NCBI GenBank assembly: GCA_030267565.1 | Contig: BRXU01000045.1 | Location: 12,501-76,500, forward strand | Source of the DNA: Pleodorina starrii | Lineage: Eukaryota > Chlorophyta > Chlorophyceae > Chlamydomonadales > Volvocaceae | DNA: 64,000 nt | Direction: 5' to 3' | In this document: positions 1-64,000 of the stretch, piece after piece | Numbering within the stretch: the first letter of the stretch is position 1 | How the letters are laid out: each line of letters opens with the position of its first letter | Notes under the pieces: model-generated | Database searches by the model: none | Told to the model about the DNA's origin: nothing | Seen by the model: the letters and a program-made list of their open reading frames with translations, nothing else | Translations under genes and position numbers: made by a program

Positions 1-146
1 CTTGGATAGTAAGCCCTGCATGTGTGTGTGCGTGTTTGTGCGTGTGTGTGCAGTCACACAAATACACATGTACGCAAACAGATAAGAGACAGGCACGCAC
101 ATCGATACACCTCATGGACACCTCGCTGCATGTTGCTGCATGTCGC

Positions 147-3100
147 CTAAGCAAAAAAGTACTGCTGCAGGCCGTTCACCGTCCCCTCGGCCGGCAGCAG
201 CCGCCGCGCCCGGCCCGCGCCCACCCCTGGACTGCTGCTGTTGGCGGCGGCGGCCGCGGCCTTCAGTGCCTGTGAAGCCGCGAGCACGGCACGTGGCGAC
301 GCCGCCGACGCTGCACTTATGCTGCTGTCATCCTCGTATCCCACCCCCACACCACTGCCACCATCGCCATCATCCACGCCCCCATCACCACCATCACCAC
401 CATCACCATCATCCCCGTGAATGGAAACACTGAGAGGCGTCGCCTTTGAGCCACACCCACCACCACCACCACCACCACCACCACCACCGCCACCGCCGTC
501 ACGACGGCCCGTCGATGCCGCAAGTGGCATCAGCTTGCACGTGGCGGGCAGCGGCGCAGATATGTGCGGCAGCAGCACATGCTCCAGGGAGGACACCGCG
601 GCTGCCGCCGCCGCTGTGTCCGGAGCCCGGACCTGCACCACCGCCGCCGCGGCTTCCGCATTCTTCTGTTGCGGCCGCCGCAGCCCCTCTGCAGCCGCAG
701 GGCTGCTGGCGACCTCGTCGGCCCATCGAACCGTGTGTGGTACAGCGGCGGACGCCGCCGCCGCCATCGGTCCTCCCCCCCCTCTGGCGGTCTCTGGTGC
801 CGCCCTGGCCCTGGCCCCGGCCCCGGCCCTGTCAGGCACCGGGGGGCCGCTCCTGGAGCTCACCTCCCCGCCGACAGCCGTGTCAACAGACTGCAGCAGC
901 AGCTGCAGGTTTCGGAGCCCCGATCCGCTGCTGGAGGCCGCGGCTGGCGGCGGGCTGGGCGCCTGCTGTGGCTGCTGGGTCGCCTCACGACTGCTTCCAC
1001 TCACATGGCGGAGGCTGTCGCCGAGGCCGCCGCCGGCGCCGCCTTCTTCCGTACAAGCGGTGGTGCTGCCCCCACTCGCTCGTCTGCTGCCACTTGCACT
1101 GCCGCTGCCGCTGCTGCCCCGGGCGACGCCATTACTGGGGGTGCTGGTGGCGTTGGTGCCATTGGTGCTGTTGTTCGTGGCGTTGGTGGTGGTGTTGGTG
1201 GTGTTTGGATGCACATGGGTGCCGACGCCGTCAGAGTGCGCCGGCCGGGGCGGACGTCCGAAGGAGCCCTGCCGTGCGGCCGCCGCTGCCGCCAACGCCG
1301 CAGCAGCAGCGGCCTCCGCTGCCGCCAGCGGGTCCGTGGCCACCGCGGCGGCCAGCGGGGGGCGGCCCATGGCCGTTGGCAGAGCGCTCCGAACTACCGC
1401 GGCGGCGGCGGCGCTGGCGGCGCTGCTGCTGCTTCCGGGTGTCGTCTGCGGTGGCTCCGAAACCAAGGGCGACACGAACCCAACGGCGGCGGGGGGCGGT
1501 CGACCGTTCCCGCTGCTGGTTCGGCAGGCCCTGGAATCCAGGGAGGGCTGCCGAAGGGGCAAGGTAGAGGCAGCGGCGCTGGTGGGATTGTGCTGCTGGT
1601 GTTGCCGTTGCCGCACAGCCGTGTCGCCTGGATGGATGGATGGATGGATGGATGGGATGAGACGCGGGTGGGTGGGGCAGCGGCGGCGGGGTGCGTGGAC
1701 ACTCAGGTTGGCCCAGACGCAACGAATCAAGGTAGGGCTAGATGAGTAGCAATCAACGAACGAACGAACGAACGAACGAACGAACGAACGAAGGTAGGTA
1801 GGTAGGTGGTATGCATGGATTGCTTGGGCGGGCGAACCTTTGGCGCGTGGGTGGGGCAATGGTGGACATCCAAGAAGCACATACAGCAGCTGATGAAGGA
1901 GCTGACAGGAATGATGGACACGAGCTCGAGGACACAAAGCCAACATAACAGACCACATCCACATTCGCCACCAATACCAACCAGCCGTCAGCCAGTAGGC
2001 AGACAGGTAGGCAGGCAGGCGGGCAGGTAGCGAGAACGTAACAACAAAGACGTGCACTCGAGCACAAACACACAACCACGAACCCCAACGCGAACATCCC
2101 ACCCACCCACACACACCCACACACCCACACCGGCGCATACGGTACCGTCTCATTAAACCCCGGGATGGAGACGGAGATTGGGACGTGGGGAGGTCGGCCC
2201 CTATCGCAGCCGCCGTCGGCACCCCGGGGGCACCCGATGATGTGATGCCCCGCGGGAGAGCAGACTGGCGACGACACCACCACAACCACCACCACCACCA
2301 CAGCCCGGCTGCGACGCACCCCCAGACCCGCCATCCCTGCCGGCGGCCCCTGCCCCTACCCCTGCCCCTGCACCTGCTGCCCCTGCACCTGCTGCCGCTG
2401 CTGCGTTGGCGCTTCTGCTGGCAGGACGCGCACCCCTAGGAGCGGAGCTGGGCCTCTGCCGTACTGCCACCTGCCCACTGACACCGGCGGGCTCCCAGAC
2501 GGCGGTCCGAGCACGTGACGTCGCCGCCGCGGCCGTCAGAGACGCCAGAGACGCCGGGTACAGCGGCGGCGGCGGAGGTGATCGCGACCTGAAGCCGGCA
2601 TCGCCGCCGGCAGCAGCTGCAGCAGCAGTGGTGTTGTTCGGCCGCAGCCGTTGCGCCGATGCCGACGACGGCCGCGTGCGCGGAACAAAGGGCGGATCGG
2701 GATTTGGATCAAAAGCGGCGGCGGCGGCGGTGGAGGGCCCGGAGGTGCTGAGCTGCCGCGCCGACGCCGGCCGCGGGCGCGACACAAACGGCGGATCGCC
2801 GCTGCCGCTCCCAATGCCGCCGCTCGCCCCGTAGCGTCCGGAACCCGCGTACTCGATCCGGTCGGTGTAGGCACTGGCGGCCGGCGGCGGCGGCGGCGGC
2901 TGTCGTACAGGCGGTGCCGATGAAACGTGAATCTGTGTCCGGGGCTCTATCGACCCATTCGGTCCTCCCCCACCGCCGCCGCCGACGCCGCTGCCGGAAC
3001 CGCTGCCGGTCCTCCGTGGGGCAGGCGATGCGCTAGAAGGTCGGGGCTGTGGCGGCGGCGGTGGAGCGTTGGCAGGTCGAATGCGGGCGGACGGCGGCGG

Positions 3101-6100
3101 CGGCATCGACATCACCCATGCGGCTGACGGCCCGGCCGGCAGCGACGTCGCTGTTGGAGGCGATGCAGCGGCGGTAGCGTCGCCGCTGCCGCCACGCTGC
3201 TTGGATTTCAGCTCCGATGGCACAGCCCTGCCGCTGCCGCTGCCGCCGCCACTGCCGCCGCCGCTGCCGACCCCAGCGGTGCCGCGGAGGTTTCCCAGGG
3301 CCTTGACGGGCTGCGGCCGCCAGGACTGGCTCGTTAGAGAGTACGACATTGTCGTACGGGAGCCCGACCGGCTACTGGTGGCGCTGGTGTACTGCTCGCT
3401 GTCCGGCGGCGTGAAGTCGTCGTACGTGTACTTGGTCGAGGTGGTGGCGTTGCTGGAGGAGCCAAAGGAAGCTGCCTTGGACCCCATGCCCCGACCCACG
3501 GGTCCGTCGCCGCCGCCTTCGCCGCCTTCACCGCCGCCGCGGCCGTTCCTGCCGCCCACGGCTGACCCGGGGCGAGAGCTGATCCGGCTGCTGGTGGCGC
3601 TGGTGTAGAGGTCGCTGTCCGGCGGCGTAAAGTCGTCGTACGTATACTTGGTCGAGGTGGTGGCGGAGCTGAAGGACCCGCCGGAGGCGGCGGCGGCGGC
3701 CGCCGCTGGCGGCGGCGGCGCCGGCGCCTCCGGCGCCGTGTTGCCGGTGGACCGCTGCAGCTGCCTCTTGCGGCGACGGAGCTGCGCCGTACCGGTGGCG
3801 GTGGTGGGATCCGGCCGCGGACAGCCCTCTCTCACCACGTCGTGCACGATGCGAAGTAGCGCCCGCTCCGCCGCCGTCGTACGGGTGGGGTGGCCGCCGG
3901 CCGCCTCCGCCACCAGTCGCAACGCCTCCAGGAATTGGGGAAAGGTCAGCGCCAGGCGCGACGGCCGGTGCTGCTGGCCCCTTGCGGCGCCGGCGCCGCC
4001 GCCGCCGCCGCTGCTGTACGGCAACGCCTTGGCGGCGGCTAGCCATGCTGCGGCGGAGTTGGGGCCCTGCACTTCGTGAAGCCGCGGCATGCCGCCGCCG
4101 CCGCCGCCGCTGGTTGCCATGGGGTGGCCGTCCGGTGGTGCCTGGTAGGCTGCCGAGCTGCGGCTGGGTGGCTGTTTGTCGCTGGGGGCTGCTCGGGCCT
4201 CACTGCTGACCACGGCCCCCAGAGAGTTGCGGGGCAGACCCAGCTTGGCGCCTCCCTCGCCCCGGGGGATGGGCAGATCGTGGATGCCTGGCGAGTGGGA
4301 GGGAGTGGGAGGGAGTGGGAGGGAGTGGGAGGGAGTGGGAGGGAGCGGGAGGGAGTGGGAGGGAGGGAGCGCGCTTCTTTATTCAGCTCGACAGTCACAC
4401 CACCACCACCACCATGCATCCACACCACCACCATCACCGCACCCTACCTCAGCCGGTCCCAACCCATCCCAGCCCAAACTGAACCCCACCGCCCCTCCCT
4501 TTCCAGTTTCCAACCCCACGCCGTCCCCACCATCCAACCATCAACACAGACCCGGCCCCCACCGCCCCCGTCCATCCGCTGCACTATGTTGGGTTTTATG
4601 ACCCACAACCACCACCCAGTCCCGCCACCCCACCGCCCCCACCGCCCACCCCACCCGAGCTGTCATCCGGGCAATACACGCCGGCGATGGAGGAGGCCTG
4701 CACGAATGCCGCCTCCAGGGTGGCCGGCGTCACACCCGACCCGTGGGTCGCAATCAGCTCCCGGATGGCGTCGCAGTCGCCGCACAGCCGCAACCAGGAA
4801 CTCCTGGGGGCGGCGGGGGGTGGGGGGCGGGGTGGGAGTGCAGCGCCACGCATGCAGTGTGGGGCGTCCCGTGTTTTAGGTGGTGCAATGCGGTGCGGTG
4901 TGATGTGAGGGGGCGGGAGCGGGGGCGGGGAGGTCGCAATAGGGGTGAAACCGCAGCGAGGTAATGCGGCGGGGGAGGGGAATGGGGGAAACTTGGGCGC
5001 TTGGGCGCTTGGGCTGGGCCGGGCCGGGCCGGGCCGGGCCGGGCCGGGCCGGGCCGGGCCGGGCTGGCCGCAGTGCCGCGCATGCCGCTTGTGCTCTCTC
5101 CGGCGGCCTCACCACTGATTCATTGCCATTGTCTGTGGGAAATGAAAGTGTGCGGCACGGCGGCAACCGCCTGGTGGCTGGAGGCAGCGATACACACAAG
5201 ATAGGACCCTAAATCCTTAATAACCCTAAAACCATTCAGCCCGTCACGACCACCACGTTGCCAGCCCCAACCCACACGCCTCTTCGAACCCCCCAGCCCC
5301 CCAGCCCCCCAGCCAGCCACCGCCCCTCCTCACATTTCCATAACACTCAAGGACCGAAACAGGCAGCAGCACGCGCCATACGCCGCCGGCTGGGAGCAGC
5401 ACGCAAAGCCGCCGCCGGCGCAGCGCCCTCCCCCTCCACCTCCGCCTCCCACTGCCGAGGCAGCGGAGGATGCGGCGGGCGCGACCTCTCCCGAGCCTTC
5501 ACCACCGCCCAAACCGCCGCCGCCGCCGCCGTTCCCCCCGGCGGCGGTGGCGCTAGCATCCGCCGCCTCTGCCGCAGCGGTCTCGTCCGGAAGCTTGTAA
5601 GACGCCGGTGGCATCTTGCCCTTGTTGTACATCACATTGTATCTGCAGCGTGCGGCGTTAGCGAGGGGCGGCACGCGTTTCCACGGCCGTTGGCCGCAAA
5701 CGGTTTAGGGTTTTATGAGGTTGAGATTTGGGGGTTTGGGGTTTTAAGGGGTGTTCTTGTGTTCATTGCCGCGACGGAACAACGAACAACGGGAGGACGT
5801 AGCCGGCGCCGGCGGCCGCTGACCCGTGGGTCATTCCGGCGGTCCCAGACCGCCTCTAGCCGCACTCCCCCCACCTCCCCTCATCCCCACTCCCCTCCCC
5901 TTCCTCATCCCTCATGGCTCCACTCCCTCCCTCCCTCCCTCACCGGTGGAACGCGGCCCTCAGGTTCCTGGCGTTGATGAGCGGCAGGGCGGGCAGGAAG
6001 CGGCGGACCGGAGGGGGAATGCCCAGCGAGAGAAACAGCTCCTTGGCAAGGGGGAGAGCGGGGACGAGGGGGAGGGGGAGGGGAGGCAGGGAGGTGACTG

Positions 6101-9100
6101 GGGAAGGGGGACGAGACGGGACCAGACGGGACGAGACGGGACGGGATGGGACGGCAGGAGGGGCTGACGGGCATACACACGCCAGGCCAGCCCGCGCCAT
6201 TGCCCACTCACTCACTCCACTCACTCCACTCACCTCCATTTGCGTCCAGTCCTCCAGTCGCCACCTGTGGCGCGGAGGGGAGGGGGCCGGAGGGGAGCGG
6301 GGAGGCATCAAACGACGGAGTGGACGGACGGACGGAATGCGGGCCGGGGAGTGGACCAGGCAGGGGAGGCAGGGGAGGCAGGAGAGGCAGGGGAGGAATC
6401 ACATACACATACACCCGTACAAGCACGCGAGTCGTACCTCTGGTGCTCCAGGCCGCAGCTGCCGCACGTGTACGACTCCTTGGTCACGTCGCCCTCCAGC
6501 AGACTGACCAGGCCCAGGCGGGTGAGCTCAGAGGGCGGCAGGGGGGGCCTGGTGACCCGTGGGTCGGCCAGGTTGGGCGGCACCCCGCACGACACCACCT
6601 GGTACAGCGCCGCGTCGAGGCTGCCCATCTGTCCAGGGAGGGATGGGGAGGGAGGATAGGGAGGGTTGAGGAGGAAGGAGGGGAGGGGAGGAAAGAGGGT
6701 TGGGAGGGAAGAAAGGAGGGGGTGGACACCCAGCTGAAAGAAGCTTGTTTGCACCGCTCAAGCAGGCAAGACCCCAGCTTGCGTGAAGTAAAGCCGCCAA
6801 TGGCTCCCGACCCCTCCGACCTCCACATACACACATAATATACGTCGCACACACAGACGCACGCACACACGCCCCCTTCCCAGCAAATGCAGGGCCCCCA
6901 GCTCCATCCGTCAATCGTTCGACCCAACCCCCTCCGGGTCCGTTCGCTGACGCCATCTCCGTCTCTTCGCTGCGGTATCTTCTTGATTACCTACCCACCC
7001 TACCCCCACCCTACCCTAACCTACCCCACCCTACCCCACCCTACCCCACCCTACCCCACCCTACCCCACCCTAACCTAACCTACCCCACCCTACCCCACC
7101 CTACCCTAACCTACCCCACCCTACCCCAACCACCCTAACCCCCCCGACCCACCCCCGACCCACCCTCTGCGCCGCCAGCATCGCCAGCGCCCTCACGAAC
7201 CCCGCGAACTGCAGCCGCCCTCCCCCCGCCGGCTCTCCCATCTGAGCTCCCGTGTTGGCACCGCTGCCCGCACGGAAGGCGCCCATGCCGGCTGCGGGTG
7301 CCACATACAACACACAACACAACACAAGGAGGACATCAACTCCCCCATAGGTCAGGTCAGGTCAAGTTAAGTTAAGGCGCATCCATTCGTTGCCCTCCTG
7401 GCGTTGCGGGTCGTTACGGGCAATGCCGGGCCGTAACGAGGGGGGGGGGCTTCGTTGAGGGTGGTTCCCCCCAGGCAGGCAGGCAGGCAGGATCTTACGC
7501 CACATGCCCCGCATTCGGTTCGCACATACACCCACACACCCTCCATTCCCCACTAAATCCCCCCCAGGCCTCCGCCCAACCGCCGTGTCTCCCTCCACTC
7601 ACTTTTCCCGCTCCCGACCCTCCCCACCCTCCCTCTCTTCCCCTACGACCTCCTTCCCTCCCCATGTTCGCCCCTTCCCCACCCTCCTCCTCTCCCCACC
7701 CATCCCCGCCACCCCCCCTCCCTCCCCCTCCCTCCCGCTCCTCACCCCGCGCAGCCTTGAAGGCGTACCGCACCCCCTCCGCCGAACCCCCGCCTCCTCC
7801 TCCTCCCCCTCCGCCTCCTCCTCCTCCGCCTACGAGGCCGTACTGCTCCGCCAGCCTGTGGAAGTGTGCCGCCGCCAGTCCCAGCGCCGGCCTCCTGGCT
7901 CCGTTGGTGAAGCCCACCTCCCCCAACAGCACCGCATGGAACTGGTTGTACAGGGGGCGCACACCTGAGGACACCCCGGGGGGGGGGGAGGTGGGGACAC
8001 GTGGGGGGGGGGGCGCCGGGAGGGTGAGACCGTCGTGGTGGGCACCCCGGTGGGTGGGTGGCTGGGTGGGCGCACCCACCCGCCCACCCGCCCGCCCTCC
8101 CAATCCCCAAGTCACCCAGCGGGTGCCGCTCTTCCCCCTTTCCCTTTCCTGGATTGCCTGATCGACACCCAACTCAGTCCCCGCCCCCCCGTGCATGTCC
8201 CCTAAGTGCCCCCTTTACGGCATCTCCCTCCAAGCCCCCCCTCCCTCCCTCCAAGCCCCCCCTCCCTCCCTCCCTCCACCCACCCGTCACCGCACAGAAT
8301 GCGTCCCGTATGGGTATCAGCGCCGCAACCTCCGTAAGCAACCACACAATGAAGTCCTGCAGCGATGTGGGGGCGGAAGCGGAGGACAGTGTGGGGGCAG
8401 CGGGGCGGACAAAACCCTAGAACCCGTCACCTCCTCTCAACCCCCATCCGCACCCCTCCACCCTCCAACCCTCCACCCGCACCTGTTCCCTGCCTCACCC
8501 CCACGTCCCCCCCCCACCTGAGCCACACCCACCTATCCGTGGACACCCCCGCCCCCGCCCCACCCCCACCCCACCCCACCCCCACCCCACCTGCGCCCCG
8601 ATGCCGCCGCTGCCCTCCTGGTCCGCCCGCTGCATGTGCTCGCGAACAAACACGTCCACCAGCGCAGGAGGCACACCCTCCTGAGGTGTGGCGAGGCGAT
8701 GCGTTGCGGTGCGGCGAGCCGGAGGGAAGGGGAGCCAGATTGGAGCCAGGGGGTTTGGGTGGAGGAGAGCCGGGAGGGGAGCCAGGGGGCGGCAGCGGGG
8801 CAGCAGCAGCAGCAGCATCGGCAGCCCCTATCCCCACCCAGGGGTGCACACAAGCACACACACATAGGTAGGCAGCCGAGGCGCTGGATGGTAAGCAGCC
8901 AGCGGCAGGCGGGCCGGGCCACCACCGGGCCGGGCCGGGCCAGCACACCCTGAGGGGGGGAACAGGGCTCACGGGGGTGCTGCAGGTGCATTGGCGCGAT
9001 AAAGGTCAGGGGCAGAGGCACCAGCGTGCGTGCGCGTTGCTCTGCAGACACCGGGGGAGGCGGCGGCGGAGGAAGCGGTGGGGGAGGGGAGAAAAGGTAC

Positions 9101-9341
9101 ACAGCCGGGCAGCGGTGCGGGGCGATCAGAGACAATGACGGTGTGCGCACGGGAGCAACGACGGTGTGCACCGGCTGCAGCCGCTGCCCGAAGCGATCAA
9201 CCGACAAAAGCTTCCCCGGCCCCTTGGAGCACCATCGGCCTGGTTCGGGGAACCCACCAGCAAGTCCATGTCCATCATGAGCTCCTTCATACGGGTGTAC
9301 GACAGACTGTACGAATCGTTGTCCGAAGACCGCGAAGCATA
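147..9341 (-). CDS. Large low-complexity, probably cytoskeletal/flagellar protein (multi-exon, 5' end unresolved)
   Basis: I do not recognise this gene by name. Likely exons, in coding order: 9258-9341, 8973-9041, 8591-8680, 8291-8356, 7746-7964, 7164-7291, 6438-6628, 5944-6041, about 5395-5642, 4655-4803, about 2234-4287 and 147 to about 1592, with TAG at 147-149. The conserved-looking parts are short. Two segments share an L-x-F-x-x-F-x-x-A-L-x-x-(V/L)-A pattern (in exons 7164-7291 and 2234-4287), which I have seen in protist EF-hand-like and flagellar-associated proteins. Exon 6438-6628 holds a C-x2-C pair. The last two exons are Ser/Ala/Gly/Pro-rich, with a duplicated STKYTYDDFTPPDS motif and several RPxSA motifs typical of flagellar or microtubule-associated proteins. 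The first coding exon and start codon were not found, and junctions near 5400, 2234 and 1592 are guesses. It could be two genes, though frames join well at 4655/4287. The flagellar role is inference only. Confidence 0.55.
1755..1792. repeat. (CGAA)n tetranucleotide repeat
   Basis: About nine perfect CGAA units, followed at once by a short GTAG run. It lies in the presumed last intron of the minus-strand low-complexity gene. A (GGAT)n run at about 1629-1656 lies just downstream in that gene's reading direction. Confidence 0.9.
4293..4364. repeat. 10-bp minisatellite (GAGTGGGAGG)n
   Basis: About seven tandem copies of GAGTGGGAGG with one T-to-C change. It is intronic and ends just next to the acceptor of the exon that begins, on the minus strand, at 4287. 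Confidence 0.85.
5016..5064. repeat. (GGGCC)n pentanucleotide repeat
   Basis: Roughly nine GGGCC units with a one-base change at each end. It is intronic in the minus-strand low-complexity gene. On either strand this could form G-rich structures. Confidence 0.9.
6985..7140. repeat. CCTACCCCACC / CCTAACC minisatellite
   Basis: A run built from CTACCCCACC units with interspersed CTAACC units. The C-rich strand resembles a degenerate telomere-type repeat, but the period is irregular. It lies in an intron directly downstream of the exon 7164-7291 in the minus direction. Confidence 0.8.
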
Positions 9342-10849
9342 CTGGGAAACAGAGGACGCAAGGGGAACGGCAGTTCCGAAATGAACGAGGGCTCAGAGGC
9401 TGGCTCCAGGAAGGAGTCTGCGCAAGCACGAGGCCGCGAACTGGCCGCGCAACCCGTTCCGCCCAGGACAAGCGGAGAGCTTTTCGCATCAAGTATGCGC
9501 GTCTGTCAGCTGACGTAGTTTACCAGTCGGAATAAGCTGTAGAGCAGATACGCTCCACGCTGCTCCTGCTCGGCAACCGTTGCCATGGCTTCGACCGTTC
9601 GGGAACACCTCGAGGATTAGAACAGCTTCGCTATATTATTGTATGCATTGTTTAAAACTCTCAAAACGGCGCTGTACAAACATGCCCAACCCTAAACTTT
9701 ACACCTGCCGTCGTGGTGAGCTGGAGCTTGTCCCATTAACCCTACAGATTTTGGATACTGAGCAACATGTGGGATAGAGATCAACAATCAAACAAACAGT
9801 TACACGGATATTGCAGGAAAGTTTTCTTTGCGATATCGTACATTCCGACGGAGAGTAACCGACGCGCCGTCAGCTTGTCGCCAGTCTTAGCACTTCCGGC
9901 TTAGACCAATGCAATTACGCTACCACATTTCGCAAATTGATCGGTGAAAAACCGACACCGTGCGACTTCTACCCTGCCTGTCCAGGACGCACGTGCGCTC
10001 CTCCAAAACAGGCATGCAAGGACCATGCCAATCAACGGCCTCTGCTGGAGTATGACCAGCAGCGCTCTGTCAGCTGCTCACGACGTGCGCACACAAGACC
10101 GAGGGTTTGGCAGCTCCCGGCCGGGCTCTCGATGGATTGGCAAGATGCAGCTGCGCGGGTCACCCCACCTTGGATCGCTTGGAGGCGACAAAAGCTGGCC
10201 AGCCGACAGGAGTCAAAGCTAACGATAGCCAATCGGCTGGCACGCACGCAGGCACTCAGGCACACACGCATGCGCGCATACACCAAGCGGCGCTGCCCTA
10301 TCCTTCCGGTCGTGCCCGTCCAGCGGCCCGTGGGCCGGTCCAGCGGTCCCGAAGCTTCGACATCGTCGCTCCAAAGCACGCCATGCCCCAACAAAAACCA
10401 AAGACCGAGCCTGATAACCGTAGCGCTGGAATGTGCGCGGCAAGTTGGGCGCTGGCGAGTCAGGATCGACGGCTTGCTTACGGACGGCTGCAAGCAGCGA
10501 CCGGTAACGTCCAGTCCCGCACGTATGGGCCGTCAGGTCACCACCGCCGCCTGGCGGACCTGGGACCCCTTTCAAAGCTCTCTCTCTCCCCACTCTGTAC
10601 AAGGCCGCAGCAGGACCACACCGCCCAAAAAATCTCGGAAAACAATCATCCCGGGGCCCCATAACCCTCCCATCTTCGTCCGTTCTCTCTCTTCTCCTTC
10701 TCTTCCTCCCTAACTCGCTCGCATCCCCACTCCCTGCCTCTCCTTCCCTCGCATCCCCTTTCCCACTGCAAGCGGTGCGGCGCAGACAGCTCAGCACAGC
10801 TCAGCACAACATAAGGCCCAGACAGCGCATGCAGCGCCAGGCGCCCTAG
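9342..10849. other. Gene-poor interval
   Basis: No exon could be supported here. Upstream sequence and a first exon of the minus-strand low-complexity gene may lie in 9342-9530, where a reading frame with an in-frame stop precedes the first recognised acceptor. A TTACA at 9800-9804 reads TGTAA on the minus strand and could be a distant polyadenylation signal for ARPC4, but it lies about 1 kb from the stop codon. Base composition between about 9500 and 9950 is clearly less GC-rich than the gene bodies. Confidence 0.5.
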
Positions 10850-12026
10850 CTAAAACGCCAGCGAGCGCAGGAACTCCGTCGCCACAGCCCGACCCCGCGA
10901 GTTGACCGCCTGCTCAGGGCCAAGGGGCATCCGACGGCGGGGGCCACGAGGGGAGGGGGCAATCTCAACAAAAAGGGGCAGGATAGGCGCGATGGGGGCG
11001 GGAGGGATGTGTGGCAGGCGCGATGGGGCGGGCTCAGTGGCTGCGTGGCGCCGTGCGGCGCTGGCTGGCTGGCTGGCTGGGGGCGATCCGGGCGGGCGCT
11101 GACTGCGCGTGGATTGGATTGGCGGTCACGCGGTCGCGGGACAGATTTAAGAAAGCAGATACGCAATAGCATCTGAGCTCAACGCAACCCATTCGGCGCC
11201 ACCAGAACGGCACCCGGTGCCAGCCATCCGACCCCAACACCGCCGTCTCCACGGCGAACGACGCCCACCGCCACGCCCGCCCTTCCTCAAGTCAACGCCG
11301 CCTTCCACGATGCATTTAGCACCTCGCATACGGCACACACGCCTGTGCCGTACAATAGTACCCTCACCAGCTTCATGGAGCTGATCTCCACGTCCATCTC
11401 CTCGATGAACGCAACCTGGAGCGCGGGGGGGGGGGCGAGGCCGGCTGTAGATAATGAGCTCGGTGGAGCCCGGGAAACGGTGGGGTTTCATGTGCCACAC
11501 GCGCACGGCTTAGGTGCTTGTGTCGGCAAACCAGCACTGCAGCATGCGGGCGTTTTCCGTGGGACATGGCAAGGCACATGCATGCTGCATCGTGGGGTGC
11601 GGATTTAAGCCCCGGACCTACCACAAAGTCCACCAGTCTCGGCCTGCCGTATGCTAGGAGGTGTTGGTCCGTAATGAGGAAGGAGACATCGTAACCCTCC
11701 ACGGGAACACGCCGCAACACCTCCAGCATCTCAGCGCGCTGCATGAGGAAGCGGAGGTACATCTTCACCAGCTCCTCCTCGAGCATGTCCATCTGGCCGA
11801 TGCGCAGGCTGACGCGCACGGAGTTTATGGACGGCTCGATTAGGCACCGCTCCTTCTCCGAGCGTGCGATGGTAACAGGCGGCAGCAGGAGCTCCGGGTT
11901 ATCGCGAGACTCCACCTCCGGCTTGTTGTGCCTCTCCACGTTCTGACAGGGAAAGGACTGGATGCAAAGCGCTTTGTTCAGTTCCGTCCTGATATTGTTG
12001 GTATATGGCCTCAGCGAAAGCGCCAT
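10850..12026 (-). CDS. ARPC4: Actin-related protein 2/3 complex subunit 4
   Basis: ARPC4 (p20) is a core subunit of the Arp2/3 complex, which nucleates branched actin filaments in the cytoplasm. Three exons join in frame: 11622-12026 (135 codons from ATG 12024-12026), 11368-11415 (16 codons) and 10850-10909 (19 codons plus TAG), giving 170 residues, close to the usual ~168. Recognisable family segments are ALSLRPY near the N-terminus, VERHNKPEVE, EPSINSVRVS, PVEGYDVSFLIT, RLVDFV, and the C-terminal VNSRGRAVATEFL. All splice sites are GT..AG and all junctions are phase 0. A TTG-initiated extension exists upstream, but the ATG fits the family length. It is divergent from NOP14, with starts 346 bp apart. 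In volvocine algae the Arp2/3 complex is linked to endocytosis and ciliary assembly (established knowledge). Nothing suggests a pseudogene. Confidence 0.96.
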
Positions 12027-12372
12027 AGCTAAATCCAAGCGATGTATTCTATCCCAAGTAAGTAAGAGCGTAGAGCGTAGAACTCTGACTTACATTGTCT
12101 TGCATTAATAATTAAAGCAGGAAACTAACCGCTAGGCAAAGCTTTTCACTTGTACTTCCGTGCATCACAATTTGGCTTGGCCTTCAACACATAATTTAGA
12201 CGGCTGAGACTGTATGTTGTGCACCTAACTTCTGTCCTCCCGCCAACGGTGACGTACATTATGGACGAGCCTTTGACGTCGGACAGCAGGGGCCAACCGA
12301 ACCGTCGACCGGGAACACAGGAAAATAGTGTGCTTCATGGAAATTGCCTTACGTTGAGACACCAGCTATAAG
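12027..12372. promoter_or_regulatory. Shared divergent promoter region of ARPC4 and NOP14
   Basis: A 346-bp interval separates the ATG of ARPC4 (minus) from that of NOP14 (plus). It must contain both 5' UTRs and probably both promoters. It is more AT-rich than the flanking exons, with an AT-rich stretch around 12095-12120. I see no convincing TATA box, so the promoter label rests on position alone. Confidence 0.5.
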
Positions 12373-15300
12373 ATGGCAAAGGCCAAGCCCAAGGCCGCCG
12401 CCGCAAAGGCGAAGACGGCGGTTCTGGCGGCCCAAATGAAAGCCAAACCCAAGAAGCCCAATCCATTTGAGCTAAAGGGATCGAAAGGGCACTTTGACAC
12501 TATCGGCAGGCGGCTCAGCGGCAAGAAGCAGAACGTCATCCAGGCCCGTCAAGAGGCCGTCAATCGAGTGCGTGCCCGCTGCGGCGAGCGTGTGGGCGTG
12601 GAACCCTAGCAAATTCTCACGATGACCAGTCGTTACGTGCTACGCCTTGCAGAGGAAGAAGACGCTCTTGGTGGAGTACCGGCAGCTCCGAAAGGCTAAC
12701 ACTTTCGTGGACAGGCGCTTTGGCGGTGAGTCTTGGAGTAAACCCCCCATCAGCTCCGTATAATCGCGAACGACCTGATTGGTGCTAGCGCCATGGCTCG
12801 GTTTTTCGTAACTCATAGGGCGTGTTTCGGAGCCCCCCCAAAATGCCACTCGCAACAGCCTGGGAAAGGCCCTTGTCCCTAGAGCGGTTCTCGCCGGCCG
12901 GCACTCGAGCCGCAACGACAGATGCTTGGGGCCTGACGTGGCGGGCGGGTGACTACCGCCCGCAATTGCGTCCCGTGCCAGCACGCCGCATTTTAACGGC
13001 ACAGCACAGGATCCCCCTCTTTCCCACGCACGCACTACAGCACCCACGGCCGACAGAGCGCCGGGAAGGAAGTCATTTCGTTGCATGGGCTCGGCGGTGT
13101 TTGCACACAGCACACAGCACAACGACCCGCACATTGCTGTGCCCCGCGCATTTCAGTGCTTTCATGAGTCGGCGCTGACACATTGCCCGGACAGCCGGGA
13201 CATTCCGGAATGATGAACAGACACACGATCTGTTGCCTTCCTGTTGAGCCCCCCTTGAAGGGGTCTCTGATGCAAGTTCTACACGAGATTGCTGACCGGA
13301 AAAAAAGAGCCTCGCTTCGCCGCTGCAGATGCACGCACGCGCATGCTCAGCATTTCCAAAAACGCCCCAGGCTAGGCCCCACCGCCCCACACCCGGAATG
13401 ATGAACAGACACACGATCTGTTGCCTTCCTGTTGAGCCCCCCTTGAAGGGGTCTCTGATGCAAGTTCTACACGAGATTGCTGACCGGAAAAAAAGAGCCT
13501 CGCTTCGCCGCTGCAGATGCACGCACGCGCATGCTCAGCATTTCCAAAAACGCCCCAGGCTAGGCCCCACCGCCCCACACCCGGAATGATGAACAGACAC
13601 ACGATCTGTTGCCTTCCTGTTGAGCCCCCCTTGAAGGGGTCTCTGATGCATGTTCTACACGAGATTGCTGACCGGAAAAAAAGAGCCTCGCTTCGCCGCC
13701 GCAGATGCACGCACGCGCTTGCTCAGCATTTCCAAAAACGCCCCAGGCTAGGCCCCACCGCCCCACACCCGGAATGATGAACAGACACACGATCTGTTGC
13801 CTTCCTATTGAGCCCCCCTTGAAGGGGTCTCTGATGCATATTCTACACGAGATTGCTGACCGGAAAAAAGAGAGCCCGGCGCCGCCGCGGCCGCAGATGC
13901 AAGCACGCACATGCCCAGCATTCCGTAAAAGTGCCCCAGGCTAGGCCCCACCTCCCCACACCCGGAATGATGAACAGACACACGATCTGTTGCCTTCCTG
14001 TTGAGCCCCCCTTGAAGGGGTCTCTGATGCATGTTATACACGAGATTGCTGACCGGAAAAAAGAAAGCCCGGCGCCGCCGCGGCCGCACATGCACAGCAC
14101 ACCTCTCTTGACCCGCCCCCTGCCCCCTTCCCTCGAACCCAACCCTCCACAGAGACCGATCCCGAGCTGACGGAGGCGGACAAGGGACTGGCGCGATTGC
14201 AGGCGCAGCGCCTGAAGCAGCAGCAGCAGCAGGACCGCCTGAAGAAGAAACGTGAGCACGGGTCTCTCCCTCCCTCTCCCCCATGAGTGGGGCAGGGTGT
14301 GGGGGCGGTTGTGGGGTAGGGGTCGGGTGGGGACCGGACGCAAAACACTGATCTGGGCTGGGCCGAGCCCTGAGATCGGCACGGAAGGGGCCCATATGTA
14401 GGTTTATTTATGACTCCCACACGGGGGCATGCTGTCGCAACACACGCACGCACGCGCACACGTAAGACTTTTAAGGAAGAGTGTGGTGTTCAATAGGCGG
14501 TGGTGGCGACTGGCGCGGGCCACAAGCGCCACCAGGGCAGCAGAGTTCGGACGCTGGCCGCATTGCCGTACCGCCGTACTCACGTATCTTTCTCGCCCGC
14601 AGGCGGCTCCAAGTTCACGCTGAGCGAGGGCGATGACGGCGGTGAGGGGCTCACCCACTTGGGTCGCTCCCTGTCGGATGCGGATCTGCGCAATCTCATG
14701 GATGTGAGTAAATGCGACTCTATTTGGGTTTGATCCGGTTTGATCCTGGATGGTTGCATAAGTGGTAATGATGGGGACGGGCAGCAATGAGCCTACATAC
14801 ATACTCGTCAGTCGCTTAATTGTGGAAATGAGATAAGAGTAGAATCGGGCAAACTAACCAACTTTCGTGCCCTTGCCGTACCCGTGTCGTGTCGTACTCG
14901 TACCTCGCGCAGCGGCCCGAGTTTGACGACCTGGACGAGGAGATGGTGGAGGAGCTGGTGGCGCAGTACCACTTCGGAGGCGGCGGCGGTGGAGAGGGAG
15001 GGGAGGGCGAGGGCGAGGAGGGCGCCGCTGCCCGGGGCCCCGACGGAAAGCCCAAGACGCGCAAACAGGTCGGTGGGCGGGTGGTGGGTGGTGGGGCAAC
15101 TCACTGCCTTCCTCCCTCTCCCCCTGCCCGCTTTGCACTGATACACTCCCTCACTTCACCTCACCTCACACTCTCCCCACCTCACCCCCCACTCCCCCCT
15201 CGCTCACACTCGCTCGCTCACCCAACCCCCCCCCCCCACCCCCACCCCCAGGTGATGGAGGAGATTATCGCCAAGAGTCGCATGTACCGGGCTCTCAAGG

Positions 15301-18300
15301 CCAAGCAGCGGGAGGAAGACGAGGCGGCGCTGGAGGCCATTAACCAGGAGTTCAGACAGCTGGTGGCCTCGGCGACGCTGAACCGACTCATCAAGGCGCC
15401 CGGGGAGAACAAGTGGGTGATGAGCGCTGTGGGGTGGGTGCGTTTGTTTGTGTGTGGGTGTGGGTGTTTGCAGGATTTGGGTTTTCGGCTGTTTCCTTTT
15501 GCTTTTGCTTCGCCGCTCCACATTCCCTTTGCCGCACCTCGTCACCCTCCATCTGTGTAATGTGTATGTGTATATACCATGTGTGTGTAACTGTGTATGT
15601 GCTTATACATGTTGACGTCTGCAGGGGCGTCAAGGTGAAGGCGGACAACCCCGACGATGCGGCCTACGACATTGCCGCCCGGGAGCTGGCCTTTGAGTCC
15701 AAGGGCGCGGCGGGGGAGCGGACGCTCTCTCCCGAGGAGCTGCAGGAGAGGGAGCGGCAGCGGCTGGAGAAGCTGGAGAAGGAGAGACTCAAGCGCATGC
15801 GGGGGGGAGGAGATGACGAGGATGAGGATGATGAGGGCGAGGAGGAGGGGGAGAGCGGTGATGATGGCGAGGGCCGGCGGGGCGGCAAGCGGCGGCGGGA
15901 GATGCAGTCGGGTGCGTGCGTGTGTGTGTGTGTGTCGGGAGAGGGGTTGCGTGCGTGGGCGCTGGCGGGTCCGGGGTGTGTATGTGTGTGTGTGGGGGGG
16001 GGGTCGTGGGTTTGTTGGTGTGTGCGGGTATGTGTGCCGCTTTGCGTGGGTTTGTGTCCACATGTGTCCATATGGTTGGGGGGTGGAAGGGGTTGTGCGC
16101 TTCGTCGCCGCAACCACCGCTCCGACAAAGTTTGTCCACCCTTGTCTCTCTCTCTTGACAACCGCCCCGTCGCTTCGAAACCCAAAACACACGCAGGCGA
16201 TGCACTCGGGGACGACTATGACTCGGAGGGCTCGGAGGGCGATGACGACGACAACGAGGGCGCGGAGGAGGACGAGGGCGAGGAGGGTGACGGTGGTGGG
16301 ATTTCGGAGCTGGACCAGCGGCGCATGAAGGCGGCGGCGGGCAACCACCCGTTGCAGGTGGGAGGGAGGGTGAGGGTGAGGGAGGGAGGAGAACGGGGGA
16401 CAGGTGAGAGAAGGGATGGGGGAAGTAGCGGCGCTGGAATTGGAACCCACCACTACTACTGGGCCCATCTGTCTTTGCAGGAGACCTTCCGAGCTGCGGC
16501 GGCCGCCCTGGCCAAGAAGTACGGCGTTGAGGCGCCCGTGAACCCCTTCCTGGAGGAGGGCGAGGAGGAGGATGAAGATGAAGAGGGCGAGGAAGAGGAG
16601 GGCGAGAGCGGGAGCGGTGACGGCGAGGAGGAGGAGGAGGAGGGCGAGGACGATGACAACGATGAAGAGGAGGAGGTTTCGGAGGAAGGTACGGCAAGGC
16701 ACGGAACACCAACGAACAACTAACCACCGTTTCCGCCTGTGCGCGCGCCACCTCGCAAGTAAGCCTCCAGACTCTGCGCCGCGTGTCATCATAGTATCTT
16801 TTTATCGGCCTTTCGACTTGACGGTCGAAGGTGGAAGGTGGACTGCCAACCCTAAGCTGTCCGCCCATTACCTCGCGTGTTTCCCATCGGAAGTATCGAT
16901 CCACCACCACCACCACCACCACCACCCAACGTTGGTGCCCCCTCCAACGTTTGTACCCTCCCCCCTCATCATCATCAAGAGTACCACCAACCTCCCCTCC
17001 CTCCCCCACCCGCCCCACCCACAGAGCAGCTGGAGCAGCGACGCAACCCCGCCCATCCGCCGTCCACCTCTCGTCCCGGCGACGGCGAAGGCAACGCCGC
17101 CGCCGCCGCCGCCGGCAAGAAGAAGGCTCCCGCCGCTGCCGCTGCCGTTGCCGTTGCCGCCAAAGCAGGCAAGCCGCTGGAGGGCCCCTTGGACCTGCCG
17201 TACACCATCCCGCTACCTTCGTCGTACAATGAGTTTGCGGCGCTCGTCAACGGGCGGCCCGCGGAGGACCTGGCCACCGCCATTGGTCGCATCCGCGCCT
17301 TCAATGCGGTTGCCCTGGCGACTGACAACAAACGGAAGATGCAGGTGTGTGGTGCCGTGGGTCCGTGGTCTCGGAGCTGGCCTCCATCACATCCACCCAT
17401 CCTGGATTAATAATTGAGGGAAGGACAGAAGACTCGAATGGCAAAGTGGGCGGCGGCGGCGGCGGCACCCGGGGGCATTGGGGGCGTGCCTTTATGGCTC
17501 TTTCCGGAATGATGAACAGACACACGATCTGTTGCCTTCCTGTTGAGCCCCCCTTGAAGGGGTCTCTGATGCATGTTCTACACGAGATTGCTGACCGGAA
17601 AAGGAGCCTCTCGTCGCCGCCGTAGATGCACACACGCACATGCCCAGCATTCCACAAGAACTCCCCCCGCCCAGGCGAGCCTATGCCGCCACCGCACCAC
17701 ACCCGGAATGATGAACAGACACGATCTGTTGCCTTCCTATTGAGCCCGACCGCGGGCCCTGATGCAACAAACACGTTTTACACGAGATTGCTGACCGGGC
17801 CTTATGTGAAGGCGGGACCCATCTCCCGCCGGTTCCCTACATGTTGCGCTGTTGGCTTCCCGGTTGCTTTTACCCGTCCCCGTATGTGTGTGTGATATTA
17901 TAGCACATGCGCCCTCGCATCTCGTCCATTGGCCCCTCCCTTTGGCCCGGTAATTGGAATGATGAACAGACACACGATCTGTTGCCTTCCTATTGAGCCC
18001 CCCGTGAAGGGGTCTCTGATGCATGTTCTACACGAGATTGCTGACCAAATCCGGAGCCGCGCGGTGCCGATGACTCACCCGCCTGCACAGCACCGCTTTG
18101 TTGCCCATGCGGGCCCCTCCGTTCTCCCCGTTGTCGTCCTTTCACTTTCTTCTGCTACATTACCGTTTACGGGCTCCGTCCTATACGTGGAGAGCCCCCC
18201 CATCTCACATGCCGCAACACACCGCGCCGCACGCAGGAGCTGTACGGCATCCTGGTACAGCACTTTGCGCTGGAGGCCGGCAAATCGCCGCTGCCGGTGC

Positions 18301-20700
18301 CCTCGCTGGACGTACTCACCAGGGTCCTCCTGGAGTTGACGCCCGAGGTGCCGTACTATGCCGCCACCGTCGCCCGCGCGCGCCTGGGCCGCATGTCTGA
18401 ACAGCTGACGGCGGCGCTCGGTGGCGCGACGTCGTCTCCTTGGCCGCCGGCTCGCGTGGTCCTGCAGCTGAAGCTCTTTTCGGCGCTGTTTCCGACGAGC
18501 GACAGACGCCACCCGGTGCTGACGCCGGCGGCGTTGCTGGTTGGTGAGTGGTTGGGGATGGGGGGGTCCCGGGGTGGCGGTTGGGTCGGGGTGTGCCTGT
18601 GTTGGGGTGACGACAGGCTCTTTCCGGAATGATGAACAGACACACGATCTGTTGCCTTCCTGTTGAGCCCCCCTTGAAGGGGTCTCTGATGCATGTTCTA
18701 CACGAGATTGCTGACCGGAAAAGAACGGGCCCGGCGCCGCCGCGGCCGCAGATGCACGCACGCACATGCCCAGCATTCCCGATAACGCCCCAGGCTAGGC
18801 CCTACCGCCCCACACCCGGAATGATGAACAGACACACGATCTGTTGCCTTCCTGTTGAGCCCGACCGCGGGCCCTGATGCAACAATCACAAGAATACTGA
18901 CCGGGCCTTATGATAAAAACAATACAATTCATTTCCCGCATTCCAATCCCCCTCAAAACGGTAGTCCACCCACACCCACACCCCTCTCTCCACCTCCCCT
19001 CCCCTCTACCGTCCCTCCCCACCCGCAGGCAAGTACCTGAACCAGTGCGTGGTCAGCAACCCCCACGAGGCGGCCCTGGGGCTGTGTCTGTGCGGCCTCA
19101 TGACTCACCTGGCCGCACCCGCGCAACGGACCACACCCGAGGTCCTCGTCTTTCTGCGCGACTGCCTGGCGGCCCTCCTGCCCGCCGGACTGGCGGCATG
19201 CTCGTCGTTGCCGGGGCCGGGGGCGGGGGCGGCAGCAGGGCAAAAGGGCAAGGAAGCCGGGGCCAAGAAGCGGAGAGGTGGCGGCGGCGCGGGTGCAGCG
19301 GAGAACGGCAGCGGCGGCGAAGCCGCCGCTGCGGTGGCGCCGCCGGCACCGCAACAGCAGCAGCAACAGCGCGACCCCGACGCGTTTGTCAGGTTTGCGC
19401 CCGGGTGTTTGGCGCTAGGTGGCAACGCGGCGGCGGAGCTGCCGCCGCCGCCGCCGGCGCTAGACCTGTACGGCGTGCTGGGCATGTCGTCCAGCGACCC
19501 GCGGGTCGGTGGCGAGGCTTTCAAGTTGGGGCTGCTGCGAGTGGCGCTGTGCGGCGTGCGTCGCGCTGCGGCGGTGGCGGCGGAGTCGGGCCTGGTCTGT
19601 TTCGAGCAGCTGTTTGGGCCGCTGCGGTCGGTTGTTTCGGAGCTGAGCCGGATTGACGGGCGGCTTCCCGAGGAGCTCCGAAACCTGCGGTGAGTGTTGG
19701 GAGGGGTTACCCCAAAAACGGTCCCCAGGCTAGCTGCCGCCACCGCGCATACCCGGAATGATGAACAGACACACGATCTGTTGCCTTCCTGTTGAGCCCC
19801 CCGCGGAGGGGTCTCTGATGCATGTTCTACACGAGATTGCTGACCGGGCCTTTTGCACCGCGTATCACATATCACGGCAAATCGGCGCAGGCAACCCTCG
19901 CCCTGTTGAGGTCCTGTTGGGGCCCCCTCTGTCTGTCTGTCTGCCGTTCCTTCGGACCAGACCGCCGCAGGAGCAACCACCCACCGCAGCCCACACATCC
20001 CCACCGCTTGCCCCTATCCCCCGCCACATCCTAACCTCGCCTCTCCTGCCGCCTCTTCCTCCTCCTCCACCCCCCAACAGGGCGTCGGTGCAGCAGCAGC
20101 TGGTCGCGGCTTCGGCCACCTGTGTCGCCAGCCGCCGGCCGCTGGCGCATCCCGGCCGCGCGCGGTCCGGCGGCGCCGCCGCCGGGGTCATCCCCGCCGC
20201 CGCCGTGCGCGAGTTCAACCCGCGCTTCGAGGACGGTTTCGTGTCGGGTCGCGATTACGATCCCGACCGGCAGCGGGCGGAGGCGCGGCGACTCAAGCGG
20301 GCTCTGGTCAAGGAGCGGAGAGGTGGGTTTTGGGGCTTGAGGATTTTAGGGGTTTGGCCTGGTGGGTCCCGGGGTCCTGATTGGGAGGGGCACGGTGGGC
20401 GGATTGGGCGCTCGGGTGGGGCACTTCTCTCTCTCCCCCCTCCTTACCCTTCCCCGCGCGTGTTGCCCCCTTTCCCCACCCCCACCGCCACCAGGCGCCA
20501 TCCGCGAGCTGCGCCGCGACTCGGTGTTCATGGCGGAGGAACGCGACCGCGAGACTGCCCGCGTGGATGCGGAGCGGCTGCAGAGCGAGCGCCAGTTTTA
20601 CAGCGAGCTGCAGCGGCAGGAGGCCGATCTGCGCAGCGGCGGCCAGGGCGGCATGAACCCGCACCTCAAGAAGAGGAAGGGAGGAGGCGGCAAGCGGTAG
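12373..20700 (+). CDS. NOP14: Nucleolar protein 14 homologue (SSU processome)
   Basis: NOP14 is a nucleolar scaffold of the small-subunit processome, needed for early 18S rRNA cleavages and 40S assembly. Fourteen exons join in frame: 12373-12567, 12653-12725, 14153-14251, 14603-14703, 14913-15068, 15252-15412, 15625-15911, 16197-16357, 16481-16688, 17025-17344, 18237-18543, 19029-19689, 20081-20322 and 20495-20700 (TAG), about 1,058 residues. Family marks are NPFE with a Lys-rich start, RKKTLLVEYRQLRKANTF, LTHLGRSLSD, RPEFDDLDEEM, long acidic stretches in exons 7-9 typical of nucleolar proteins, LPYTIPLPSSYNEF, the FNPRFEDGF segment and a basic C-terminus. It is longer than the human protein because of Ala/Gly/Glu-rich inserts. 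Introns 2, 10, 11 and 12 hold repeated box C/D snoRNA-like elements on the same strand, so pre-mRNA splicing could supply them. It is convergent with PsbR. Confidence 0.94.
13205..13299 (+). ncRNA. Box C/D snoRNA-like element, copy 1 (NOP14 intron 2)
   Basis: A 95-nt element. Box C (TGATGA) lies just inside a 5' CCGG; box D (CTGA) lies just before a 3' CCGG. The two ends pair, and here the flanks extend the stem to TTCCGG/CCGGAA. Internal TTGA (D'-like) and TGATGC (C'-like) flank a CCCC/GGGG hairpin. A second hairpin, AACAGA/TCTGTT, follows box C. First of five tandem units with an exact 188-bp period for the first four. Target RNA unknown. Confidence 0.72.
13393..13487 (+). ncRNA. Box C/D snoRNA-like element, copy 2 (NOP14 intron 2)
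   Basis: Same boxes and hairpins as copy 1, with the same sequence before box D (ending ACACGAGATTG). It is preceded by CACC, so the terminal stem is CCGG/CCGG only. The 93-bp linker to copy 3 is identical or nearly identical to the previous one. Confidence 0.72.
13581..13675 (+). ncRNA. Box C/D snoRNA-like element, copy 3 (NOP14 intron 2)
   Basis: As copy 2, but with GCATGTTC in place of GCAAGTTC after the C'-like box. Boxes C, D', C' and D are intact. Confidence 0.72.
13769..13863 (+). ncRNA. Box C/D snoRNA-like element, copy 4 (NOP14 intron 2)
   Basis: As copy 3 but with CTATTGAG instead of CTGTTGAG at the D'-like box (the TTGA core is kept) and GCATATTC after the C'-like box. Confidence 0.72.
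13962..14056 (+). ncRNA. Box C/D snoRNA-like element, copy 5 (NOP14 intron 2)
   Basis: Last of the tandem group, spaced 193 bp from copy 4, with GCATGTTATAC after the C'-like box. It ends about 97 bp before NOP14 exon 3. All boxes and both hairpins are kept. Confidence 0.72.
17504..17598 (+). ncRNA. Box C/D snoRNA-like element, copy 6 (NOP14 intron 10)
   Basis: Full-length 95-nt copy. Its flanks extend the terminal stem to TTTCCGG/CCGGAAA (7 bp), the best terminal stem in the family together with copy 9. First of three copies in this intron. Confidence 0.72.
17703..17798 (+). ncRNA. Box C/D snoRNA-like variant, copy 7 (NOP14 intron 10)
   Basis: Variant copy. The CCCC/GGGG hairpin is replaced by GCCCG-ACCG-CGGGC, so both arms changed and pairing is kept. 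Three bases (CAC) are missing from the loop of the first hairpin but its stem is intact. The region before box D is longer. The terminal stem is CCCGG/CCGGG. Confidence 0.68.
17954..18048 (+). ncRNA. Box C/D snoRNA-like variant, copy 8 (NOP14 intron 10)
   Basis: The terminal stem is TTGG/CCAA instead of CCGG/CCGG: both sides changed together, which is compensatory. The hairpin loop is GTGA within CCCC/GGGG. Boxes C, C' and D are intact and the D'-like core is TATTGAG. Confidence 0.7.
18624..18718 (+). ncRNA. Box C/D snoRNA-like element, copy 9 (NOP14 intron 11)
   Basis: Full-length copy with the extended TTTCCGG/CCGGAAA terminal stem, nearly identical to copy 6. It is followed by the same linker family seen in intron 2 and then by copy 10. 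Confidence 0.72.
18816..18904 (+). ncRNA. Box C/D snoRNA-like variant, copy 10 (NOP14 intron 11)
   Basis: Variant with the GCCCG/CGGGC hairpin and CCCGG/CCGGG terminal stem of copy 7. The segment before box D is replaced by a different sequence (AACAATCACAAGAATA), so a guide here would choose a different target. Boxes C, D', C' and D remain. Confidence 0.66.
19753..19847 (+). ncRNA. Box C/D snoRNA-like element, copy 11 (NOP14 intron 12)
   Basis: Full-length copy, alone in its intron. The hairpin loop is changed to GCGGA inside an intact CCCC/GGGG stem. The terminal stem is CCCGG/CCGGG, and the 3' flank GGGCCTT resembles that of copies 7 and 10. Confidence 0.71.
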
Positions 20701-21824
20701 TGGTGGCAAGAGGGCTGTGGGAGCCGCGGCAGCGGTGGTGGTGGTGGCGGTGTTTTGTTTGCTTGGGGAGGTGGCGGTAGGGGGGGAGTTGGCTGCAGTG
20801 GTGGCGGTAGGGGGGCTGTATTTGCGGTTGGTCCTGTGACACTTGGGGCTCGAGGAACGGATGGCGCCCCTCCGAAGAGGCTATGCCCCCTTCCCCTCCC
20901 CTAAATGTACACGAGTATAAATGTATATGAGTACATACACACCACAGACTCAAATCAATGTCCTTCACCGCATCATTCAGTAATCCTTTGTCTGTCGAAT
21001 CTCCAACGTCACTGTACGGTCACTCACGCGAACTTGTACCTGTATGGTTTTCGTGACCTCATGGGGATCTTCTTCTCTCCGATGGATTCCAAGTGAGCGG
21101 TCAGCTGTAGCAGTGTTCGCGGGTGATACACTATCGTTTTGCGAGGGGATACGGCGCACAGTGTGGATAACGTCCTGGGGCTGAGGTTCCGAGAAGCATC
21201 GGTTCCGGTCGGAATGCCCCAACCTTGATCATAATCCAGGCCCATGCCCACGTGTTCCTTCTTTCAACACGTGCATAGCCCTGCACAAAGCCCTACAACC
21301 CGTCCATGTGATGTGACTGTTATGGGCGTAGGGCGTCGCACTGCCTTCACAGGCTCGAGTCGGTTGCGCCTGAAGGCCATCCCAAACTCGGTGTGAGCGA
21401 ACGAATCAAATGGGAAGAGATCTGTACATGTGTGTTTACAGATGGCGTAAACAAAACGGCGTGAGCTACAACGCTTTGATTAATTGGCTGCGGCGCGGTT
21501 CAGCTTGGCTTCACCTTCACCGATTTTGGGGTATTTTTTTGCGCGAAGCACCCCTTGGTTCCAGTTCCACTTTGCTTCCCCTACCGCTAGCCTCATTAGG
21601 TTGTTGTCATGCCAAACGCGAAGACACGACGATATGGGCGACCGCTGCGAGGCTATATTACACGGCTGACCTCACTACCTCCACCTGCTTCGTTCAAGTC
21701 ACGACATGAAGCCGCGACCAACTAAGCTCCAACGCAACACCACCGGACAAAAATGGGGCAGACACAATAACTTTCTTCTCTCTCAGCGCACACATGAAAT
21801 GAGCACGTCACGCAGCTTGACCGC
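20701..21824. other. Convergent spacer between NOP14 and PsbR
   Basis: This holds the 3' UTRs of both genes. No further exon is supported. A TTACA at 21658-21662 (TGTAA on the minus strand) lies about 165 bp past the PsbR stop. I saw no TGTAA on the plus strand close to the NOP14 stop. Confidence 0.6.
21658..21662 (-). terminator. Probable polyadenylation signal of PsbR (TGTAA)
   Basis: TGTAA is the usual poly(A) signal of volvocine algae. This one lies on the PsbR strand at a plausible distance past its stop codon. It is assigned by position only. Confidence 0.5.
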
Positions 21825-22970
21825 TTAAGCGCCCAGCTGCGAGGTCGAGATGATCAGGTTCACGCCGACGGCCAGCAGAACCAGAACCAGGCCGGCCCTG
21901 CGGGGTGCAACAGGGAAATCACGAGGGGTTAATATTTTCAGACATGTAGGATGCTCGCAAGCCCATGGGGGGAAACCCAAGGTCGAAGCCCATGAATCTG
22001 AAGACCCCGCTACCCTGCCGGAATAGCTCGAGATTCACTCCACGCTGTAGTGCCTCCCAGAACACCTTTCCCCGAAAACGGACGCAAAATGACGATAATA
22101 CCGTCATCGCACGCCCCTTTTCCCCGTTGTCAAGCTCCAAAGCCGCGGATTTTAAATCTAGCCTCCTTACCAAGCGATGAGGCCCTTGGCGCCCAGCTTG
22201 TACGAGTCGCCCGACTCTGTCCACAGGTCCGGGGTGTAGATCGGCGAGTAGCCGTCCACGTTGGCGCCGTACTTGTCCTCGAAGCGGAAGACGCCGTAGC
22301 CCTGAGCAAGGATGGAGGCGCAGGCACAACTATGTCAGCAATGAGGATCAACACTCCGCATCCTGCCGCGCGACTAGCATTATGCAGTGCGACAACGAAC
22401 AACTACATTCCATAGAGAGTTATAATTTTACCGCGCGTATATGTCGCGCCATCGCGGAAGCGCGCCGGTGTTTACAACCCCGCAAGGAAACGACCTTGTC
22501 CCTCGCCGCAACGCACGACCTCACCTTGCCCTTGCGGCCGGACGCGTCCCTCCAATCCTTCTTGTTCATGAAGCGGGACTTGCCCATGAGGTTCATCTTC
22601 ACGACATCATCCTCAATGGAGTTCAGGCCGACCTTGGTGATGTCGGTCTTGCCGCTGCTGGCCACAGGCTTCACCGTGCGGCGCGAAGACACGCGGGGCC
22701 TGCAATATGTTCAGGGCCCCATGCGGCATAGGTGAGAAGGCCATCCGCTCCGACTGCACGAGGTTTACTGCGAGCCAACCTCGCCCCTAAGTGGACATAT
22801 TATTTTCTTGAAGATTAGATAGATGGGACTTATTTCGTTTAGATTCAAGGTCATCAGATCCTAACGCGCTGGTGCGCTGCCTGAAGCTGCCACGTCGTCT
22901 ACGAAGTTCCATTGGCTGAGACCTACCGCAGGGGGGCCAGGCCGCGAGGAGCAAGCTGCATGGTGGCCAT
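21825..22970 (-). CDS. PSBR: Photosystem II 10 kDa polypeptide PsbR precursor
   Basis: PsbR is a small thylakoid lumen/membrane protein of photosystem II that helps stabilise the oxygen-evolving complex. Four exons join in frame: 22927-22970 (ATG at 22968-22970), 22525-22699, 22171-22301 and 21825-21897 (TAA 21825-21827), about 140 residues. Exon 1 and the start of exon 2 encode a Ser/Arg/Pro-rich plastid transit peptide ([15 protein letters not shown]...). Family segments are [71 protein letters not shown], and a C-terminal hydrophobic span ending in [11 protein letters not shown]. All splice sites are GT..AG. It is convergent with NOP14. It is very probably functional, and light-regulated expression is expected for the family but not shown by the sequence. 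Confidence 0.97.
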
Positions 22971-25681
22971 TGTGATATGGAGGTTGGATGTCGTTGCACG
23001 ATGGAACGTCTTTGGCAGCTCGAGGCGGCCTCTTTGTGCCGCTCGGATGTGGGTGTGCCGTACAAAGATCGCAAAGGGCCCTGCAAGGCGCTGATGAACC
23101 CTCTCTCCTACGCTAGTTGCTGTCCAAAGAGCGTTTGCATTATTTTCTTACATCATCCCCATGGAATTTGTTGAGGTGTTATGTGTGCGCGTAGAAGTGC
23201 GCTTGGAACGTCACAACTGCTTGCGGCGTGTACCGGTGACGTGAAGCGCCCATTACTGATAGGATAGCCTCAGTAACTGTCTCCTGTCTCTCGTCTAGAT
23301 CACGACGCTGCGAGTTTGTCGAGGACACGTTCGGGAAGGTGGCTCTGGAGCCAAACTCCCTCATCGCTTTGCAGCGTATCCTCGTAAGAAGCCCCATTTT
23401 TCTTCGGACAACACACAGAGAGTAAGGTTGCTTGCATTTCCGTAGAATAGAATGCCACACAGAACGCCGAGCGCATGGTTCCTCGGTTGTTGTAAGCGTT
23501 GCGCCACGGCACGATGGTGATGGACCTCCACCCGCGCGAGCTGCAGCACCTGCAGCAACGAACGAGCTTTGCGAGGCAAAAATTGAAGTCGGCCAGTGTC
23601 AGGATCTCAAATGGCGCGGTTGATGGGTTCGGTCCAGGTCCTTGGGTCGCCTTGGGTCGCCGCCCAGGCTTGGGGACTAGCACGCCAGCCGCAGGCCCAG
23701 GCGCCTGCGTTCAGGCCTGGGCCGTTTGCTGAAGGCTAGTCATAGAGCGTGCCCGCTGTGGCACAACAACACGCTGGGAGCGCTTTTGCGATTCATGCTG
23801 CGGGAACACCCGGAAAGATGTGTGGGGATTGGCTGTATCTGCCCCTTCCCCCCTGCCTAGCTGCCACCAGGAGATTGTTTCTCCTCTCCCCTTCATGGCG
23901 TCAGGCTCTGCAGTATGACACAGTACGGCAGGCTATGCCCATTGCCTCGGTCAGCGAAGCCAGGACAGGGCCGCGTGCGCCCGCAGGGCACCTAGTGTGC
24001 AGTGCCCAGGAGAGAGACTGGTGGTGGTTGTCGGTTGGTTGTTGTGTTCGTTACGGTGGGCGGCCGTCTCATCTGTGGGCTTTGGTGGCTCCTAGAGACC
24101 GCTGCGGTGATTTGCACATCCGTTTGCCGTTACGGCCGTTACGGTACGGCATGCCACTCGCGTGGCATGCACTTTTCACAAACCGGGAGGGTAGCTGCCC
24201 TCACGGTCCGCGTCCGGAGCTTCAGACCCAGCAGGCGGGCAGGCATCAGTCAGGGCCCCCCGCTGGCTCCAGCCTGGTCGTAACGACCGTACCCTTCGGA
24301 GCATCTGGATCCCACCGTAACCATCACCCGAGACCCGACTGCAACTACTAGTCTGCTGCCACCAAGTCTTCTGCGATGGCAAGCCAGGGCGAATGACCCT
24401 GATGGCGCAGTAAATGACTGTTCCCTTGGGCTGGTGTGGAGCCCCTTCCCCCCTTCCCCCCATCGGCGCGATGACGCATGCACGCCCTGTGCCCAGCTCT
24501 GCGGCGCTGCGGCCGTGCTCGGTGTGTCCGTCAGATCGGCCCCTCCCCACACATACACACACGAGCCAGCGTCCCTTCGCTGCGGTATCGTTTTTTTTAC
24601 CCCATTCATCGCTGCACCCCGTCAGGATGCGAGCGTTACAATGAGGGACCACTAGGGTCCTGCGCTGGCGCAGTCTGAGTCAACTCAGAACTTCACGGGC
24701 CTGCCGACTGCAGACCAGCACCCTCCCTCGTGTCCGCTCATCATGGAGGGAGGGTTGGTCCCATGGGACCCACCGGCGGTTAGTGCTAGGGCACTGCCTA
24801 ATGTGGCAGCCTGGCACGGATATGGCCATTCGCGTCCGTGTGGAGGAAAGGGTGGGTGCTTGGGACGTCATCCCTGTTCGCGCGGGCGTCTCTAACGAGC
24901 GCAAAACAGCGTAGGCGCTCCCAAAAAGCTGCAAAAAGCTGCTTCGATACTAACCCCTACTCGATCGCCAAAACCTTGATCGGGCGCGGCTGCCCGGGAC
25001 TTGTAAAGCAACTGCCGCCCTCGTTCCAGCGCTACAATTGCCGCCAGCACAACAATATCCGTCAGTGGGGCGGAAACCGCGTTTTTTTCCCGGTCAGATT
25101 GATGTCCGCTCCGATGCCTGCTGAATAGGGGCCAGTTCAATTGTTGGCCAGTTGGCTTCTCACGCGTCGGTGTGGCTCAGTACGGCGATCGATGACTCCC
25201 ACGCTGTCGTACCTTTCTTTCCCCGAACGCCGCCCGGAGCTGACCCGAATCGCGCACCCCACGGAGCATGTCTTGACGCCACCCACACTGTAATCGGCCA
25301 TAATCGGGTTGGTGCATGACGGCCTGGGATGTGGTCGGGGTCGCTGCATGCAGAGATCCCAGAAAGCCCCGCCCGGTCCGCTTGCTCCGCTTCCCACAGC
25401 TCCCCCGGTTCAGGGCGCTCGTAAATCGTGACGACTTTTGTTGCGCCTGAACATATGTGATTGTTGCGTGAGACTTTCGCATTTGTGTTGATGCGTGCTT
25501 GGCTTGCCTGCCGCTAATAAAGGCAAGTTGGTGTTTCCCCGGGACGAGCAACCCGCAGACCCATGCGCTCACGCCGTAGCAAGGCCGAGAACAGCCGCAG
25601 CGTGTTCAGTTACGAAGCTGCGGACAAGTTCTGCAAATACGATCATAACAACAATTCTCATTCCAAATGGTATCCCACTAA
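22971..25681. other. Gene-poor block upstream of PsbR
   Basis: Several 60-200 codon frames occur on both strands, but none has codon bias, splice sites or similarity I can support. Composition is more even than in the exon-rich parts, with fewer homopolymer and simple-repeat tracts. It may hold decayed transposable-element sequence, but I found no terminal repeats or recognisable transposase or reverse-transcriptase motifs. One copy of the dispersed CGCTGCGGTATC motif lies at 24578-24589. Confidence 0.45.
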
Positions 25682-25885
25682 ATGGGTCGTCTGTTCAAGA
25701 AAGGCTCTCTCTCGCTGATAGACTACCTTGTGTTTCCGGCAGCCGCTGCGCTCACGCTTTACCAAGCCGCAGTTTACATCACCGGTGGACTGCCAAGTCA
25801 GTCAGTTGGCGAGGGCTCTGGGCGCAGCTCGCGATTTTTGTTTGACGACCTGAAGGCATCCGCGGACGGAAAGCCCAAAGAGTAG
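25682..25885 (+). CDS. Candidate 67-residue single-pass membrane protein
   Basis: I do not recognise this ORF. It starts at an ATG in the context CTAAATGGGT and stops at TAG. The product has a basic start (MGRLFKKG), one hydrophobic span (about residues 15-34, LVFPAAAALTLYQAAVYITG) and a charged C-terminus (DDLKASADGKPKE). This layout resembles small organellar inner-membrane subunits, but no family is identified. The surrounding block has no other gene. It may instead be one exon of a larger gene or chance. Confidence 0.35.
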   Translation: MGRLFKKGSLSLIDYLVFPAAAALTLYQAAVYITGGLPSQSVGEGSGRSSRFLFDDLKASADGKPKE

Positions 25886-26693
25886 CAGCAGGTCAGTGGG
25901 TTGCACGGGGCGCTCCGAGCATCCAGATGGCGGTGTAGTTGGGCGCGTTGCTTTATGCCCACTTTCGCGCCAGTTGCCCTTGCCATCCCAAAGGGGGCAG
26001 TTGAACTGGGCAGACACTTTTGCGCTAACAGTCTCGGTTAGCTCGGGAACTCGATAATAGTCCGGTAGTGTGACGATGCCGATGCGTAAAGCGCGTCATG
26101 TGGGGGCGCTTCTATCGGGTAGGACGCGATGGGGGCAACCTTCGCACCCCATCGACGCGGCCCTTTACCGGGGCCGTTGCCAGCAGGAAGCAAGAAGCCA
26201 CAGAGCTAACGAAGCTTAGTTGGGTGCGATGATGGTATTGATCAGCACCGCAGCTCCCCAGCTGCTGCCAGAGCCGTGCGAGACCAAAACCTTGTCCTCC
26301 AAGCCGCGTTGGTCCGATGGATGATGGCCCCTTGTCCAAGCACGTATCTTTCTCGAGCCATGCCAAGCGGCGCTCTCCCCTCGACCGGGCTCCTCTCGCT
26401 CTCTTTCCGCATGACCCCTTCTGTTAAAGAGTCACCCGCCCGCCGTTGCCCTGCCGACCCCTACAGCCACCCCCCCTTCTTCCCCTAAACGTCTCCTTAA
26501 CGCCTCCCTCCCCGCCCCCACCTCCCCTCCAAATGCCTCGTTGCGTCCTCCGCCATCTCCGCCGCCACAGCAGCAGCATTCGCCACCCCGCCGTACAGCG
26601 GTCGGGACAGCAGCAGCAGCAGTCGGGCGTTGCAGTGCAGTAGCAGTAGCACAGGCGGAGAGCTAGCACGCAGTGTACGGCAGCCCGCGCGCC
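25886..26693. other. Spacer upstream of the EHD gene
   Basis: No coding sequence is supported. It contains the presumed promoter and 5' UTR of the EHD gene. From about 26440 onward the composition turns C-rich and CAG-rich, which may mark the 5' UTR. Confidence 0.5.
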
Positions 26694-29600
26694 ATGGCTT
26701 CTACTAATGCCGTACACTACGACCGCTGGTTCCAGTCGGCCGACTCGGACCGAGATGGCCGCGTGACGGGCGGCGATGCGGTGGCGTTCTTCGGCCGGTC
26801 GGGCCTGCCGAGAGAGGTGGGCATGCCGCCGTATTGCCGTATGTGCCGTACATGCGGGCGGGGATGGGCAGGGTGTTGGGTGCTGGGAACGGGGCTGTGG
26901 CTTTAGCGTTTAGCGGCGGCAAGGAGGAGGGGACGAGGGGCGGCGATGCGACCCGGGCGGGGCTGCTGGGCGGGTGGTTGAGTTGGGCCGGGACCGAGGC
27001 TGGGGGCTGGGTCGGGGGCGGGGGCGGGACGGCAGGCCAGGGTGGGGGAGGCTGGGGTGGAAATCATCGTCTGGGTGGCGAGACAGGGACGGGTGGTCTC
27101 ACCTTCGCTTATTTTACACTTGCACAAAAGGGAAGGGCGAGGCCGGCCAGGTAAAGACCCGGGCTCTCCCCCTCCTGCCCTGCCCTGCCCCCTGCCCCCT
27201 GTTCCCTGTTCCCCGCCTCGTGGGCCTCCTGCTGTCAATATTTATACCCTTCTCCCTCCCTCACCTGCCTCACCTCCCTCACCTCCCGCCGCTGCGGTAT
27301 CGTCATGCATACCTCACCTCCCTCACCTGCCTCACCTCACCTCACCTTTTCACTCCCCTTCACCCTCTCCCCTTCCTCCCCCCACCCCCCCTGTATTGCG
27401 CTGTTCAGGTCCTCGCCACCGTTTGGGATCTCGCCAACGACCGGCGGTTGGGCTATCTGGACCGCATGGCCTTCCATAAGGCCATGGACCTCATCTCGCT
27501 GGCACAGTCGGTGAGGGGGGTGGCGGGATGGGTGAATGAAGGGGGTAAAGGGGGCGGGGCCGGTTGCGGGGTATTGACCTCCCCTCCCCTCCCCTCACCT
27601 CATCCTAACCAGTCTCAACTTCATGTTGCATTTGCGCATGTACAACAACACCCTCCCCCCTTCCCTCACCTCCCCCTCCTCTCTCCCTCGCCCCCTCTCT
27701 CCCTCGCCCCCTCCCTCAGGGCCAGCCTGTCTCCAAGGACGGCTACCTGGCCCAAATAGACGCGGGCGGCTTCCGACTGCCCACAATGGAGGGACTCAGC
27801 GACGCGGAGGGGAAGCCAATCGACGCAGCGCCGCCGCCGCCCACGTACGGCACCTCGCCGTCGATGGTAGGAGGCGGTGGCGCAGGTGGCGCCGGCGGGG
27901 CCGCTGGCCCCAGTGGCGGCGCCGCCGCCGCTGGGCCCGGCGCGGCGCATTACTCTGCGCCGCCGCCGCCGGATTCCTTCAGCACGGGGCGGCATGGTGC
28001 GGGGGCCGCGGAGTGGGGGGCGCAGAACCAGGGTGGGTGGGTGGGTGTGGGGGTGGGGGCAGGGAGGGTGAAGGGATGGGAGGGGATGGGATGGGAGAGG
28101 GAGGAGGGAAGAGGAAAGCAGTTCCGAACAAGCAAGGCGGGATGGAGTTGGGGGTGGGGGATGGAGTTGGGGTTGGGAGACGTGTGCGCGAAAGGAGGAC
28201 GTGTGTGGGTGGGGGAGGGGGGAGGAGGGAATGGGGCCGAATGTCCGTCCGCTTGGCTCGCCGCCGCCCGCCGCCGTGTCGCCGAGCCGCCGCGGTCGCG
28301 GTCGCTGCAATTTGGGGTTACGACTGCCGCCTTTGGATCCTATCCCCCTGGCTCGCTGCCCGCCGTTGAACGCGCGCCTGGACTGCTGGACTTCTTTCGC
28401 CCCCGCCCCCGCCGTCGCCGCCGCGGGGTGCACCACGCCGACCCACGGGTCACCGCTGCGCTCTCCCTCCCACCCACCCACCCTCCATCCTGCCTGCCCT
28501 TCCCTCCTTCCTGCCCTTCCTTCTCCCACTCTCTTCACCGCAGGCGGCGGCGGCGGTGGATTCTTCGGTGGTGGTGGTGGTGGTGGTGGTGGCGGCAAAC
28601 GTAGCGGTCGCGACGGCAAGAAGCCGGTGCCTATGAAGGTCTGCACATCGGTCATTGACGGCCTCAAACAAATCTATTTTACAAAGGTAGGGGTTGACGC
28701 GGCCGCGGCCGTTTAAAGGAGGGAGAGGAGGGCGAGGGGGGACGGGGAGGGCTGAGAACTCCGCCCCCCGCCCTTCCATCCAACCCCAACCCCACCTCGT
28801 CCTCCCCAACCCCCCCCCCAGGTCCGCCCTCTGGAGGAGCAGTTCAAGTTCGGTCACTTCTTCTCTCCGCTGCTCAACGAGAGCGACTTTGAGGCCAAGC
28901 CCTCGGTGCTGCTGCTGGGACAGTACTCGACTGGTGGGGGGGTATGGGGGGGGGGGTAGGGGGAGAGGAACAACGAGTGGGGGCGGGGGGTTGAGAGGAG
29001 GTTTAGGAGCTGTCTTAAAGGGGGGAGGGGTTTGTGGCTCCTGCAGCCGGTACCTATTGCCCCACATGCACCACGAATACCCCCCGACTGAATGACCCTA
29101 AACCCAACTTCCCCCTCCCCTCCGCCTCCCTCCCTCCCTCCCTCCCTCCCCTCCGCCTCCCTCCCTCCCTCCCCCGGCGACACACACACACACATCCCCC
29201 CCACACACATACCTCTCCCCCCCCCAGGCAAGACCACGTTCATCAAGTACCTGTTGGGTAGGGACTACCCGGGGACCCACATCGGTCCGGAACCCACCAC
29301 AGACCGGTTCGTGGTGGTGAGTGGAGGGGAGGGGCGGGAGGGGAGTGTGTGAGGGGGGGGAAGAGGTGGGAGGTAAGGGAGGGGGAGTGTGCGAGAGGGC
29401 GGAGGAGGGGACGGGGGGCGGGAGGGGAATGTCTTGCTGTTGCTCTTCATTGGCTGGTCGGTCGGTTTGTCGGTTGCGGTTAGGGTTTTATCACCAATCA
29501 TCATTATCGCCACCAATCCTCCTCCTCCTCCTCCCCCTCCCCCTCCCTCCTCTTAAAGGTGTTCCACGGCGCGGAGGAGCGGCGCATCCCCGGCAACACT

Positions 29601-32600
29601 CTTGCCGTACAGCCGGACAAGCCGTACCAGGGCCTTGCGTCCTTTGGCACGGGCTTCCTGTCGCGCTTCGAGGGCAGTCAGTGCCCCGCCCGATTGCTGG
29701 AGGAGATTTCGCTGGTGGACACACCGGGTGGGGGGGGTGGCTGGGGTGGGGGGGTACATGTGGGGGGAGAGGCGAAGGCGAAGGGGAAGGGGGGTGAGAG
29801 CGTGTGTGAAATGGGCGGTTGGGCTGGGTGGGCTGAGGGAGGGAAGAGGATGGGTGGGTGGGTGGTGGTAGGGGCCGGGAGGGACGAGACTCGGGTGACG
29901 GAGGGGCGAGAGCCACCTTCCGTCGAGCCCCCCGCCCGTCCACTGCGATCTCATCAATTATACGCATGCCTCTTTTACCCCCCCAACCCCCCCCCCACTC
30001 CGGACAGGTGTGTTGTCCGGTGAGAAGCAGCGCATCGAGCGCGCCTACAACTTCGTTGAGATCTGCGAGTGGTTTGCGGCCCGGTGCGACCTCATCTTTC
30101 TGCTCTTCGACCCCTACAAGCTCGACATATCGGACGAGTTCAAGAGCGTGAGCGGGGCGGTTGGGAGGGGTTGGGAGGTTTGGGTTTGGGGTGTTGGTTT
30201 TAGGGTTTTAGGGTTTTAGGGTTGGTTGGGTCGTTGAAGGGTTGCGTGGGGTCGCTCTCATTCCCCCTTCCCCCCCCTTCTTCGTCCGAGGCGGCTTGCA
30301 ACACTTCCGACACCGACAAGATGCTGGGACGGTTCAACCGCGGGTCAAGCAGCAATGTCGGTAAAGTTTGGGAATGGGTGGGATAACATTAACAGTTCCG
30401 GAGGTTCAGCGGCTGTCGCAGCTTGATCATCAACGTCCGCAGTGACTCATTATTTTATAAAGGAGCATATCACTCCCTGAACCCCCCCCTTCTTGTTTCA
30501 TTGCTGCAAATTCACTCTTCAAACCCCCCCGGAGGCTAGGCCGACCCAACCGACGAAGTAACCAACCGAAACGACCCCCCACCCCCACCCACATCCCCCT
30601 CCCCCCCGCCAGGTGATCAACTGCCTGCGGGGCCACGACGACAAGGTGCGGGTCATCCTCAACAAGGCCGACCAGGTGGGTGGGGGGGAGGGGGAGGGCG
30701 GAGGGGTAGAGGGAGATGGAGGAGGAAAGTGGAGATAGAGGCGGAAGGGTACAGAGAGAAGGGGGGAGGGGAACGGGGGGATGGAGGGGAGGTATGTATG
30801 TGTATGCCTATGTGTATACTCTTTCTCCCCTCTCCCATCCAACTCCCGTCTCTCAATGTCGTACCTACGTGTCGTACGGCCAGGTGGACCAGCAGCAGCT
30901 GATGCGGGTGTACGGCGCCCTCATGTGGAGTCTGGGCAAAGTGTTTCGGAGCCCGGAGGTCTGCAAGGTAGGCGGGATTTATGGGGCGGGGGAGCGAGGG
31001 GGAAAAGGGTGGTTGTGGTGGAGGAGGGGGAGGGGAGGTGGCGGAAGCTGAGAGGTGCAGGAGGGTGGGGAGGGAGGGACCCGGGGGTAAGCGGCAAGGG
31101 GGAGGGGGGGAGGTAAGAAAACGATACCGCAGCGGAGGGACATGGGCGACCCAGAACCCGATAGGGGAGATGGTGGCCAGGGGGTTGACAACGAGCTGCA
31201 GATGCCAAGCACGGTGCCGAGGGGGCAGCCGGGGGGGCGCCGCTGTCTGTTGTGCGGACGTCTTGAGGGGGGGATGGGGAAGGGGAAAGGGAAAGGGGAG
31301 ATGGTGGCGGATGGAGGAGAGCTGGGGTATGGTGGCGGGTCGTGGAGGGTTTGTGGGGAGGAGAGGGGACGGTCAGGGGGGCGGGGCGCAGGGGGGCAGC
31401 CATACATGGGCTGCCACTCCTACTAACCCCATCTTACCCCCACCCCGCCGGCCCGCCGGCCCATCCCCCCACCCCACCCCCTTTCAACCTCCCGCTCCTC
31501 CTCCCCTCCCCCCACCCCACACCCGCCCCGCTAGGTGTACGTGGGTTCCTTCAACAGCGAGGCGCCAATCAACGAACGGATCAACCCGTACGGCAAACCG
31601 TTGTTCGAGGCCGAGCAGAAGCAGGTGGGTGAGGGGAAACGCGAGGTTAAGGGGGTTGGGGGTTGATGGCCGAAAGTGCAGCCAGCCAGCCAGCCAGCCA
31701 GCATGCGCCAAGCTGAACCAAGCCATGCCAGTACTGCCTGCCTGCTGTTTAGACAGACCCTCCGTGTGCGTTCGTGTGTGTGTGTGCGTCTGTGTGTATT
31801 GCACCGGCGGGTGCCCACCCGAACCCGCATTCCCATTCGCATCCGGGATGGGGATCCCTCTTTTTTCCCATCTCCATCTCCCCCCTCCCCTCCCCCCCTG
31901 CTCTGCTCTGCTCTGCTCCGTCTCGCTTCGCCCGCCGCTGTACGACAGCTCCTGGCGGATCTGTACGAGATCCCGCAGCGCTCCACGGATCGCAAGATCA
32001 ACGAATTCGTGAAGCGGGTGCGGGCAGCCAAGATCCACATCCTGGTACGACACGGGCGTACGACGCGACGCCGGAGCGGGGTTACGGAGGGAGCCGGGGC
32101 GGTGGGGATTTAGGGTTTTAGGGTTTTCAGGTTGGCTGGCGGACGACCGAAGTCGCGTGATTGGCTGGGCGGAGAGAGAGAGAGAGAGGGGGAGATGGAG
32201 GAGGAGGCGTGGGGCGAAGCCACGGTACGGCAGGCGGTACGGCGGCCTGTCTCATGTCTGAACGCCTCGCCGGGTTTGTTGCTGCTGCTGCTGTCATGAC
32301 CCGAATACAAGCCCGTCCTGTCGGCCGTATTAGGGGTCACTGTCACCCGCTGCCCTTGTCCCCCCGCGCCAACCGCCCAAACCCGAAAACCCTACAATCC
32401 AAACACACACGCCCCCCTCCCTCCCCTCCCCCCTCTCTCCCCTCCCTCCTCCTCTGTCTCCCCCCAATCCGCAGCTCATCGGCCACCTCCGCAAGCAGAT
32501 GCCCTCCATGTTCGGAAAGGAGAAGGCGCAGAGGAAGCTGCTGGAGGACATCATCTCCAACTTTGAGGAGGTGGGGCTTTAGAATGAAGGGGTGGTCGGG

Positions 32601-32664
32601 GGGGCAGGACGGTCCCTAGCAGGACGAACAGGGCGCGAAAGAGGGGGGAGGAGGGAAGGGGAGA

Positions 32665-32701
<37 letters not shown>

Positions 32702-33237
32702 GAGAGTTGGTGCTGCTGGAGAGCCTCGCTGCCAACTTTGTGAGGTGGTGGCTGGTTAAGGGGCGCCACCTCACTGCCAAAGAGCGACCCCCTTCCCCCC
32801 CAACTCCCCCCCCCCCATCTCCCCCCAACCTCCAGGTCCAGCGCGAGTACCACCTGCCCCGGGGGGACTTCCCCGACCCCGGCCGCTTCCGGGACATCCT
32901 CGGCGGCTTCGACCTGCTCAACTTCCCAAAGGTAACGTGGGTGTGGGTGTGTATGTGCGTGTATATATGTGTGTATGTATGGGTGTGTGTATGTGCGTGT
33001 GCAGGGGCAGCGAAGGGTTAACGGGTGGGTGGGTGGGTGGGCCGCATTTCGTCATGCGCCCGCCCCGCATTCGGCTCTCAACCCTCCTTTCCCTTCCGCC
33101 TCCTCCCGGCCCCTCCCCCCCCTCCGCCCTTGCCCCCTCGCGATCAGGTGACCAAGTCCATGATCCAGGCGATGGAGGACGTCCTCTCCATCCACATCCC
33201 CAACCTCGTCAAGCAGTTTGACAACCCATTCCCCTGA
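26694..33237 (+). CDS. EHD1: EHD-family dynamin-like ATPase with N-terminal EH domain
   Basis: EHD proteins bind and tubulate endosomal and plasma membranes and act in endocytic recycling. Fifteen exons join in frame: 26694-26816, 27409-27510, 27720-28032, 28544-28686, 28822-28933, 29228-29316, 29559-29727, 30008-30147, 30613-30675, 30884-30967, 31535-31624, 31949-32044, 32475-32570, 32836-32931 and 33148-33237 (TGA), about 601 residues. The EH domain is N-terminal, as in plants, with a calcium-loop-like DSDRDGRV near residue 18. A Gly/Ala-rich linker follows (exons 3-4). The G domain has P-loop GQYSTGKTTF (about residues 258-267), DTPG and NKAD. The helical region is well conserved to the end (KQFDNPFP). 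The C-terminal EH domain of animal EHDs is absent. Intron 8 holds three TTTTAGGG units. The symbol follows plant usage and is not verified for this organism. Confidence 0.95.
30198..30221. repeat. Interstitial telomere-type repeat (TTTTAGGG)3
   Basis: Three perfect TTTTAGGG octamers in EHD intron 8. This is the Chlamydomonas-type telomere unit. Single or imperfect copies also occur at about 32109-32123, 48120-48145 and 60846-60853, all non-coding. Confidence 0.9.
32665..32701. repeat. (GCT)n trinucleotide repeat
   Basis: About twelve GCT units in the intron between EHD exons 13 and 14. Confidence 0.92.
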
Positions 33238-35094
33238 GAGGAGGGATGGGGGGAGGGGGGAGGGAGGGGAGGGGGAGGAAGGGAGAGTGACTGGACAGGC
33301 CGCTCACGGGAGGGGGAGGGGCAGGGAGGGGCAGCAGATCCGACAACCCCTTGATTGAGGAGGGGGAGGAGGAGGGGGAGGGGGAGGGCAGACGACTGAG
33401 CAGCGGCGGCTCGTCAGTCTGGCCACTCCGTATTATTATTGGGTTGGGCAGCCCGAAGTATTTCCGACTTGAGGACTGAGCAGCGGGCGGAATGCGGGGG
33501 GAGGGGGGGCGAGCACGGAAAGCAGAGAGAGGGAGCTGAGGGGAAGAAGCCCTCAGCTCCTTGGGGGGTGGCGGGGTGCGAGAGCTTGGGTTAGGAGTTG
33601 CGGGGAGCGGGGGGGGAGCGAGGGGGGGGGGAACTGGGGTGACGGGCTTGAGGGTGCTGGGGTGTGCGAGCTGGGGCTGCGGTGGTGGCGGAGGGCGGCG
33701 GCGGAGGGCGGGGGGCAGGGAGAGATCCGTGCTTGGCAGCCTGTGGGGGAGTTGTTGGCAGTGACGCGGGCGCATATGGCCGGACGGCCGGGCGGGAACG
33801 GAGGTGCGGGTGGGGTGGGGAGGCGCTGTGCTGCGCTGCGAGTCTTCGCCCCGGCGGAAGAGTAATCCCGATATGGAAGGGTGGGGTGGGGTGGGGTGGG
33901 ATACGGATATGAAGGCGCCGGTTCGTGGCCGATTGATGGTGGCGGCGGCTGAGGCCGCTGACGCGTTGAGTTGCTCTCTCTCTCTCACACACACACACAC
34001 TCACACCTCACATACCCCTGCAGGCAGGCAGTCGTGAATCGCGGCGGCCGGCCCGTTCAGCCCAACGCCAGTGCACTGGCCCCAAGCTTAGGGGGGGTGG
34101 GGGTGGCTGCACAGGCACGTCTGAAGGCGGCGGCGGCGCCGCTAGCGTTCCGTCCAAATCCCATTTCCAAGCATTTTCACGGCAAACCACAATACCGGTA
34201 CCCTAAAACAACTTAGGAAGGGCTCTTTACCCGGCTCTCCCCCCCGCCCCCACTTTCCCAGTTCCCACCTGAGAGGGCAGAGTTGACTCAGCCTCGACCC
34301 ATGGGCCCAGCCTCGACCCATGAGCCCAGCCTCGACCCATGGGCCCACACGTGCGGACCACGACACCACCAGAGAGGAAACAGCCGCTGCAGAGGCCCCG
34401 AGAGCAGGCGGTGGACAGAGAGGGTCCCGATTCGCAATTACATTGGCGAGGCGTTTGCACGGTTTGGCGTGGTGTGGTCTGTCCTGTTGCATCACGCACC
34501 TCCTTTCCTCCTCTTCGCGGTATGGTATTCATCACGCAAACAAGACGCAAAGAAGAAATGCTCACGGCCTTTCCTTGATCACCAACAGCCGTCGTCCTCC
34601 TCATCGCCCAACCGCCAACCGCTATTATCACCAACCGTCCATCACGTCGTGCAGCGGCCGCACACAGTCCTGCAGCCACACTCGCACGGCAAAGAGGCCA
34701 TGTGCCGTGCCGTATCTGCGTCGTACCTATATGCCGTACGAGAAGGGCAGTTTTCGCCCCAGCGCGCGTACACTGAGGATCCGGATCTCTTGACCACCCG
34801 ACCCGAACCGAACCGACATCCCCGATTTGCCGATGGTCCCCGATTTGCCCCGCCCCATTCCTTTCCCCTCTCCCCCTCCCTTCTCCCCCCCAAAATACGC
34901 CCTCCCCCGGGACAGCCCAGTTCCGCACCAGGCACGTACCAAAACACACACACCTACACCCCCTACTATCAGCCCCTCTGCTGAGACCCCGCCGGCCCCC
35001 AACAACTCCCTCAAACCCAATGTCAACACACATACACCCCCCCTATACACACAACCCTACAGCACTACTTCCGCCTCCTCCGCTTTCAACCCCC
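33238..35094. other. Convergent spacer between EHD and biotin synthase
   Basis: No gene is supported. It is G-rich on the plus strand just after the EHD stop, with (GGTGG)n-like runs near 33880. At about 34283-34345 there are three copies of CAGCCTCGACCCATG(G/A)GCC in tandem, related to the dispersed GACCC..GGGTC palindrome. TTACA at 34438-34442 reads TGTAA on the biotin synthase strand and could be its poly(A) signal. Confidence 0.55.
34438..34442 (-). terminator. Possible polyadenylation signal of biotin synthase (TGTAA)
   Basis: A TGTAA on the minus strand about 650 bp past the biotin synthase stop. Assigned by position only. Confidence 0.3.
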
Positions 35095-38000
35095 TCAGCA
35101 GCAACCACCGCCAACGGCGGCCTTCTTCGCGCCGCCGCCGCAGCAACCCCCACCCATCGCCTCCGCCGCCGGCGCCGCCTCCGCTGCCGTACTCCCGCAT
35201 CCACCGCCGCCGCCGGAGCCGGCATCCTCAAAGCTGCGTGACGTTTCGTTGCCCGAAGCGTACGGCAAAAAGGCGGGTCGCGACCTGAGTCCCAGCTGCT
35301 CAAACATGGCCAGATCTTCGTTGCGGTCGTTGTTCGGTGTCGTTAGCAGTTTGTCGCCGTCGAAGATCGAATTGGCGCCCGCCAAAAAGGCGAGCGCCTG
35401 GTCGCCGCGAGACAGGTCGAGGCGGCCGGCGGAGAGGCGTACGACAGTACGGGGCATGACGACCCTGGCGGTGGCGACGCAGCGGACGAGGTCGAGGCCC
35501 TCGGGCGGCGCCTGGTCCTGTGTGGTCAGGAGGGGGGGTTGGTTGGTGGTTGGTTGATGGTTGGTGGTTGTTGGGGTTGGAGAAGAGGGGATTTTGGGGG
35601 TGGGGGATATGGGTAGGGACGGGGGAGGGCATAGAGAGGGAGAGGGAAGCTATTGAGGGGGTGATAACTGATAACATAAATAGGGTTTGGGAGCAGAGCT
35701 CGTAGGGATGGGATCCACACGGATGTGACACCCCTCAGTGTGGTCGCGCACCTGCAGCGGCGTTCCCTTGATGGCCACCAGTCGGTTGATGGGCACCGAC
35801 TCCGGGTGCGCGGGCAGTGTGGCGAGCTGGTGGATAAGACCCACCCGGTCCTGCGGCCCCTCCCCCAGGCCAATGATGCCGCCGGCGCACACCGAGATGC
35901 CCGCCTCGCGCACCGCCTCGAGCGTGGTGAGACGGTCCTGGCGGGGTGGGGGTGGGGTGGGTCGGTGGTTGGTGGTTGGATAGGGGGTGGGTTGGAAGGC
36001 AGGTGGTTGGGGGATGGGTGTATGTGAGGGTTGGGGTGGGTGGGGTGGGTGGGTGAAATAGGAGGGTGATAGGGCCTGAGAGAATGAGGGGTACGGGTAG
36101 AGGGGTACTCCCCACCCGCCCTCAACGTACCCCACTCCCCACCCCTCTTCATCTCCTCTCCCCAACACACACACTTCAAAACCCCTCTCCCTTCCCCCAA
36201 CTCCCCCCAACCTCAAGACTCCCAAAAGACGCTTAAAGCAGCGACTGACCCACCCACCCACCCACCTACCCACCCACCCGCCCTCCCAACCCACCCACCC
36301 CACCTCGTATTTGCGTGTTGAGGTGATCTTCTCATAGTACTCGGGTGACGTGTCCAGGTTGTGGTTGTAGGCGGTGAGACCCGCCTGACGCAGCTGGGAG
36401 GCTTGCTCGGGGGTCAGCATGCCGAGCGTCGTACACACCTGTCGTACAAAGAATACGGAATATGGACGCATACATACACACACGGGCGTGCGTGCAGTTG
36501 TCTGTCTGTGTGCAGTTGCGTGTGTGTGTCTGCGTATGAGTGTATTTGCGTTTGGCGCGCGCCTGTGTGTGTGTGTGTGAATGTATTTCTCCGTCCCCGC
36601 CCAGATACACTCCCAGGGTAGCCGCCGAGAGACGTGACTTCCTCGAACCCCGCCTCTACCTCCACCCCTTCCATCCCCAACCCGACAAGACTGCGACCCC
36701 ACACACCCGGAGGGTCACGGAGGGCCCAACCCACTCCTAACACCCCCACCATTTGTTGTCACCCGCCCACCGCACCCAATCACCCCCAACCACCCACCCA
36801 ACCAGCCCCAACCCCCCAAACCCCGTACACGCCCGTACCTCCATTCCCAGCCCCCGGATCCGACGGATCATCTCCAACACGCGCTCCCACTGCCGCTGGC
36901 CGACCTGAGGAGGGGGGAAGGGGAGCGCAGTCGTACAGTGCCGTACAACAGTGTCGTGCAGTGGAGTGCAGTACAATCGCCAGCCATCAAAAGGGGAAAT
37001 GGGGACGGGGGAGGGGGCGCACGAGAGAGGCACCCCCCCGCCACACACGCACACACACAGCCCGATTTCCACGCTCGCACGCCTCTCCCTCCTCTCCCCT
37101 CCCCCTCAAGAAGCAGAGGGGGGAAGGCCACCCTCCAAAGAACCCCCTGCAGAAGGGGGCCAAAACCTCCCCCACCACCCCCTTCCAAGCCCCACCTCCC
37201 CTCCATCGCTGCGTCCGAGTGCCACCCGTGCCGCCACCCGCAACCGCACCCCGCTTCGTCACCTTTTCGTCACCTGGCCAACCTCCCGCCCACCTCTCCC
37301 TCCCAGCCCCACCCGCGACGGGCCCCCTAAACCCAATCCCCCCGAGATCCCACCCACCCCAAAACACACCCACCCGCCCCGCCCCGCCTCGCCTCGCTAA
37401 TTGGTTAATTCTGTAACTGTCACAACCACCATCCTTCCCCAGCCCCGTCTCGACCCACCAGCGGCACTCCCCCACCCCCACCCCCAACACCCCTCCACTC
37501 CAACCCCCCCCCTCCCCCCTCCCCAGCCCCCTCAGTCCTCACCTGCGATGGCCCCCTCCAGGCCGCCCCCATGCAGAACCGAGTGCTGCCGGCATCGCGG
37601 GCACGCAGCGCTGCCTGCGTCGGCAAACACACGGCGGCAGGGGCAGCAGGGGCAGCAGCAGAAGGGGGGTTGGTACACGTGTTTGCACAGCGTGTCTGTG
37701 TTTTGTCATCCGGAAGTCCCCCCGCTGGCTCACGGGGGTGGTGGTGTGCGTGTGCGTGTGTGGTGGGGGGTGGGGGCGCAGGGGATGCAGCCCCGCCATT
37801 CACGCGGTCAGTCCGGACCTCTCTGGGAGGGGAGTGGGGGGGGAGGGGAGGGAGTCCTGCGTTAGCCCCGGGCAACCCACCCACCCACCCAACCTTCATA
37901 CCCACTCGGACCCTCCCACCCTCCACCCCCTCTCTCCAACCCCACTCCCTCTCTCCCACCCTTCAGCCCCCCACCCCCCCACCGGCCCCCCCTCTCCCCC

Positions 38001-39104
38001 CCTACCTACCTGGTACACCTCCTCCAGGTCCATGAGCTTCTCCGCCTTCATGCCCGTGTCCTTTGACCAGTGGCTGCTCTGACTGCAGTAGTTGCAGTTC
38101 TCAGGACAGCCGCCAGTCTTGATGCTCAGAAGAGTGCAGCGCTGAACCTGAGAGAGACGTATCAACAGCGGCAGTAGCAGCAGGGGAGGCAGCGGCAGGG
38201 GAGGCAGCGGCAGGGGGGCAGCAGCGGCAGCAGGGGTGATGGGTGGTGGTCGGGTTGTGGGTGAGATGGCGGTGCACCGGGTTGCTCGTGCGTCAACTGG
38301 TAGGGCGGGGCGCTGGCGTTATCGGAGGGAGGGGAGGTAAGGTAGGCAGGCAGGATTGAAGCGCAAGGGGGGAGGCAGGTGCGGCTTCATAGGGAGGGGG
38401 AGGAGGGAGTCAGGACGTGGCCCCCGGCGAGCGTTTTCCGTTGAAAGGTCGTTGGCCTCCATACAATGCGAAGCCCAAAATTTAGATTGGCTAGATTGAT
38501 AATTCAATACAAGGCGGAAGTGGAGGGAAGTGCTCAGATGGTCCCATATTTCCTGGGGACCGCAGGACTTCCTGCAACTCGATTCCTCTCGTCGCGGCCG
38601 AGAAAATGGCCGGCCCAGAACGAGCGCCTGGCAGCGCTGCAATAATTGCTGCCGCTGCTGTATTCGCCAACGCCAGGTATTTGCCGTTTGGAAGATGCGT
38701 GGAAAGCTGTGGCGCCCCCACGTACCATGGACGGGTCGTTGTACATGCGGTGCACGCTTGCAGCGCGATAGACCAGGTCCAGGAGCGGCGTGTTGTAAAC
38801 CTCCGCCACCTCATCACGCCTGCAGGACATCGCAACGCAGCCTTGGTTGGCCTTCGCGAGGCGAGAAAAGCGGCCGTCCCCCAAATGGAATGGCTTACGT
38901 CCAGTCGGTGCGCACAACGCCCAGCTCCCTAATCCATCTTGGAACGCTGGGAGCGGGCTCCGAAGCAACCGGAAGCGGCTCGGCTTGCAAGGTGCTGCTG
39001 CTGCTGTTGAAGGCCCGCAGGAACGCTTTCCTGAGCACACTAACGCCCGCCGCCTGCTGACCACTGCACAGCACGCTACGCGCGAATAAGGCAACTTGCG
39101 ACAT
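35095..39104 (-). CDS. BIO2: Biotin synthase (radical SAM), organelle-targeted
   Basis: Biotin synthase inserts sulfur into dethiobiotin, the last step of biotin synthesis, using a radical-SAM [4Fe-4S] and a [2Fe-2S] cluster; in plants it is mitochondrial. Eight exons join in frame: 38899-39104, 38726-38819, 38010-38147, 37543-37614, 36839-36904, 36304-36438, 35752-35937 and 35095-35517 (TGA), about 439 residues. The N-terminus ([13 protein letters not shown]...) is Ser/Arg-rich and lacks acidic residues, like a mitochondrial presequence. The SAM cluster motif C-x3-C-x2-C is at C114, C118 and C121. [2Fe-2S] ligands are visible at C160 (GSTRFC), C194 (VCTTLGML), C254 ([11 protein letters not shown]) and R326 (VRLSAGR). 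The C-terminal ~45 residues are a Gly/Ala tail with two CC pairs, not part of the core family. All introns are GT..AG. It is divergent from the desaturase gene at 39658. Confidence 0.96.
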
Positions 39105-39657
39105 TTTTGCAATGCGACAATCTAATTTGGTCGCAAGCATATAGGGGGCAGGAGCAGGCCTTGAAGGCGGTCCTGCGCCTACTACGGCAGCGGCACTCTC
39201 TCGTCCCCGATCTCCGGCACCGCAAACCTAACGCCTGCAGGCTTCCTGCAACACCGTTCAATTCGCCAAGGTTAGACTTTACACAAAATTGAACTTCATA
39301 AAGGTTCCCTTATTCTGATTCCAGCCGTCGTCGTCTAGGACTTGCACACACGCCTTTTTTTACAAATCCCTCCGGCAACCATCGCCTCAAACCCAACCCT
39401 TTCCAAATTTAAGTAGGAATTATTCATTCTTCGCCGCTTAGCTGCATTCATCCCGCAGACGAGCAGCCGGGGGTCGCTTTACTAGGTGGTTGTGCGGTGG
39501 TTCCGACCGTTCCCCTCGTTCCTCATCCTAGCCCAACACCACCTGATCAGCAGCCGCTCCCAGACCACATCAGCTTGGAGACGGGTGCCGTGGCGGGCCT
39601 GGCCAAGCGTGACTCCCACGCTCGCACGCCGCCGGTGGTCATCGTCATCCCGGACAG
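39105..39657. promoter_or_regulatory. Divergent promoter region of biotin synthase and desaturase genes
   Basis: A 553-bp interval between the biotin synthase ATG and the first supported desaturase exon. It is AT-richer than its surroundings. An upstream non-coding or coding exon of the desaturase may lie at about 39500-39640, since the chosen ATG follows an acceptor-like CCCGGACAG. Confidence 0.4.
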
Positions 39658-41761
39658 ATGCTTACGCATCTTGCGCACCAGGCGCTCGGGCGCCTGTCCG
39701 TGCTGCCGCTCTACGGTGGCGGCTTTTGGGTTGCTTTTACGCAGCTGACGGTGTTTTATTACACCATGGGCGCGGTGCTGCACTTTGTGCTGCCGCGCAT
39801 CGTGCCGGTTAAGGCCATCCAGGCCCAACCCCGGAAGCGCGGCGAGGTGCTGCGGGACGCCTTCTACAGCCTAGGTGAGCAGTCCACAGCCTCACCTCCC
39901 CTTTGTCTGTTTTGGTTGCTATCGGCTTGTTCAATATGACACCCGGGGTGTACTCGATGGTTTGGATGTCGAGAGTGTGACGGGTGGGTTGCCGTAACTC
40001 GCAACGCCGCTGCCCTTCTCCAAGTGAGTTAACTCATCACTCACTTATTTACTGCTCGCGCAATGGCAAGGGAGGGAGGGAGGGAGAATTCGCGGCGGAG
40101 AATGGCGCGTCGCTGTTCGCCTGGCGACTGTCAGAGCGCGCCTCTGCACAGCTCGTCGCTGTCCTTCCTCACTCCACAGCTTTGGATATCGTATCGATAT
40201 CCGCTGCAGTACTGCCTTGCCCAACACACGAACACACACGCCCGCCCGCCCCGATCTCCACCATCCCCCAGGCCCCCTGGCTGTCAAGGCCGGCGTGTGG
40301 GCGCTCGTGGAACGACTCCACGCTCGGGGCTGGGGCTTCACGTACGAAGGCAGCCTGCTACAGCCGGGAGCCGGTGCAGGCGCGAGCGGCAGCAGCAGCA
40401 GGAGCGGCGGCATGGGCGCCGGGGCGGCGCTGTCGTACTGCCTGTTGTGCGTGGCGCTTCTAGATTATCTGCACGACACTTGGTTTTATTGGACGCATCG
40501 ACTGCTGCACTGGGGACCGCTGTACCGCCACGTGCACTACATACACCACAAGTACGTCATGTGTACGACACATCCGCGTGTGTACAACGTGTATGTGTGT
40601 GTGTGAAGGGCGTGGGTACGGCACGTGTGTGCGACCTGTATCCCCGGCGTCCTGTTGGTCGGCTTGACCGCGTGGTCTTCACCGTGCCAAATGGGGTACA
40701 CCGCTGTGTCCTGACGCGCACCGACCCATGGGTCCGTCACACCCCAAGCCGCCAGACCGGCCCGTCAATGTTCGCCGCCGCGCAACCGACCCATGGGTCC
40801 GCGTCACTCGGGCCCTCTCCTCCTCCTCCTCCTCCCGCCGACCTGCGCCGCCCCTCCCCCTTCCTCCCGCTCCCCTCCCCTCCCTCCCCCTCCCACCTCC
40901 CCCTCCCCTCCCCCCTCTTCTCCCCCCCCCCAAGGTCCAAGGCCCCCTCCGCCTTCACCGGCTACTCCTTCCACCTGGTCGAGGCGCTCATCGTGTTCGC
41001 CAACGAGGTGCTGGTGTGCTTCATGTTCCCCCTGCACATGGGACTGCACCGATTGTACCACCTGTATACCACACTCATACACGAGGGTGAGGGGGGGGAT
41101 GTGAGGTGTGGGGGTTTAGGGTGCAAGAGCGAAGGAAAGGCTACATACGCACGCGGTCGGGTCTGATGGCTGTCGTGACGGTTTGGGCGGGTTTTGTGGT
41201 GGTGGTGGTGGTGGTGGTGGTGGTGAGGGTTTGGATTCGGGGAGGTTTGGGCGAACCGCCTCCGTGCTGGGCTTCCTGATGCGTCTGCGCTCCACACCAC
41301 CACCACCACCACCACCACCATCCCTCCAAACACCTCAAAATCCCTCAGCAACCCCAAAACCCTAAACCCAACCCTAAAGCTACTAAATCCGCTCAACCCC
41401 CCCCACCTCCCCCTTTTTTTGGCCCACAGGCGGTCACGTGGGTTACGAGCTGGCCCCCTTCATCCCCACCCTGGAGGGACTGGTGACACTGGCGGCGCGA
41501 GGTGTACGACCCCGCGGCGGCGCCTCCTGGTGGCTCAACACCGTGCAGCACCACGACCTGCACCACCGCTTCCCCACCCGCCACTTCTCCCTCTACTTCA
41601 CGCACTGGGACCGCCTGTGCGGCACGCTGCACCCCGCCTACGACAAGGACCTGTTCTCGTACTTTACAGCGCCGGGGCAACCGTCGAAACCGTCGCAGGA
41701 GGGCGAGGGAGCGGGGCAGGGGCAGGGGGTGGAGGTGGGGGCCGACAAGAAGGCGGATTGA
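39658..41761 (+). CDS. Sterol desaturase / fatty acid hydroxylase superfamily protein
   Basis: Members are membrane di-iron oxygenases of the ER or plastid that hydroxylate or desaturate sterols, fatty acids or carotenoids. Four exons join in frame: 39658-39874, 40272-40551, 40935-41086 and 41430-41761 (TGA), about 326 residues. The histidine boxes are visible: HDTWFYWTHRLLH and HYIHHK at the end of exon 2, and QHHDLHHR near residue 255 in exon 4. The SAFTGYSFH segment after the second box resembles the C-5 sterol desaturase group, so a sterol role is a reasonable inference but not proven. Hydrophobic spans precede each box. A Gly/Ser-rich insert occurs in exon 2 and a Gly/Gln-rich tail ends the protein. 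The start is uncertain, because the ATG sits right behind an acceptor-like CAG and an earlier exon may exist. The intron 2 region carries two GACCCATGGGTC palindromes. Confidence 0.9.
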
Positions 41762-42274
41762 GAGAGGAGGAACACGTAGGATTAGGATTAGGAAGGGAGT
41801 ATGCGTGAGTGAATGAGTGAATGGGGCAGTGAGTGATCGGGGGAAGGGTACAGGAGGGCGTGAGGGGGGGGTTTATCCACGTATAGGCCGGAGCCCGTGA
41901 ACGGTAACGTAAAACCAGGCAGGGGGGCAGGGGAGCGGAAGAGGTCGGGCGGGAGGGGGAAGGGGAGATGCGCGGTTGCCCCTCAATGGCTTTGCTTTGG
42001 GTTTCGTTGCTGTCTGTGTGTCTGTGTGTGTTGTGGGGTACCTTCGCTGTTGTGGAGTGGTGATGATGGTGGTGCAAGATCAAGGGCTCCCTCATTATGG
42101 AGGGTGCGGTGGGGGGTCTGAGGGTTTCTTAGTCTTTCCTAATCCTTGTTAGGGGATGAGAGGAGGAGGGGGGAGAGGGGAGATGTGGAGTCGGCGTGTG
42201 ACGTTGCCAAGGAAAAGAGTGTTTTAAGAAAGGGTGTGTGTGAGAGAGTGAAAGAGTGAGAGAGAGCGTGCTCT

Positions 42275-42279
42275 TGTAA
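42275..42279 (+). terminator. Possible polyadenylation signal of the desaturase gene (TGTAA)
   Basis: A TGTAA about 515 bp past the stop, within an AG-rich stretch; a second GTGTAAGAG follows about 22 bp later. Confidence 0.4.
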
Positions 42280-42739
42280 GAGAGATGCACGCAGGGGGTG
42301 TAAGAGGAGGCTGGGGAGAGTGATCGATGTCGCTATAGAGGGAAGGAAACCGCCGTACTGCGGTCCGGCGAGCAGTGAGTTGTTTCGGCGATAACGGAGG
42401 TGACACACTGAAACCACGCCGTTGTGGGTTGGGAGTTGGGGTAGGAAGTTGGCAGTTGTGGCGCGCGCTGGGTGAAGCGCTGTGATACCGTATATGATAT
42501 GGGTTGTTGCACGTGCGGCTGCAGAAACCCTAGGAAGAGGAAGAGGAGAAGAGGAGCCAGCAGGCCGGGTGTGTGTGTGTATCCGTTTTTACCGCCACCG
42601 CCGCCATCGCCACCGCTCAAAAAACATAAACGGCAAAAAACACTAAACGGCAACAACACGCACCTCAATCGTGCAAACCAACCAACCAATACACAAATGA
42701 GCACAAACTAGACCGCTCCGATTCATTCTATTTATTTAA

Positions 42740-42744
42740 TTACA
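42740..42744 (-). terminator. Probable polyadenylation signal of SnoaL-like gene 1 (TGTAA)
   Basis: A TGTAA on the minus strand, about 371 bp past the stop codon of the gene at 43115, in an AT-rich patch. Confidence 0.5.
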
Positions 42745-43114
42745 CAAGCCAGCAGCGTTGTGCATGTGCCACTTCGCCGAGTGTCAGTAGTGCGCCACAC
42801 TCTTTTGCTACACATCGCCGGGGGAGGGGGGCTCCAGAACCCCACGCTTATTAACGACCTGGGCCAACAACGGGGTTGGGAGAGACACCGCTGCACCCTG
42901 CTGGCCGCCGCAGATGGTGATGCAGCAGCTGCCTGGCTGATAATGATGACGATGCAGTGAACCAGGCGCCAGCGCGCCACCCTCAACCTCCCCTTTTGGA
43001 AGCCGAATGCAGCCACCGCCGCCACCGATACCGCCGCCCCCCCCCTGCTCTTGCCGCCCTTGCCCTCCTCGGCGTCGCTGCCGCCGCTCTTCTCTCCCTG
43101 CTGGCCCATCACCC

Positions 43115-46100
43115 TCACGCGCGTCCGCCGCCACCGCCGCCGCCGCCACCACCGCCAGTCCGCTTGCCGCCCTTGCCCTCCTGCCGCCGCTGCCGCCGCG
43201 CCGCCGCCTGCTGCTGCTGCCTCCCCTCCGCCTCCTCCTCCGCGAGGCTCTTCCTCCGCGCCATCATCATGTGTTTCTCAAAGTCTAGTGCATCACGGAA
43301 CATCCAGGCATCCGTCAGCCGCCCCTCGCCGTCGAAAATATCCACCTGTGGGGGCGTTGGTGGTGTGGGGGTGGGTGGGGGTGTTGGTGGTGGGGGTGGG
43401 TGGATGTTGGTGGGGTTGCGGGCAGCGGTGGAATGAAAGGGTTGGGTTGGGCCCGAGGTGGCCCGAGGGCACAGCAGAAAGGCGAGGCGTGGCGAGGCGG
43501 GACGAGACGGGGGTCTTTAGTTGTGTCCAATGCCACCTCGAAACACAATTCCTATTTTCCTAAGCCCCTAAAGAAACCCTTCAGAGTTCAGACCCCACTG
43601 TTAGACCGCACCTCGACGCACTCTTGCTCGATGGGCAGCGGCCGGCCGCCTCCATCGGTCGCCGCATAGGGCCCCTTTGGCGTCATGACGCAGTGCCAGT
43701 GGTTGAACACCACATTGTGGGTGTAGCTGACCGCAAGATCCACCGGAGTTACCTGCACGTCGTACTCAGCCTGTAGTACGGCAATACGACAGCAGCAGCA
43801 ACCGTAGTACGACAGTAGCAGCAGCATCAGTCAGCCGCGTGGGGTTGTGTGTATGGGGTTCGGCGGCGGGGGGTTATCCGGGCCGGTCGAACGTCGAAGG
43901 ATCGTGCCGCCACTATCTGGGTACCCTGCCGCCCTCCAACGTAAATGTACGGCATGACTCACACGGTCAGTCAATCCACACACATACACACACGTTGTCG
44001 TACTCCAGCACCGCTGCCCCCTCGCCCGCCCGCCCCACAAACTCTGCCGTACGTGCCGTATACCTTGGCGCTCTCGATGATGTCGTACACCGCCTCCCGC
44101 GGCGCCACGCAGCCGCCGCCGCCCATCATGAGGGCCATCGTGTAGCCGCTCGGCCCGCCTCCGCTGCTGGCGGCGCCGCTGACGACGGCGGCGGAGCCGC
44201 CGGGCTCCGAAACCGCCGCCTCCACGCCCGCCGCCGCCGAGCCGGCGGCGCCGACGGCGCCGACGGCGCCGCCGCCGCCGGCGATGGCCGCCGCCGCCGC
44301 CGCGGCCTGCTGGCCTGCGCGCCTGTCGCCGATGCTGCAGACGAGCGGCAGAAGGCCGTACGCGTCCCACAGCCGGAAGTCGGGCGCCAGCAGCGGCTCC
44401 AGGATGACCCGCGGGTCGGTGCCGGACGAGCGGGCGGCGCACCAGGCGCGCGCCGCGTCGCGGAGGCGCTCGGCGCCCAGGCCCTGCCGCACATTGTCGG
44501 TAACGGTAACGGTAACGGTAGCTCTAATAAAAGACGAAAACAGAAACAGAACACAACAACTGAATAACGGTGCAGATGGAGCAGCTCTGGGCAGCAGATA
44601 CTGCTCAACGTACCCGCGTGAAACGCGCCACCTGGGACTGAAGAGTTGAACCGCCGTCGTACCGCCGTACCGTCGTACAATGGTACGACAAATCATCCGG
44701 TCGTGTACGGTCCATCATCGGGGTGTGTGTGGATGGTGATGTTCGCAATGAGAGGTCCAGGGAGGGAGGGAGGCCATGTCAACAACGGATAAAATCAAGT
44801 ACCCATACCTGCCGTACTCGCCGTACTCTACCCTCCGAACGTCCCTTCATTGGGTGGATCGGTCCAGAACACACTAAAACAACAACAGACTCCGAAGACA
44901 ACAACAAACCGCCCCACCAACCGGCCTACCAACCGCCCCCCAACCGCCCCAACCCACCTGCGGCACGATCCTCTCCACGGGTAGATCACTGCCCACCACC
45001 TCCCCACCCGCCCGAGCCGACCGAGTCCGCATCGGCCGGTCCCGCGAGCCCCCGTGCCGCCGCGGCAGATGCGGGTAAGGCTGCTCCGCTGCCGCTGCGG
45101 CTGCCGCCGCCGCCGCCTCCTGATCCTCCAGCTTCGCCTCCGCCTCCCAATCCGCCATGGCCTCCTCCTCCTCCTCTCTCACCACCCCCTCCACCTCCTC
45201 CTCTCTGACCTCCCGCTCAATCATGGGTGCCAGCAGCAGCGGTGTGAGGTCGTCCCCGACTGCGTCCCACTGGCCCCGCTCCAGAACCGCCGTCACTCGG
45301 CGGGCGCCGTCGTCCAGCAGCAGATCCAATTTCAGAACCTGGTACGCGGATCTGGGAGGGGGGAGGGGGGAGAGGAGGAGGAAGCGAGTGTGTGTATGTG
45401 TATGTCGTGCAGCTCCCTGTGGAGCAATACGGCAGTACAACAGTACGGCAGTACGGTGCGACATGTCGAGCCCACACACATACACAGACACACGCCCTTC
45501 CCCCCTCATCCCCGTCTGTCCCCCGCCCGTCCCCTCCCTTCGTCCCACCTCCCCGGGTTCTCCCCCTCGTATCCCCCTTCCAAGTCCCCCAACCTTCGCC
45601 CTGCCCTCCTTGCTCCTTCCCCTCACTCCCAACCTTTTTCCCCTCCGACCCCTCTCCCCACACCCTTCCATCCACCCACTCCTCCCTCCCACTCCTCCCT
45701 CCCCCACCACTCGCCTCGGTCGCCCCTCCTCGTCCTCCGCCCTCATCTCCACCAGACAAAACACAGTGTCGGTGTCCTCATTGGCGGCGCACACGCGGCT
45801 GTGCCAGTGCTTGAGGGTCAGACCCGTGGGTCGGTGAGCCGAGTCCAGCAGCCGGGCCAGACCGTCCGGGCCCTTTGGAAAGGAAAGAAGGGCGAAAAGA
45901 AAGGAGGGGGGCGGTGGGAGAGGCGTGGAGCGTGGTGGGGTCTGGGGTGGGGGCTTGAATTGTGCGTCCTCCCCGAGTGTGGTACGGCAGGCGCGAATTC
46001 AGTACGGCAGATATGATAAAACCCTTTAAAACCCTTACCACGTCCCTCGTGTGCACCAGCAGTCCGTGCACGTCCGCGGTGACGTCCTCCGCCGCCATCT

Positions 46101-47102
46101 GCCGCAGTCCCGTCATGACCCGACCCGTGGGTCCCTCCTGGCGACCCAACATCCAGTACCCCACGAACTCGGAAGCGGTGTCCAGCAGCTGCTGAGCGCG
46201 GTGGGCGTCGCTGAAGGAGAGGGAGGGGGAGAGGGGAGGGGAGGGGAGAGGGGTAATAGAAGGGGATGTGGATCTGGATGTGATTGCAGGGAAGGGACGT
46301 TCGGATGGTTAAATTAGATTTCGTGCTGGTCGAGGGAAGCGCGCGTACTGTACGGCGGCGGACGGATCAATTAACCAGAGGGACAGCGGGAAAAGGCTGC
46401 GATGCAAAGCGGCACAAGGAAGGAAGGAAGGAAGGAAGGAAGGAAGGAAGGAAGGAAGGAAGGAAGGAAGGAAGGAAGGAAGGAAGGAAGGAAGGAAGGA
46501 AGGAAGGAAGGAAGGAAGGAAGGAAGGAAGGAAGGAAGGAAGGAAGGAAGGAAGGAAGGAAGGAAGGAAGGAAGGAAGGAAGGAAGGAAGGAAGGAAGGA
46601 AGGAAGGAAGGAGAGAAGACGCGTCCAGGAGACCGCGTCCGAAGAGGACCCATCTAATCCCCATTACCCCACCCCACAAACACACACTCCCACATTCCCA
46701 CCGGAATGCGACCACGCGCGTCCCTCCGGCGCTGCGTGCCGGGCGCCGCGGTCGGAGCGTCACCGCCGCAGTCGAAGAATACGAGGAGGAGGAGGCGGCG
46801 GTGCGGAGCCCTGTTCCGAGTCTGGCCTGTGCCGGAGGCGCATTTCTGTTGTTGTTGCTGTTGTTGTTAAATCGCGCCATCGTTGCCATCCTCGCGACGG
46901 GCGCAGTGGTGAAACGCGAGCAGCGCTGGAGGCAGCAGCCGGGCCTTGTGGCGAATGATGATGAAGATGATGATGATGTCGGAGGGCAAAGAGCGTTCCG
47001 AAGCGGCCGCGCAGCCCTGCTGCTGTTGCTGCTGCTGTTTGTTGCGCCAAGGACGCGGCTTTGCTGCTGGGGTCGCCGCGCGGTGGACATAATTGTTTTC
47101 AT
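43115..47102 (-). CDS. Double NTF2/SnoaL-like domain protein 1
   Basis: Seven exons join in frame: 46702-47102, 46039-46210, 45711-45872, 44958-45338, 44064-44483, 43612-43770 and 43115-43345 (TGA), about 641 residues. The N-terminus is rich in Ser, Arg, Asn and Ala and nearly free of acidic residues, like an organelle transit peptide. Two NTF2/SnoaL-like cone-fold domains are inferred. The first spans exons 2-4 (GPDGLARLL, FCLVEMRAEDEEG, VLKLDLLLDDGARRVTAV). The second spans exons 5-7 (ILEPLLAPDFRLWDA, SYTHNVVFNHWHCVMTP, VDIFDGEGRLTDAWMF). The latter pattern of a W-containing strand followed by a helper strand and F/W is typical of SnoaL-type folds. It aligns along its length with the protein at 52754-55647. 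Ala/Gly-rich inserts separate the strands. Its biochemical role is unknown. The frame stays open upstream of the chosen ATG, so the start is provisional. Confidence 0.8.
46416..46612. repeat. (AAGG)n tetranucleotide microsatellite, about 197 bp
   Basis: About 49 nearly perfect AAGG units in the first intron of SnoaL-like gene 1, 90 bp from the donor. Long open frames crossing it are artefacts of the repeat. Confidence 0.97.
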
Positions 47103-48754
47103 GCTGGCCTTCTTCTTGCTGTCCTTGTTGTTGTTGTTTCGACAGCGGTTGGTTTGTGAAGCCGAGCGGCTGCGAAATGGACTGGTGGTAGTGGCTGTTC
47201 CTTTCGGCAGAACGCACGTATGAATCGGGCAGCCGAGGGCGAGAATATCTCTTGAAAATGTTTCGGTGTTGTGGAAATGCGGTACTGTACGGCACCATAT
47301 CGAAGGCAAAAATCGTCGTCGTCGGGAATGGCTGCTGTGTTCCGGAACCGACATTTGAGATGAACCCCAACCCAAGCAGGAGCACCACCATCAGCAGCAT
47401 CCGGAACTAACCCTTAAACATTCTTTAAAAAGACGTCCAAGGGCGGCAAACCGCCGCCAGGCGACGCTGCGTCTCGACGACTGCCAATGATGTGCGCAAA
47501 AAGCACCCAACCCACCCACCGGCCCGGATCGACGCATCCTGGACCAGATCGACCCAATTCGAGAAACGCTAAGCTGCAGAAAAACTCGGTTGTTTCATAT
47601 AGACGCAACGGCCACGGCCACGGGCCTTTGGCTCGCGGCGCGGCGACGTTTGTTTTCGCCATGCCGCCGCCGATGACCTCAGCAGCCGCCAGCCGATGCC
47701 AATGCCGATGCCTAGGATACCAGAAACTATCCAATCCAATAATTAGAGCCCCACATAATATCTGAAATTTCCGTCTTCATCACCTACGGTACCGCTGCAT
47801 GCGCCCCTGCTGCAAGACCCTTCGTCCCTCCATTAATGGGTCGGTCCGCAGCGGTCCGCAGCACGCCCCCCGACTCGCGGCTCGGCTGCAACAAACGTCC
47901 GAGAGAGCGTCTGTCCGAGAAAACGTCTTTAAATTGCATTAAGCACGAGCACTGCATGCTGATTGATTTGTGCACCTTGACCGACGTGCGTGCGCCGTGC
48001 TCTCTGCTGCATGACCGCTCTCTTGGGTTGGGTCAGGTCGGGTTCGTTGTGTTCTTCACTTCTTCTGTTAGTTTTCTGCCCAGCACCGACCCACGGGTCA
48101 GAACATACTAAATTATAATTTAGGTTTTAGGTTTTTAGGGGGTTATTAGGGTTTAGGGCCCCGACGGCCATAAGACTCCCAAACCTCTTATCTCTCTCGC
48201 CGCAGCAGCTTCAGACACCCACAGCAGCAGCAGCAGTCATTTACCCATCTATCCGCGTTCGCTTCTTCCTGCTGTTACGCGCGCGTGCACGTGTGTGCGT
48301 GTATGTGAGTCTATGTACATGCAACGGATGGAGGAGACGGGAATATACTGTACCGTACAATACACTCAACTCCTGCCGGCACACAGCTCCGGGGCCTGGT
48401 GTGACCCGCGGGTCGGTCGCAACGGCAGAGGCCAGGACAGCAGACAGCGCCGATCGACACGCGTGCATGCGAGTTCGGCCTTCTCTCCGGCTTCTGCAAA
48501 TGCGGATATATGCGACGCGATGCGGGAGCGGGCTGTTCAAGTTCGTTTCCGCTGCTGCAACGTGTACGGCACTGTACGACGTCCGTGCGTTTTGCACCGT
48601 GCGCACGCATCCCAGCTCCAGCTCAGCCACGAATCGCCCTCACCCAACACCCCCAGGCGTCGTCTCCCCAAGCCAGTGTTTCCCCCTCCTCCCTCCTCCC
48701 TCCTTCCCTCCCCCTCCCTTCCGCCTTCATGTCCTCATGTCCTTCAGTGCCTCA
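47103..48754. other. Spacer between SnoaL-like gene 1 and the SpoVS-like gene
   Basis: No exon is supported. It must include the promoter of SnoaL-like gene 1 and the 3' UTR of the SpoVS-like gene. It carries GACCCACGGGTC at 48088-48099, GACCCGCGGGTC at 48403-48414, and TTTAGGG-type repeats at about 48120-48145. Confidence 0.5.
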
Positions 48755-51459
48755 TCAAGCATCCGCCTTCTCCACCTTGACCTCCCCCTCCTCCTTCTTC
48801 ACCTCCTCCCCCTTCCCCTCCCCGACCTTCACCCCCGCCCCCTCCTTCAAGTCTTCCACGATCAGCGAGATGCGAATGACGCTGAGATCATCATTCTTGG
48901 CGCCCTGCGTGTCGTACAGCACGGCAGGTACGGCAGGACAAGCGTCGAAAGGCGGCACAAAGGCAGAAAGACGAAAACTCCCTCCCTCCCATACCCCCAC
49001 ACACACCCCGCTGGTGCACCGGCACTGCTCTACCGCCCAACTCCGCACCCTCCCTCCTCCTCCCCCTCCTCCCCCCCCTCCCCCCCTACACACACACCTC
49101 TCCACAAATACACAAACACAAATACACCCACCCACCTTGACCCATATCTGACAAAACCGCAGCGCCTTTCCCGCCTTCCACAAATACTTCCTCTCCCTCC
49201 ATCCCTCCCTCCATCCATCCCCCTCCACCCCCCCACATACCCACACCAACCCCCCTCCTCCCCCCCAAATAAAAAACCCCAGACCCACCTTGACCGTGAC
49301 AAACTCTGGCACCGCTCGGATGGTCTTCTTGTCCTTCCGCAGATAGTCCGCCGCCTTGCTCACCGAAAGCACCGCCTTGTACACAGCCCCGCTGCCAATG
49401 GCCGTCAGGGACACGGACCGACCCTCGCGGATACGAGCCGCCAGCGCACCGCCAACCATCTGATAGGTGGTACACGTGGGTGTGTGTGTGTGTTTAGGTG
49501 ACAGGGTGACAGGGGTTTAGGGTTTTGGTTTAACAAATCGCGTGTCGCGGCGCATACGACGGGGTTTGGGTTTGGGTGGGAGGAGGGTGTGCGTGTTTGG
49601 GCGGGTCGGATTAATAAGTCGCAAATAAACGGGTGGGGAGGGGTGGATTGGTGGGGAGGGTGGAGATGATTACTGCAGCACACGCATACACACACACCCC
49701 GGTGCAGCCACCCCCTCCTTCATTCGCTTCACATCGTACTGCGGCACACGCACACACACAACGCACACGCATACACACGCAACGGTACGCCCCGGCGGCG
49801 ACTCCACCCACCCGCCAACCCACCCACACGCCCGCAACGCCCCCGCCAAGCCACCCCCTGGCGGCCCCACTGCCCGGCTATACATCCCAGGGGGGCCCCT
49901 TTTCGGCTGCCCAGTACCCCCCTCACCTCACCCCATCCCATCCCTCCTTCAGCTCTCTAACCCTTCCTCCCCTCCCCTCCCCCCTCTTTTGGCAGCCCCA
50001 GTAGTGGTGTATAGCCCTCCCCTCCCGTCCCCCCACCCCAGCCACCCCACCCCCCCTCCTCCTTTCCTTACCGGTGGCTGTCCCTCCGAGCGGATGTTCA
50101 TCTCCACCGCCTCCCCGCCAGCGGCCGGGACCGGGGCCGGGGCCGTAAGCTGACCGGGTATAGGAGGGGTAAAGCAAAGAGAGGGTATAAGATGAGGGGG
50201 GTGGGGAGTTTTGGGGGGAGGGGGGGGGAGTGGGATGGGGGGATGGCGTGATTTCGTCCCCTCGCGCTCCGCTACCCTCGCCCTCCCCGCTCTCGGCCCT
50301 GCTGTGCTGCTGCACTCCACCACCAAGACCGCTCCCCTCCCTCCCTGCCTCCCTGGGACAACACAAACCCTGTAACCCTAAAAAACCCAAATCCCAATAA
50401 AAACTCTCAACCCTAAAAGACGAAGACTGCCCCGCATACCCCCGACCCGACCTGACCTGACCTGATGAGAGTCCAATCCCACTCCCTCACTCTCTCCCTC
50501 ACTCACCGGCGCCTTTGAGATCTTGAGCACCACGGCCCTCAGCGTCTTGCCGTCCTCCGCCTTGCCCACCCCCCGATACACGGGCGTGAAGGAGAGGCCC
50601 ATCTTGTCAGACGCCAGGTAGGCGCGGCCGATGGCGATGGCCTGCGCGTGTGTATTTGTGTGTGTGTTTGTGTTTGTGTATGGGAAGGGGGGTGGGGTTG
50701 GGGGGTAAAAAAGATACCGCAGCGGAGACGGAGACGGGGTTGGGGGGTGGGGGTTCCGGACGCTTAGGGGATGAAGTGGCCGCGAGGTTGCTTTCGCGCA
50801 ACTTGCGGTTGTTGCTTCCTCCCAATTGGGGCTCAAGTGATCGTCTATCTGGCTGAGCTGCAATCTCTTTGTGGACCTCTTTCAACACTTTTCAACAGGG
50901 GAGGAGGATGAGCTGGTGTGGTGTGTAGGTGATATGAGCAGGTGGGACACCTGGGTCGTCTCGCTGGCGTCACTCCTCTCCGTGACACCCCTCATTAACA
51001 CACACCTTGACGCCGATGTTCGTGCTGGTGGGACCGACGCACACGGCCGCAGGAATGTCACCCGCTCGGGCACTGTGAGCAATCTTTCCTGCGATCAGCT
51101 TTGGGTTTCCGGTCTTCCCGGAGATCTGCGGCGCAGGAGGCAGAGCGAGATGCGGGACGACGGCGTTTACGACATGAACTGAAAGGCGGCAGAGAGCGAG
51201 CCGAACGTATTCGATGTTTTGTAAAAAATACTTGGATACCTTACCTTGATGGTATTTGATTTAGGGCGGCTTGGCTCGGTCGGGTTCTCGGTCGCCGCGA
51301 CCTCCGGAGCCGACTCCACGACTTCGCTGGCCACGCGCGTCGCCACAAATCGAGCATTTGACGGCGATGGCAGCGGTGTTGAAAAGCACCTCGCGGAGCT
51401 CCCGGAGCATTTGGTGCGCTCCGCGACTGCCGAGCCAATGGAACTTGCACTTGCGGGCC
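48755..51459 (-). CDS. Tandem SpoVS-like (Alba-fold) protein, 5' exon missing
   Basis: Six exons join in frame: 51245-51459, 51006-51125, 50507-50641, 50072-50149, 49289-49459 and 48755-48904 (TGA), about 289 residues of the mature end. Two copies of the bacterial stage V sporulation protein S fold are visible. Domain 1 is NTIKISGKTGNPKLIAGKI, then HSARAGDIPAAVCVGPTSTN, ending in an RAVVLKISKAP strand. Domain 2 is NIRSEGQPP-MVGGALAARI, then GRSVSLTAIGSGAVYKAV, ending in LSVIRISLIVEDL. SpoVS belongs to the Alba-like nucleic-acid-binding superfamily. The part encoded by 51245-51459 is Ser/Ala/Arg-rich and resembles an organelle transit peptide, but it has no ATG and needs an earlier exon that I could not find in 51460-52753. 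The C-terminus is a Lys/Glu-rich tail. Function in algae is unknown. All recognised introns are GT..AG. Confidence 0.85.
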
Positions 51460-52753
51460 CTGGAAATTCGCAGCATTGGCTACGTTACACAATAATTAAA
51501 TGAAGCAAAGATCATATCCAGAAGCTCACTTGGGGTATCGGCTTGGAAAATCCTCCTGTGTGGCCGAAGGGAGCCCAGGCTCTGTCGAGCCCGTAGGCTC
51601 ATCAAAGAAGCGGACATTTTCAAGATTGAGAATAGCAAGGTTCAATACGCCTTTAGCAAGTTCAAGCCTTACAGACCACAACGGGCGGAGGTAACGGGTA
51701 AATTCGTCGCACAAGCCGTCGTACTCGGTGATGCTCGTCCCATGTTTCCAGGCTCCACGAAATCCTGGCCGCTGCAGACACTGCGTAAAGCTGGGCGCTG
51801 CAGTCATTGCGCCACGTGTTAGTCATTGGAATTTTATTTAAGCATCGCAGTCCTGAAGCCCCCGCCCAGGCTGTGATGAGTAGTTCTGGGTGAGTCAAGT
51901 CAACGCGCCGCCCGGACCAGGACAAGTTTCGGAGCAACCCATGCCGGCAAGACCTAGCTTCACGGCCGGTGCGTTGTGCGGCATCGCGCAGACGCATGAT
52001 CCCACCGACCCAATGCCCACTGCAATGCGCTGCTGCTGTACCCTTAACGACCCTCCATTGCTGTCGAGAGAGGGCGATGCGCTGTGTACGGCGCAGACGC
52101 CGAGCTTTCGAAACACCTTTTACATCTTTTACATCCATTGAGTTCAATTAAATGTGGTTGATCGATGTGGGTCGATGTGGACCCTTCTAGCAGGCAGCAG
52201 CCGGAGGAGGATCGTCGTCGTCGTTCCCCCGGGCAGCAGATGACGACGACGGACGCGGCGTATGATGACGTGGGTCATCTGGATGGCGACATCGATGGAC
52301 CCGTGGGTCACCCATCATCTACTCTCTTGACCGTCCCGCGTTTCATTTATGTACGCTGATGCTCATCAGCACCTATAACGGTCGAATTCGGTGCATAGAT
52401 AGATCGCCGCCTCATCTATCGGCGGGATCTGTCAGGATGATGATGAGGTGGGACTGCGTCATCACCGACCGCTGACCGGACGGCCATCGACCGGAATCGG
52501 ATATGGCCCCATCCATCCATTTGGCCCCATCCGTCGCCCCTCTGAGCTTGCTCCGCGAGGCTCCGCGCTGTCAAGGCTGTTTGCTTGTCTCATCCAGGCT
52601 TGAGATAGAATTAAGGTTCCCCGACAGCAAAGCTCTATCTTCTTCCAATAATAACCCAGCCTTAAATACCCATCAACCACAAGCAAGCACACCTAGGTAA
52701 CATAATCACCACATTTAGACATTTATTATTTACAGCACAAGTTGCAAAAAATA
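51460..52753. other. Divergent spacer between SpoVS-like gene and SnoaL-like gene 2
   Basis: It probably holds the missing first exon of the SpoVS-like gene and both promoters. A 93-codon minus frame at 51526-51807 has fairly balanced composition and could be an unrelated exon, but I do not recognise it. The palindrome GACCCGTGGGTC is at 52298-52309. An AT-rich stretch directly precedes the ATG at 52754. Confidence 0.45.
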
Positions 52754-55647
52754 ATGTCAGCAGCAGAGGGCGCCACGGCCGGCGACGTCGCGGTCATGGA
52801 GTATGATATGGCCGCAGCGGCCGGCGCCGAGAACCCCGACGCGGCCGCGGTCATCAGCGGCGGCCCTGGCGGCGGCGGCGGTGTTTCCGCGAGCCCGGCG
52901 GCCGAGTCGCACATCGCGGCTGCCACCACCGCCTTCCTTCAGGACCTGTGCTCCGGACTCAACCGCGAGATGGCGCCGCATCTGAGCCCCGAGCAAGTCC
53001 AGGACATTGCCAGGTGTGCTATGCTCTGTGCCCTGTGCCCTGTGCGTGGGTGTGTGTGTGCGTGGGTGGGTGAATGGTATTGTTTTCTATTCATACTGCT
53101 GAGAAGAATTGAGTTCATAAATAAATAATTGCATTCATTCCTGAACCCCTCCGGTTGGCCCTCGCTGCTGATGTGACCCGTGGGTCACTCCCCGCAAGCG
53201 ACGATGTTCCTTACCTGATCCACCCCCCTTCCTCTTGTTGCAGGGGTTCAGACCAACAGCCGCATTCCCGTCCCCGTCCTCCCGTCCCCTTCCTCCCATT
53301 CCCGTCCTCCTTTCTTCCCGTCCCTCCGATCCCTTCCTCCCTCTCACTCGCTCACTCGCTCCCCCACTTTCCCCCTCATCCCCCCGCACACACATACACA
53401 TACGCATACACACACGCCCACGCCCACCCACCCCCCCAGCCGGCTGCTGGCCCCCGACGCGGTCATTCACGCGGATGGTCTGCTGCACTCGGTGCCTCCC
53501 GTCAGTGGCCCCCGGGGCTTCTTCGAGTTCATCACGCAGGAGCGGGCGGCATACCGAACGGTGAGCAGGTTGCGGGATTCGAACCGGGGTCGGGTGCCAT
53601 CCGGGTCGGAGCGGGGACGACCTGCACTGCAGATCCAACGACGAGTCCCCGGTCGGTCTGTCTACTTCTATCCGGTCCTTTTTCTCCTTCCTTCCTACCC
53701 CACTCCCACTCCCATCCCCACCTCACTCCCCATCCAAGTCTCCTAATCCACCCCACCCCAACCCACCCCCTCCCAAATTTCAAACCCACTCAGATGTCGC
53801 TCGACACGCTGTTACTGGCAGTCAGCCCCACCGGCGACGCCTCTTTTGCGTTGTCTCGTTTCAAAATGAAGAACGTGGGGCCCTGGCACGGAAAGCCGGC
53901 CACCCGACAGTGAGTTGAGAACGCGCGTATGTGTGTGGATGTTTGTGTGTGCGAGGGTGTGTGTGTGTGTGTGGGTGGGTGTGTATGTGCAAGGGTGTGT
54001 GTATGTTTGAGAGAGAGAGGATAAGTAGGGGGGCTTGGGGTGTTGCGTGCAAGAGCCCAATCCCCATCACCCAATCCTGCCTCCCCTCCCCTCCTGCCCC
54101 CCCCTCCTCCTCCTGCCCCCCTCCTCCCCCCACCACCACCATCAGGATATCCGAGGGAGTCCGAATCGATGAGCTCCGATTCAATGAGGCGGGTCAGGTC
54201 AGCGAGGCCTGGTGCAATCGACAGCTTTTCGAGGTACGACAGCGGGGGTACGGCTGGGGATGTGTGCCTGGTGGGCGGCCAGCCAGTCCCCTTGCGGCTG
54301 TTACAAAAATTCCAACCTGCCCGACCCCTCCCTCCCCCCGTTTTTCTTTATTGTCCCCTCCCCGCGGGCTCCGGCCTATACGTGGATAACCCCGCTCCCC
54401 TCCCCTCCCCATACACATACAGGAGGAGCGCGAGCTTCTGATCCGTGAGCCCTCCCGCCACCACGCCCCCGCCTTCGACCCCTCCCTGCTCGTCCCTGTA
54501 CCGCTGCCGGAGGCAGGCCAGGGAGGGCTGACGGCGCCCGGCCAGTTGTTGAACGTAGCAAAGATCTGGGCAGAGGCGAGTGGAACTTCGGCTTTTTTGG
54601 GGGGGTTTTAGGGTTTTTTTGATGTGGTTTTGGGTGATTGGTTGCTGCAACAAGGATCCAGCAAACCACATAGAACACCCCCCTTCCCCCCCCACACACC
54701 CTTTCTCCTTCCTTACTCCCCTCCCCCTCCCTCTCCCCTCCCCCTTCCCCCAAACAAAACACACACGCACACACACACGCACACGCACAAAGACCTGGAA
54801 TGTGGTGGCCGCCGCCGGCCCACCTCCCGACCCCGACTACCTGGACGCCCTCCTGGAGCCGGACTTCATCTTGATGGATGCACTGGGATTTACGGGAGAC
54901 GATGCGCAGAGCCATCCGTACACGGTAGGTACGACAGTACGGCTGTACGACATGCATGTGATGCAGTACGACACCGATGTACGACGTTTGTATGTGTGGT
55001 GGGCGATGTGGAGCGCTGCATGGGCGTCTTGATTTCTGGTTGGGCAAACCGTCGACTGTTATTCTCGATCTCGATCTCGATCTCGATCGCATCTCTCCGG
55101 GCAGGGAAGAGTTTTACGGTGCCGTGTCGTACGCGATCTGCTGCATCGTACGTCCCATGCACTTGACGCCACCACCCGCCATGCCGTACACCGCCCTACG
55201 ACACTTGCTTGCTCAATCGCTTCGTTTGCTCGCCATGACGTACGACAGGCCATCCGGAGCCTGGATGACGCAAAGCGCGTGCTGCTGCAAATGGCCCACA
55301 AGTACGACATTGACGAAGTCGTACAGAACGCCGCCGTCAAGCCCGGCTACAATGCAGTCTTCGCGCACTGGCGCGCCCGCCTCACGCCGCGCCCGCCGCC
55401 GCCCGCCGCCGCTGGCGGCAGCGGCAGCACCGTCGCCGCCGACATGGCGGCGACGGCGGGCGCGGCGGCGGCGGCGGGGCCGTACACCGCTGAGGCAGTT
55501 GACCTTTTGGTCTTCTCGCCCGCCAGCGGAAAGCTCAAGGCGGTTTTCCAATTCCGAAAACCGTTGGGATCCGACCGCCGGTTCGTACTAACGGACATTG
55601 CGCCGGCGGGCATGCCTGTGGTGGGAGTGGAGGGGGGCGACGGTTAG
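52754..55647 (+). CDS. Double NTF2/SnoaL-like domain protein 2
   Basis: Seven exons join in frame: 52754-53013, 53440-53560, 53794-53909, 54146-54233, 54423-54575, 54793-54924 and 55249-55647 (TAG), about 422 residues. Domain 1: SRLLAPDAVIHADGL, GPRGFFEFI, SFALSRFKMKNVGPWHG, RIDELRFNEAGQVSEAW. Domain 2: YLDALLEPDFILMDALGF, LDDAKRVLLQMAHKYDID, GYNAVFAHWRARLTP, VDLLVFSPASGKLKAVFQF. Both match the strand order and W/F pattern of the NTF2/SnoaL fold, and the second aligns clearly with the C-terminal domain of the protein at 43115-47102. The N-terminus is Ala/Gly/Asp-rich and acidic, so a transit peptide is less likely than in its paralogue. The exon 5 to 6 junction uses GCGAGT as donor; a GT donor nearby would break the frame. 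Function unknown. It is convergent with the LSF1-like gene. Confidence 0.83.
55063..55087. repeat. (CTCGAT)4 hexanucleotide repeat
   Basis: Four tandem CTCGAT units in the last intron of SnoaL-like gene 2. Confidence 0.85.
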
Positions 55648-57643
55648 TGTGGCGGTTGTGGCGGTGGTGGTGGTTGCGGGAGTGAGAAGAAGTGCGTTCG
55701 TTAGTTTGTTACCGTTACTGTACGGAGAAGGCCAATGAAGAAGTTGGCCAACCGTTTGAACTTCCGGAACCGACCCGGCGCCGGTGGGTCAATTTGTGTG
55801 GTGCTACCGAAACATGGCATTTGCGGCGGTGGCTGCACAAATGATGGAGAGACTCTCGTTGCGTGTTTTGGGCTGTTGGGAGTTGGGCCCAGGGAGGGAC
55901 TTCCAGGGAGCGCAGGGAAGGCGGGAATGCCGTACCGTACAGAGTTGTATTGCATAAAGCTGTACCGTATACCGTTTGTTTATCTGTTTGCCTGCTCTTG
56001 ACCGGACCTGCCTGTTGTATACCGTATACCCTTATGGCCGTCGAGCTCATAAAACGAATGAATGAGAATCGGCCTCCTGCTCCTGCCTTTCCTGCTCCTT
56101 CCCTTCCGTCCCCTCCTCCTGCTCCTCCTCCCCTTATGTAAGATGAGGGCTAGCTAGCTAGCTAGTGCGGGTCGGTCTCACTGGACTTGACCCACGGGAC
56201 ACTCCGACACACCACCAGGGAGGGAGGGAGGGCCTCACTCGTCGCCGCCACACCGCAAGGCGCCGGCAGTCCGGCACCCAGGAACATCATCAAAAGATGG
56301 GGAGAGAGAGAGAGTTGCACCATTCGACCTCACGACGTCTCTTCCGCATACACCCGTATATGTGTACGGCAGCAAACACACACATAACCCCCTCCACACA
56401 CACAGACACGCGCATTAGAACCGCACTAATGGACTAATGGACTAATGGAGCTGAGGATTGGTTGTTCCCCCCCCCTCCTGAAATCCCATGCACATACACA
56501 CACAACCTCAAAGGCCCTCCGGGGGACACACACGCCACACAAACCCAGCCTCACAGCCTACTACAACCCACCGATGCCAGCAACCCACCGCTTCACCACC
56601 ACCACCACCACCACCACCACCACCATCACCGCCACCACCACCGTCCTGGCCACCACCACCATCACAAACAACTGGGCCGCATCAAACGACAATTGCTGCC
56701 ACCACTAATTATGGGATTGTTTTTATTGAATATGTAACAAACGGCGGGCAACGAAATAAAAAGCAACGAATGAAGGCAGAACTGCGAGACATCTAGTACG
56801 GCACTGTACAGCACGGTGCGGCATGTGTACGGGGTTCCGCTGCAGTACAACATCTGCAGCGGGGCTGATGACGGGGCTCTTTGCCGGTACGGTACGGCAC
56901 GGTACGGCCCCGCACAAAAACACACACACACCCCAGCTGGATAGCCCGTTGCCACTCCTCTCCCTCCCTCCCTCCCCCCTGGAGCCTCCACTTGGGAGAG
57001 CTTCCACTGCAACCACCACAACCACCACGAACAAACCAAACCACACAAAACACAAACTTGACACACCCCAGTGTGTGTGTGTGTGTTTGCAGTCTCAAGG
57101 CCAGGGCCGTCGCGGCGTGCATACCAGGTAGACATGCCGCCGCCTGACTACGGTGTATGTAGAGTCATGTATGGTAGGCAGTTCCCTGCGAATTATTGCT
57201 ACTACGAGTTCAGCCCCCCTCCCCTCCCCTTCCCTCCCCTCCCCTTCCCCCCCCCCCGGATATCGCGGAATCGGCTCCCCCTAGAGCAGCTGCACCAAAT
57301 TCAGACACATCTACCAGTCCTCCTCCTCTCCACCAGTCCTCCTCCTCCTCCTCCTCTCCTTGTACGGTACATGCGCACACCACCACCACCACCACCGCCG
57401 CCAGTCCGGGAAACCATATCATACAACACTGTTTTAGGGCGTGTCTCCCTGCCTTGCCCCCTTCCTCCTCCTCCTCGGTTGCCTCTCCGTCCCTTCCCCT
57501 CCCCGCTGCGTGAGGACCGCTGCGTGGGCTATTTACCCCCTCAGCCCCCCTAAACACATACACACCCATCCCCCACCTCCCACCCTCCCCCTCCCACCCT
57601 CCACCGTCCCCCCAACACACACACACACACCCCTCACATCACC
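55648..57643. other. Convergent spacer between SnoaL-like gene 2 and LSF1-like gene
   Basis: No gene is supported. It contains clustered GTACGG/TACGGC units around 55930-56030 and 56795-56910, a (CTAG)n run at 56149-56165, a (CAC)n run near 56590-56630, and a plus-strand TGTAA at 56733-56737. The TGTAA would give a 1.1-kb 3' UTR if used by SnoaL-like gene 2. Confidence 0.55.
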
Positions 57644-60600
57644 TCACATCGGCCTCCCCGCCCCCGCCGGCCCCCCCAGTCCCATCTTGGCCTCCAGCGC
57701 CATCCGAGCTGCCTGCCAGCGGGCCAGCGCCAGACCCTCCCGACTGGTCAGCACCAGAGGCGGCTCCGGAACCACCAACACATTGTTCCAGTTTCCCGCG
57801 GAATCGAGGACCTGATGGGGGGGAAAGAAGGGGGAAAAGCGGGGGAGCACGCGTGTGTGTATGTGTGTTTTGTATGTGGGTGGGATGGGAGGGAGGGAGG
57901 GAGCGGGGAGGGAGGGGTTAGGACGCAGCAAAACACACGCCGGTGGATGGACGGGATGTGCGCGGATCATCGGATCACCGACCGCCCTGTCGTACACACA
58001 GAGCACACATGCCTGTCGTACGTCGTACCTTGGACGACAGGCTGTCCACCGCCCACGTGCCGTCCACGATGTACTTGTAGTAGTACACCCCGGGGCGCAA
58101 TCCCTGGACCTCCAGGAAAAAGTGACCGGGGTGGGTGTCGCCCTTGCAACCCAGCGGGCTCCTGCACAGAGGGGTGTGGGGGGTGTGGCGTGTGTGTATG
58201 TGTGGGGGAGGGGAGGGGGTCAGGGAGTGATATGCTCCTTGGGGAGGGGGGTAGAAGGGGGGGAAGCCGCATATTCGTTCGTGTTACTTCTTTGCATGTG
58301 GGTGTGAATGGATGGATGGGTGGATGGGTATATGTGTGTACCATCTTGGCTTCACGGGGTATGAGGGACCAGATAGGCCGCTATACACACACACACACAC
58401 ACACACATACATACACCCACACACCCCACACACACACCCCAACCCCCCCACCCGACACCCTCTCTCACCTGCACCGCACCATGGGTACCCTCGCGCTCCA
58501 GCTCGCCACCACATCCCCCGCCACGTAGGCACTCAGTCCGCCGTACTTCCACGTCAGCACCACCCGGCTGCACCGCTCCCGGGCGCCCTGCAGCAGCGCT
58601 GTCGTACCCGCCTCCAACAGACCCTGAGGGGGGGGGAGGGGGGGAGGGGGGGAGGGGGGGAGGGTTAGGGTTAGGGTTTGTGTGTGTTGGGGGAGAGGAG
58701 GCGGTTTTTGGGGGGAGGGGGCAAGTTCGAGACTCGCAGACGGGCACGGTGGTGGGTGTCGGTGACTGGGTTGATGTGAGTGAGTGAACGACCCAGGGGT
58801 CGGCCGGCGGTTCAGGCGATCCACCCACCAGGGTGTTAAAGTTCACACATCCACGTCCCCATCTCTTCCCCCCACCTCCTCCCACGTCTTCCCACCTCCA
58901 TAACCCCTGGCTCCCCTCCCCACCTTCACCCCCCACCTCACGTGCTCCCTTTTTTCCACACCAAACAAGTACCCGAATCAACCCCCACCCATACACCCAG
59001 CCGCTTCCCCCCTTACACACAAACACACACGCCCCCCCCCTCCCCCCACCCCCACCCCCACCTGGTCCACGGCTGTCCCCAGGGCGGTCTCCGCCGCAAG
59101 AATGGCCTCCTGAGGGTTTAGGGGTTTGGGGGGGTGGGGGGGTGGAAAGAGAGATACAGGGAGTTTTTTGGGGTGGGGGGGGGTGACAACACGCGGATGG
59201 GAAGAAGGACGGGGCGTTACATGAGCTTTACATGGGCGTTACTTAAGCGCTACACAACAACATGCAACAACATGCCCCCACCATCACCCCCACCTGCAGC
59301 GGCAGCCTCCCGAACCAATGGAGCCAGCCCGCCAGCAGCACCGCCACATCCCCCTCCATGCCCGCTTCGCAGTGGAGAAGTACGGCACACGCATCACGCC
59401 TTGCTCGATGCAGCCGCCCGCCGCGGCGAAACGCCAACCGCTGCAGCGACGCAGCGGCGTTCAGGAGGTGCCGTACACGGAGCGGGTCGTACCGCGACGT
59501 CGGGAGGGCGGAGAAGGTCGGCGGCCGCGACGCTGCGGCGGCGGCGGCGGCGCCGGAGGCGGGGCCGGCGGAAGCGGGGGCGGCGGAGGCGGCGGAGGTG
59601 GCGGCGGAAGCTGAGGTGGCGGAGGCGGAGGCGGAGGAGGGGGAGGGGGAGGCGGAGGCGGTCTTTGGGGTGGCTGCAGCGGCGAATGGCATGCCGGGGC
59701 GCAGGTTTAGAAAGATGCTGCGATTGAGGAATGCCATTGTGCTACCGCCTAGGCCACCGCCGCCGTCGCCGCCGCCGCCGCCAGCGCTGCCGTCGCCGGC
59801 AGCCGCGCCGTCGCGGTTGCCGGCGTCGCCGATGGGAAGTACGGCAGCGCTGGCGGCGTCGGTCAGACTCGTTGCTACAAGGCCACTGCCGTCGGCGGCG
59901 ATGACGTCAGCGCCGTTGATCATGGCGGCTGTGGCAGCAGCAGAGCCCGGCGGCGGCGGCGGCGGCTGCTCCCCAATGGGCGACGGCGGCGGCGGCGGCG
60001 GCGCCGCCGCTCCTTTGGACGAGCCGCCGCCTCCGGCGGCGGCGGCGGCGCCGGGGCCGCCGCCGCCAGGGGAAGCTGCAGCCGTCGCGGCCGCTGCCGT
60101 CGGCGGCGCGCGGGGTCGGGGGATAAGAGGTCGGGGGAAACGCGGGGTTGACACATCCCGTGCCGTGCAGTACCGTACGACGCGCCGACAGTTACATAAA
60201 ATGCAAAACATCAGTGACAGGATGAGATACGAATCTGGCCTCACACGAGGGGGTACCCGTTGTGTTCAAATGCGTAATCACACACATCCCGTGTAACGTG
60301 TGCAGCAACAATCCTTACAATGGTCAAGTTATACGGACGGTGTGCGACATTGCACGATGTTGTACGACACACTTACCCAGCAGCGCCTGGTACGACACTC
60401 GTCCCACGTCGGACGCCAGCGGCAGCAGATCGCTGCCTCTCACCACCAAATAGCCACCGGCCCCTTTGCCGCTACTGCCGCTGCTACTGCCGCTACTGCC
60501 GCTGCTGCCTCCACTGCTGTTGCTGCTACTGCCATTGCTACTGCTGCCATTGCCATTTACGTCAGTGGATGTTGAAGCGGCGGCGGCGGCGGAGCCGCTG

Positions 60601-61347
60601 CCGCCGCCACCGCCGGCGGCGGCCGCCGTCGCCGCCGCCGCCGCCGCCGGCTGTTGCTGTTGCTGTTGCGCCCGTGTGAGAGTGAGCTCCAGAAGGGCCC
60701 CCAGACTTCGTTGAGAGGCGATGGAGGCGATGTGACGTGGCTCCAGGCGGCCACAAGCCACTAGCAGCCAGGGCAGGAAGGTGACCACCTGATGCGGGAG
60801 AGGGGGGGGGAGGGGGGAGGCGAGGGGTATTTTTGGGGTTTTAGGTTTTAGGGTTTTAAGCGAAAAGGAACGGAGGCGACGTATGTTGGCGGACACGGAC
60901 CGCGACCACTTTGTGGGCGCTTAACCTTGTCTATCGGTTGCCGTACAAGGGTGTACGATTGTACGACGGCAACCCGTTCCCTGGGTGTTCGTGCAGCATA
61001 GGCGCGCGCGTCGTACCTTTCGGTCCTTGCGGTCCTCGATAGCGGGGGTGACGGCGGCGGCAACGACGCTGCCAGCTGCCGGCGCACCGCTGCCTACTGG
61101 CGGAGGTGGAGCCGCCGCTGCCGCCCCAGCCGCCGCCGCGGCGGCTGCGCCACTGCTGCTGCCGCTGCCGCCGCCGCCGCCGTTGCCGTTGCCGTTATTA
61201 CCGTTTCCGTTATTACCGTTGCCGCCAGAGCTGGGCGGCGGCGGCGCCACGACGTCCACCTCGGGGTCCGGCGGCGGCGGCGGCCCTCCCCCTTGTCCAC
61301 CACCACCGCCACCACCGCCGCCGGCCCTAGCGCTGCTAGGCCCTGAC

Positions 61348-61385
<38 letters not shown>

Positions 61386-63927
61386 TCCTGACCTCGCTGG
61401 CGGGTTTGCTGGTGCGGCCGCCGCCGGGGGAAGCACAAAGTTGTCCGGCGTCCCGGGCCTGTGGGGGGGTTGCGGCAGCAGCAGCATGAAAATGTACCAA
61501 AATCCACCGCCGAATTTGGCGTCAATTGGTGTCAAGACAGAGCAGGGAACTTTATCCTTTAACTTTTAGTTTAGTAGCAGACAGGTAAATTGTGAAACCA
61601 TTGTATTTGTTTCACAATCCAGACACAGGAGACGCGCGATGTAGATAGTGCAGGGCCCCTTCGGACGGGGCAGGTCATTTCTGTCGTACAGCCTGTCGTA
61701 CATACACGCACTCTTTTCCGTACCGTGTTTGTATTCTAGACGACAGGTCCAGTCGCGCCAGGGCCCGAGCCTCATTCAGATCGCGACGCAGTCGCTGCAG
61801 CGCCGCGGCGCGGGCGGCGGCAGCGGCGGGCGGTCGGCGGGAGGACGGCGGCTGAGTTGCGGTGTTGCGATGGAACGCTACCTGCGGTACGACATGCGTA
61901 CGACACACAGAAAGCGTACGACATATACTTACGCACATACAGCACCTGATTTCCCTCACTTTTGAATCGCTGCTCATTGGGATCAGTGCATCAGCAACAT
62001 CGGCAAATGATTAACAGTAATCGAATAACAGCATTTGATTTTAGCCCTCGAGATAAGATGAGATGAGATGAGACGACACGACACAACATGAGATGAGATG
62101 AGATTAACCGACACCGTAGCAGTGGAAAACCAGTCCCAACCAACCCATTCTGATCACGGACGAACTCCAACCGAACTACCAACCAAACCACCAACCGAAC
62201 TACCTGCAGGGTGCGCCCCGCCCCGGGCAGCTCCAGAAAGGATCCTGACTCATCCGGAGTGGTGGTACCGTTGAAACTGTACGGCAACTGCATGCCGTCC
62301 CGCTCCCGGGTCGCCACGCCGGCCTGTGTGTGTATGAGTGTGTATGGGGGGGGAGGGGAGGGGAAACGGGGGTTTGTTGGGGTGCGACGAGGTGCTAGGG
62401 GGGTGGCTGCTGCCCTGCCCGGCATAAAACCCGGCCCGGCGAGAACCGATACACCCCTCTCCATCCCACACAGGCACGCACACACCCCCTCGGACCCAAA
62501 CACCCACCCATACACAAACCCCCACACCCCCTCCCCTCATCTACCTAAACCCCCTCATACACCGCCACCCTTCCCCGCATGTACTGCACCGCCCCCACCC
62601 CTCTTTCCCCCCCCACCCCTCTCACCCCCACCACACACCCCACCCCACCCCGTCACATACACACGTACCTTTCCGCCGCAGTACCAAGCCGTCACCCCGC
62701 CATGCCCTCCCCCTCCCCCTCCGCCGCTGCCGCCGCCGCCGTCACCGCCGACGCCGCCGCCTCCTCCGCCGCCGCGCCTGCCTCCGGTCCTCGCCGCCCG
62801 CTCCAGAACCAACTTCACGTCCCCCATTCGGCTGTTGATCGCCCACCGAACCCGCCGTATGTCTCCCACGGGCCACATCTCATCTCCGAATACGGCGCTG
62901 CAACTGCGGACCACGTCGCCGACCTGACCACATGGGGGGGGTGAGGAGGGGGAGGGGTGAGGGGGTAAAAGAAACCGGCGAGGAGGGTGAGGGGGGAGGG
63001 GGGAGGGAGGCGAGAGGTGAGGGAGGGGTGAGGGGTGAGGGGGGTGAGGGCCGACGAGCGATGGGAACGCAGCGGTGGAATGGGGGGTAGGAGGGGGAAG
63101 AGTGGTCATTGCGATGAATGTGGTGGTGAGGGGGGGTCGAGAGTGTTTGGGGAGGGAGGGACACGCAGAGGGGGCCCACTACCCCCACTGCCCCACTGCC
63201 CGACTGCACAACACCACACAACACAGGAGGCGGGGGCGGCGGGGGGGGGCAGGGGGCGGCCCTCAGCCGCCGCAAGCGACGCACAGCCACTGACCTGAAC
63301 CAACCTCCTCCTCCACGTCCCCCCTCCCCCCTCCCCCTCCCTCCCCTCATGTGTCAATACACACCTGTATGAGTCCACATTTGTGTGCTGGCGAGTTGGC
63401 CTGGATGTCTTGTACGACAACCTGGGGGTGGAGGTGGCGGGGCAGACCGGGGACCAGAAGATTCCGGGGGGGGAGGGGGCAAGAGCCGGGAGGGAGTCGG
63501 GATTTTGCGAGGTAAAGCACGGGGAGGGGGAGGAGGAGGAGGAGGAGGAGGAGGGGCAGGAGCAAGTGGGGGATAGGGCGAGGGAAGAAAGTAAAAGTGC
63601 GGCGCACGTCGCACGTGTGTGTTTTGTTTATGCCGTACCTGTCCGGTTTTCGGATCGGGCGCCAGAGTAAGGCCCACCGGCTTGGAGAGGACCACCTGCG
63701 CGGCACACAGGCAGAGGAGGGTGGTGGTGGTGGTGGTGGTGGCGGGGGTGGTTTGTTGCCCACATATCAATACGGATGCCGTTCCGTCGCACAGCCGTAC
63801 TCCACGTACTGTACTACATGTATTACATATTCTCTTTGCGCCGGCAACCGTGGCTCTCCCTCTTACCATGTACTCGCGCAGGTTTAGATCCAGCTCGCCC
63901 GGGTGGCGAAACACCGTCGACTCACTC
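57644..63927 (-). CDS. LSF1: LSF1-like starch-metabolism protein (PDZ-like, DSP-like, CBM48), 5'-partial
   Basis: In plants LSF1 is a plastid starch-granule protein that promotes starch breakdown and is thought to act as a scaffold. Thirteen exons: 63867-63927, 63639-63695, 63365-63421, 62669-62923, 62204-62323, 61724-61881, 61017-61458, 60377-60788, about 59294-60093, 59062-59109, 58469-58623, 58029-58161 and 57644-57811 (TGA), about 954 residues; the 5' end lies past the window. Order: LREYM-VVLSKPVGL leading into a PDZ-like part (QANSPAHKCGLIQVGD, FGDEMWPVGD); a DSP-like part (FLPWLLVACG; VLLHCEAGMEGDVAVLLAGW); and a CBM48 with KYIVDGTW and GNWNNVLVV. The CX5R phosphatase signature reads C-E-A-G-M-E-G, so the catalytic Arg is missing. 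Very long Gly/Ala/Pro/Ser inserts interrupt the DSP region. The acceptor near 60093 could instead be near 60236. Confidence 0.87.
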
Positions 63928-64000
63928 CTGCGGGTTTTTGAAGGTTTTTAGGGTTTCAATGCGTTTTCGGCGGGTTGGGTTGAGAAGCAGGCAGGGGTGC

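Follow-up and report, generated by a model that had tools for sequence, protein, structure and literature searches.

Eleven intronic copies of a box C/D snoRNA family in the NOP14 gene of Pleodorina starrii, with a predicted 18S rRNA target

The NOP14 gene of the green alga Pleodorina starrii raises the question of why a single protein-coding gene should carry one short element eleven times in its introns, what RNA these elements may specify, and by which route they multiplied. In the first-pass annotation of the stretch of DNA analyzed here (64,000 nucleotides, hereafter the window), eleven box C/D-like elements were described in four introns of NOP14, all on the host strand, and were taken for an amplified snoRNA family in a ribosome-biogenesis gene. 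From the analysis described below, the locus very probably encodes one box C/D snoRNA in eleven intronic gene copies, of which the guide before box D' would direct the methylation of the 18S rRNA nucleotide equivalent to A420, and the family appears to have grown by duplication within the gene.

The host gene NOP14 (12373..20700, plus strand) was spliced by hand into 14 exons, and all of the 13 introns start with GT and end with AG. The spliced sequence forms a single open frame of 1058 amino acids, which is 100% identical over its full length to one Pleodorina starrii protein; the next relatives listed are from Volvox (V. africanus and V. reticuliferus), Edaphochlamys, and Gonium. Of five exon pieces, four were matched by the Pfam Nop14 model, and two of these four exceeded the curated cut-off. 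NOP14 is a ribosome-assembly factor of the small subunit and belongs to the same pathway as an rRNA guide. On this 14-exon model, five copies of the element are located in intron 2 (12726-14152), three in intron 10 (17345-18236), two in intron 11 (18544-19028), and one in intron 12 (19690-20080), all on the plus strand, in agreement with the distribution over introns and the host-strand orientation originally described.

The number of elements was examined by a motif scan of the 64-kb window, in which RTGATGA had to be followed 50-130 nt downstream by CTGA and the ends had to form a terminal stem of at least four Watson-Crick pairs. A total of 11 matches were identified on the plus strand and none on the minus strand, and these are exactly the NOP14 elements, so the same eleven were recovered; in 200 first-order Markov sequences, the mean number of matches was 0.04 per strand and the maximum was 1. 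All 11 copies carry box C (ATGATGA) near the 5' end, box D (CTGA) near the 3' end, and a terminal stem of 4-7 bp, and the internal TTGA and TGATGC, at positions fitting boxes D' and C', are likewise invariant. The earlier description of TGATGA and CTGA close to pairing ends, together with the two internal motifs, thus holds for every copy, but two of its figures need correction. The elements, given as 89-96 nt, are 91-101 nt when the paired ends are included (95 nt in five of the 11), and the span of 13205..19847 should be widened at both sides, because the first stem starts at 13203 and the last copy ends at 19848.

The arrangement within an element is represented by copy 1 (13203..13301), in which a 6-bp terminal stem (TTCCGG/CCGGAA) encloses box C (13210..13216), the 14-nt D' guide TCTGTTGCCTTCCT (13229..13242), box D' TTGA (13244..13247), box C' TGATGC (13268..13273), the D guide ACACGAGATTG (13281..13291), and box D CTGA (13292..13295). 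Intron 2 also carries copies 2 (13393..13487), 3 (13581..13675), 4 (13769..13863), and 5 (13962..14056); like copy 9 (18621..18721) in intron 11 and copy 11 (19752..19848) in intron 12, these are defined by their coordinates and stem together with the motif scan. Intron 10 contains copy 6 (17501..17601), with a 7-bp stem, copy 7 (17702..17799), with another type of hairpin between D' and C', and copy 8 (17954..18048), with a compensatory stem TTGG/CCAA; the second copy of intron 11, copy 10 (18815..18905), keeps the D' guide but has lost the D guide. In every sequence-level feature tested, these elements agree with box C/D snoRNAs, and the proposal of an amplified family within a ribosome-biogenesis host is supported at that level.

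Comparison of the copies indicated that the elements differ less than the DNA between them. Between copies 6 and 9, no difference was found in 91 positions of the element, and the spacers showed 22 substitutions in 95 positions and 19 gap columns; for copies 3 and 6, the corresponding values were 0/91 for the element and 20/95 plus 15 gap columns for the spacers. The conservation is not uniform, as copies 7 and 10 differ within the element at 5 of 83 positions and 11 gap columns. Part of the likeness among copies is accounted for by recent duplication, since the intron 2 spacers 1-2, 2-3, and 3-4 are near-identical (0-2 differences in 97), and gene conversion confined to the element could be a further contributor. 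Among 23 predicted base pairs, however, three showed changes on both sides that keep the pair: two in the terminal stem, where CCGG/CCGG is replaced by TTGG/CCAA in copy 8, and one in the hairpin between D' and C', where C-G is replaced by G-C in two copies. These changes favor selection on the RNA over element-only gene conversion. Two copies break two predicted pairs of the D'-C' hairpin, and for copies 7 and 10 a different hairpin is predicted at this place.

Seven of the 11 copies were folded together with their flanks, and only copy 6 clearly exceeded shuffled sequences (z -2.40; 4/200); two others gave z near -1.5 and the remaining four between -0.71 and 0.02. The predicted fold of copy 9 leaves the terminal stem unclosed. 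In that of copy 6 (17494-17608), an outer helix GGCTC/GAGCC extends the terminal stem; GAGCC is retained on the 3' side only in copies 1-3, perhaps as a trace of unequal recombination. After box C, AACAGA and TCTGTT (13216-13234 and the equivalent positions) can pair as a hairpin, which is invariant except in one copy, where a gap removes one pair, and which overlaps the guide duplex.

No Rfam family was matched at the gathering level in the 64-kb window, and the Rfam model search proposed in the first-pass annotation thus gave no snoRNA family at that score. Under permissive settings, six weak matches were obtained in 8 kb, of which two miRNA matches and those to sisRNA, lncRNA, and sR53 were taken as chance. 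The useful one was U83D, which at 21.2 bits (cut-off 55; E 2.7) aligned through the D' guide and its box. The U83D model has CUGCUGCCUUCCUUCUGA at the position of CTGTTGCCTTCCTGTTGA in the NOP14 family. The NOP14 elements thus stay below the gathering score of the U83 family, and homology over the whole RNA was not found at that score.

The target was sought by pairing of the guides themselves. The D' guide TCTGTTGCCTTCCT is identical in all of its 14 nt in 11 of 11 copies and is followed by one nucleotide (G or A) and then by box D'. Against the complete 1800-nt 18S rRNA of one rDNA-bearing contig (L020), which we take to be yeast-like from its length and start, this guide forms 14 bp with AGGAAGGCAGCAGG, two of them G-U, and the fifth nucleotide from D' is predicted to lie opposite the A at position 420. 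Shuffled guides paired equally well in 4 of 2000 cases (2 of 600 in a first, smaller run), even though the right position was not required of them. A passage of PMC9418376 assigns A420 of 18S rRNA to the yeast guide snR52. Ten 18S sequences all agree at the site, but they were retrieved with a pattern that includes it, so that this agreement arises by selection and is no test; the tests are the shuffles and the known site. Of the two guides, neither of which had been assigned a target and both of which had been proposed for testing, the D' guide thus fits 18S rRNA, and the D guide gave nothing above chance, as described below.

The duplex was computed on the 18S rRNA of other eukaryotes. A search of the 136-Mb P. 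starrii assembly for two 18S motifs and one LSU motif gave no match, and viral contigs gave none for the 18S motif. The sole 5.8S match is a lone 5.8S-like sequence on contig C16 (1799240-1799413; single match, 86.5 bits); within its 3.2-kb locus no other Rfam family was found at the gathering level, and the few motifs sought in the surrounding 10 kb were not found. The lone 5.8S-like copy and the absence of the 18S and LSU motifs suggest that the rDNA is missing from this assembly. Ten contigs filed as bacterial genomes (L012-L021), L020 included, bear eukaryotic rDNA, which is probably contamination of these records; the rDNA of L014 contains four group I introns. As to other small RNA genes of the P. 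starrii assembly, at least 15 U2 snRNA genes are repeated in tandem on contig C60 (168404-196336) at a spacing of about 1980 bases, and six U6 genes form an array on contig C26 with a spacing of about 2 kb.

The distribution of the family in the genome was examined by searching the 136-Mb assembly at the DNA level, which gave at least 11 matches, and all those listed are in NOP14 on the host strand. A pattern of the D' guide with up to two mismatches gave at least 11 exact matches in NOP14 and at least four elsewhere. One of these four is a divergent relative of the snoRNA on contig C11 (L035). The other three (L036-L038; two mismatches each) were rejected, for in the matching orientation no box C is present in the preceding 50 nt, and the 55 nt that follow contain neither CTGA nor TTGA. 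The pattern of the D guide gave at least 10 exact matches, those listed being all in NOP14, and at least two with one mismatch; the two listed lack TGATGA in the preceding 110 nt.

The C11 relative, located on the minus strand with box C to box D at about 2931374-2931457, keeps box C, the D' guide, the D' box, a hairpin, and a C'-like box TGGTGC, and differs in its D guide and in box D, which is TTGA. Its D' guide still forms 14 bp with 18S rRNA (11 of 2000 shuffles as good). Its own D guide forms 10 bp with AGTTGGATTT in the 18S rRNA of L014, a fit equaled by 56 of 2000 shuffles, and AGTTGGATTT is thus a possible second 18S site of this relative. The element was read by eye as intronic and on the gene strand. 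Two joined pieces of the host exons matched Metallophos (E 1.4e-5), and three single pieces gave no match; the host is probably a phosphatase-like gene with the relative in its intron. The length from box C to the guide in copy 7 is that of the C11 relative, and one type of hairpin is common to copies 7 and 10 and the C11 relative. From these shared features, copies 7 and 10 look like the older type within NOP14.

The D guide offers an alternative reading, in which the RNAs are real snoRNAs selected for the action of ACACGAGATTG on some rRNA, snRNA, or mRNA, and the D' match is inherited. In agreement with this reading, 10 of the 11 copies have the D guide and box D in exact form, but the best fit of this guide to the complete 18S rRNA of L020 (TAATCTTGTGA) is 10 bp and was equaled by 339 of 2000 shuffles, and the changed guide before box D of copy 10 did no better against 18S (168 of 500 shuffles as good). 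No good match was found in U2, U5, U6, and the single 5.8S-like copy of the P. starrii genome, and nothing convincing in the ten rDNA-bearing contigs, in which three 18S sequences are complete and the other 18S and the 28S sequences partial. The longest pairing, 12 bp at position 996 of L019, was discarded as it lies outside the 18S, which starts at 3712. Furthermore, the D guide is absent from copy 10 and the C11 relative, both of which retain the D' guide. Selection for the D guide is accordingly quite improbable; as no convincing target was found for this guide in the rRNA and snRNA sequences searched, and copy 10 lacks it, the D' guide is the likely working half of the RNA. A broader proposal, that the copy number itself is functional, with guide dose and perhaps host pre-mRNA processing tied to NOP14, and that the D guide serves a second, non-ribosomal target, is considered unlikely.

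Action in cis would place the effect on the host transcript, where snoRNP assembly on the five intron 2 copies competes with splicing or alters the fate of the pre-mRNA, giving feedback on the level of NOP14. Such roles of snoRNAs in the host locus are, by its stated topic, the subject of PMC11028025. All of the copies found lie in a single gene, whose product acts in the same pathway. The conserved part is, however, the element and not the spacer, and we regard cis action as very unlikely. The spread of copies over several introns, and the run of A directly after the terminal stem in some of them (seven A in copies 1-3), might instead recall a mobile or dispersed repeat, either of SINE-like type or made of retroposed snoRNA pseudogenes, that was inserted in NOP14 by chance. 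Against this stand the restriction of all listed matches in the assembly to the host strand of NOP14, the intact boxes in 11 of 11 copies, and the spacers shared among copies, which point to DNA duplication of a larger unit. A decayed mobile repeat found genome-wide, the case that had been held to speak against a snoRNA family, was not seen among the genome matches listed, and a mobile origin is exceedingly improbable.

For the preferred reading, a family of 18S guides grown within the gene, the following course may be proposed. The NOP14 pre-mRNA would be transcribed and spliced, and the stretch of RNA enclosed by each terminal stem would be shielded by the C/D proteins, as is usual for this class, and trimmed out. 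The D' guide would then pair with 18S rRNA, and fibrillarin would add a 2'-O-methyl group to the A that corresponds to A420 of yeast. As to origin, spacer sequence is common to introns 2, 10, and 11 and also occurs upstream of copy 11 in intron 12, from which the duplicated unit can be defined as the snoRNA with about 100 nt of spacer; this unit would have been duplicated in tandem in intron 2 and also copied between the four introns that carry it. As a likely consequence, the dosage of one 18S guide is coupled to an assembly factor of the small subunit; that the family grew under selection for dosage is a guess.

Among known systems, yeast snR52 and vertebrate SNORD83 (U83) resemble the NOP14 family in the 18S segment and the predicted nucleotide, but in the NOP14 family the guide precedes the internal D' box and a hairpin lies between D' and C'. 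Human SNORD83 presumably serves A468; a literature search combining the two terms found no paper. Mammalian SNORD115 and SNORD116 form tandem arrays of many near-identical C/D copies in the introns of one transcription unit, as in NOP14, but their host is non-coding and they lack an ordinary rRNA target, whereas the NOP14 host is protein-coding and its D' guide fits 18S rRNA. In Chlamydomonas reinhardtii, snoRNA genes are clustered and form multigene families with isoforms, according to a second-hand account in PMC7671301, and the title of Chen et al. 2008 on this alga names intronic gene clusters. The NOP14 elements share this multicopy, clustered organization, but differ in being one family of 11 copies in four introns of one gene.

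The NOP14 family therefore looks like a fairly ordinary case of a well-known RNA class, noteworthy mainly for the presence of 11 copies in one gene. An algal snoRNA family to which the first-pass annotation could assign no target gains a proposed target in 18S rRNA, and the locus provides a clean example of snoRNA gene growth inside one protein-coding gene, in which the D' guide, the likely working half, is fixed amid variation in the D guide, hairpin, stem, and spacers. It may also serve as a natural system in which to ask whether the copy number of a guide affects the completeness of rRNA methylation.
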